From contig NZ_BJDH01000007.1 in NCBI RefSeq assembly GCF_005405005.1, positions 1 to 41,136 of the forward strand: 41,136 bases of DNA. The letters are read 5' to 3'. Below are positions 1 to 41,136 of the stretch, in pieces (the stretch's first letter is position 1; each line of letters starts with the position of its first letter). The stretch comes from Lactiplantibacillus daoliensis (lineage in GTDB: Bacteria > Bacillota > Bacilli > Lactobacillales > Lactobacillaceae). The translations under genes and the position numbers were made by a program. The notes beneath the pieces were generated by a model. That model was not told the DNA's origin. It made no database searches and saw only the letters and a program-made list of their open reading frames with translations.

Positions 1-108
1 TGCTAACAATCTCGAAGATTGCTAGACCCTACACATTTGATTTGTCGAAACTTTGTTCAGTTTTCAAAGGTCTAATTCGTTGGTTGATTACCTCAACGCA
101 ACTTAATC
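1..108 (-). other. 5' leader of an rRNA operon leaving the left edge
   Basis: Read on the minus strand, this stretch contains the motif CTTTGAAAACTGAACAAAG, which is typical of the leader and spacer (boxA region) of Bacillota rRNA operons. It lies just downstream of two good promoters and is followed by a small hairpin with arms at about 4-13 and 17-26. The 16S gene itself would start beyond position 1 and is not visible. The alternative, a 16S-23S spacer, is less likely because promoters are present. Confidence 0.65.
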
Positions 109-138
109 ATCATACCAAGTTGATAACAACTTGTCAAC
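109..138 (-). promoter_or_regulatory. rRNA operon promoter P2
   Basis: On the minus strand there is a perfect -35 TTGACA (138 to 133), an 18-base spacer, and a -10 TATGAT (114 to 109). It points left into the rRNA leader. The match to the sigma-A consensus is the best in the window, as expected for an rRNA promoter. Confidence 0.7.
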
Positions 139-208
139 AACTTTTTATAAATGATTTTCGATTGAAGGCTTGCGGCTAACCGCTTTGTGCGCCTCAACAA
201 CGTATACT

Positions 209-237
209 AATTTACCAATTATCCAGGCAGATTGCAA
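209..237 (-). promoter_or_regulatory. rRNA operon promoter P1 (probable)
   Basis: On the minus strand there is TTGCAA (237 to 232), a 17-base spacer ending in TGG, and TAAATT (214 to 209), giving an extended -10. It lies about 100 bp upstream of P2, the usual spacing of tandem rRNA promoters. The rest of the gap from 240 to 495 shows only an AT-rich palindrome (421-441) and no gene. Confidence 0.45.
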
Positions 238-495
238 GCCTTAAATTGCAAAAAGAACCAGTCAATATTGTCATGTCTACATTGGCATTTTATTAATGTA
301 CGGAAATAACCTTTTTTCGCTAATAATTCCGACGATAATAATCGGGTTTTAGTTTTATTAAAGCCACAACCATGGATAATACCATTCATCAATCAAAACA
401 ATGTTCGTTTTAAAATTTATCAACTTTTTTCAAAAAAGTTGCTTTAAGCGACAATAATCAACTATAAACACTCGCGAGCCGCCTAAAACTGCAGT

Positions 496-540
496 AAAAA
501 ACCGATTTGAAATTAGTTGCCTAATCTCAAATCGGTTTTT
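496..540 (-). terminator. Terminator of lysS
   Basis: Inverted repeat AACCGATTTGAaATTAG / CTAATcTCAAATCGGTT with A and T runs on its two sides. It sits directly after the lysS stop codon and separates lysS from the downstream rRNA promoters. Confidence 0.85.
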
Positions 541-547
541 AAATTGT

Positions 548-2101
<1,554 letters not shown>

Positions 2102-2132
2102 CTACTACATGTTAATTTTGACAATCAGTGCG

Positions 2133-2158
2133 TAAAAAAGCAAGTGAATTCTTCACTT
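2133..2158 (-). terminator. Terminator overlapping the dusB stop
   Basis: Seven-base stem AAGTGAA / TTCACTT with a three-base loop, followed on the minus strand by GC and six T residues. The stem includes the dusB stop codon. Short but well formed. Confidence 0.6.
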
Positions 2159-3178
2159 TACCGGTCGACTCGCAAAATAAGTTGCCAACTGCTCACTGAA
2201 ATCATCAATCAACGTCACCATTTTGCAAAGCGTCGTCGCCGACATCAACGCAACCTTCGTTCGAGTTGAACGTGGGATTCCTTTTAAATAGTATGGCACC
2301 TGTTCCCGAAATTCTTGGCAACCTTGATGTTCACCCTTTAACACCACCAGCCGTTGTAAATGTGACTTGGCAACTGCCAGTTTGTCCATTGGCGAGGGTA
2401 CCGGTAATAGGTCACCAGTCGCTAAATAATGTGTCGTTTGCGTCAAAATCCAGGGATTACCTTGCACAGCACGACCCATCATGACTGCCGTTGCACCAAC
2501 CTCCGTCAGCATACGTGCCGCATCTTCGGGGGTCCGCACATCACCATTACCCATCAATGGGATGGTCAAGGCATCCGCAACGCGCTTCAACGTATCCCAA
2601 TCGGCAGTACCACGATACAACTGTTGTCGTGTCCGCCCATGCATCGCAATTGCCGCAGCTCCCGCACGTTCAGCAGCTAAAGCATTCTTAACGGCATATA
2701 AATGGTCTTGGTCCCAGCCAGTTCGCATCTTAACAGTAACTGGCTTACGTACAGCCGCCGTAACCGCTGCGACCATCTCATAAACTTTGTCAGGATCCAA
2801 CAGCCATTTTGCCCCAGCATCCGTCTTAGTGACCTTATTCACCGGACACCCCATATTAATATCAATGATATCGGCGGCAGTCTGTTGATCGACAAATTGG
2901 GCAGCCTGAACTAGGGTTTCCTTAGTTCCGCCATAAATCTGGATGCTCATTGGGTGCTCTTTAGGATCCACAAACAACATCCGAAGGGTCTTCTGGTTCT
3001 GATACATAATCCCCTTATCGGAAATCATCTCACAAACAACTAGTCCCGCCCCAAAGTTTTTGCAAATGAGTCGAAAGGCCGCATTAGTTACTCCAGCCAT
3101 TGGTGCGACGACGACTCGATTAGGAATCGTCACATCACCAATTTGCCACGAGCTACTGAGTTGCTTACGCATCGCCAT
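2153..3178 (-). CDS. dusB: tRNA-dihydrouridine synthase (DusB family)
   Basis: FMN- and NADPH-dependent enzyme that reduces specific uridines to dihydrouridine in tRNA. The 341-residue TIM-barrel protein shows the family signatures in order: APMAGVT (about 25-31), QIYG (80-83), NMGCP with the catalytic cysteine C111, VKMRTGW (149-155), HGRTRQQLYRG (from H180) and GNGDVRTPEDA. The first ATG overlaps the end of hslO by 14 bases, and a second ATG lies two codons later. Neither has a strong ribosome binding site of its own, so translational coupling to hslO is likely. The lysS-dus-hslO-ftsH order is the conserved lactobacillus arrangement. Which uridine it modifies cannot be read from the sequence. 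Confidence 0.93.
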   Translation of the reverse strand: MAMRKQLSSSWQIGDVTIPNRVVVAPMAGVTNAAFRLICKNFGAGLVVCEMISDKGIMYQNQKTLRMLFVDPKEHPMSIQIYGGTKETLVQAAQFVDQQTAADIIDINMGCPVNKVTKTDAGAKWLLDPDKVYEMVAAVTAAVRKPVTVKMRTGWDQDHLYAVKNALAAERAGAAAIAMHGRTRQQLYRGTADWDTLKRVADALTIPLMGNGDVRTPEDAARMLTEVGATAVMMGRAVQGNPWILTQTTHYLATGDLLPVPSPMDKLAVAKSHLQRLVVLKGEHQGCQEFREQVPYYLKGIPRSTRTKVALMSATTLCKMVTLIDDFSEQLATYFASRPVK

Positions 3179-4052
3179 GTGAACGGCTCAGAACAGCTTG
3201 TAATTCCGCTACAGAGAATTGATACTTATCACCACAAAAATGACAAACGGCTTCTGCCCCGTGATCTTCATCGATCATTGCTTGCACTTCATGCTTGGGT
3301 AATGCCATCAAAGATTCAGCAAACCGTTCCTTCGAACAGTCACACTTGAAAGCCACTGGCATCTTATCAAGCACTTTCACATCGCCATCAAACAGCAAAT
3401 TCAAAATGTCTTCTGGTGTCTTACCATCTCGTAACAATTGCGACACTAATGGTAAGTCTTTCAGTTTACCTTCTAATGAACTAATCGCTTCATCCGTCGC
3501 ATTTGGTAGCACTTGGACTAAGAATCCCCCAGCCACACCAATCGTATTATCTTCATTAACAAATACCGACAAGCCAACCGCTGATGGAATCTGTTCGGAT
3601 TGTGCAAGATAGTAGGTAAAGTCTTCGCCTAGTTCACCTGAAACCAACGGCACTTGTCCGGTAAATGGATCACCGACACCTTGAGACTTAGTGACTGCTA
3701 AGAAACCATTGGACCCAACTGCGGCCTTAACATCAATTTTATGCTTTTCATTCAACGGTAAATGGACGTGCGGATTTTGAAGATACCCTTTAACTGTCCC
3801 CTTAGCATTACCATCAACCACGATCCCACCAACGGGACCATCACCATTAATCTTGACAGTTAGCTGTTCATCCCCCTTTAAAATGGAAGAAGCTAACAAT
3901 AACGTCCCAACCAAGCTCCGACCTAACGCAGCTGACGCGGCACTCCAAGTATCATGTCGACGTTGAGCTTCAGCAACAATATCCGTCGCATTCACCGCAT
4001 ACGCCCGAAACATTTCGTTGCCGGCCACACTTTTAACTAAATAATCTGCCAT
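3165..4052 (-). CDS. hslO: Hsp33 redox-regulated chaperone
   Basis: Cytosolic holdase chaperone that becomes active when its zinc-binding cysteines are oxidised. The 295-residue product has the N-terminal Hsp33 fold and four C-terminal cysteines in the family pattern: C237-x-C239 (KCDCSKERF) and C270-x-x-C273 (CHFCG). The start is ATG 4052, which has AGGAG seven bases upstream. An in-frame TTG one codon earlier is too close to that site. It overlaps dusB by 14 bases, so the two are co-transcribed. The ftsH terminator lies only about 50 bases upstream, so a promoter must be squeezed into that gap, where only a weak TATGAT was seen. It belongs with ftsH to a proteostasis neighbourhood also found in Bacillus. 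Confidence 0.96.
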   Translation of the reverse strand: MADYLVKSVAGNEMFRAYAVNATDIVAEAQRRHDTWSAASAALGRSLVGTLLLASSILKGDEQLTVKINGDGPVGGIVVDGNAKGTVKGYLQNPHVHLPLNEKHKIDVKAAVGSNGFLAVTKSQGVGDPFTGQVPLVSGELGEDFTYYLAQSEQIPSAVGLSVFVNEDNTIGVAGGFLVQVLPNATDEAISSLEGKLKDLPLVSQLLRDGKTPEDILNLLFDGDVKVLDKMPVAFKCDCSKERFAESLMALPKHEVQAMIDEDHGAEAVCHFCGDKYQFSVAELQAVLSRSHGDA

Positions 4053-4100
4053 CAATATGCTCCTATCTCTGTTTTAAACTTTCGATTAATCATAACGCAT

Positions 4101-4132
4101 AAAAAGAGCCGAGACAAAGTCTCAGCTCTTTT
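4101..4132 (-). terminator. Terminator of ftsH
   Basis: Stem AAGAGCcGAGAC / GTCTCaGCTCTT with a three-base loop and a T run on the minus strand. It lies a few bases after the ftsH stop codon. Confidence 0.85.
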
Positions 4133-4144
4133 CGTGATTTCTTA

Positions 4145-6322
4145 TTAAGCTTGACTGTCAGAATCATCAGCTGATGACGCTGCACTATCGGCTTCACTTG
4201 CCGCGCTCGTTGCACTTGTGGCTGAGTCAGCTTCGCTCGTTGCGATTGAAGTTGCTTCAGAACCAGCAGCAGATTCACTTGGGAAAGTGGTTTCACTAGT
4301 TGCATCCGTATTAGTTGCTTGGGCGTCTGCTTGCTTTTCAGCTTCACGGCGTTCCAATTCACGTTTAGATTCTTCGAAGGAGGCAGCTTTTTCGCTAGGA
4401 AATTCACTGCCAGTCTTCTCAGGCATCTTCCCAGTGTTAAATAAGCTGAGAATCTGCTTTTCATCCAACGTTTCATACTTCAGCAAGGCTTCCGCGATTA
4501 ACTTATGTTGTTCACGGTGTGACTGAATAATGTCGGTTGCAGTTTGGTGAGCTTCCTCGGCCAAACGACGAACTTCGTCATCAATCAATTGAGCCGTATG
4601 TTGTGAAAAGGCGCTAGCGCCCATGCCTTGTTGATAAGCAGCTTGCTGGTTGGCATTTTCTAATTCAACTGGGCCAAGTTTTTCACTCATCCCATATTGA
4701 GTAACCATCGCACGCGCAATTTGAGTTGCTTGTTCGAAGTCATTAGAAGCACCGGATGATTGTGCGTCGAAGATGACTTCTTCAGCTGCACGACCACCCA
4801 TTAAACCAGCCATCTGTTCCTTGGCATCACGTTTTGACATCAACATTTGATCTTCACGTGGCAACATGATGGCGTAACCGCCAGCACGACCCCGTGGCAC
4901 GATCGTAACTTTATGCACGACCCGCGCATCGTTCAAGACTAACCCAACAATCGTATGTCCAGCTTCATGGTAAGCCACGGTTTCCCGTTCATGCTTGCTG
5001 ACAACCCGATCGTGTTTAGCTGGCCCGGCGATAACCCGGTCTTCCGCTTCATCCAAGTCCGACGCTTCGACTTGTTTCTTATTACGACGAGCAGCGAGTA
5101 AAGCCGCTTCGTTCAATAAGTTTTCCAAATCAGCCCCAACGAACCCAGGCGTTTGCTTAGCAATTTCTTTCAAATCAACATCCGCTGCTAAAGGCTTGTT
5201 CTTAGCATGGACTTTCAAAATGGCTTCCCGACCCTTAACGTCTGGACGACCAACTAAGATCTTCCGGTCAAAACGACCTGGACGTAGCAAGGCAGGATCC
5301 AAAACATCGGAACGGTTGGTAGCTGCCATGACGATAACACCTTCGTTACCCGTAAACCCATCCATTTCAACCAATAATTGGTTTAAGGTTTGTTCACGTT
5401 CATCATGACCGCCGCCCATACCGTTACCACGTTGCCGACCAACCGCATCAATTTCATCAATAAAGATGATTGATGGGGCATTCTTCTTGGCTTGTTCAAA
5501 CAAGTCCCGAACACGACTAGCCCCGACCCCGACGAACATTTCAACGAAGTCTGAACCAGAGATTGAGAAGAATGGCACGCCCGCTTCACCAGCGACCGCC
5601 TTGGCCAATAACGTTTTACCAGTACCCGGAGGCCCCTCGAGCAAGACACCCGATGGAATCCGCGCGCCTAAGGAAACAAACTTACGCGGATCTTTCAAGA
5701 ATTCGACAACTTCGACCAATTCTTGTTTTTCTTCTTCTTCACCGGCAACATCTGAGAAACGAACTTTGTTTTGCTTACTATCGGCAGGTTTTGCCTTAGT
5801 TTTACCAAAGTTCATCACACGGTTGTTCCCGCCGCCTTGACCTGATTGTCCCATCATCATATAGAATAGGAACACAAATAAGATCAATGGTGCGATATAC
5901 ATCAATAACGTGACCCAGATCCCGCTAGATTCTTCAGCTTTCGCCGTTAATTTAACGTTTTTCTTGGCAGCCAACTTGGAAACCTGATCCACCGTTGAGT
6001 TGTTTTCCAACATTGTGGTTGAGAAAGATGTCGTCTTACTTGACGAACTGCTAATTCCCAAGGCATTTGTTGAAGAAACTTTTTGTGCTTTCCGGTATTG
6101 ACCAGTCACCTTGTAGACGCCGCCACTAGGCTGGATACTAACGTTTTTGACGTTATCCTTGTCTAATTGCGTGACAAATTCGCTATAGCGGATATTTTGG
6201 GTTTGTGAGCCGGAATTATTTCCAAAGAAGAAGTAAATAATCCCCATTAAGCTTAGAAAGATCAAAATATAAAATAAGCTATTACGAAAGAGTCCATTAC
6301 GTCGATTGTTGTTGTTGTTCAT
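4145..6322 (-). CDS. ftsH: ATP-dependent zinc metalloprotease FtsH
   Basis: Membrane-bound hexameric AAA+ protease that extracts and degrades membrane and regulatory proteins. The 725-residue product has two membrane segments (about 16-33 and 136-157) around an extracytoplasmic domain. These are followed by Walker A GPPGTGKT (about 230-237), Walker B IIFIDEID, the second region of homology ending in RPGRFDR, and the zinc site HEAGH (about 452-456). The start is ATG 6322 with AAGGAGG five bases upstream. An earlier in-frame ATG sits on top of that site and is rejected. The last 75 residues are a low-complexity Ser/Ala/Glu/Asp/Thr tail, likely disordered and probably variable between strains. 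A promoter with a CtsR-type operator precedes it, matching the reported membership of L. plantarum ftsH in the CtsR heat-stress regulon. Confidence 0.97.
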
Positions 6323-6388
6323 ATGTGCCTCCTTCATCGAAACTTTTATAACCTATTAAAAGCACGGTACTATTCTTCGATAGTCTAA

Positions 6389-6418
6389 ATAATAGCACAT
6401 TTGACTATCATTGACCAA
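6389..6418 (-). promoter_or_regulatory. ftsH promoter with CtsR operator
   Basis: On the minus strand there is -35 TTGGTC (6418 to 6413), an 18-base spacer, and -10 TATTAT (6394 to 6389) preceded by TGC, an extended -10. Overlapping the -35 is GGTCAATGATAGTCAAA (6416 to 6400). This fits the CtsR heptad tandem RGTCAAA-NAN-RGTCAAA with one mismatch. The site begins right after the hpt stop codon, so ftsH can be induced separately from tilS-hpt. Confidence 0.7.
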
Positions 6419-6961
6419 TTATTTATGCTCGTAAATTGCTGGCTTCAAAATTCCAACGTAAGGCAGGTTCCGATAGCGTTCGGCATAATCCAAACCGTAA
6501 CCGACCACAAATTCATTTGGCACTTCAAATCCGATATAATCAGCCTTAATATCAACTAGTCGACCAGCTGGTTTATCCAACAAGGTACAGACTTTGACCG
6601 ACTTAACGTTGCGCCGCTTCAACAGATCTACCATAAACTTCAAGGTCCGACCAGTATCAATAATGTCTTCAATCACCAAGACATCGCGACCTTCAACATC
6701 ATCATCTAAATCCTTCGTTAATTGGACTTCCCCACTTGAAATGGTTTCGTTCCCGTAACTGGATAAATTAATAAAGTCTAAGTCTGCGTAAACATCCATT
6801 TCCCGGATAATATCCGTAGTAAATAAGACGGCACCCTTGAGTACACAAATAATTAATGGATTTTTATCAGCATATTCCGCTGTTAATTCCTGACCCAATT
6901 TCTGCGCAACCTGATGGATATCCTCGCGACTATAAAGTACTCGTTCAATGTCGTTGTTCAT
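6419..6961 (-). CDS. hpt: Hypoxanthine phosphoribosyltransferase
   Basis: Purine salvage enzyme that converts hypoxanthine (and usually guanine) with PRPP to IMP or GMP. The 180-residue protein has the type I phosphoribosyltransferase PRPP loop [13 protein letters not shown] at about 94-106. It also has the N-terminal LKGA motif near 41-44 and the C-terminal [20 protein letters not shown] segment of the family. The start ATG overlaps the tilS stop in an ATGA arrangement. An AAGGAG lies 13 bases upstream inside tilS, so translation is coupled. The tilS-hprT-ftsH order is conserved across Bacillota, and in Bacillus HprT and TilS also influence ftsH expression. The symbols hpt and hprT are both in use. 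Confidence 0.95.
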
Positions 6962-8334
6962 CGTTTCAGATGTACTCCTTTCAACTCCGTATGTTTTAAG
7001 GCTAAAAATACTGTTTGTGCCCTAGCAATGTTCGGATCGCGGTAACTAAACTTATGACCCACTAACCACAACACCGTTCCGTGAGCATTCACTAAGACCT
7101 GCACGGCCGTACGTTCAGACCGCGGAACCTTTTGATCAATTAAAACCCGGCGAACTAATTGTTGCCCACCGTGCTTCAACTTTAACTGATCACCAGGTTG
7201 CCACGGTCGTAAAACCAGCGGCATGTCACTATTCAGTAATGGAAACGGCTGACTAGCAACAGTTGGCGATGTCCTAAAAACACCCACTGATTGGGTCGCA
7301 GTAATTTTCTGCCATTGGTCTAAGTCTACCATAATTTTTTCACTGGGCCTTAACTTTTTGACCCTTTTTTTAACAGGTAAAACAGCAAGCATACCGGCGG
7401 CTTTCACCAATTCAAGTGTCGCCGTCAGTGGCAGACGGCTTGAAGCTGATTGTGAGTTGATGGCCCAATGATAAGTTGGCACTAGCTTGGTTTCACTAAC
7501 TAACTGCCGGGTGTGCTTTTGCAGCCACGCTTGCAACACCGGTAACCGCCATTGACTGGGCAGCTTTGACAACTGTTGCAAATCCAATTGTTGCTGCACT
7601 TGAACAGTTGGTAACAAGGTCGCAACCATCTGTGCTTTAGCGCTAAGCAGCGTTGACAACTGTTGTTCATAGGTCGCAACATGACTTAAGAATTCCGGAT
7701 TAACTTGCATTAATTCTGGGACGACCCGTTGTCGCAACCGATTCCGCGTTAGCGTCACATCCTGATTAGTAACGTCTTCATAGAACGTTAATTGATGTTC
7801 GGACGCGTAGTCGCGTAACTGTTGTTTTGAAAACGTCAATAACGGTCGAACTAACTGCCCCGTCTGGAAAGGGCGACTCGCTTGGATTCCTCGTAATTGT
7901 GCCAGATCACCGCCACGGGCCAGTTTCATTAAATAGGTTTCTGCCTGATCATTCGCATGATGGCCAGTTAACACCGCTGTCGCCCCAGACGTTGCCATGA
8001 CCTTGGCAAAAAAATCATATCGAAACTGACGACCGGCAGCTTCAACACCATTTTGGGGATGCTGATCAGCTGACCACTCGGCTATTTTTAGGCTGATTGA
8101 GCGGGTCGCACAATAGTCTGTTAAGAATGCCGCTTCTTCGGCCGACTGTGCGCGTAAATGATGATTGACATGTGCCACCAAAATTTGAGGCCGTTGCTGT
8201 ACGGGCACTCGTTGTAACAAGTCCAGTAGCACCATTGAATCCACACCGGTCGAAACAGCAACAACAATTGTCTGATCTGGTGATAATAAATTCTGTTGTG
8301 CTAAAGCCCGATTAAATCGTTGGATTAGCGTCAT
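6958..8334 (-). CDS. tilS: tRNA(Ile)-lysidine synthase
   Basis: Modifies C34 of the CAU anticodon of tRNA-Ile2 to lysidine with ATP and lysine, so that AUA is read as isoleucine; essential in most bacteria. The 458-residue product has an N-terminal PP-loop ATPase domain with the signature at 28-33, followed by HVNHHLR and [19 protein letters not shown] motifs. C-terminal TilS substrate-recognition domains follow. The PP-loop reads STGVDS rather than the common SGGxDS. The catalytic aspartate and last serine remain, and lactobacillar homologues are thought to share this. The start ATG 8334 has AAGGGGG upstream. It is the first gene of tilS-hpt. No clear promoter was found in the upstream gap, which is mostly filled by a structured repeat. 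Confidence 0.94.
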
Positions 8335-8466
8335 TGGTAGCAGCCCCCTTCATTAAATTAATTTCATTTTAAATATGATTCTACGACCGTGTGGCGTAAG
8401 ACACTGAATTCAGTCACTCAATCTATTCGCTGGTCACAAATTACTTAGTCAAAACTAGTCGATGAC

Positions 8467-8870
8467 TGCCGCTTCCGATTGTTGCTGATAACATGCGGAC
8501 GAGAGACCGGTTCAAGCCTTGGAAACGTCTTGACCCTCGCCCGGAAGCTTTGCCAAACCCGTAAATTTCCCGAACCGTCCGTGGTGTAAGACCGGAAAAA
8601 AACGCCGGTCAAACGCCACCTGCACGTCCGATGCCATCAGTAACAGTCTCCAACTAATCAGTGCCCCTTTTTTGGATAAATCAGTTATTTATCTTGGCGG
8701 AGTCAGTCAAAATCGGTGTGCAGTGTCGGCGAGATTAGTCAGCGTTCTTAGTTGACTAATCTCGCGGGGCAATTCAAAGACGTGTTTCGTCGGCTTTGAA
8801 TTGAGGTGCCAGACCGTCCTTTGGCTGGCACCGTCCCCCACAGCACACCGATTTTGACAGACGGAGTGCT
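8467..8870 (+). repeat. Two-module structured intergenic repeat, copy A
   Basis: A 404-bp non-coding, GC-richer element that aligns nearly end to end with the reverse complement of 30933-31327; only a central stretch (about 8655-8695) differs. Module 1 is closed by a long stem, 8481-8501 with 8625-8644. It contains a GGTTCAAG-type hairpin and the GACCGG/CCGGTC hairpin (about 8610). Module 2 is closed by 24-base arms (8702-8725 with 8839-8862, 22 paired). It encloses a perfect 13-bp stem (8729-8741 with 8753-8765), CAATTCAAAG/CTTTGAATTG and GGTGCCAG/CTGGCACC. It is not a known rRNA, tRNA or IS to my knowledge. It lies between the yabR terminator and tilS. The flanks 8335-8466 and 8871-8961 hold no gene; a 12-base palindrome is at 8403-8414. 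Confidence 0.85.
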
Positions 8871-8961
8871 GAACTTTGGCAAGTCTACTTTAGACGTCAT
8901 GGTTACTGGTAATGTGACATTTGTGATGTTTTTAAGTCTTGCAACCTTTAGTTCTTAAACT

Positions 8962-9003
8962 AAAAAAACACCCGCACAGACCACAATAGTCTCGCACGGG
9001 TGC
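8962..9003 (-). terminator. Terminator of the pth-yabR block
   Basis: GC-rich stem CACCCGTGCGAGAC / GTCTgTGCGGGTG with a seven-base loop, followed on the minus strand by seven T residues. It lies 38 bases after the yabR stop. Confidence 0.85.
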
Positions 9004-9041
9004 TTGAATTTAACTAAATTAAATGGCGAGTAGCTTCACAC

Positions 9042-9587
9042 TTAGCTCCGACGACCACCACGGCCGCCACGCTTACCTTCAGTATTACGCTTCAAGGTTG
9101 CTAGGCGATCTTCACTATCCTTTAAGAAGCCAGACATCAATGAATCAAAGTCATCCTTCTTAGGCTCATGTTGCCGTGATTGGAAACGGCCACCGCCGTT
9201 ACCGCCACGACTATGGAAATTGTTTGAACGATGGTTGCCACCACCATTGCTTTGGTGTTCATTATGATCAGAACGACCATGATTATTGCTTGGACGACCA
9301 TTGCCACCTTGATGACTATTATGATGGTCATGTTCGTGTTCACCTTGAGGATGATCAACGGCTTTCCGAATGGACAAACCGATTTTACCATCATTGCCAA
9401 CAGTTAACACTTTGACGGTCACTTCATCGCCAACACTCAAAACATCATGGATGTCTTTAACAAATCCATCGGAAACTTCACTGATGTGCACCAGCCCCGT
9501 TTGATTGTTACCCAGGTTCACGAACGCACCAAAATTAGTGATCCCAGAAACTTTACCAGTGACTTTCGTACCTACTTCAATTGCCAT
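9042..9587 (-). CDS. yabR: S1-domain RNA-binding protein (YabR/general stress protein 13 type)
   Basis: Small RNA-binding protein of the S1 family, expected to associate with ribosomes or mRNA; its exact role is not settled. Residues 1-75 form one S1 domain (GTKVTGKVSGITNFGAFVNL, TGLVHISEVSDGFV, VKVLTVGNDGKIGLSIRKA). The rest, to residue 181, is a low-complexity Gly/His/Asn/Arg/Ser tail ending in RGG-like KRGGRGGRRS, probably a flexible RNA-binding extension. Its position after divIC and before tilS matches Bacillus yabR, which is why I use that symbol; streptococcal CvfD is a related S1 protein. The start ATG has a strong AGGAGG upstream, with a long A/T spacer. A 124-base gap separates it from divIC and a strong terminator follows. 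Confidence 0.88.
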   Translation of the reverse strand: MAIEVGTKVTGKVSGITNFGAFVNLGNNQTGLVHISEVSDGFVKDIHDVLSVGDEVTVKVLTVGNDGKIGLSIRKAVDHPQGEHEHDHHNSHQGGNGRPSNNHGRSDHNEHQSNGGGNHRSNNFHSRGGNGGGRFQSRQHEPKKDDFDSLMSGFLKDSEDRLATLKRNTEGKRGGRGGRRS

Positions 9588-9711
9588 AAAAAAAGTTGTT
9601 CCTCCTATGAAATAATGGTTTTAGTATAGCATACTTTGTGAAATGTTGAGTTAAATTCTCACGGGTCCTATCGAAAATGGTCTACCTTCAAATAACCTTG
9701 CTAAAGATTGA

Positions 9712-10110
9712 TTAATTAGCAGTTACATCTGACGCGTTGTCATTTGGTAAGCTATAGACCGTTTCGCCACGCTTCGTATAATCATACTTCGACCGCAATA
9801 ATTTCTGGAGATAGTCCTCATTATTGAGCTGCTTGATTTGGCTATTGAGCTTGGCATTTTTTCGCTGTTCCTGTTTCAAATTAACTTGACTCGTCGCAAC
9901 TTGATGATTGACTTGACTTAGGTTTGCACGCGTATTGATCAACTGACACCCAAAAAATAATAGTAACGCTCCAAAAATGGCCACGATTAAGATGAAGCGT
10001 CGCCGCCGAACTTGGCTAATTCGTTCACCATAGCCTTGCAGGTCAGACGCTTTTTGTCGCGAATAATCATTATTCAAGTGTTTAACATTATTACGTGACC
10101 CATTTGTCAT
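9712..10110 (-). CDS. divIC: Cell-division protein DivIC (FtsB-like)
   Basis: Bitopic membrane protein of the divisome that pairs with FtsL and DivIB. The 132-residue product has a short basic cytoplasmic N terminus (VRRRR near 34-38), a single membrane segment (about 39-57), an extracytoplasmic coiled-coil stretch (about 58-105), and the conserved DivIC ending LRSKYDYTKRGETVYSLP. The start ATG 10110 is chosen because GAAAGGA lies about 12 bases upstream. An in-frame TTG at 10131 sits on that site. It follows rqcP by 113 bases and precedes yabR, the same order as in Bacillus. Confidence rests on topology, size and context together, since DivIC sequences are poorly conserved. Confidence 0.9.
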   Translation of the reverse strand: MTNGSRNNVKHLNNDYSRQKASDLQGYGERISQVRRRRFILIVAIFGALLLFFGCQLINTRANLSQVNHQVATSQVNLKQEQRKNAKLNSQIKQLNNEDYLQKLLRSKYDYTKRGETVYSLPNDNASDVTAN

Positions 10111-10223
10111 GTTCTGTGCCAGTCCTTTCAAATTGTGTTGACTAAATTATAACAACTTCAACCGATGGTGTAAACGACATCATGATGATTAGACCAATGT
10201 TTATGGTCATTCTAATGAACTAA

Positions 10224-10511
10224 TTAATCACTGAATGGCTGACGATAATCAGTCTTGTAATCTTCGCTGACAATATCATACATTAATTCAGCGTCGTTTT
10301 TCTTCGTTGTTTCCAACAATTGATTGATTTTAATCGTTAAGGTCTTATTCCCAAAACCAATAATTAATTCGTCACCGACACTCACACTACTGGAAGACTT
10401 GGCAACTTTACCATTGATTTGAATCCGACCTTTGTCGGCGATTTCCTTGGCAACTGTCCGCCGTTTGATAATACGTGAAACCTTCAAAAATTTATCTAAA
10501 CGCATACTCAT
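10224..10511 (-). CDS. rqcP: S4-domain ribosome quality-control protein RqcP (YabO)
   Basis: Small S4 RNA-binding protein. In Bacillus subtilis RqcP (YabO) assists RqcH in adding C-terminal alanine tails to nascent chains on obstructed 50S subunits. The 95-residue product is almost entirely an S4 domain: [20 protein letters not shown] at 4-23, then [20 protein letters not shown]. The ATG start lies three bases after the flippase stop, and its ribosome binding site AAGGAAAGGAA lies inside the flippase end, so the two are translationally linked. The mfd-flippase-rqcP-divIC-yabR order supports the assignment. Confidence 0.9.
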
Positions 10512-10514
10512 AAT

Positions 10515-12113
10515 TTAGTGTTCCTTTCCTTTTAAAACTGACTTCATCACTCGCTTACCATAGGGTAAAACCAACCACTCCCGAATCGTAAACAACCGAA
10601 CCGCGATGGCGCCCACGACAAACACTAAAACGCCGACAATCACACCGACTAATGTAATTAAACCCGCCATCCGCCGATCTGTGGCCAAAACGGGACCCAC
10701 TAGTGCTTGGATTTCATGACTCGTCAATAAGACGGCCACCCCCATGATGCCACTGACAGAAACCAATTTAACTAAATAACCACTCTCTAATAAAACTTGT
10801 TGTAAATCTTCTGGTGAGCCAACCCACATGATTGCAAACATCACACCTAAACTGGCCACCGTCGTTAAACTAGCCCCGTTGATGCCAAAGTGGACGACCA
10901 TTAAATAATTAAGACCAACCTTAGTCACTAAGCCCGCGATAATCCCAACGATCATCGCCGTATACTGATCCAAACTCTGTAGGACACTAGTATACGTTGT
11001 GATCAATGCTGCAAAGAGAATACTAAAAACGTAAACTCGTAACGCGGTTGTGCCTTCCATCGAACCAAATAGCAGCCGGTTAATTTGTGGCATTAAAGCG
11101 ACTAGTCCAACCGTCGCCGCCATCGATAAGGCCAAACTAACATGCACCATGGCCCGGGTATGACGTTTAAACTCAATCACTTGTCGTTTGGCTAACGCAT
11201 TGGTCAAAGCTGGTAATAGCGTTGCGGAAAATGAGGTTGCGACCACTAGTCCTAGTTGGACTAACGGTTGGCCACGGTCATAGACCCCTTTGATCGATTT
11301 GGCGATTTCAATTGGTAAGCCTTGCCGTACCAGCCCGCGCATAACTGAAAATGAATCGACTAACTGTAACAAGATGACCACCGCTGCCACGAGACATAAC
11401 GTGCCACCTTCAACAATGAAACGATGCGCTAATTTGCGATAGCTCGGTAACGGATGGGTCGCAACCGGTGCTGGCGCCAATAAATGATGTAACCCAAAGC
11501 TCACAAAAATCAACGACGAGCAGACGGCCGCAATTGGGGCTGAGCTCATGGCCCAAGCACCCATGTGGTAATCGTCCCACCCGCGATTAAGACTGAAATA
11601 AGCGGCCATGATAATCACACCGACTCGTACCGTTTGTTCGATTAACTGCGAAACGGCGGTTGGCCCCATCAAGAAATTACCTTGATAATATCCCCGACCG
11701 GTCGCTAGCCATGGCATAAACACAAACATCCAGGCAACGGCGCCAATAATAGGTGCTAATTTAATATCGCCCATCCGCAAGGCAATCCAGTTGGCACCCA
11801 ACTGAAGCACCAAAAAGATGATTAACGACAACACACTTAGAATGTGAAATGCTCGTCGCGTGACTAATGACTTGCTGGTCTCATCTGGCTGTTCCGCAAC
11901 TAGTTTAGAAATAAACGTTGGAAAACCGTTCAATGCAAAAGTCATGCCAATCCCGTAAATGGGATAAATCTGCTGATAAACGTAAAAGCCGGTATTGCCC
12001 ACCATATTTTGAAATGGAATCCGGTAGACCGCACTTAAAATCTTCGCCACTAACGACGAAATTGAAAGTATCAAAGCCCCCCGAAACATGGTGTTCAGGT
12101 GATCTTTTGGCAT
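10515..12113 (-). CDS. MOP-family polysaccharide or lipid flippase (YabM/SpoVB-like)
   Basis: Integral membrane protein of the MOP (MATE/Wzx/MurJ) superfamily, expected to flip lipid-linked sugars or peptidoglycan precursors across the membrane. The 532-residue product has about 12-14 hydrophobic segments. It begins with the family pattern GALILSISSLVAKILSAVYRIPFQ and carries the motif SATLLPALTNALAKR in the middle. No soluble domain is present. Start ATG 12113 has AGAAGGGA upstream. It lies 19 bases after mfd and 3 bases before rqcP. In Bacillus the same place is held by yabM. The substrate cannot be told from sequence; lipid II and an exopolysaccharide intermediate are both possible. Confidence 0.88.
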   Translation of the reverse strand: MPKDHLNTMFRGALILSISSLVAKILSAVYRIPFQNMVGNTGFYVYQQIYPIYGIGMTFALNGFPTFISKLVAEQPDETSKSLVTRRAFHILSVLSLIIFLVLQLGANWIALRMGDIKLAPIIGAVAWMFVFMPWLATGRGYYQGNFLMGPTAVSQLIEQTVRVGVIIMAAYFSLNRGWDDYHMGAWAMSSAPIAAVCSSLIFVSFGLHHLLAPAPVATHPLPSYRKLAHRFIVEGGTLCLVAAVVILLQLVDSFSVMRGLVRQGLPIEIAKSIKGVYDRGQPLVQLGLVVATSFSATLLPALTNALAKRQVIEFKRHTRAMVHVSLALSMAATVGLVALMPQINRLLFGSMEGTTALRVYVFSILFAALITTYTSVLQSLDQYTAMIVGIIAGLVTKVGLNYLMVVHFGINGASLTTVASLGVMFAIMWVGSPEDLQQVLLESGYLVKLVSVSGIMGVAVLLTSHEIQALVGPVLATDRRMAGLITLVGVIVGVLVFVVGAIAVRLFTIREWLVLPYGKRVMKSVLKGKEH

Positions 12114-12132
12114 AACAATTCCCTTCTACCGA

Positions 12133-15100
12133 TTACTTACTCGGTGTCGCCGTTTCGGCTGGTGCCAAGACGGCGCCCAACTGTTGTACGAATAACGTCA
12201 GCTGTTCTAACCAAGCTGACTCGGACATTTTCGGCTGAATCACTAATTTAACCTTCATTTTATCATCATCAATACCAACTGTCGCTCGTAATTTCGTTTT
12301 TGCCAATGCCTTAAAGATATCTTTAGTATCTAGCTTGGCGGTCCCCTGCTTCGACAAGGTCAAATGGAGATCACTGTCTAAACGTTGAATTTTCTCAATT
12401 AAGGCTTCATCCGCTAAGAGTTTTAGCTTACCAACCGCCAATAAACCAGCAACTTCGGCCGGATAATCCCCGAAACGGTCAATTAAATCAGCTTGAACTT
12501 CCAAGAACTGATCATTATTTTCCAACTGGCGAATCCGCTTGTAGATTTCAATTTTTTGACGTTCATCTTCAATATAGGTGGTTGGTAAATAAGCTTCAAT
12601 ACCCAACTCAATCGTGGCATCTGTTTTGACTTTTGCTTGCTTACCACGTTTCTTAGCCACAGCTTCAGATAACATTTGCGTATATAAATCGTACCCAACT
12701 GAATCAATAAAACCGTGTTGTTGTTTACCCAATAAGTTCCCAGCACCACGAATGGATAGATCGCGCATCGCAATCTTGAAACCAGAACCCAATTCAGTAA
12801 AGTCCTTAATCGCTTGCAGCCGTTTTTCACCGACTTCGGTCAACACTTTATTTTGTTGATACGTGAAGTATGAATAAGCGACACGACTACTACGACCAAT
12901 TCGACCTCGTAATTGATACAGCTGCGATAGGCCCATATGATCCGCATTTTCAACAAATAACGTGTTCACATTTGGAATATCGACCCCGGTTTCAATAATC
13001 GTCGTCGTCACCAAGACATCATACTCACCACGAATAAAGTCGTATAAAATACCTTCTAATTGTGACTCTGGCATTTGCCCATCAATATGCGCAACCGCGG
13101 CATCAGGAACCAAGTCCTTAATCTGCGCCACAACTTTTTCAATATCATGCACGCGATTATGCAGATAGAAGACCTGCCCATTCCGTTGCATCTCACGCTC
13201 AATACCTTCTTTAACGACCCCGAAATTCTGTTCCATGACATAGGTCTGAATCGGATAACGGTTAGTTGGTGGCGTTTCGATGACTGATAAATCCCGGACA
13301 CCCAACATCGACATGTGTAACGTTCTTGGAATTGGTGTGGCGGTCAAAGTTAAGACGTCCACGCTGGCTTTCATTTCCTTTAGCCGTTCCTTATGCTTCA
13401 CACCAAATCGTTGTTCTTCATCGATGATTAGCAGACCGAGATCCGCAAATTTCACATCTTTGGATAACAAGCGGTGGGTCCCAACGACAATATCAATATC
13501 GCCATCCGCCAGCTGTTTAACAGTCTCCTTCATTTCCTTGCCAGTCCGGAAACGCGACAACATCCCAACATTCACCGGATAACCTTCAAACCGATTGAGC
13601 ATCGTTTCGTAATGTTGTTGTGCCAAAATCGTGGTCGGCACTAAAAAAGCGACCTGCTTACCAGCTTCAATGGCTTTAAACGCAGCTCGTAAAGCCACTT
13701 CCGTTTTCCCATAACCGACATCACCAACCAGCAACCGATCCATTGGTTTCGGCCGTTCCATATCATGCTTAATTTCGTCAATACTCCGCAACTGATCCGG
13801 TGTTTCAGGATATGGGAATTCATTGTCAAAATCATGCTGATAGCTGTCGTCCGGTGGAAATGGGAAGCCTTTCTCTGCTTCACGTTGCGCGTATAGCTCA
13901 ACCAGTTCATCCGCAATATCTTCAATCTTAGCGGCAACTTTTCGTTTAGCCTTCGTCCATTCAGTCCCGCCCAATTTGTTAATGTGTGGCGTCTTAGACT
14001 CTGAAGAAACGTACTTTTGAACCAGATTTAACTGGGTCACTGGAATGAAAATCTTCGCATTATTTTGGTAAGCAATGGTGATGTAATCTTGATGGACACC
14101 GTCGACTTCCATCGTCTGCATACCCACATATTTCCCAATCCCATGGTTCACATGGACGACAAAGTCCCCTGGTTTGAGGTCAGTATAACTTTTCAGCCGT
14201 TCCGCATTCGCTAAGGTCTGCCGGCGCGGTCGCTTTTTAGCAACTTTCTTGAACATTTCCTGTTCGGTCACAATGACTAAATGTCCATCTGGAAATTCAA
14301 ACCCATTTTGCAAAGTGCCTTGAACAATTTGAACGGCTCCCGGTTGCAGATTCTCCGCTTTCGTCATGATGGCTTCGATCTCGAAGTCATCCAGCGTATT
14401 GCTAACCTTGGTTAACCGTTCAGCTTCCGACACCATCAAAACAACAGTCTGTTTCAGTTTATGCCAGCGATCTAGTTCCGTTTTCAAAGCTGGTAATTGG
14501 CCAAAAAATTCTTGCATTGGTCGTGTTCGCACCGCTGTAATCTGTGCGAGCCGCACGTTACCAATTCCTTTTTGAAAAAGCGAAACGAGGATCTGGGCAT
14601 GGTCGTCGGCCTTCAACAGGTCCCGCATATCATTCCCGTAGTTGGCAGTCGATAAAACTTTATGATGCGCTAACTGATCCGTAATCCAATCAGCTTCTCC
14701 TTGAAGTAACTGTTGTTCACTATCTAAGATGCGTGAGTATTCATCAAAAATCACCACGCCATCCGCTTGCACGTAATCAAAAATACTCGTTTTACTACTA
14801 TAGAAATATTCACCGTATAACAGTAAATCGTTCCCAATGAGCCCTTTTTGCATATCAGCTAATGGCTGAGCTAAATTATCGGCCAACGTTTGTCGATCCG
14901 GTGCCTTAAGCTTTTTAGACTCAGCTGCCATCGCCTTCGTCAATCGTTCGGCCCCAGCAGTCATCATCGCCTGTGTCAAAATGAAATCCGTGGCTGGCAA
15001 AACAGTAAACGTCTCAAGATTATCGACCGACCGTTGGGTTTCCGGATCAAAATACTTCAAGGTATCGATTTCCGTATCAAACAGATCTAATCGAATTGGA

Positions 15101-15663
15101 TAATCTGCATCTAACGGATAAATATCGACAATTGACCCCCGAACCGCAAAGTCACCCGGACGAGCTACTAATTTTTCTTTGATATAGCCCATATCGTGTA
15201 ACTGAACTTGTAATTTTTCTAAATCAACATCATTGCCAACGGTTAACGGCAAGCGGGCGGCTTTAAACTGGTCAACTGGCGGCAAAAAGCGCCGGGCACC
15301 AGAAACCGACGTCACCACAATCGCTGGTTGATCACTGAGTAATGCGTTCAGCGCTTGCACCCGTTGTGAGCGATACTCTGGGGAACTCGTCGCAATTTCT
15401 GACGCGACCATTTCTTCGGCCGGAAACAAAAAGACTTGATCTTCAGCTAACAAACCGCTTAAATCATCGACCATTTGGCTCGCATGAAAGAGATTATCCG
15501 TCACAATCAATAAGGAATGCTTGAGTTGGCGGAATAAGGCACTCACATAAACGGTGCGGGCTGAGCCGTTTAACCCCGTAATTAACTGACGACTTGCCGG
15601 GCTAATGCCGGCTAAGATCGTCTGAAAATCTGGCGTTTGTTCAACAATCGCTTCAATATCCAT
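12133..15663 (-). CDS. mfd: Transcription-repair coupling factor Mfd
   Basis: DNA translocase that removes RNA polymerase stalled at lesions and recruits UvrA. The 1176-residue product has the full layout: UvrB-like N-terminal domains (1 to about 340), the RNA-polymerase interaction domain (DFVVHVNHGIGKYVG near 500), and RecG-like helicase domains with Walker A VGDVGYGKT near residue 650 and DEEQRFG near 750. These are followed by the TRG motif region (RGRIGRSSRVAYSYF) and a C-terminal D7 domain. Start ATG 15663 has AGGAGG upstream. It lies 18 bases after pth and 19 before the flippase, in one apparent operon. Length is normal and no lesion is seen. Confidence 0.98.
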   Translation of the reverse strand: MDIEAIVEQTPDFQTILAGISPASRQLITGLNGSARTVYVSALFRQLKHSLLIVTDNLFHASQMVDDLSGLLAEDQVFLFPAEEMVASEIATSSPEYRSQRVQALNALLSDQPAIVVTSVSGARRFLPPVDQFKAARLPLTVGNDVDLEKLQVQLHDMGYIKEKLVARPGDFAVRGSIVDIYPLDADYPIRLDLFDTEIDTLKYFDPETQRSVDNLETFTVLPATDFILTQAMMTAGAERLTKAMAAESKKLKAPDRQTLADNLAQPLADMQKGLIGNDLLLYGEYFYSSKTSIFDYVQADGVVIFDEYSRILDSEQQLLQGEADWITDQLAHHKVLSTANYGNDMRDLLKADDHAQILVSLFQKGIGNVRLAQITAVRTRPMQEFFGQLPALKTELDRWHKLKQTVVLMVSEAERLTKVSNTLDDFEIEAIMTKAENLQPGAVQIVQGTLQNGFEFPDGHLVIVTEQEMFKKVAKKRPRRQTLANAERLKSYTDLKPGDFVVHVNHGIGKYVGMQTMEVDGVHQDYITIAYQNNAKIFIPVTQLNLVQKYVSSESKTPHINKLGGTEWTKAKRKVAAKIEDIADELVELYAQREAEKGFPFPPDDSYQHDFDNEFPYPETPDQLRSIDEIKHDMERPKPMDRLLVGDVGYGKTEVALRAAFKAIEAGKQVAFLVPTTILAQQHYETMLNRFEGYPVNVGMLSRFRTGKEMKETVKQLADGDIDIVVGTHRLLSKDVKFADLGLLIIDEEQRFGVKHKERLKEMKASVDVLTLTATPIPRTLHMSMLGVRDLSVIETPPTNRYPIQTYVMEQNFGVVKEGIEREMQRNGQVFYLHNRVHDIEKVVAQIKDLVPDAAVAHIDGQMPESQLEGILYDFIRGEYDVLVTTTIIETGVDIPNVNTLFVENADHMGLSQLYQLRGRIGRSSRVAYSYFTYQQNKVLTEVGEKRLQAIKDFTELGSGFKIAMRDLSIRGAGNLLGKQQHGFIDSVGYDLYTQMLSEAVAKKRGKQAKVKTDATIELGIEAYLPTTYIEDERQKIEIYKRIRQLENNDQFLEVQADLIDRFGDYPAEVAGLLAVGKLKLLADEALIEKIQRLDSDLHLTLSKQGTAKLDTKDIFKALAKTKLRATVGIDDDKMKVKLVIQPKMSESAWLEQLTLFVQQLGAVLAPAETATPSK

Positions 15664-15681
15664 AGCGACTTTTTCCTCCTA

Positions 15682-16239
15682 TCAGTTATATTGATTCATC
15701 AAGGCAGCAAAATCGTCAGTCGCGATCCAAGCTTCGATGGCCGCCACCGCGGTTATTTTTGCATCATTAAAAAGTGGCAACTGTGCCGGTGTGAACTTGC
15801 CCAAGACATAATCGACAACACTCATCTTTTGAGGATGTTCAATGCCCACTTTGACCCGCTTAAACTGCTGATCACCAACGTGGGCGATGATACTCTTAAT
15901 CCCATTATGACCACCAGCGGACCCTTTCTGTTTTAAACGCACTTTGCCCAATGGCAGATCCAGATCATCATGAACCACCAATAGATCGGCCGGTTCAATA
16001 TTGTAATACGCCATCAAAGGCCCAACCGCACGACCGGACTCATTCATATAAGTCGATGGCTTTACAATCAAAAGCTTTTCACCATCTACAAAGGCAGTCG
16101 CCACTTCGGCTTCAAATTTACTTGTTTTAAAGTCCGCATTTAACTTAGCGGCAATTTCATCAACAACCATGAACCCAACATTATGTCGTGTCTGCGCATA
16201 CTTTTGTCCAATATTTCCTAATCCAACAATCATTTTCAT
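15682..16239 (-). CDS. pth: Peptidyl-tRNA hydrolase
   Basis: Releases tRNA from peptidyl-tRNA that drops off ribosomes; essential in bacteria. The 185-residue protein begins MKMIVGLGN and shows the active-site N9 and H19 (TRHNVG), the VVHDDLDLPLG segment and GGHNGIKS. The start is ATG 16239, where the conserved N terminus begins, with a GGGAG about 12 bases upstream. In-frame upstream codons would add 11 residues foreign to the family. It heads the block pth-mfd-flippase-rqcP-divIC-yabR. Upstream are a terminator-like hairpin and an extended -10 promoter. Confidence 0.96.
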   Translation of the reverse strand: MKMIVGLGNIGQKYAQTRHNVGFMVVDEIAAKLNADFKTSKFEAEVATAFVDGEKLLIVKPSTYMNESGRAVGPLMAYYNIEPADLLVVHDDLDLPLGKVRLKQKGSAGGHNGIKSIIAHVGDQQFKRVKVGIEHPQKMSVVDYVLGKFTPAQLPLFNDAKITAVAAIEAWIATDDFAALMNQYN

Positions 16240-16272
16240 TTTAAGTGATAACTCCCATAGTCTCGTTGACAT

Positions 16273-16309
16273 GCAAAACAGGCCGAACCAGAGTCAAACT
16301 GATTCGGCA
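16273..16309 (-). terminator. Terminator-like hairpin in the pth leader
   Basis: Stem GCCGAA / TTCGGC (16282-16287 with 16303-16308) extended by CAG/CTG, followed on the minus strand by CTGTTTTG. It stands about 40 bases before the pth start and behind the probable pth promoter. It could be an attenuator or the scar of an older terminator. No minus-strand gene lies upstream for it to terminate. Confidence 0.4.
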
Positions 16310-16420
16310 GCATTACTTGCACGATTAATTAACGTTTTTAGTTTTAGATGTGACAATAACTTTCCGCTCCGATTGGTCTGACTGACGCTGGAGCGTGGAA
16401 ATCACATTTTTAGTTCAACC

Positions 16421-16481
16421 AGTATACCACAAACCGGCCTGCAATGCCTATTTGAAGCGCCTGTTGGTATGCGGTTTGTGG
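16421..16481 (-). promoter_or_regulatory. pth extended -10 promoter inside an inverted repeat
   Basis: On the minus strand there is TGGTATACT (16429 to 16421), an extended -10 identical to that of ldh; no good -35 is seen. The TGG overlaps the left arm of a perfect 10-bp inverted repeat, CCACAAACCG (16427-16436) and CGGTTTGTGG (16472-16481). This position would suit an operator. Confidence 0.4.
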
Positions 16482-16500
16482 ACTAGCAGATTGCGCTTAA

Positions 16501-16545
16501 TTGCCGCCTACCGGTCGGGTCGTTTAGGGCTGGACCTCACGGCTA
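16501..16545 (-). repeat. Short form of the GCCGTGAGGTC/GGTAGGCGGC element
   Basis: On the minus strand this 45-bp segment begins TAGCCGTGAGGTC and ends GACCGGTAGGCGGCAA. Both ends match those of the longer element at 17067-17229, which lies in the opposite orientation. The roughly 118 internal bases of the long form are absent. It therefore looks like an internal-deletion derivative or minimal unit. Confidence 0.7.
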
Positions 16546-17066
16546 TGTTACCTGAACTATTTTGAAGCTGGAATAAAACACTAAATATTGATAGCACAAC
16601 TAAAAGTTGCAATTTGCGGAAAATGGACTTTATAAAAAAGCATCTGGTTGAAGTGAGCCCTCTTTGTTGGACACAAATTTATGCTGCCCGTTGGATGACG
16701 ATTTCCCGATAACCATTTTTATCACGTTTGATTGGTGGAATCACGCCAATTAAATTTGAGACACCTTTTCGATTCATGGACACTTACTTGCTTCATTAAT
16801 TGATGTATTCATCATAAACCCTGCACTTAACTCCCTAGCAAGAAAAAGAGTCATTTTTTACGCTTAGATAGAACAGGGCTTTATTTACTAACCGTGAAAC
16901 TTCGACTTTGAAATTACGATTAAGCCGCAGAAATCACTTTATCTGCGCTCAGAATTGATAAAGCACACAAAAATTTACTTTTGTTCTTACTAGCTTCAGA
17001 GTGGTTACACAACAAGAAGTTATGACACTGATGGTTTAAACATTCCAAACAATTGAACAGCTAGTA
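16546..17066. other. Gene-free spacer with an IS3-like end
   Basis: No convincing gene. At about 16651-16690 the sequence GAAGTGAGCCC, then TTGGACA, then AAATTTATGCT resembles an IS3-family terminal repeat. It aligns base for base over much of its length with 39232-39271 in the same orientation. A short minus-strand open frame follows it but resembles nothing I recognise. The rest is AT-rich and flanked by inverted copies of the short and long repeat, so the spacer may have been rearranged by insertion and loss. Confidence 0.45.
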
Positions 17067-17229
17067 TAGCCGTGAGGTCGCGCTCATTTAGGGCTCAGTG
17101 GTGAAATTTTACTTAGCAGGCGGTGGGCTTCTGGCTAGTTAGTAAAAGGCTGGCTTTCGAGACCGCTTTTTGGCTCGAAAACAGCCCACCACGTTCTAGC
17201 CCTAAATGAACGCGACCGGTAGGCGGCAA
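17067..17229 (+). repeat. Long form of the GCCGTGAGGTC/GGTAGGCGGC element
   Basis: A 163-bp non-coding element with nested inverted repeats. The 20-base outer arms at 17076-17095 and 17198-17217 have one mismatch. The middle arms are GGTGGGCT (17122-17129) and AGCCCACC (17183-17190). The inner arms are TTTCGAG (17155-17161) and CTCGAAA (17174-17180). It ends 185 bases before the ldh start, so it is probably outside the ldh transcript. A short form lies inverted at 16501-16545. No coding capacity. It resembles a MITE or REP-like hairpin element. Confidence 0.75.
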
Positions 17230-17360
17230 ACTACTCACTATCTAACAGTTCTCATCAAACACAAATTGCGTCCAATAAAATGCACGTTTCAAGCCTTGGT
17301 AAGCTTAATGATACTTCCATTAAAAGCACAGCCGTTTTAGCGACTTAACAGGGATAGTCA

Positions 17361-17369
17361 TGGTATACT
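17361..17369 (+). promoter_or_regulatory. ldh promoter (extended -10)
   Basis: TGGTATACT gives TGn plus the -10 TATACT (17364-17369). The -35 region around 17341-17346 is poor, so the extended -10 probably carries the promoter. Transcription would start about 40 bases before the TTG start codon of ldh. Confidence 0.65.
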
Positions 17370-17408
17370 CAAATCGTTGAAAAACAAATTTTCGTTATGA
17401 GAGGATGA

Positions 17409-18377
<969 letters not shown>

Positions 18378-18396
18378 ACTTGCTTAAATGATTGCG

Positions 18397-18431
18397 AGCA
18401 CTTACTGGTAACTACTGGTAAGTGCTTTTTT
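18397..18431 (+). terminator. Terminator of ldh
   Basis: Nine-base stem AGCACTTAC / GTAAGTGCT followed by six T residues, about 20 bases after the ldh stop codon. Confidence 0.85.
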
Positions 18432-18526
18432 GTGCAACCACCCCTATAGCCAGCCTAGCATTTGCACTTAACATGAAAGTGTAATAAGGTGAGATTATTA
18501 CGACACATTTCTCGGGGGCAATTCAC

Positions 18527-19921
18527 ATGGAACACAAACGCGGCCTAAGCATTGCTGGGGGGATCGTTGGACTACTCGCCATCGGTTATATTGCCACCAG
18601 TTTAGTTTGGCAGCATCAGCAAACCTTTCTTTCCAATACTCAAGTTGCTGGCATCAACGTCAGCGGTCAAACTGCGACGCAAGCCGCACCTAAAGTTAGT
18701 CATGTACTCGAACATCGGACCTATCACGTCACAGAAAACGGCCAAACGCGCTATTCATTTACGAGTAAGTCGGCTGGAATCACCGTTAATACCAAAAAAG
18801 AACTGACTCAGTTAGTTCACCAACAGAATTACTGGCGCTGGCCATTAGCCTTAATGCAATCTGCCAGTCGCTCAAAAACAGCTAGCATCGGTCAACTACA
18901 TGTCAGTCAAGCTAACATGTCCAAGTTGTTAGCCAACATTACCAAAACAACGACGCAAACCAAGCGGACGTCGACTGAGAATGCAAAATTAGTTTATTTG
19001 AACGATCACGTTGAAATCAAAAAAGAAATTCAAGGAACTGAAATCAGTCAGGCGAAGCTCAAGCAAACGGTTGCTCAAGCCATTGATACCGGTCAAACAA
19101 ACATTGATCTGAAAAAGGCTTATGTGACACCAACTGTTACTAGTACTAGCCAAAACCTAAAGACGGCTAAAAAGCGTACGCAAAAATATGCGAGCGAAAA
19201 AGCCACATACAATATCAATGGGAATAAATTTCAAATTCCACACGATACGATTTTGAGTTGGCTCAAGGTTGATAAGGCTGGTAAAGTCAGTTTGGACCAA
19301 GTAGCCGTCAAGACTTACGTTGACCAGTTGAATGATAAGTATCATACCTATCATACGACTCGTACCTTTAAAAGTACGCAACGTGGTGACGTCAAAATTG
19401 ATGGCGGTCTCTACGGTTGGACCATCAAATCTGCCGATGAAACCAAGGCGTTGTCTAAAGACGTCCTCGCTGGGAAAGACTTCAATCGTTCCCCAGTGAC
19501 GACTGGCTCTGGCTACCATAACAATCGGCAAGATATTGGATCCACCTATATTGAAGTCGATAAGCAGGCCCAACACATGTGGGTTTACGTTGACGGCCAA
19601 GTTAAGGTTTCAACGGATGTTGTCACTGGGAAACCTGGTCAACACGAAACAACTACCGGTGTTTGGAGCGTTTGGAGTAAACAACGTAACAGTACCTTAA
19701 AGGGTGACAATGATGATGGCTCCGACTATGCGCAACCGGTCGCCTATTGGATGCCTTTCGGTGATACTGGTCAAGGGATTCACGATTCGCCTTGGCAAAA
19801 ACAGTACGGTGGCACCTGGTATAAGACCCATGGTTCGCACGGCTGCGTGAACACCCCACCAACCGAAGTCGCTAAAGTTTACGATGCGATTCCAGTTGGA
19901 ACGCCCGTGGTTATTTTCTAA
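18527..19921 (+). CDS. L,D-transpeptidase (YkuD) with PG-binding domain, membrane-anchored
   Basis: Likely cell-wall enzyme that forms or exchanges 3-3 type peptidoglycan links. The 464-residue product has a short basic N terminus and one membrane segment (about 7-27, LSIAGGIVGLLAIGYIATSLV). A long extracytoplasmic region of the PG_binding_4 type (about 35-330) follows, then a C-terminal YkuD domain. The active-site motif is HGSHGCVN with the catalytic cysteine near residue 438. Start ATG 18527 follows a GGGGG eleven or so bases upstream. It sits alone between two terminators. L,D-transpeptidases make cells less dependent on penicillin-binding proteins, but whether this one cross-links, anchors or edits cannot be read here. 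Confidence 0.9.
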   Translation: MEHKRGLSIAGGIVGLLAIGYIATSLVWQHQQTFLSNTQVAGINVSGQTATQAAPKVSHVLEHRTYHVTENGQTRYSFTSKSAGITVNTKKELTQLVHQQNYWRWPLALMQSASRSKTASIGQLHVSQANMSKLLANITKTTTQTKRTSTENAKLVYLNDHVEIKKEIQGTEISQAKLKQTVAQAIDTGQTNIDLKKAYVTPTVTSTSQNLKTAKKRTQKYASEKATYNINGNKFQIPHDTILSWLKVDKAGKVSLDQVAVKTYVDQLNDKYHTYHTTRTFKSTQRGDVKIDGGLYGWTIKSADETKALSKDVLAGKDFNRSPVTTGSGYHNNRQDIGSTYIEVDKQAQHMWVYVDGQVKVSTDVVTGKPGQHETTTGVWSVWSKQRNSTLKGDNDDGSDYAQPVAYWMPFGDTGQGIHDSPWQKQYGGTWYKTHGSHGCVNTPPTEVAKVYDAIPVGTPVVIF

Positions 19922-19935
19922 TTTAAATTTAATTT

Positions 19936-19973
19936 AAAAAGTCAGTGTGCCGAATACGGTCACTGACTTTTTT
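19936..19973 (+). terminator. Terminator of the L,D-transpeptidase gene
   Basis: Stem AAAAGTCAGTG / CACTGACTTTT with a 13-base loop, flanked by A and T runs, 15 bases after the stop codon. Confidence 0.85.
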
Positions 19974-20073
19974 AGTTAGTAGGCATGACTCCGCGCATAA
20001 AACGTCCCTATCAGTTATCATTTTATGGTATCATTTATTAAAACAAACTAATAAATCTGGGGGATCATTCGTT

Positions 20074-20712
20074 ATGTTATTAAAAACTCTCGTTAAACCT
20101 AAAGAACGTTTAACTACGGTGAACGCCGATGCCACTTTAGAAGAAGCTTTACAAGTGCTTGAAGATTCTGGCTTCCGTTGTGTACCGATTTTAGACGAAA
20201 CTGGGCATATCTTCCGTGGTAATATCTATAAAATGCATATCTATCGTCATAAATCGCGTGGCGGCGACATGTCACTACCCGTTACTTCATTGCTTAAAAA
20301 TGCGACCAAGACGATTCAAGTCGACTCTGCCTTCTATAACGTTTTCTTCTCCATCAAGGATTTACCTTATATCGCAGTATTAGACGAACATGGCTACTTC
20401 TATGGTATTTTGACACATACCCGTTTGCTCGACATGCTGTCACAATCTTGGAACGTCAATGTTGGTAGTTATGTGCTCACGGTCGTTTCAATTGGTGAAC
20501 GTGGCGACTTGGCTGCGATGGCTAAGATCATTACGAAATACACTTCAATCGCAAGTTGTATGACTTTAGATGTTCAAAACGGTACACTGGGTCACCGGAC
20601 GCTCTTCACTTTACCTGAAGATGTCGATACCGAAAAGCTCAAGCGTATTACCGATAACTTGAACCGGAAACAATTCAAAGTCATCGAAGTTGAAGACTTA
20701 CAAACCGAATAA
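20074..20712 (+). CDS. cbpA: Tandem CBS plus ACT-like domain protein (probable c-di-AMP receptor, CbpA type)
   Basis: Cytosolic regulatory protein of 212 residues. Two CBS motifs (about 8-60 and 72-130) form a Bateman module that binds nucleotides. An ACT-like C-terminal domain follows (about 135-205, from VLTVVSIGERGDLAAMAKII). This layout resembles the Listeria c-di-AMP-binding protein CbpA, so binding of c-di-AMP is the best guess; the ligand is not shown by sequence. Start ATG 20074 is preceded by GGGGGA. Longer in-frame readings would run through the terminator of the previous gene. A TGGTATCAT extended -10 (about 20027-20034) is a candidate promoter. A bidirectional terminator follows. 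The symbol is tentative. Confidence 0.75.
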   Translation: MLLKTLVKPKERLTTVNADATLEEALQVLEDSGFRCVPILDETGHIFRGNIYKMHIYRHKSRGGDMSLPVTSLLKNATKTIQVDSAFYNVFFSIKDLPYIAVLDEHGYFYGILTHTRLLDMLSQSWNVNVGSYVLTVVSIGERGDLAAMAKIITKYTSIASCMTLDVQNGTLGHRTLFTLPEDVDTEKLKRITDNLNRKQFKVIEVEDLQTE

Positions 20713-20726
20713 CAGATTGAAAATTA

Positions 20727-20766
20727 AAATGGCTGGCAGCTCAAATTCGAGTTGCCAACCATTTTT
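20727..20766. terminator. Shared terminator between cbpA and the LPXTG gene
   Basis: Stem ATGGCTGGCAgCTC / GAGtTGCCAaCCAT with a five-base loop. T-rich tracts lie on both sides, so it can stop both converging genes. Confidence 0.8.
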
Positions 20767-20797
20767 ATTATTTCGATAATTTATCAAACCTCAAACG

Positions 20798-23700
20798 TTA
20801 ATCGCGACGCCGCTTGTGCGTCAAGCCCACTAATGCCGTGGCTGCGAGCAATCCTAGTCCCAACAAGGATAATGCCGAACGTTGGTCATCCGTTTGTGGC
20901 AGAGTTGTGGTTTTAGCCTGCTTGGTCGCAGACGACTGTGACTGCGATTGCAATGCAATCGCAGTTGGTTTAATCGCTGACTGTTGTCGGGTTGTCTGTT
21001 GTGACGTGGTCGTTGACACATTAGCAGCACCTGAATTTCTGATTGGGTCATCGTGGTTGGCCATCACGGTGTCAGCACTAGTTCCAGTATCCGTATCTGG
21101 TGTTGGCGTTGACAAGTTACCCTCGCCAGCTTCTTCAGCAACAACCGTCACGGTAATTGACTTCGTGACCGTATTGCCAAAGGTATCTTGATTAGTCATT
21201 TTTAACTGATAAACGCCTGGAATAGCCGTATTAACAGATCCTGTATAAGTCAACTGATCAGCCGATACGTTTTGACCAAACGCATCAAGCGCTGTGAGTA
21301 CACTCGTTGTCGGATCATAGCTTTGACCAGATTTCACATTAACAGTCGGTTCAACTGCTAAGGCTAATTTCGTTGGTACAACGTTGACAGTGACTGATTT
21401 TATGAGTTTATTACCAGAACCATCCTGATAACTAACCGTCACCATGTAAGTCCCAACTTTTTGTGGATCAACTTGACTGTTAATTTTCAGACCGTTAGTC
21501 GTGCTCATCTCGTCCCCAGTTGCGGTTACCGCCGTTTTAATCACACTTGCTGGATCAAACTTAGTCGCTGGACCTGCGATTAATGGTGTTGGTGTAACGA
21601 GTTCCAATGTTGCCGTATTTTTAATGACATGCACGGTGGTGGTTGCGGTAATTGGATTATTCGCTGAATCAGTATACGCCGCGTCGATGGAGTAGTCACC
21701 AGCTTTAGTCAAATCAACTTGGTCAACGCCAGTAAAAGTCACCGCACTTGCGTCAGTCATTTGATTACCTAAAGCATCATCGAGGCTGTCAAAGTAATCT
21801 GCTAAGTTCAATTTAGCCGTTGGACCTGCCACAATCGTAGGCTCTTTGAGATTGATGGCTGCCTTGGTCTTAGCCAGCGTAAGAAAACTAGTATGGGTTA
21901 ACAAAACACCATCGTTATTCAAATAACCAAAAACAAATTTCAAAACTGCTGGCTCCATATAACTAATTGGACCAGTAACCGGACGACCGTCAGCGTAACC
22001 TTCGTAAATAGGTTGGAATTTACCAGAGCCCAAATTAGACATGTCTAACTTTTGACCATCATCCGACAAGCCATCAACCAACAAGCTCATTTTTTGTTGA
22101 ACCATCGCTGCGTTATCCTCTGCACTTGGTCCTAAAACAATTGTAACGTCTTGTCCACCTAGAGTGGCCGTACTATTATGTTTGACAATATTAACATTGA
22201 TTGAAACTGAAAATTTATTGCCAAGACTACTCGTATAAATTAATGTAATTGGATAAACACCAATTGTTGAAAAGTCAATATTGCCAGCATAGCTCAATTG
22301 ATTAGCATCTATTTGTTGAGAAATATTTCTGCCCTGATAATCTTGTAGACTGGCAACCCCTGCAGCTAGATTCAAAGCCCCATTTGGATAAATTGTAATA
22401 TCCTGACCTGTGAGTTTACTGCGATCACTCTCATCAACTTGGGCAATATACGTTGCTGCCGGGCCACCAGTACCATTCTCGTATAATGCATTTAATTCAA
22501 GATATGTTAGTACTTCGCCAGTGTCTTCATTAATCCACTTGCCTGTATACGGATATTCCGTTACCTGGCCAATATCACTATACCAGTCTTGGTTAATCTG
22601 TATTAGTTTAAAAGTAGAACTAACTTTTAATTCTTTGATATTAAAGTCAACTTGACCAGGTGCATATCCCATAATTTGATCAGTGGCCTGAACTTTACTC
22701 ATATTCCAACCGCTTAAATCTAGGAATTCGACACCTGAGTCCAAGAACATTTCCTCCATATTGGTCGCATTGCTAACATCCCACTTACTAACATCGATCT
22801 TTTTCAATTGTGGTGTGGCATAAAAAGCTTGATTGAATGACGTAACTTTACTAACATTCCATTTGCTAACATCCAAATTTGACAATTTATTATCGTTTGA
22901 AAATGGTGACACGATTTGTAATACTGAACTCATATTCCAATCTGCAATATTCAGTGTAACTAAATCATCCATACTGGAAAAGGTCTCTAAAAGATCAATT
23001 AATGAATCTGGTTGCCAGTCATCCAATTCTAAATCAGTAATGCCCTTCGCTCCAGAAAACATGTCCCTCATCTCAGTCACTTTACGAACATCCCAGCCAT
23101 TTAAATCTACTGTCTTGCTCATTGTGCTGTCCATAAACATATAGCTAAGATCCGTAGCTTGACTCACATCAACTTTATCAAGTCCAGTAACGCCATTGGT
23201 TAAGAATGAAAATAGGCCTATATATATACTTCCACTGTAAGTTCCGTTTTTACCCGTAATATATAATTCATTTGTAACAGCCATCGATTTGATTTGACTT
23301 CGTTGCAGCATTTGTACCACATTATTAGCATCAGTATAGAAAAATATCGGACTTCCAATCGTTCCACCACCAAGTGTCATCGCACCAGTACTAGTATCGA
23401 ATGACCAGTTCACAGTGCCATTGACACCTTTAATCGTCGTAACTTCGGGTGTGGGAACAGACGCCTTCAGCATCTTTTGTCGATTTTGAGAGATTTGATT
23501 AGACGTTGCCGCAGTTTTTTCTTGTTGATTATCTGAATTTACTGTTTGTGTGTCAGACGTACCAGCATCCTTTGTTTCAGTTTCAGATGATGGATTCTGA
23601 ACGTCAATCGGATCGGCCTGTTCTTCATTCTGATTTAAGTTATCATTTTTCGAATTCTCAAGTTGTTGGCTTTTGCCAGTCACGGCATCACTTTGAGGAT

Positions 23701-24007
23701 CAGTGCTAATTTGTGATTTACCAGTAACTTCCGGCGTTACTTTTGAGTCAGACTGACCGGTTTCATCTGGTTGCGCTTTCGTATTAGTACTATCTCCAGC
23801 AGTCAGTGTCACACTCTTTTTATCTGAATCTACTGCAGTCGGTGCCACAGCTACCTGACTGTTACCATTGTTGACAGGTGTTTCATCCGCATGCACGGCA
23901 GTCCCCTCAGCGATTTGCCAGCCAAATGCTAATATCCCAGCGAATACCCAGAACCGACCTTTTTTATACATCTTATAATACAACTTTGATGTCCCATTTT
24001 TTGACAA
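20798..24007 (-). CDS. LPXTG-anchored BspA-like surface protein with DUF285 and Ig-like repeats
   Basis: Secreted protein of 1069 residues, covalently wall-anchored by sortase. The N terminus has the KxYKxGKxW-type signal (KMYKKGRFW near 12-20) and a hydrophobic core, with cleavage after VHA near residue 40. A Ser/Thr/Gln/Asp-rich linker runs to about 165. Next come DUF285/BspA-type leucine-rich units with a recurring DVSKWNVSKVT pattern (about 200-470). Four or five Ig-like domains follow (about 530-960, each ending in a TVNV-like strand), then a Ser/Thr/Gln-rich stalk and the sorting signal LPQTD, hydrophobic helix, KRRRD. The start is TTG 24007, with GAGGGGA nine bases upstream; an in-frame GTG six codons earlier overlaps that site. 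Such proteins usually mediate adhesion; the ligand is unknown. The promoter is at 24077-24105. Confidence 0.9.
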   Translation of the reverse strand: MSKNGTSKLYYKMYKKGRFWVFAGILAFGWQIAEGTAVHADETPVNNGNSQVAVAPTAVDSDKKSVTLTAGDSTNTKAQPDETGQSDSKVTPEVTGKSQISTDPQSDAVTGKSQQLENSKNDNLNQNEEQADPIDVQNPSSETETKDAGTSDTQTVNSDNQQEKTAATSNQISQNRQKMLKASVPTPEVTTIKGVNGTVNWSFDTSTGAMTLGGGTIGSPIFFYTDANNVVQMLQRSQIKSMAVTNELYITGKNGTYSGSIYIGLFSFLTNGVTGLDKVDVSQATDLSYMFMDSTMSKTVDLNGWDVRKVTEMRDMFSGAKGITDLELDDWQPDSLIDLLETFSSMDDLVTLNIADWNMSSVLQIVSPFSNDNKLSNLDVSKWNVSKVTSFNQAFYATPQLKKIDVSKWDVSNATNMEEMFLDSGVEFLDLSGWNMSKVQATDQIMGYAPGQVDFNIKELKVSSTFKLIQINQDWYSDIGQVTEYPYTGKWINEDTGEVLTYLELNALYENGTGGPAATYIAQVDESDRSKLTGQDITIYPNGALNLAAGVASLQDYQGRNISQQIDANQLSYAGNIDFSTIGVYPITLIYTSSLGNKFSVSINVNIVKHNSTATLGGQDVTIVLGPSAEDNAAMVQQKMSLLVDGLSDDGQKLDMSNLGSGKFQPIYEGYADGRPVTGPISYMEPAVLKFVFGYLNNDGVLLTHTSFLTLAKTKAAINLKEPTIVAGPTAKLNLADYFDSLDDALGNQMTDASAVTFTGVDQVDLTKAGDYSIDAAYTDSANNPITATTTVHVIKNTATLELVTPTPLIAGPATKFDPASVIKTAVTATGDEMSTTNGLKINSQVDPQKVGTYMVTVSYQDGSGNKLIKSVTVNVVPTKLALAVEPTVNVKSGQSYDPTTSVLTALDAFGQNVSADQLTYTGSVNTAIPGVYQLKMTNQDTFGNTVTKSITVTVVAEEAGEGNLSTPTPDTDTGTSADTVMANHDDPIRNSGAANVSTTTSQQTTRQQSAIKPTAIALQSQSQSSATKQAKTTTLPQTDDQRSALSLLGLGLLAATALVGLTHKRRRD

Positions 24008-24076
24008 TGTTAAGCTTCCCCTCACAACAAGCGTCGCTTTTAAAACGCTACGTCCATTTAGTTAAACTACGAATCT

Positions 24077-24105
24077 ATTATACGGCTAAAATGTCACAGT
24101 GATAA
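24077..24105 (-). promoter_or_regulatory. Promoter of the LPXTG gene
   Basis: On the minus strand there is TTATCA (24105 to 24100), a 17-base spacer, and a perfect TATAAT (24082 to 24077). The 5' untranslated region would be about 60 bases. Confidence 0.6.
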
Positions 24106-24124
24106 TCATTATATTAATGCCGCC

Positions 24125-24155
24125 AAAAAAGCACGTCCAATTTAATAGACGTGCT
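24125..24155 (-). terminator. Terminator of queT
   Basis: Eight-base stem AGCACGTC / GACGTGCT with a ten-base loop, followed on the minus strand by six T residues, 15 bases after the queT stop. Confidence 0.85.
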
Positions 24156-24169
24156 CTGATACTAAAGTG

Positions 24170-24679
24170 CTATTTACCAATCCGTTCGCTAAACCGTAAA
24201 ACCCGGTTCAAGCCATACATGATTGGTGCCGTAATCGACATAATGATCAATTCTGATAATGCGGTCGTAAGGTAAGTTGGCCAAAAGGCAGTCGCACCAC
24301 CGACGAGCATGAGCATCCAAGCAATCATGCACATCGACAACGTGAACAAAATAATGTTTAAAACCATCCGTTGCCAAATTTTTTTCAGCTTGGGACCTAG
24401 CCAGCTGACGACTAACAAGGCTAGCAAGGATTGACCCCCACCAAACACCACGTTAAGTAAACTGGCACCGGGACCAAAGGCATCGAATAAAACAACCCCG
24501 GCAACAATTCCCCAAATGTATTTCCGATTAAAAACGACTAAATGATTCAACCCTTCTGAAACTCGGAATTGAATCGCTCCCGATGCTAAATTAAACGCTG
24601 CGGGACCGACGGATAGCACGATATAAATAGCCGCGACTAAAGCATTAATAATCCACGGCCGAATTTTTGACTGCGTCAT
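24170..24679 (-). CDS. queT: QueT-family ECF transporter S component (queuosine precursor uptake)
   Basis: Membrane substrate-binding component of an energy-coupling factor transporter, expected to import a queuosine precursor (preQ1, preQ0 or queuine) for tRNA modification. The 169-residue product has five or six hydrophobic segments. It also has the family pattern AIQFRVSEGLNHLVVFNRKYIWGI at about 35-58 (split here as AIQFRVSEGLNHL then VVFNRKYIWGI). The start is ATG 24679, with AGGAGG ten bases upstream. That ribosome binding site overlaps the tail of a preQ1-I riboswitch, which supports the substrate assignment. It is monocistronic, with its own terminator. The shared ECF ATPases and the T component must be encoded elsewhere. 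Confidence 0.9.
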   Translation of the reverse strand: MTQSKIRPWIINALVAAIYIVLSVGPAAFNLASGAIQFRVSEGLNHLVVFNRKYIWGIVAGVVLFDAFGPGASLLNVVFGGGQSLLALLVVSWLGPKLKKIWQRMVLNIILFTLSMCMIAWMLMLVGGATAFWPTYLTTALSELIIMSITAPIMYGLNRVLRFSERIGK

Positions 24680-24692
24680 CTACTGAACGCCT

Positions 24693-24730
24693 CCTAGTTT
24701 TTTTAACGTGGGATGGTTACGAACCACGTT
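24693..24730 (-). promoter_or_regulatory. preQ1-I riboswitch controlling queT
   Basis: On the minus strand the stem ACGTGG / CCACGT encloses the loop TTCGTAACCATC and is followed by TTAAAAAAACTAGGAGG. The A-rich tail ending in CTAGG is the pseudoknot strand of the preQ1-I class. The Bacillus queC aptamer has the same GG-UUC...CCC and AAAAAACUA arrangement. The tail runs directly into the queT ribosome binding site, so bound preQ1 should block translation; no terminator hairpin is present. Confidence 0.85.
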
Positions 24731-24805
24731 TTGAAAATGACAAGCGGCTTATATCATAGCACGCAGTCGGTTCAGTCGCAAATCTGTCACTGTTTACTTA
24801 TTGCC

Positions 24806-25071
24806 TGTGGATAAGCCGATTAATTTAATCCAGCGAATAATCTTATCCACAGACGACGACTAATTATGACGAGTTGTTAACCGCCAACTGCTAATTTATA
24901 CCCATTAGTTGTGAACAAGCATTAATTCCCCATTTAAAAAAGAAACTTATCCACAAAAAACACCACAGCCCCAACTAGTCAAACTGACTAATTAGGCCTG
25001 TGGCGCTGTTTGTTAGCTGTGCTCGGCAAAACACACCGAAACGAATCAATTATGTAAATGACTTATCCCCA
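24806..25071. other. Cluster of DnaA boxes
   Basis: Three perfect DnaA boxes lie in 150 bp of non-coding DNA: TGTGGATAA at 24806-24814 (reverse), TTATCCACA at 24843-24851 and at 24947-24955 (forward). A one-mismatch box TTATCCCCA follows at 25063-25071. The surrounding gap (24731-25074) holds no gene apart from the mazF terminator. No dnaA or dnaN gene is nearby, so this is not the usual oriC. A DnaA-titrating or DnaA-regulated site is an inference. Confidence 0.7.
24955..25004 (-). terminator. Terminator of mazF
   Basis: Stem CCACAGgCC / GGgCTGTGG on the minus strand, with an inner ACTAATTAGTC/GACTAGTT pairing, followed by six T residues. It lies about 70 bases after the mazF stop, and its T run overlaps the third DnaA box. 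Confidence 0.7.
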
Positions 25072-25074
25072 TTA

Positions 25075-25467
25075 CTAAGGTTGCATGGTGCGTCGCGGTC
25101 GCCGTTTCGCACGATCAGTCAGTCCGATACTGACCTGCAAGGCATTATCAACTCGTTGCATGGTTTGTTCATCTAAGTGCGTGACGCGATCTTTTAGCCG
25201 TTGCTTATCGATAGTGCGAACTTGTTCTAAAAGCACGACAGAATTCTTCTCAATCCCGGTGTGAGCAGCATTGATGTTTACATGCGTGGGCATCTTGGCC
25301 TTCTGGACCTTAGCCGTAATGGCGGCAACAATCACTGTCGGACTGTAGTGATTGCCGACATTATTTTGGACGATTAACACTGGCCGCATGCCGCCTTGTT
25401 CAGACCCAACGACCGGTGAAAGATCGGCATAAAAGATATCACCACGCTTAATGTCAACCGCGGCCAT
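25075..25467 (-). CDS. mazF: MazF/PemK-type mRNA interferase (EndoA-like)
   Basis: Sequence-specific endoribonuclease toxin. The 130-residue product has the MazF fold signatures: [33 protein letters not shown] at 4-36 (quoted in parts: [26 protein letters not shown]), then [16 protein letters not shown] and [17 protein letters not shown]. It is slightly longer than the usual 115 residues owing to a basic C-terminal tail ([12 protein letters not shown]). Start ATG 25467 has GGGAGATGAGG upstream; longer in-frame readings run through the leader hairpin. In Bacillus the order is alr, antitoxin endoAI, toxin endoA. Here the 193 bases between alr and mazF contain a terminator, a promoter-like stretch and an inverted repeat, but no antitoxin frame. 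It therefore seems an orphan toxin, as also remembered for L. plantarum. Confidence 0.9.
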
Positions 25468-25492
25468 CGCCTCATCTCCCTTTTTACTATGC

Positions 25493-25523
25493 CAACTAGT
25501 CTCCCCATTGCTCGCACTAGTTG
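25493..25523 (-). promoter_or_regulatory. Inverted repeat in the mazF leader
   Basis: Perfect eight-base arms CAACTAGT (25493-25500) and ACTAGTTG (25516-25523) with a 15-base loop, 26-56 bases before the mazF start. A TATTAT/TATACT-rich stretch just upstream on the minus strand (about 25535-25548) could hold the promoter. The repeat could be an operator or an RNA hairpin. Confidence 0.5.
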
Positions 25524-25604
25524 TAACCATACTTGAGTATAATAATAGCATGAACGCTCAACTATTAGCAACCGTTACCAACCGCGGTATTAGTTAAAGC
25601 CACC

Positions 25605-25646
25605 AAAAAAGCCTGTAATCGGGACTTTAACATCTCTATAACAGGC
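25605..25646 (-). terminator. Terminator of alr
   Basis: Stem GCCTGTtA / TtACAGGC with a long loop (about 20 bases), followed on the minus strand by six T residues, 15 bases after the alr stop. It separates mazF transcription from acpS-alr. Confidence 0.65.
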
Positions 25647-25660
25647 AATAAAAATAGTTA

Positions 25661-26788
25661 TTATTCAGTATAAACTCTTGGTAAACGTGGTGCTAAGCCA
25701 CAAGCAATTTCATAATGAATCGTCCCGCAATAATCGGCGACTGATTGTAATGAAATACTGTTGTCGCCATCTGACCCGACCAAGGTCACCTTTGACCCGA
25801 CGGCAACTTCGTGTGGTAACCGCACCATCATCTGATCCATGCAAACTCGGCCGACAATTTCACAAAACTGGCCATCGACCAGCACATGAAAGCCTTGCAA
25901 ACGACGTTCATAGCCATCCGCGTAACCAATCGGTACCGTGCCAATCCATTCATCTTCAGTGGCAGTATAGGTCGCCCCATAACTGATAGATTTACCACGT
26001 GCCAACTTCTTAACGAAAGACAGCTCAGCAGTCAATGATAAGGCTGGTTGTAAATGATAGGGCGCACTTAATTCGGTCCCAGATGGGTTCAGACCATATA
26101 GTGCGACGCCGAATCGAATCATATTACCGTTGCAAGCTTGATGCCACAAACTCGTTGCCGAGTTAGAAACATGCACATACTTTGGTAATTCTGGCACAAC
26201 AGCAATTAAGGCCTTCCAATTCGTCAATTGATGCGTAAAGTACGTATCATCTGCTTGGTCGGCAGTGGCAAAATGAGTGAAAATCCCTTCAAAGTCAAAT
26301 GGTGAACCGGCAACGCTCAGCGTTTTCACTGCCACTGCAAGCTCAGCTGGCGTTTGAAAGCCAATCCGCCCCATACCGGTATCCAATGCTAAATGCACGT
26401 GCAGTGGTGTCCTGACTTGATTGGCTGCCAAGATTGGTGCCGCTTGATCCAACCAGGCCTGTGACCCGACCGCCACCGAGATGTTTTTTTCAGCGATCAA
26501 TGGCGCATATTCTGGTTCAGTAATTCCTAAAACCAAAATCGGTTCCGTGATCCCAGCAGCTCGTAAGGCCAAGGCCTCATCTAAAATAGCGACACAAAAG
26601 CCGGTCGCGCCAGCCTGTTTCGCTGCTTGGGCGACTTGGATGATACCATGACCATACCCGTTGGCCTTCACGACCGCCCAGAGTTCAGTCAATGGATCTT
26701 TCCGTGTCATTTCTTCATTAATGTTGTGTTTAATTGCCTGCAAGTCAATTTTGACTTGTGTGTGGCGGTGTTCCCCAATTACAACCAT
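25661..26788 (-). CDS. alr: Alanine racemase
   Basis: PLP-dependent enzyme that interconverts L- and D-alanine, supplying D-alanine for peptidoglycan and teichoic acids. The 375-residue product has the PLP-lysine K41 in [11 protein letters not shown], the catalytic tyrosine near 268 in ISYGATYTA, and [12 protein letters not shown] near 310. The length equals that of L. plantarum Alr, with many conservative differences across the central part. The ATG start at 26788 overlaps the acpS stop by one base (TGATG), with AGAGG upstream. An earlier in-frame start 23 codons upstream lies inside acpS and is rejected. The acpS-alr-mazF order is conserved in Bacillota. Confidence 0.97.
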
Positions 26789-27150
26789 CACGATTTGCCT
26801 CTTTCCAAGATAACTTGTGTCATTACTAATTGATCTGTATGTGAAATAGAAATCCACGCATTCCCATCAAAGGGTTGCCGCGTAATTTCCGGTCGACCGA
26901 GGTCGTTGTCCAAGATTTCGATGTCCTGAAATCCGACTTGCGCCCCAATGCCAGTTCCAAAAGCCTTACTGTATGATTCCTTAGCTGAAAAACGCCCTGC
27001 CAGAAATTCCACCTGACGCTTGGGACCATAGCTCTGAAAAACAGTTAACTCAGCTGGGGTTAAAACCTTTTTAGGAAGCTTCAACCCAGCCTTTAACATG
27101 GCCGCAATGCGTGATAATTCAGTTAAGTCAATTCCAGTCCCATAAATCAT
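26788..27150 (-). CDS. acpS: Holo-[acyl-carrier-protein] synthase
   Basis: Transfers 4'-phosphopantetheine from CoA to acyl carrier protein, activating fatty acid synthesis. The 120-residue protein has the two magnesium-binding acidic residues of the family, D8 in GTGIDLTEL and E58 in [14 protein letters not shown], plus the ending [10 protein letters not shown]. Start ATG 27150 has GAAAGGTGG eight bases upstream; an in-frame GTG four codons earlier falls inside that site. It is the first gene of acpS-alr. A TGGTAAATT (27191 to 27183) on the minus strand is a possible extended -10 promoter. Confidence 0.95.
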
Positions 27151-27330
27151 CCACTGGACCACCTTTCACTACTGATGTTTCCAATTTACCACAGTTTTCA
27201 TCGACATAACAGGCCTGTCACATGCAACCTTTTCACCACGTCATGAAAAGTGATAACGTCATCAACTCAGCTGGCCAACTACGCAATCATCTTAACCATA
27301 TTCTCAATTAATTTTAGCATCTCACGGTAC

Positions 27331-27359
27331 AAAAAAAGCCGAGCAGACGCTCGACTTTT
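27331..27359 (-). terminator. Terminator of cshA
   Basis: Stem AAGTCGAGC / GCTCGGCTT with a four-base loop, flanked by T residues on the minus strand. It lies about 50 bases after the cshA stop. Confidence 0.85.
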
Positions 27360-27411
27360 CAACTGATTGACCCCTAAGACTCAGACCAGTTTGTACTTTC
27401 AATTTGTTAGC

Positions 27412-29034
27412 TTAATCGTTGGTGCGGATGGTGAAGTTCCGTTTGCTACTTTGCTTGCGGCCTTCATCATGGTTACGGTTGTTGCTGCGGTTGTCTTCAC
27501 GACTGCGGCTACCATACCCACCACTCTTACGATCACTGCTACCGCCATTACGACGGTCGCTACTACGATGATCATCACGGCTACGACCATTGTGTGAATA
27601 GCCACCGCCTCGACGGTCACTACTCCCACCGCGGCCACCATTGCTGCGATTACGGTTGCGGTTACCACCACGATAACCACCGCCACGACGATTGCCACCG
27701 CCGCCTTTATGGCGAGGTAATGGCCGTTCTGGCGTGATTTTAACTGGAACGGCAGTTGCGTCGTCCTTCGTCAAATCATTCAGTAAAGCAGCGACTAAGT
27801 CAGTAGCGTCATATTTTGCTAATAATTCAGCAGCTTGTTCGGCATACTTTTCAGTCTTAGTCTTGGCAACCAACGTGTCAACATCAGCTTCAGCAGCGGC
27901 GATTTGGCCGGCAAAAGCTTCTGCATCTGTTGGTGGCTTCAATGGTAACATGCGCTTCTTGGTCAACTTTTCGATGACCCGCAAGTATTCCATTTCGTTA
28001 GGTGTGACAAAAGTTAATGAGACCCCTTTATGTCCGGCACGACCGGTACGGCCAACACGATGAACATAACTATCTGGATCCTGTGGAATATCGTAGTTGT
28101 AAACATGAGTCACACCAGAAACATCAAGTCCCCGGGCAGCCACATCGGTTGCAACTAAGATATCTAACTTGCCAGCCTTGAATTGACGCATAATTTGCGT
28201 CCGACGTTGTTGACTCAAGTCACCATGAATCCCAGCGGCATTATAGCCACGAGCTTCAAGACCTTTTGACAATTCGTCAACACGGCGCTTCGTCCGACCA
28301 AAGACAATCGTCAATTCAGGTGCCTGAACATCGAATAAACGTGTCATAATATCGAACTTTTCAAATTCTTTTGCTTTAACGTAGTATTGATCAACTGTAT
28401 CAGCGGTCAATTCTTTTGCTTTAATTTTTACATGATGTGGTTCAGTCATGAACTGAACACCGATACGTTTGATTTCAGGGGGCATCGTTGCTGAGAAGAG
28501 CATTGTTTGCCGTTCTGAAGGGACTTGTTTGATAATTGATTCAATATCATCCAAGAATCCCATGTCTAACATTTCATCGGCTTCATCTAAGACCAACATC
28601 TTAACATGATCTAATTTGACCGTGCCGCGACGGATATGATCCAATAAACGACCTGGCGTCCCAACAATGACTTGTGGGTGTTGCTTCAGGTTTCTGATTT
28701 GACGACGGATGTCAGAACCGCCGTAGACGACTTGGACTTTCGCCCGTTCGTCTTTACCCAAACGGAAGATTTCTTCCTGTGTTTGGATGGCTAATTCACG
28801 CGTTGGTGAAATAACTAGAGCTTGAATGTTAGGATTATCAAAATCCAAACGTTGTAGGATTGGCAATGCAAACGCGGCGGTTTTACCAGTACCGGTTTGT
28901 GCTTGGCCAATCACGTCTTTCCCATCAAGCACCATTGGAATGGTTTCTGCTTGAATTGGGGTGGCTTCTTCGTAGCCTGCTCGGGTAACTGCTTTAAGTA
29001 GGCTATCGGATAAGCCTAGTTCTGTAAACTTCAA
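27412..29034 (-). CDS. cshA: DEAD-box RNA helicase CshA
   Basis: ATP-dependent RNA helicase, in Bacillota usually linked to RNA decay, ribosome assembly and cold adaptation. The 540-residue product has the Q motif (residues 1-28), Walker A AQTGTGKT (about 44-51), PTRELAIQ, the DEAD motif in VLDEADEML near 150, SAT in LFSATMPPE, and the HRVGRTGRAG motif. A C-terminal low-complexity RGG tail (about 437-530, many GGGY, RGG and DRR units) should add RNA binding. The start is TTG 29034 with a perfect AGGAGG eight bases upstream. A promoter (29153-29181) leaves a leader of about 110 bases, and a terminator follows the gene. Confidence 0.95.
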   Translation of the reverse strand: MKFTELGLSDSLLKAVTRAGYEEATPIQAETIPMVLDGKDVIGQAQTGTGKTAAFALPILQRLDFDNPNIQALVISPTRELAIQTQEEIFRLGKDERAKVQVVYGGSDIRRQIRNLKQHPQVIVGTPGRLLDHIRRGTVKLDHVKMLVLDEADEMLDMGFLDDIESIIKQVPSERQTMLFSATMPPEIKRIGVQFMTEPHHVKIKAKELTADTVDQYYVKAKEFEKFDIMTRLFDVQAPELTIVFGRTKRRVDELSKGLEARGYNAAGIHGDLSQQRRTQIMRQFKAGKLDILVATDVAARGLDVSGVTHVYNYDIPQDPDSYVHRVGRTGRAGHKGVSLTFVTPNEMEYLRVIEKLTKKRMLPLKPPTDAEAFAGQIAAAEADVDTLVAKTKTEKYAEQAAELLAKYDATDLVAALLNDLTKDDATAVPVKITPERPLPRHKGGGGNRRGGGYRGGNRNRNRSNGGRGGSSDRRGGGYSHNGRSRDDHRSSDRRNGGSSDRKSGGYGSRSREDNRSNNRNHDEGRKQSSKRNFTIRTND

Positions 29035-29152
29035 ATATGTTTCCTCCTAAGGATGACGCCATGGGATTACTGATAGCTAGGAAAAAATCCGTTCCCCGTA
29101 ACACGCTGTCATGTAAGCCAACGGCCTGACTTTCAAATAGTACAACTGAATT

Positions 29153-29181
29153 ATCATACACCGGTTATTCTAAATTAGCAA
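29153..29181 (-). promoter_or_regulatory. cshA promoter
   Basis: On the minus strand there is TTGCTA (29181 to 29176), a 17-base spacer, and TATGAT (29158 to 29153). The long leader (about 110 bases) would be unusual for a plain housekeeping gene and could suit cold control, but no known motif was recognised in it. Confidence 0.55.
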
Positions 29182-29303
29182 GAAAGACCCCTGATGGTTA
29201 ACCGGCACAAATAGGGTCACTAATTTTTGTTAGCGTCACCACTTCCCAGTTAATCACCAGTGGCCTTGCAAACCAATCAGTGAAAATTAATTAAAATTTT
29301 TAT

Positions 29304-30680
29304 TTAAACTTCTAATGCTGCCAAGACATTCTCTAAATGAATCCCATGACTTCCCTTTAATAATACCTCATCATCCGAATCAATGGCTTGTTTAAGATCC
29401 ACAATTAATTGTGGTTGCCCAGCGGTGGGATAATAATGGATTGCCGTTTCAGGATACTTGTCAGCTAACACTTTCGCTAAAGCCACCATGTGGGAGCCAT
29501 TCAAATAAACACTTTGGATTAAGCTGGGATCTAATTCGGTCGCCAAGCTGGCATGTAGTTCATCCGCCTGTTCACCTAATTCCAGCATATCACCCAAGAC
29601 AGCAATGCGTTTGCCGTTCGTTGGTACGGCGGAAAATGCTGCTAAAACGCGCTTAGCTGCGGTGGGATTTGAGTTATAAACGTCACTCAAAATCGCTTCA
29701 CCATCAGCACCCGTCAACCATTCGGTCCGGTTTTCGGTTGGCACAAAGCTAGCAATCGCTTTTTGTGCCGCAGCAGGACGAATGTGGAACGTATCACCAA
29801 CTAGCAGTGCTGCTAAGGCGTTATTGACATTATAAGCGCCCATCATTGGAATCGTAATCGTTTCATCTGGCCAAAGGTTCGCCTTAAAACTAGTCTTTGC
29901 CCGACTGGTTTGAACATCACTACCAGCCAATGTGTTCGTCGCGTCTAACCCAAAAGTCCGTTTGCGTTGTTCGACTGTAGCGCTACGATCTTGTAATAAT
30001 GGTTCGTCCCCATTAAAGATGAAGGTCCCATCTTCTTTCAAGCCATGGATGATTTCCATTTTGGCATCCGCGATTTTGTCCCGGGTTCCAAAGAACTCGA
30101 TGTGAGCTTCACCAATCATCGTAATAACGGCGACGTCGGGTTCGACTAATCGGCTCAAAAAGTCCAGTTCACCAAAATGATCCATACCCATTTCAACGAC
30201 AACGACTTCCGTATTTGGTTCCATACTCAATAAGGTAATCGGCACACCGATTTGATTGTTGAAGTTTGCGTGCGTTTTGGTGACGTTAAATTGTGTACTT
30301 AAAACGCTAGCAATCATATCTTTAGTCGTTGTTTTACCGTTACTCCCAGTCACCGCAACGACCTTGGGATTGATTTTCTTCAAATAATACTGTCCCAATT
30401 GTTGTAATGCCTTGAGGGTATCCGGCACTAAAATCACTGGTAGGTCAGTTGGTGCGCTGTCAGCATGGTCGCTTGCCCACAGTGTTGCCACGGCACCATT
30501 TGCAATGGCACTTTGAATAAATTGATGACCATCATTGGCCCCAATTAATGGAATAAACAATTCGCCGGCCGTTAGTTGTCGACTATCAAAAGCCACCCCG
30601 GTTACATTAACATCGGGCCAAGCCTGTTCAGCATTATCAGCTTGAACCGCCTTTGCAATTTCGGTAACTTGCATTTTCAT
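29304..30680 (-). CDS. murF: UDP-N-acetylmuramoyl-tripeptide--D-alanyl-D-alanine ligase
   Basis: Cytoplasmic Mur ligase that adds a D-Ala-D-Ala (or, in vancomycin-resistant lactobacilli, D-Ala-D-Lac) unit to UDP-MurNAc-tripeptide. The 458-residue product has the N-terminal substrate domain with GVAFDSRQLTAGELFIPL, the ATP loop AVTGSNGKTTTKDMIA near 108-123, and the VEMGMDHFGEL segment. A C-terminal rotating domain follows, with VYNSNPTA and GDMLELG motifs. Start ATG 30680 is preceded by GGAGAG ten bases upstream. Longer in-frame readings start before or at the promoter. It is monocistronic, with an extended -10 promoter at 30791-30799. Which depsipeptide it uses cannot be read directly. Confidence 0.96.
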   Translation of the reverse strand: MKMQVTEIAKAVQADNAEQAWPDVNVTGVAFDSRQLTAGELFIPLIGANDGHQFIQSAIANGAVATLWASDHADSAPTDLPVILVPDTLKALQQLGQYYLKKINPKVVAVTGSNGKTTTKDMIASVLSTQFNVTKTHANFNNQIGVPITLLSMEPNTEVVVVEMGMDHFGELDFLSRLVEPDVAVITMIGEAHIEFFGTRDKIADAKMEIIHGLKEDGTFIFNGDEPLLQDRSATVEQRKRTFGLDATNTLAGSDVQTSRAKTSFKANLWPDETITIPMMGAYNVNNALAALLVGDTFHIRPAAAQKAIASFVPTENRTEWLTGADGEAILSDVYNSNPTAAKRVLAAFSAVPTNGKRIAVLGDMLELGEQADELHASLATELDPSLIQSVYLNGSHMVALAKVLADKYPETAIHYYPTAGQPQLIVDLKQAIDSDDEVLLKGSHGIHLENVLAALEV

Positions 30681-30790
30681 ATGAATTAAACTCTCCATTC
30701 GTGGTAACCATCTGTTGGCTACCAAATTACTGACTAATATGTCGTAGATTTCTCGTATAGCTAGATTAATTTTAGCTACTCGCATTTGAA

Positions 30791-30799
30791 ATTATACCA
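30791..30799 (-). promoter_or_regulatory. murF promoter (extended -10)
   Basis: On the minus strand TGGTATAAT (30799 to 30791) gives TGn plus a perfect TATAAT. The -35 region (30819 to 30814, TAGAGT) is poor. The 5' untranslated region would be about 100 bases. Confidence 0.6.
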
Positions 30800-30854
30800 C
30801 TTTGGCGCATTAGACTCTATGGACGAGCCTAATTGAGTTTACTTTCATCGACAC

Positions 30855-30895
30855 AAAAAATCGCCATCAAGTTGATTGAACATAACCTGATGACG
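30855..30895 (-). terminator. Terminator distal to repeat copy B
   Basis: Stem TCGtCATCA / TGATGgCGA on the minus strand with an inner GGTT/AACT pairing, followed by six T residues. It lies nearly 500 bases after the stop at 31377, on the far side of the structured repeat. A minus-strand transcript of that gene would therefore carry the whole repeat as 3' untranslated region. Confidence 0.7.
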
Positions 30896-30932
30896 AACCG
30901 TATTTTAGTTTAAGTTTGAAAGGTACAAATTT

Positions 30933-31327
30933 AGCGCTCCGTCAGTCAAAACCAGTGTGCTGTGGGGGACGGTGCCAGCCGAAGTACGGTCTGCCGCCTC
31001 AATTCCAAGCCGACAAAACACGTCTTTGAATTGCCCCGCAAGATCGGTCAGCCAAGAACGCCGACTAATCTTGCCGACACTGCACACTGATTTTGACTGA
31101 CTCCGCTAAGCGTAAACAACTTCAAAACTACTGATTAGTTGGAGGTTGTTGCTGATAGCATCGGACGTGCTGGTGGCGTTAGACCGGCGTTTCTTTTGCC
31201 GGCCTTACACCACGGACGGCCCGGGAGATTTGCGGTTTTGGCAAAGCTTTCGGGCGAGGTTCAAGACGTTTCTAAGGCTTGAACCGGTCCCTCGTCCGCA
31301 TGTTATCGGCAACAACCGGAAGCGGCA
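30933..31327 (-). repeat. Two-module structured intergenic repeat, copy B
   Basis: A 395-bp inverted copy of the element at 8467-8870. In element sense (minus strand) module 1 is closed by 31293-31313 with 31148-31167, and module 2 by 31078-31101 with 30941-30964. The inner hairpin is 31063-31074 with 31038-31049. Several substitutions relative to copy A keep pairing: in the inner stem a G-C pair becomes A-T (31072 with 31040), and in the outer stem a G-C pair also becomes A-T. The central stretch between modules differs from copy A. It lies between murF and the gene at 31377. No protein is encoded. Confidence 0.85.
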
Positions 31328-31376
31328 ATTTTTAACTTTCAATCTTTAGTTAACTTAATTAAAGCCCACGTTTAAC

Positions 31377-32156
31377 TTAGAGATGGTCTTCAAAAGCCAG
31401 CTTATCATGAACTTGCAAGCCCCACTCGCCGGAAACCAAGTTGAATTGCAACGTTGCCACATTGTGGGTTCGCCGATTCTCATCGGTGCGGGCAGGATCG
31501 AAGACTTCGATATCATCATTAGCCATTTCCGTGTGTACCGGCACTAATAGTTGCCGTTGCCGAATCATCGATTGATCAAAATAGATGAACAACCCATCCG
31601 ACATTAAGCGAACTAGCTGTTTCAGAATGGCTTCCGGCACTTTTGGCACCCTCAGTGAGCGTGTAAACATCCGCCGACCACGGTACGCAGCCAACGTATG
31701 TCGTACGATTGCGGCACTCAACACATGACTGAACGCTGAAATATAATAGAAATAAAGTTTAATCCCACCATTACGTTGCTCCAAAAAGACGTAATGATTG
31801 CGTAACTTATAATTGAAAGGTGAACGAATCGGGCGATCCATATGCCCAAGGTAGAGTAACTCAGCAATTTCCGAAGCAGTCAAAAAGTCTAGGTCCCCGA
31901 CTTCATCGTAGTCTAGCCATTTGACTGGTAGTGGATGCGTCTGTAACAAATAACGCCGAATTTCATTCTCGTCATTAATGACATTCAGACCAGTATGCGC
32001 GTTAACCGCATGATCCTCATCATCCACACCAACCAGTGAAACTAGGTTTTCTGGCAAGCGTTTCACGCCGTGCACAAAATCGCTCTGGTCGATGCCATAA
32101 GCAAAGACTAAATTATCAAGTTTTTCTAAATTGGCGTATATATATCTGCGTTGCAC
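31377..32156 (-). CDS. Conserved protein of unknown function
   Basis: I do not recognise a family. The product has about 259 residues, is soluble in appearance and shows no signal peptide or clear membrane helix. It is rich in basic and aromatic residues (KLRNHYVFLEQRNGGIKLYF, YYISAFSHVLSAAIVRH). A segment near the middle (YDEVGDLDFLTASEIAELLY) looks like a small helical motif. It is probably a lactobacillus-specific conserved gene between htpX and murF. The start is uncertain: GTG 32156 (begins MQRRYIYANL) has GAGTGAG just upstream and is preferred, but GTG 32165 is possible. A TATAAT at 32189-32194 marks a likely promoter. Its transcript appears to run through repeat copy B to a distant terminator. 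Confidence 0.8.
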   Translation of the reverse strand: MQRRYIYANLEKLDNLVFAYGIDQSDFVHGVKRLPENLVSLVGVDDEDHAVNAHTGLNVINDENEIRRYLLQTHPLPVKWLDYDEVGDLDFLTASEIAELLYLGHMDRPIRSPFNYKLRNHYVFLEQRNGGIKLYFYYISAFSHVLSAAIVRHTLAAYRGRRMFTRSLRVPKVPEAILKQLVRLMSDGLFIYFDQSMIRQRQLLVPVHTEMANDDIEVFDPARTDENRRTHNVATLQFNLVSGEWGLQVHDKLAFEDHL

Positions 32157-32188
32157 CGGACTCACTCTTTCAATAACTATTTATTTAT

Positions 32189-32194
32189 ATTATA
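32189..32194 (-). promoter_or_regulatory. -10 element before the 31377 gene
   Basis: Perfect TATAAT on the minus strand (32194 to 32189). The best -35 at 17 bases is only CAGCTA. It lies in the 68-base gap after the htpX stop. Confidence 0.4.
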
Positions 32195-32224
32195 AGCCGT
32201 CCACTTACAAATAGCTGGCTTTTA

Positions 32225-33124
32225 TCACATTTTTTCTAAACGCGCGATGCGATCAGCCATTGGTGGATGTGTTTCAAACAGATGCGTCCACGTTTTCTTA
32301 GCCTTAAACGGATCCGAAATATATAAGGCTGCACTGCTGGGATCAGCTTGTTGCATGGGTTGACTATCATCAATTTTCGTTAATGCATCAATTAAGCCTT
32401 TCGGGTTCCGAGTCAATTCAACCCCACCCGCATCGGCTAAATATTCACGATTACGTGACAAGGCCATCTGCACCAAACTAGCCGCTAACGGTGCCAACAC
32501 AATCACGATCACGGACAAGAGCATTAAGAGAATCTGGATACTCCCATTACTGTCACGATCGTTATCTCGCCGACGACCACCGCCCCACCAGAAGGAGTTA
32601 AGCCCCCAGTTGACCAGTAAACTAATCGCTGCCGTCAACGCCAGCGCAATCGTTTGAAGTCGAATGTCGTAATTACGGACGTGGGTCATTTCATGACCGA
32701 TGACGCCTTCCATTTCTTCTCGATTCAAACGTGCCTGGATACCCGTTGTGACTGCAACCGCGGCATGTTCCGGATTATTTCCCGTGGCAAAGGCATTCGG
32801 GCTCTCATCATCAATGATAAAAACTCGTGGCATTGGAACTTTGGCAACTAAAGCCATATCTTCCACAATATGCCAAAGTTCAGGATCATCATCCGCGGAA
32901 TGCAACTCACGCGCATGATTCATCCCCATGACCACATCCGTCGACTGACCAATCATGATACCGGTATAGACGAGTGCAACAATGACCGCCATCACAAGCC
33001 CCGCCGTCGCACTATCAAAAAATACATATCCCACTGCCGCGCCAATAATAGCCACTAACACGACAAAAGCGGCCATCACGTAAACCGTGTGCCGCTTGTT
33101 GCGGGCAATTTGCTCAAATAACAT
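32225..33124 (-). CDS. htpX: HtpX-type membrane zinc metalloprotease
   Basis: M48-family membrane protease that takes part in quality control of membrane proteins. The 299-residue product has two N-terminal membrane segments (about 15-35 and 38-58), the zinc site HEMTH at 144-148, two more hydrophobic segments (about 158-176 and 196-220), and the third-ligand motif [10 protein letters not shown]. Start ATG 33124 is eight bases after AGAGG; an in-frame ATG two codons earlier is only two bases from that site. lemA ends 11 bases upstream, and the lemA-htpX pair is widely conserved, which suggests one operon. An N-terminal linker with [11 protein letters not shown] lies between membrane segments. 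Confidence 0.95.
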
Positions 33125-33135
33125 GGGCATAACCT

Positions 33136-33696
33136 CTAATCATCGAATGTCACTTTCGGTGCTTCTTTTTCTGCTTCTGGAACGGCCAAGAATTCAACTT
33201 TTTCAAAGTGATGAACACCAGCAACCAAGTTAGATGGAAATTGTTGTAACTTCATGTTGTAACTTGCGGCACTGGAGTTGAAGAGTTGCCGTGAATAAGC
33301 AATCTTATTTTCGGTGTTACTTAATTCTTCCATTAATTTGCTAAATTCTTGATTAGCCTTCAAATCTGGATAGTTTTCAGCTAAAGCAAAGATACTCTTT
33401 AAAGAACTCGTCAATTGATCAGAAACGGCCATCGCTTGTTCATGATCGCCACTAGGAATCTGAGTCATTTGGTTACGTAACGAAACCACTTGTTCTAAGG
33501 TACTCTTTTCATGCTTCGCGTACCCTTTTACCGTGCTAACCAAATTAGGAATCAAATCATTACGACGTTTTAATTGGACGTCAATTTGGCTCCAGGCTTC
33601 TTGCGTATACATCCGTGACTTGACCAGGCCGTTATAAATAACGACATAAATAGCAACCAAGATCAGGATGACCGCGATAATAATTAATCCAACCAT
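33136..33696 (-). CDS. lemA: LemA family protein
   Basis: Membrane-anchored helical protein of unclear function, commonly paired with htpX. The 186-residue product has one N-terminal membrane helix (about 3-22, [20 protein letters not shown]). The conserved LemA helical domain follows: [20 protein letters not shown], then [20 protein letters not shown] and [16 protein letters not shown]. The start is ATG 33696 with GAGGGGG nine bases upstream; an adjoining TTG one codon earlier is ignored. It lies 11 bases before htpX. The only candidate promoter in the 79-base gap after srtA is TTGACG...TATTAT with a short 15-base spacer. Confidence 0.93.
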
Positions 33697-33775
33697 CAAG
33701 TGAGACCCCCTCTAATAATCTTGTACCCTTCTATTGTAACGTGAAATAATACAAACCGCTGTCAGACGTCAAAAT

Positions 33776-34480
33776 TTAATATTTGTTATTAAAGTGACTC
33801 GTAAACGATTTTTGAACAGTAGCTGGTGCACGATCAAAAGTCCATTGTTGCACGTACTTCCCCTGAATCATCAGTCGGCCCGCGCCTGTCTTATCACAGG
33901 TAATCAGTGTGACCAACTTCTGCCCAGGAACATCATTAATGACTTGGACGTCAGTCGCTTTAATAAAGGTCCGCTCACTCGTCTTGTAAGCATAGATCTT
34001 TTTGGCATCTGACAAGTAAATCATCTGACCAACTTTACTCTTATAGTATAGCGGACTGAACAACGCCCCATGTTTAATCATATGATGACCAGCCAAGGTG
34101 TAATTGCCCGTCCCCATCGTTTGGTCTGCCTTCATCGTTCCAGCAGCCAGGGCTAACGTTTCGTTGCTAACCCCTTTGCCAATCGGTAAGTACAGATCAA
34201 CCGACGGAATTGAAATGGACCCAATCACATTAATTGAGCTTTTATTCAAACGAGCCTTGGCGACTGTTTGAAAGTCTAACGACTTGACCTTTGTAAAGTC
34301 AAAATTACCTTTTTTCTTGGTGTTCTTAGCGACTGTCTTCGTCGTAACCGTTGGCGCATACGAACTGACCAACCAACTCTTAATTTGTTCATTGAAAATC
34401 AACGCTAAAGACAACGCAATCAGAAGCACAAATACCACGCGGCCTAACCACTTTAACGCCGGATGCCGTTTCGGCTGCAT
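33776..34480 (-). CDS. srtA: Class A sortase
   Basis: Membrane-bound transpeptidase that cleaves LPxT motifs and links surface proteins to peptidoglycan. The 234-residue product has a single N-terminal membrane segment (about 14-32). The catalytic triad of the family is H132 (LAGHHM), C195 (TLITC) and R202 (GRLMIQG). The start is ATG 34480, which has GGGAG eight bases upstream; the 234-residue length matches that remembered for L. plantarum SrtA. In-frame ATG and GTG codons 5 and 9 codons earlier are less well placed. It is transcribed away from the release-factor-like gene. The two LPXTG proteins in this window are likely substrates. Confidence 0.95.
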   Translation of the reverse strand: MQPKRHPALKWLGRVVFVLLIALSLALIFNEQIKSWLVSSYAPTVTTKTVAKNTKKKGNFDFTKVKSLDFQTVAKARLNKSSINVIGSISIPSVDLYLPIGKGVSNETLALAAGTMKADQTMGTGNYTLAGHHMIKHGALFSPLYYKSKVGQMIYLSDAKKIYAYKTSERTFIKATDVQVINDVPGQKLVTLITCDKTGAGRLMIQGKYVQQWTFDRAPATVQKSFTSHFNNKY

Positions 34481-34613
34481 TTTCCCATCTCCCATACTCT
34501 TAACCACTCTAACAATTGCGGTCTACGGTAAATATACCTTAATTAGGCTGAATAAGAAAGTACCGAACTCAACTTTTTTATCAATTATTCACAACTTATG
34601 CAAAGTATAATCA

Positions 34614-34642
34614 TTGATTAATACAATTGAACCTGTTATGCT
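34614..34642 (+). promoter_or_regulatory. Promoter of the release-factor-like gene
   Basis: TTGATT (34614-34619), a 17-base spacer, and TATGCT (34637-34642) preceded by TGT, an extended -10. The 5' untranslated region would be about 27 bases. Confidence 0.65.
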
Positions 34643-34676
34643 AGTATTATCAACTAAAGAAAGTAGGTTGGACCCT

Positions 34677-35810
34677 ATGGATATCATGGTAAAAAATGAT
34701 CTTAACCAATTAATGCAACAGCGCGATGCTGGACCATTCATCGCCATCTATCTAAATACTGAAGCTGTTTTAAACGACTTAACGCACCGCCGCTTGCAAC
34801 TCAAGCAACTCGTGACTGAAGCCGAGAACCAGTTGGCCCAACACTTTCCCAAAACCGATTTTACTCCCTTTAAAAAGCAACTAGATACCTTAACCAACGA
34901 TAACGCTTTTTGGTTGCAACATACTGGCCCACAAACTGGCCTAATCGTAAATGCCGACACCCTACGGATTTTTGACTTACAGATTCCAACGAAAAATCAC
35001 GTTAGCGTTAATAGTATGCCGCCAATTCGGCCAATCTTAGCCGACCGTCAGCATCAGTTCGACTTCGACTTACTGGCAATCAGTGAAACGTCAATGGCTC
35101 TCTATCATCAACGTCAAGGTGACTTTGTCGAAGTCATTTTACCAGCAGACGCCCCCGCGACAATGAAACAAGCTCTAGGCGAAGAAAAACGCGGCGGTGA
35201 TTTAAACTTTAACAGTAGTCCAACGCATGGGGTTAACTACCACGGGCATAATGCTAAAGCCGAAGAACGGGCTGTTGATCAACGGAACTATTATTTACAA
35301 GTTGACCAGTATGTTCGCGAATGTTCGCAGGCGACGCAGCGGCCACTCATTTTAATGGGCTTACCCACTAACCAAGCCACGTATCGCAAACTCAGCAAAA
35401 ATCCGTACCTGTCACAACATCTAATGGTCGACCGCTCACCGAGTGGGTTAACCACTGCTGAAATTCAGACAGCAACGGAACCCGTGCAGACAAAATGGCA
35501 CACGCAATTAGCGGATATCTTGTTGGAACGTTACGATGACGCCAAATCACGTCAGTTGGCAATCGACGATCCATTCGACATGATCACACCGGCTTTACAC
35601 GGTCGCATCGATACGTTGATTGTTGCGGATGATGCTCAAGTTAGTGGGACCATGAACTCAGATGGCTTGCAAACAACTGGCATGGCCTTGCCTGACAACT
35701 TAATCGATGATTTAGTCGACGTGGTTATGAGCAAACAAGGTCAAATTCGGATTATTCCGAGCGACCGGATGCCTACCGAAACTGCCGCATTAGCGTTACT
35801 ACGCTACTAA
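34677..35810 (+). CDS. Archaeo-eukaryotic release factor-like protein (baeRF-type)
   Basis: Soluble 377-residue protein. Its layout resembles the bacterial archaeo-eukaryotic release factor families proposed for ribosome-associated or stress roles. Residues 1-130 form an N-terminal alpha/beta domain (PFIAIYLNTE). A segment near 140-175 (FDLLAISETSMALYHQRQGDF) resembles the eRF1 second domain. A Gly/His/Asn-rich loop follows near 180-200 (HGVNYHGHNAKAEERAVDQR), then a C-terminal domain with DTLIVADDAQVSG. I see no GGQ motif, so peptide release is not assured. Start ATG 34677 has TAGGTTGG upstream. It has its own promoter and shares a bidirectional terminator with rpmE2. The assignment rests on overall pattern recall and is moderate. 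Confidence 0.65.
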   Translation: MDIMVKNDLNQLMQQRDAGPFIAIYLNTEAVLNDLTHRRLQLKQLVTEAENQLAQHFPKTDFTPFKKQLDTLTNDNAFWLQHTGPQTGLIVNADTLRIFDLQIPTKNHVSVNSMPPIRPILADRQHQFDFDLLAISETSMALYHQRQGDFVEVILPADAPATMKQALGEEKRGGDLNFNSSPTHGVNYHGHNAKAEERAVDQRNYYLQVDQYVRECSQATQRPLILMGLPTNQATYRKLSKNPYLSQHLMVDRSPSGLTTAEIQTATEPVQTKWHTQLADILLERYDDAKSRQLAIDDPFDMITPALHGRIDTLIVADDAQVSGTMNSDGLQTTGMALPDNLIDDLVDVVMSKQGQIRIIPSDRMPTETAALALLRY

Positions 35811-35829
35811 ACTCTAGAAAAATTATCTC

Positions 35830-35867
35830 AAAAAAAGCCAGCCGACAAATTGTCGGCTGGCTTTTTT
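35830..35867. terminator. Bidirectional terminator between baeRF gene and rpmE2
   Basis: Perfect stem AAAAAAGCCAGCCGACA / TGTCGGCTGGCTTTTTT with a four-base loop. A and T runs on both sides let it stop both converging transcripts. Confidence 0.9.
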
Positions 35868-35877
35868 AATTCGATGC

Positions 35878-36123
35878 TTATTTGAGACCGTATTTTTTGT
35901 TGAAACGATCGACCGCACCATCGGCTTTGGTGAACTTTTGTTTACCAGTGTAGAATGGATGTGAGTCTGAAGTAACTTCGACCCGGATTAATGGGTAAGT
36001 GTTACCGTCTTCCCATTCAACAGTTTCGTCAGACGTTGCTGTTGAACCAGAGATGAACTTGAAACCAGTTGTTGAATCTTGGAAAACAACTTGGTGGTAA
36101 TCTGGATGGATTCCTTTTTGCAT
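35878..36123 (-). CDS. rpmE2: Ribosomal protein bL31, type B
   Basis: Component of the 50S subunit that bridges the head of 30S. The 81-residue protein begins [16 protein letters not shown] and lacks the CxxC zinc-binding cysteines of the standard form. It ends in the type B pattern [27 protein letters not shown] (given in parts: [19 protein letters not shown]). Type B L31 is typically used when zinc is limiting, or constitutively in lactobacilli that lack the other form. Start ATG 36123 has AAGGAG upstream. The gene follows rho by 136 bases and ends at a bidirectional terminator. It is named rpmE2 here; some genomes call it rpmE. Confidence 0.97.
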
Positions 36124-36230
36124 AATATTACGCTCCTTTGCCCTGAATCATTTGCTGAAACAGAGATTATCATTTGTTTTAAATCAACCTTTGTATTCTA
36201 TCATATCTGCTAATTGCCCGTCAAGAGTCT

Positions 36231-36250
36231 GCCAGTTAGCAATAACTGGC
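36231..36250 (-). terminator. Hairpin after rho (weak terminator candidate)
   Basis: Perfect eight-base stem GCCAGTTA / TAACTGGC with a four-base loop, 10 bases after the rho stop. No T run follows on the minus strand. It may be a weak terminator, a 3' stabiliser, or part of the rpmE2 leader. Confidence 0.35.
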
Positions 36251-36259
36251 TGCCCAATC

Positions 36260-37558
36260 TTATCGACGAGGTTTCCGCCGTACGGTTGAGCCACCACCAA
36301 TTTTCAAACTACCTAAATCATGCAGAAAATCTGTATTGGTCTTGGAATGCTTCAAAAATTGTAATAATTGTTCCGTATACTCCAACGAATTGCCACCCAT
36401 CGAGCGACGAATTTGCCAAACTGGCTCCAACGCAGCTTTTCTGAGTAATAACTCTTCTTTTCGGGTGCTGGATTGCTTCAAATCTAAAGCTGGAAAGACC
36501 CGCCGTTCCGCTAATTCACGCGATAACTGCAATTCAGAGTTCCCGGTTCCTTTAAATTCTTCATAGATCATGTCGTCCATCCGGCTGCCGGTTTCGACAA
36601 GGGCCGTGCCTAAAATCGTTAGGCTACCGCCCTCTTCAATATTACGAGCCGAACCAAAGAAGCGCTTTGGCTTATAGAAGGCTGTTGGATCTAGTCCCCC
36701 GGAAAGCGTCCGGCCACTCGATGGCATCGTTAAATTATAAGCCCGCGTCAGCCGAGTAATCGAATCCAACAAAATAATGACATCTTGCTTATCTTCAACT
36801 AAGCGCCGAGCACGTTCTAAAACTAATTCCGCCACCCGAACATGATTTTGGGGCTGTTGATCAAAAGTTGAGCTGACCACTTCACCCTTGATCGACCGTT
36901 CCAAATCGGTAACTTCTTCGGGTCGTTCATCAATCAGTAACATGATCAATTTGGCAGCCGGATAGTTCGTCATAATGCCATTAGCAATATTTTTGAGTAA
37001 TGTCGTTTTACCAGCTTTTGGCGGCGCCACGATCAAGCCCCGTTGACCGAAACCAATTGGCACAAACGTATCGATCAAGCGCGTCGATAGCGTTTGGGGC
37101 GTCGTTGAGAGCTTAATTTGCCGATTCGGATAAAGCGGCGTTAAAGCTGGAAAATGGGGCCGTTGACGGGCTTCATTAGGATCTTTGCCATTAACAGTTC
37201 CGACACGCATCAGGCCATAATAACGTTCATTAGGCTTAGGTGGCCGGGCCTGCCCTGCAACATAATCCCCATTTCGCAACCCAAAACGGTGAATTTGGGA
37301 CTGGGAAATGTAAATATCTTCTTGTGAAGGGCCATAATTAATCGGCCGCAAAAAACCGTAGCCTTCCTGTCCAATAATTTCGAGGACACCCTCCATTTGG
37401 ACAAAGCCACGTTTTTTGTCTTGTTCTCGTAAAACTGCCAGCGATAATTCCTTTTTATTCATCTGTGAATAATATTGGATCTTGTAGTCACGGGCATAGG
37501 TATAAATTTCCTTGAGTGTTTTCTGCTCAAGATCGTGCATCGTTAAAATCTTTTCCAT
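36260..37558 (-). CDS. rho: Transcription termination factor Rho
   Basis: Hexameric RNA-dependent ATPase that ends transcription at rut-dependent sites. The 432-residue product has the N-terminal helix domain, a cold-shock-like RNA-binding domain (about 50-125, [18 protein letters not shown]), and the RecA-like ATPase core with Walker [12 protein letters not shown] near 180 and Walker [12 protein letters not shown]. The Q/R-loop region contains [20 protein letters not shown]. No insertion or truncation is seen. The start is ATG 37558, preceded by GAAAGAG eight bases upstream; an in-frame GTG two codons earlier is not favoured. murA ends about 180 bases upstream. That gap holds an inverted repeat TCCTGCT/AGCAGGA but no gene. 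Confidence 0.97.
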
Positions 37559-37739
37559 TATCACTGCTCTTTCTCAGCTTGTGATTGGCAAGCGCTAAAC
37601 CGGTCTAATCCTGCTCAATTTTTGGTTAACTGCAAAGTTCTTCCTAACGTTTTTTGATTAGCAGGAATTTTGTCAGCTCGTCGAAACGTACTCAGCCAAA
37701 CTGAAGGCTGCGGTTAAGGCACCTTCAACCCGTTTGACT

Positions 37740-39017
37740 TCACACTTTTTCTTGTTCGTCGGTCGCAATTTCGACATCGGCACCTAACGTGTGTAATTTA
37801 TCAATCACCCGGTCATAGCCGCGTAAAATATTGTCCGCACGTGAAATTTCAGTCGTCCCACTTGCTGCTAAACCAGCAATCATCAAGGCCGCACCAGAAC
37901 GGATTTCACCGGCTTCAACGTGAGCCCCTTGTAGATGTGCAGAATGACCAACCACGATCAGGTTATCTTGCACATGAATATCGGCGCCCATCTTGTGTAA
38001 TTGCGCAACGTGTTGGGTCCGTTGTGGATAAATCGTATCAATGACAACACTATTGCCATTTGCATGTAACAATAATGGTGTAATCGGTTGTTGTAAGTCG
38101 GTTGCAAAACCGGGATAAGTCATTGTTTTGACCCGAACTGGACTCAATTCACCGACACGTGGCACATAAATACTGTCCTCGTTGATTTGTAAATCGACAC
38201 CCATTTCGAGCATTTTAGCTGTGAAGGATTCCATATGTTCAGGAATCACATTTTTCAATAAAATGCCATCACCAATAGCCGCAGCTAATGACAAATAAGT
38301 TCCCGTTTCAATTCGATCAGGAATAATCGTATGAGTTGCCCGTGAGCGTAGTGATTCGACACCTTCAATTCGAATAACATCCGTCCCAGCACCACGAATT
38401 TTAGCGCCCATATTGTTCAAGAAAGTTGCTAAATCAATAATTTCTGGTTCCTTGGCTGCATTCTCGATAGTCGTCGTCCCGTGTGCTTTGACGGCAGCTA
38501 GGATAATGTTAATAGTTGCGCCAACAGACACCACATCTAAAAAGATGCGGGCGCCGTGAAGGCCTTCCGTACCAGTTGAGATAAAGACAGAGTCGTTTTT
38601 TTCGACAACATTAGCACCAAGGGCTTTGAAACCCTTGATGTGTTGATCGATTGGACGCGGACCAATATTGTCCCCGCCAGGAAAGGTCACCGTTGCCCGG
38701 TTAAAACGGCCGAGTAACGCGCCCATAAAGTAATAGGATGCACGCAGGCTTTTAATTGCGCGACTTGGTAATTCAGATTCAATAATTTGGGTTGGATCAA
38801 TTGTTAAAACATCATTTTCAAAAGTGGAATGAACATTCATCGATTCCAAAATAATTTTTAAATTGTGAACGTCTAAGATATGCGGAACCGTATCAAATCG
38901 GACCGGAGTGTCTGCTAGAATCGCAGCAGGAATCAGTGCGACGGTACTATTTTTTGCGCCACCGATCGTTAATTCCCCAGAAAGTCTTTTTCCGCCATGG
39001 ATAATCATTTTTTTCAT
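37740..39017 (-). CDS. murA: UDP-N-acetylglucosamine 1-carboxyvinyltransferase (MurA) with Asp at the fosfomycin site
   Basis: First committed enzyme of peptidoglycan synthesis, joining PEP to UDP-GlcNAc. The 425-residue product has the two-domain EPSP-like fold, K22 in GGAKNS, and the catalytic loop TFPGGDNIGPRPIDQHIKGF (about 111-130). At residue 116 the usual catalytic cysteine (C115 in E. coli) is aspartate, and the codon GAC is clear at 38672-38670. The Asp form is known from Mycobacterium and Chlamydia, where it makes MurA insensitive to fosfomycin. Start ATG 39017 has GAGGAAAG seven bases upstream. The gene is a murA/murZ paralogue (named murA2 in some lactobacillus genomes). A promoter candidate lies at 39072-39100. 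Confidence 0.95.
   Translation of the reverse strand: MKKMIIHGGKRLSGELTIGGAKNSTVALIPAAILADTPVRFDTVPHILDVHNLKIILESMNVHSTFENDVLTIDPTQIIESELPSRAIKSLRASYYFMGALLGRFNRATVTFPGGDNIGPRPIDQHIKGFKALGANVVEKNDSVFISTGTEGLHGARIFLDVVSVGATINIILAAVKAHGTTTIENAAKEPEIIDLATFLNNMGAKIRGAGTDVIRIEGVESLRSRATHTIIPDRIETGTYLSLAAAIGDGILLKNVIPEHMESFTAKMLEMGVDLQINEDSIYVPRVGELSPVRVKTMTYPGFATDLQQPITPLLLHANGNSVVIDTIYPQRTQHVAQLHKMGADIHVQDNLIVVGHSAHLQGAHVEAGEIRSGAALMIAGLAASGTTEISRADNILRGYDRVIDKLHTLGADVEIATDEQEKV
38670..38672 (-). other. MurA D116 codon (fosfomycin-site residue)
   Basis: The minus-strand codon GAC encodes Asp at the position that is cysteine in fosfomycin-sensitive MurA. The flanking PGG and NIGPRP residues are intact, so the alignment to the catalytic loop is unambiguous. 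Confidence 0.9.
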
Positions 39018-39071
39018 AACATAACTTTCCTCGCTAAATAAGTGTCACACTGTACAATACAATCATTAACC

Positions 39072-39100
39072 ATAATAAAGAATGTCATGCAAAAAAACAA
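39072..39100 (-). promoter_or_regulatory. murA promoter candidate
   Basis: On the minus strand there is TTGTTT (39100 to 39095), a 17-base spacer, and TATTAT (39077 to 39072). The -35 is weak. The leader would be about 50 bases. Confidence 0.4.
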
Positions 39101-39235
39101 CCAATATCAGGAAACTGTAATCTTTTCGAACCAGAAAATCGATAACTCATCTAATTTAATCGCTTTCATTAAGAAACTGCAACTTTTTAGTGTTATTCCT
39201 AAGAAAAAATGGGGGCTACAAGATTTACCATTGTG

Positions 39236-39347
39236 AGGTGAGCCCCAAAAGTTAGACAGAAATTTTAGCTTCCTTAGACGTTAATGCGGTTAAGGTCATC
39301 GGCGTCGATGACTTTCGCTATGGTGGTATGAATCAGCGTGATTACAC
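39236..39347 (+). pseudogene. Insertion-sequence scar: IS3-like end and ISL3-like transposase fragment
   Basis: GTGAGCCCCAAAAGTTAGACA (39236-39256) looks like the terminal repeat of an IS3/IS150-group element. It aligns with a similar scar at about 16651-16690. The following plus-strand frame (39269-39347) reads ASLDVNAVKVIGVDDFRYGG and ends soon after at a stop. The VIGVDDF core resembles the first catalytic-aspartate region of ISL3-family transposases. No intact transposase exists. The rest of the 39018-39705 gap shows no gene: a plus-strand open frame of 64 codons (39042-39236) has no ribosome binding site. Assignment to a family is tentative. Confidence 0.35.
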
Positions 39348-39631
39348 TTGTCCATAATCGATCATGAGCCCATTCTCAGGTGACCTCTTAGCTTCCAGTA
39401 TCAATCCACAGGCCAGTGTAGCATTTGCCTTAAAAATGCTTAGAGCGGTCCTGAAAGGGTAGCTAGAAATAGGTTCTGTCCTGGATTAACCAGCGCCCAA
39501 ATAAAACTGGATGACAGGTTCTCGAAAGATACCGGGAGCTCGCCATCCAGCAAGTCACGTAAATTCTGTGTCCCACGTTAAATGACCACTTCATTGCTGA
39601 AAAATCCATCAACACCAAAATTGTAGCACCC

Positions 39632-39666
39632 AAAAAGGCCGCCCCTAAACTCAGGGCGACCTTTTT
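39632..39666 (-). terminator. Terminator of the right-edge LPXTG gene
   Basis: Stem AAGGcCGCCC / GGGCGaCCTT with a nine-base loop and flanking A and T runs, 40 bases after the stop codon on the minus strand. Confidence 0.85.
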
Positions 39667-39705
39667 AGTCTATCTATGCGTTTCTCAGATCTTTAATTAA
39701 CCAGA

Positions 39706-41136
39706 TTAATGTGAGCGACGCCGAATAAATGGTGTTGCCAACAGTGCCAACAAGGCTACCCCGATTCCGGCCAATAAACTCTCATTCTTTTGACCAGTTT
39801 GTGGCAACTCTGTTTGCTGCTGATTTGGCTTCGCCTTCTGTTGAGACTGTACATGTCCAGTTGCAGTAATATCACTTGCCACTGACTGTGCACTGTTTGT
39901 ACCTTGAGCCAAAGTCTGCTCACGTACACCATTGCCTTGGTTTACACCATCATTCTGTGACGTTACCTGCTGACTACTTGCTTTAGCAGCAAGTTGACGT
40001 GTAAATGAAGGCTCCGTCCCAGCTTTATCAAACTTGACGATTATTTTACCACCGATACCGTCTGCTAACGTGACTTCCGAAGCATTAGGATCGATTGTTT
40101 GTTGAGCAACCGTCTTACCATTTCGTTGTACCGTTACCGTCCGTTGACCAGTGGCTGGATCGTAAGTGTACGTCGTCGTATCACCATCGGTCCACTGCTT
40201 AACGACTTTGACAACATTGCCATCGGCGTCTGTCGTCGTAGCAGTGACGTTACCAGACTTATCAGTTGCTGTCTGCGTCGTGTCATGTTCAAAAGTTGGT
40301 TCAGTACCGGGTTGCCCAGCATTAACGATCGTTTCAACACCTTTTCCAGCAGATAATGTTGCTTTCGCTGTATTGGGATCAATCGTCTGTTGGTCAACCG
40401 TTTGACCATCCTTTTGTTCCGTCACAGTCTGATTACCAGTGATTGGATCGTAAGCATAAGTTGTCGTATCGCCATCGGTCCACTGCTTAACCACTTTGAC
40501 AACATTACCATTGGCATCTTTCGTCGTAGTAGTCACGTTGCCAGACTTATCAGTAGTGGTCTGCGTCGTCTTGTGTTCAAACGTTGGTTCTGCACCTGGT
40601 TGACCAGTATTAACGATAGTTTCAACCCCATCACCACTCTTCAACGTTGCCGTCGTCGGATTGTCAGTGTTAATAGTCTTTTTATCGACCGTATTACCAT
40701 CCTTTTGTTCCGTTACCGTTTGCGTCTTAGTAGCTGGATCATACTTGTAAGCTGTCGTACTCCCATCGGTCCACTTCTTGGTGACATTGATAACATTGCC
40801 GGCATCATCTTTCGTCGTGGCGGTAATGTTACCAGCCTTGTCTGTCGTCGTCTGCGTCGTGTCGTGTTCAAACGTTGGTTGTGACCCTGGTTGTCCAGTG
40901 TTAACGGTGGTTTTAGCATCATCTACAGCAGATACGGTTGCTTTGGTGGTTCCCTTTTTAATTGACTGCTCGTTTGTCTTACCGTCTTTTTGTTCCGTCA
41001 CTGTCCGGTCCCCACTAGCTGGATCGTAGGTATAAGTCGTCTGACTATCATCAGGCCACTGCTTAACTACCTTAATAACATTGCCGTTGGCATCTGTCGT
41101 CGTAGTAGTGTCACCATCAGTCTTCGTCGTATCATG
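39706..41136 (-). CDS. LPXTG cell-wall protein with 95-97-residue repeats (5' end outside window)
   Basis: The reading frame is open to the right edge, so only the C-terminal 476 residues are visible. A GTG codon near 41001 is internal, not a start. At least four copies of a Thr-rich repeat of 95-97 residues are seen. Each copy has the landmarks VTEQKDG, VNTGQPG, PTFEHDTTQTTTDKAGN, then WTDGDTTTYTYDP. A Gln/Ser-rich stalk follows, then the sorting signal LPQTG, a hydrophobic helix and RRRSH. This indicates a secreted, sortase-anchored surface protein. The repeats resemble no named domain I can identify; the YDP...VTEQ strand pattern faintly recalls YD repeats. Adhesion or a spacer stalk is a guess. 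Near-identical repeats invite copy-number change. Confidence 0.85.
   Translation of the reverse strand, partial: HDTTKTDGDTTTTTDANGNVIKVVKQWPDDSQTTYTYDPASGDRTVTEQKDGKTNEQSIKKGTTKATVSAVDDAKTTVNTGQPGSQPTFEHDTTQTTTDKAGNITATTKDDAGNVINVTKKWTDGSTTAYKYDPATKTQTVTEQKDGNTVDKKTINTDNPTTATLKSGDGVETIVNTGQPGAEPTFEHKTTQTTTDKSGNVTTTTKDANGNVVKVVKQWTDGDTTTYAYDPITGNQTVTEQKDGQTVDQQTIDPNTAKATLSAGKGVETIVNAGQPGTEPTFEHDTTQTATDKSGNVTATTTDADGNVVKVVKQWTDGDTTTYTYDPATGQRTVTVQRNGKTVAQQTIDPNASEVTLADGIGGKIIVKFDKAGTEPSFTRQLAAKASSQQVTSQNDGVNQGNGVREQTLAQGTNSAQSVASDITATGHVQSQQKAKPNQQQTELPQTGQKNESLLAGIGVALLALLATPFIRRRSH

Follow-up and report, generated by a model that had tools for sequence, protein, structure and literature searches.

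The 41,136-nt stretch of Lactiplantibacillus daoliensis DNA analyzed here (the window) contains a folded block that recurs in inverted orientation, and the question raised by this locus is what kind of repeat the two copies represent. An earlier note, made from the sequence alone, had left a structured RNA family, a large MITE and a REP-like chromosomal element as options.

The two window copies and the size of the family

Positions 8467-8876 and the reverse complement of 30927-31327 aligned over three gap-free segments (134, 67 and 184 nt) that were 89-90% complementary, as expected for the inverted pair reported earlier. Both copies carry the two folding modules, here M1 and M2, that had been proposed together with a linker (Table 1), and neither block is overlapped by an ORF of at least 80 aa, in keeping with its description as non-coding. 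The statement that the copies lack transposase ends proved to be wrong. Terminal inverted repeats (TIRs) exist outside the coordinates reported at that time, and were missed because the boundaries had been drawn at the folded core. A weak TIR-like site was also seen at window position 16600.

Table 1. Parts of the two element copies in the window and the evidence by which each was placed.
Feature	Position	Strand	Evidence
Element copy 1, left TIR unrecognizable, right TIR present	8432..8951	+	Arm and module profile matches on L001, right TIR site
Left-arm remnant, copy 1 (model positions 43-82 of 82)	8432..8471	+	nhmmer arm5, 23 bits
Module M1, copy 1: closing stem and hairpins	8466..8660	+	Covariance model R2, 218.4 bits
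Variable linker between M1 and M2, copy 1	8661..8692	.	Gap between R2 and R1 matches
Module M2, copy 1: long closing stem, three hairpins	8693..8870	+	Covariance model R1, 202.3 bits
Right arm, copy 1	8860..8952	+	nhmmer arm3, 82 bits
Right TIR, copy 1, minus strand CTAAAGGTTGCAAGAC	8936..8951	-	Pattern match, 1 mismatch
Element copy 2, 441 bp, arms shortened by deletion, both TIRs	30909..31349	-	TIR pair on L027, modules
Left TIR, copy 2, CTAAAGATTGAAAGTT	31334..31349	-	TIR pattern match
Module M1, copy 2	31132..31328	-	R2, 235.1 bits
Module M2, copy 2	30933..31110	-	R1, 198.6 bits
Right TIR, copy 2, degenerate, CTTTCAAACTTAAA	30909..30922	-	TIR pair on L027

The earlier note had predicted many more copies and named a covariance-model search as the way to look for them. 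Using models of M2 (R1, 40 sequences) and M1 (R2, 41 sequences), we found further copies in L. daoliensis and in its relatives, with about 100 loci, by hand count, in the 2.63-Mb draft genome of L. daoliensis. At least 89 places carried M1 (R2) and at least 13 additional loci carried M2 only, one of which (C3:81863) perhaps belongs to another subfamily; R1 identified at least 81 distinct M2 places, partial ones included. These places were counted by hand among 150 scored candidates of 949 and of 871 in the module searches, and antisense duplicates, two cross-hits and M1 matches below about 40 bits were set aside. BLASTN with copy 1 as query detected at least 39 other long copies in the same genome (E 5e-162 to 7e-123), a count based on 40 scored of 116 first-look candidates with copy 1 itself among the long copies. 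One locus of this genome, L084, contained two inverted M1 modules, at 1203-1397 (+) and 1681-1871 (-), and no recognized M2.

Within the genus, R1 matches were present in 17 of 21 genomes at E 0.001, L. daoliensis included, with up to 125 per genome and on both strands. At E 1e-5, 26 of 201 sampled genomes of the family had matches, representing 7 of 40 genera, two of them with one match each. Among six named matches, one, Lactiplantibacillus nangangensis record L058, carries a module. No DNA matches to the repeat were found in plasmids or phages. Loci L160, L161, L162 and L163 (from G015, G019, G012 and G005, respectively) showed related modules of ~150 nt without the third hairpin; they occur in several copies in some genomes, and L161 lies beside a tRNA cluster. 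Inverted pairs of 3.8 kb in another genus, considered as a candidate autonomous element, were rejected, as each consists of two separate elements flanking other genes, which we take to be rluD-like, terC-like and lactate-oxidase-like.

Terminal repeats, target duplications and an IS4-family partner

Alignment of 30 oriented copies revealed conserved arms beyond the core reported earlier, the left arm starting with (AA)CTAAAGGTTGAAAGTTAAAAATTG and the right arm ending with CTTTCAACCTTTAG(TT). Where both TIRs were recognized, the unit mostly measured 510-570 bp with 14-bp terminal repeats (CTAAAGGTTGAAAG), and the consensus element is 564 bp, counting two flanking bases per side. A TIR with at most three edits in 10 bases was present on both sides of 44 of 45 L. 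daoliensis elements, a set chosen for arm matches that reach both ends, which favors TIRs, and from which L078 was dropped. In the L. daoliensis elements, the 8 bases flanking the two ends matched at a frequency of 0.55, compared to 0.38 with shuffled partners (maximum 0.44); 7 bases gave 0.56 versus 0.39 (maximum 0.47) and 9 bases gave 0.37 versus 0.32. In the related genome G020, 17 of 18 fetched repeat loci, picked by TIR or module matches, had both TIRs nearly perfect, and by eye the flanks of 13 of these 17 elements matched over 7-8 bp. No convincing TIR was seen around 11 cassettes of other genera.

An autonomous partner was found at locus L229 of G020 (827-2393), where a 1567-bp insertion sequence (IS) with the TIR CTAAAGGTTGAAAC/CTTTCAACCTTTAG is bordered by a 7-bp duplication (ATAGGAG). 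Its 457-aa protein matched the NCBIfam IS4 family NF049925 with 460.3 bits (cutoff 250) and the Pfam domains DDE_5 (80 bits) and DDE_Tnp_1 (54 bits). The IS has only 13-25 bp at its ends in common with the MITE and lacks folded modules. At E 1e-60, transposase matches occurred in four of the 21 genus genomes (G020, G008, G019 and G010), and the loci with MITE ends (L229, L250 and L251) are all outside L. daoliensis. The G008 match has 56% identity and a TIR identical to that of the MITE; the G019 match has 57% identity, one stop, an identical TIR and a flanking 9-bp repeat; the G010 match is in two pieces with a near-identical TIR. A second, partial transposase match in G020 had no such TIR. 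Among four plasmid relatives of the IS, taken from other records, three possess the related TIR CTGAAACTTGAAAG, and other inverted repeats dominate in the fourth. The L. daoliensis draft genome had no transposase match at E 1e-60. Thirteen of its regions around leftover TIR-like sites, drawn from 100 of 102 such sites, were remnants or apparent chance matches, and no transposase was found among the ORFs of three of them.

Taken as a whole, these observations are best explained, in our view with good confidence, by non-autonomous transposable elements (large MITEs) that carry a cargo cassette. Because an IS4-family IS of related species has the ends of the MITE and no modules, the elements were most likely moved in trans, the IS4-family transposase acting on matching ends and thereby moving a non-coding element. 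Since L. daoliensis lacks the transposase, mobility there would be past or would need another source; in addition, a transposase in four of 21 genus genomes versus a cassette in 17 implies that other movers exist or existed. Of the three options in the earlier note, the large MITE was borne out by the TIRs, by the 7-8 bp target-site duplications for which a check had been suggested, by an empty orthologous site (below) and by the autonomous IS4-family partner with matching ends; the structured family holds for the fold of the cargo, and the REP-like element lacks support. REP and REPIN sequences go with a RAYT partner. We rejected the REP-like reading because the unit is ~550 bp with TIRs and target duplication and is not a short palindrome; REPs are 20-40 bp palindromes in the portion of the source available to us (PMC3733652).

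Window copy 1 adjoins a yabR-like gene (S1 domain) that is followed by a tilS-like gene (PP-loop) in all 21 genus genomes, these names being our reading of Pfam matches. The gap between the two genes is 117 nt in G004, where the site is empty, versus 537 nt in G016, where it is filled by a TIR-bounded insertion with M2 inside, located just behind the yabR terminator and flanked by an imperfect repeat resembling a target duplication. In nine other genomes the gap is 112-163 nt long. Module matches at this site were obtained in G000, G010, G016, G007 (26 bits) and G015 (9 bits only). The profiles detected no module there in 16 of 21 genomes, including several with longer gaps (G020, G013, G003, G019 and others), with the proviso that diverged families could escape them. 

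More generally, the elements are intergenic and often lie directly behind an intrinsic terminator. A strong hairpin plus T-run preceded 17 left ends and 12 right ends, out of 44 each, as raw counts, against a mean of 0.45 for shuffled left flanks. The G020 IS copy also seems to lie behind a terminator. Among 89 placed L. daoliensis copies, 38 were between convergent genes, 27 and 15 were co-directional and 9 were between divergent genes; here the ORFs were taken mechanically, the counts are raw, and 3 edge loci and 11 short-flank loci (three duplicates) were excluded. A promoter-like match in the left arm is present in both directions. Locus L209 of G010, a 924-nt yabR-tilS gap, contains two M1 modules in opposite orientation at the same terminator-adjacent site, which suggests a hot spot of insertion.

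Fold of the cassette and a second carrier family

In 40 M2 sequences, double changes occurred in 31 of 64 pairs (shuffle mean 11.8; 0 of 500 shuffles as high), and 96.6% of paired positions were paired, compared to 28-41% when the fold was slid along the alignment. For M1, 16 of 44 pairs showed double changes (shuffle mean 7.2; 0 of 500 shuffles as high). Across five genera, 54 of 64 M2 pairs had compensatory changes compared to 35.7 in shuffles, with 374 compensatory cells versus 102.8 and a score of 0.675 versus 0.228; this alignment of 24 copies, one of them from L. daoliensis, was fitted to the model, and slid versions scored just 0.07-0.11. At the level of sequence, these comparisons show that compensatory changes preserve the M2 fold across species and genera and, more weakly, that of M1. 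A recurrent AGAC...GGCT hairpin, which we read as a stem containing one bulged A, occurs twice in 35 of 40 M2 rows and once in the other 5, and is found once, on the minus strand, in 40 of 41 M1 rows.

The structured RNA family of the earlier note thus stands as far as the covariant fold of the cargo goes, a fold that may be that of an RNA. The element shows strong covariation as do the structured RNAs of Rfam 15, in which no family reached its gathering score on the window element or in 20 relative loci and matches at E up to 10 were at chance level only; a match to a described Rfam family, named beforehand as grounds for abandoning the claim, accordingly did not occur.

The two modules also resemble each other. 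In G020, R1 matched both modules on opposite strands with 152.2 and 143.1 bits, and in L037 with 138.6 and 113.7 bits (antisense 35.7); antisense R1 matches in L. daoliensis reached 69 bits. When M1 was compared with reverse-complemented M2 at the sequence level only, the score (76) stayed below the shuffled maximum (84.5) and was not significant. M1 is therefore an inverted relative of M2 on account of the covariance-model matches in relatives, and not of sequence alone.

Nearly 60 weaker R1 matches in G020 (62-91 bits, hand count) led to a second carrier family, family B. The consensus of 20 fetched loci (L259-L278) consists of the inverted module pair with different ends, TAGTGC.TTGTAGCTATCATATTTAT on one side and the complement of this on the other. 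Elements in which both ends can be read are about 470-495 bp long. Individual copies are degenerate; within three mismatches, the 26-base end occurred six times in G020 (reversed control, 0), and no target duplications were detectable at the 20 loci. The right module showed double changes in 7 of 61 pairs and 98.9% pairing, raw values without shuffles, and the left module has a weaker fold (90.7% paired over 27 pairs). Family B is older than the IS4-ended family, and no transposase partner of it was identified among the G020 loci. Because it carries the cassette between different ends, the cassette is not tied to one transposase.

Selection on the fold and competing explanations

At M2 paired sites in L. 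daoliensis, the share of cells in which the pair was kept was 0.33 for alleles seen once, 0.50 for those in two or three copies, 0.73 for four to nine and 0.80 for ten or more; the trend was weaker for M1 in parallel allele-count classes (0.40, 0.68, 0.62 and 0.52). Private substitutions at M2 paired sites were pair-breaking in 43 of 64 cells. Internal deletions have taken out hairpins or whole modules at many loci, and among the aligned elements, which numbered 117 and included 18 from G020, 54 had lost no internal stretch of 25 nt or longer. Deletion junctions were mostly unique; some were common to two to four copies, and one of these, present in two species, probably arose recurrently at short repeats. 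A few elements may thus have moved in an already shortened form. Common substitutions mostly keep M2 pairs, private ones mostly break them, and about four copies is the most in which any one deletion junction recurs. These patterns suggest that the fold was needed in the lineage that propagates and decays once a copy has inserted, which is clear for M2 and less so for M1.

Such a pattern bears on whether the copies are domesticated RNA genes, that is, host regulatory RNAs such as 3′-end stabilizers that are selected at each locus, with mobility as their origin only. Orthologous copies are retained in four close species, and their M2 rows, on which the comparison rests since misaligned M1 rows were excluded, contain 11 pair-keeping and 5 pair-breaking changes, a hint of constraint per locus. 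Copies at gene 3′ ends (convergent 38 versus divergent 9 of 89) would fit this explanation as well. Nevertheless, we consider it very improbable, given that private M2 substitutions mostly break pairs, entire modules are deleted at many loci and the yabR-tilS site has no profile-detected module in most genomes, where diverged families could escape; moreover, convergent-gene enrichment is also known for parasitic repeats of S. pneumoniae, according to the sections of PMC3049150 that were available. A long-lost transposon, of which the modules were the once transposase-bound ends and the present element a fusion of both, would account for the inverted kinship of M1 and M2, as between the ends of one element. 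This too is improbable, if somewhat less so: the TIRs match those of an IS4-family IS without modules, family B carries the cassette with other TIRs, and none of the matches listed showed a transposase enclosed by two modules.

Rather unlikely is a DNA-only account, in which the modules are palindromes and seemingly compensatory changes arise when hairpins are repaired by template switching or when copies undergo gene conversion, with no folded RNA. The many deletions of hairpins or whole modules are expected from replication across large inverted repeats, and M1 is without strand asymmetry (G-U versus A-C, 78 to 75 cells). This account is at odds with the AGAC...GGCT motif, kept rather than made into a perfect palindrome and present twice in most M2 rows, and with the excess of G-U over A-C in M2 (175 to 112 cells; more weakly by pairs, 27 to 14, p 0.06), in the right module of family B (26 to 10) and in the cross-genus M2 alignment (63 to 20), the latter having been fitted to the plus-strand model. 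Because of this excess in M2, we favor a folded plus strand, a direction in which M1 does not point. We tentatively propose, with a little less than even confidence, that the plus strand of the cassette would fold as RNA or as transient single-stranded DNA, that a host factor would bind it at the bulged-A hairpins, and that the bound fold would help the element persist or spread, e.g., by insulating its ends from incoming transcription. A broader and more doubtful extension sees in the inverted cloverleaf pair a selfish non-coding module able to move from one set of transposon ends to another across the Lactobacillaceae (IS4-type ends in one family and a different TIR of ~26 bp in another), in which case host-protein binding at the bulged-A hairpins would raise the transposition or survival of any element that carries it.

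Bacterial MITEs are usually viewed as empty shells of an insertion sequence. Here the interior is foreign to the IS with matching ends, is folded and has been preserved by compensatory changes in several genera. Whether the spread of a transposable element can benefit from a non-coding fold thereby becomes open to test in food-grade laboratory bacteria; the covariance models also annotate about 100 otherwise blank intergenic regions of L. daoliensis. The element agrees with the MITE definition in all features tested, and its lifestyle resembles that of the BOX and RUP repeats of S. pneumoniae. In the available sections of PMC3049150, BOX, RUP and SPRITE are likewise high-copy, non-coding and MITE-like with predicted RNA folds (BOX being modular), BOX and RUP TIRs are likened to those of a resident IS, and all three are enriched between convergent genes, as are the copies here by raw count. 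The same sections give these repeats a typical length of <200 bp (BOX up to 637), whereas the present element is ~550 bp with two inverted cloverleaf modules, and describe BOX and RUP TIRs that pair within the fold, whereas here the folds sit inside the arms. Unlike those repeats, this cassette is found in several genera and with two sets of ends. The bcr1 and other repeats of Bacillus cereus are also chromosomal with mobile features, bcr1 in up to 130 copies, but are 100-400 bp with a possible site-specific mechanism and TTTAT motifs in the consulted parts of PMC6542083, in contrast to the IS4-type ends and 7-8 bp duplications here. The IS4-family IS (NF049925) shares identical 14-bp ends and a similar duplication length, and differs in coding for a transposase. 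No description of the family was found in the literature, judged mostly from titles and the openings of abstracts, so that an inverted cloverleaf cassette spread over genera and between two sets of ends is apparently undescribed.

Away from the element, Rfam matches comprised a PreQ1 riboswitch, an L31 leader, a T-box and tRNAs. The PreQ1 riboswitch (window 24688-24733, minus strand, 46.2 bits) is directly upstream of the ORF at 24170-24679 (-), and the L31-Firmicutes ribosomal protein leader (36133-36165, minus strand, 42.1 bits) precedes an 81-aa ORF at 35878-36123 (-). At 40003-41124, up to four copies of a ~288-bp repeat follow one another in tandem, inside the ORF at 39706-41001 (-) and past it. 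This ORF had no Pfam matches at 1e-5; the contig end at the tandem repeat is perhaps an assembly break.
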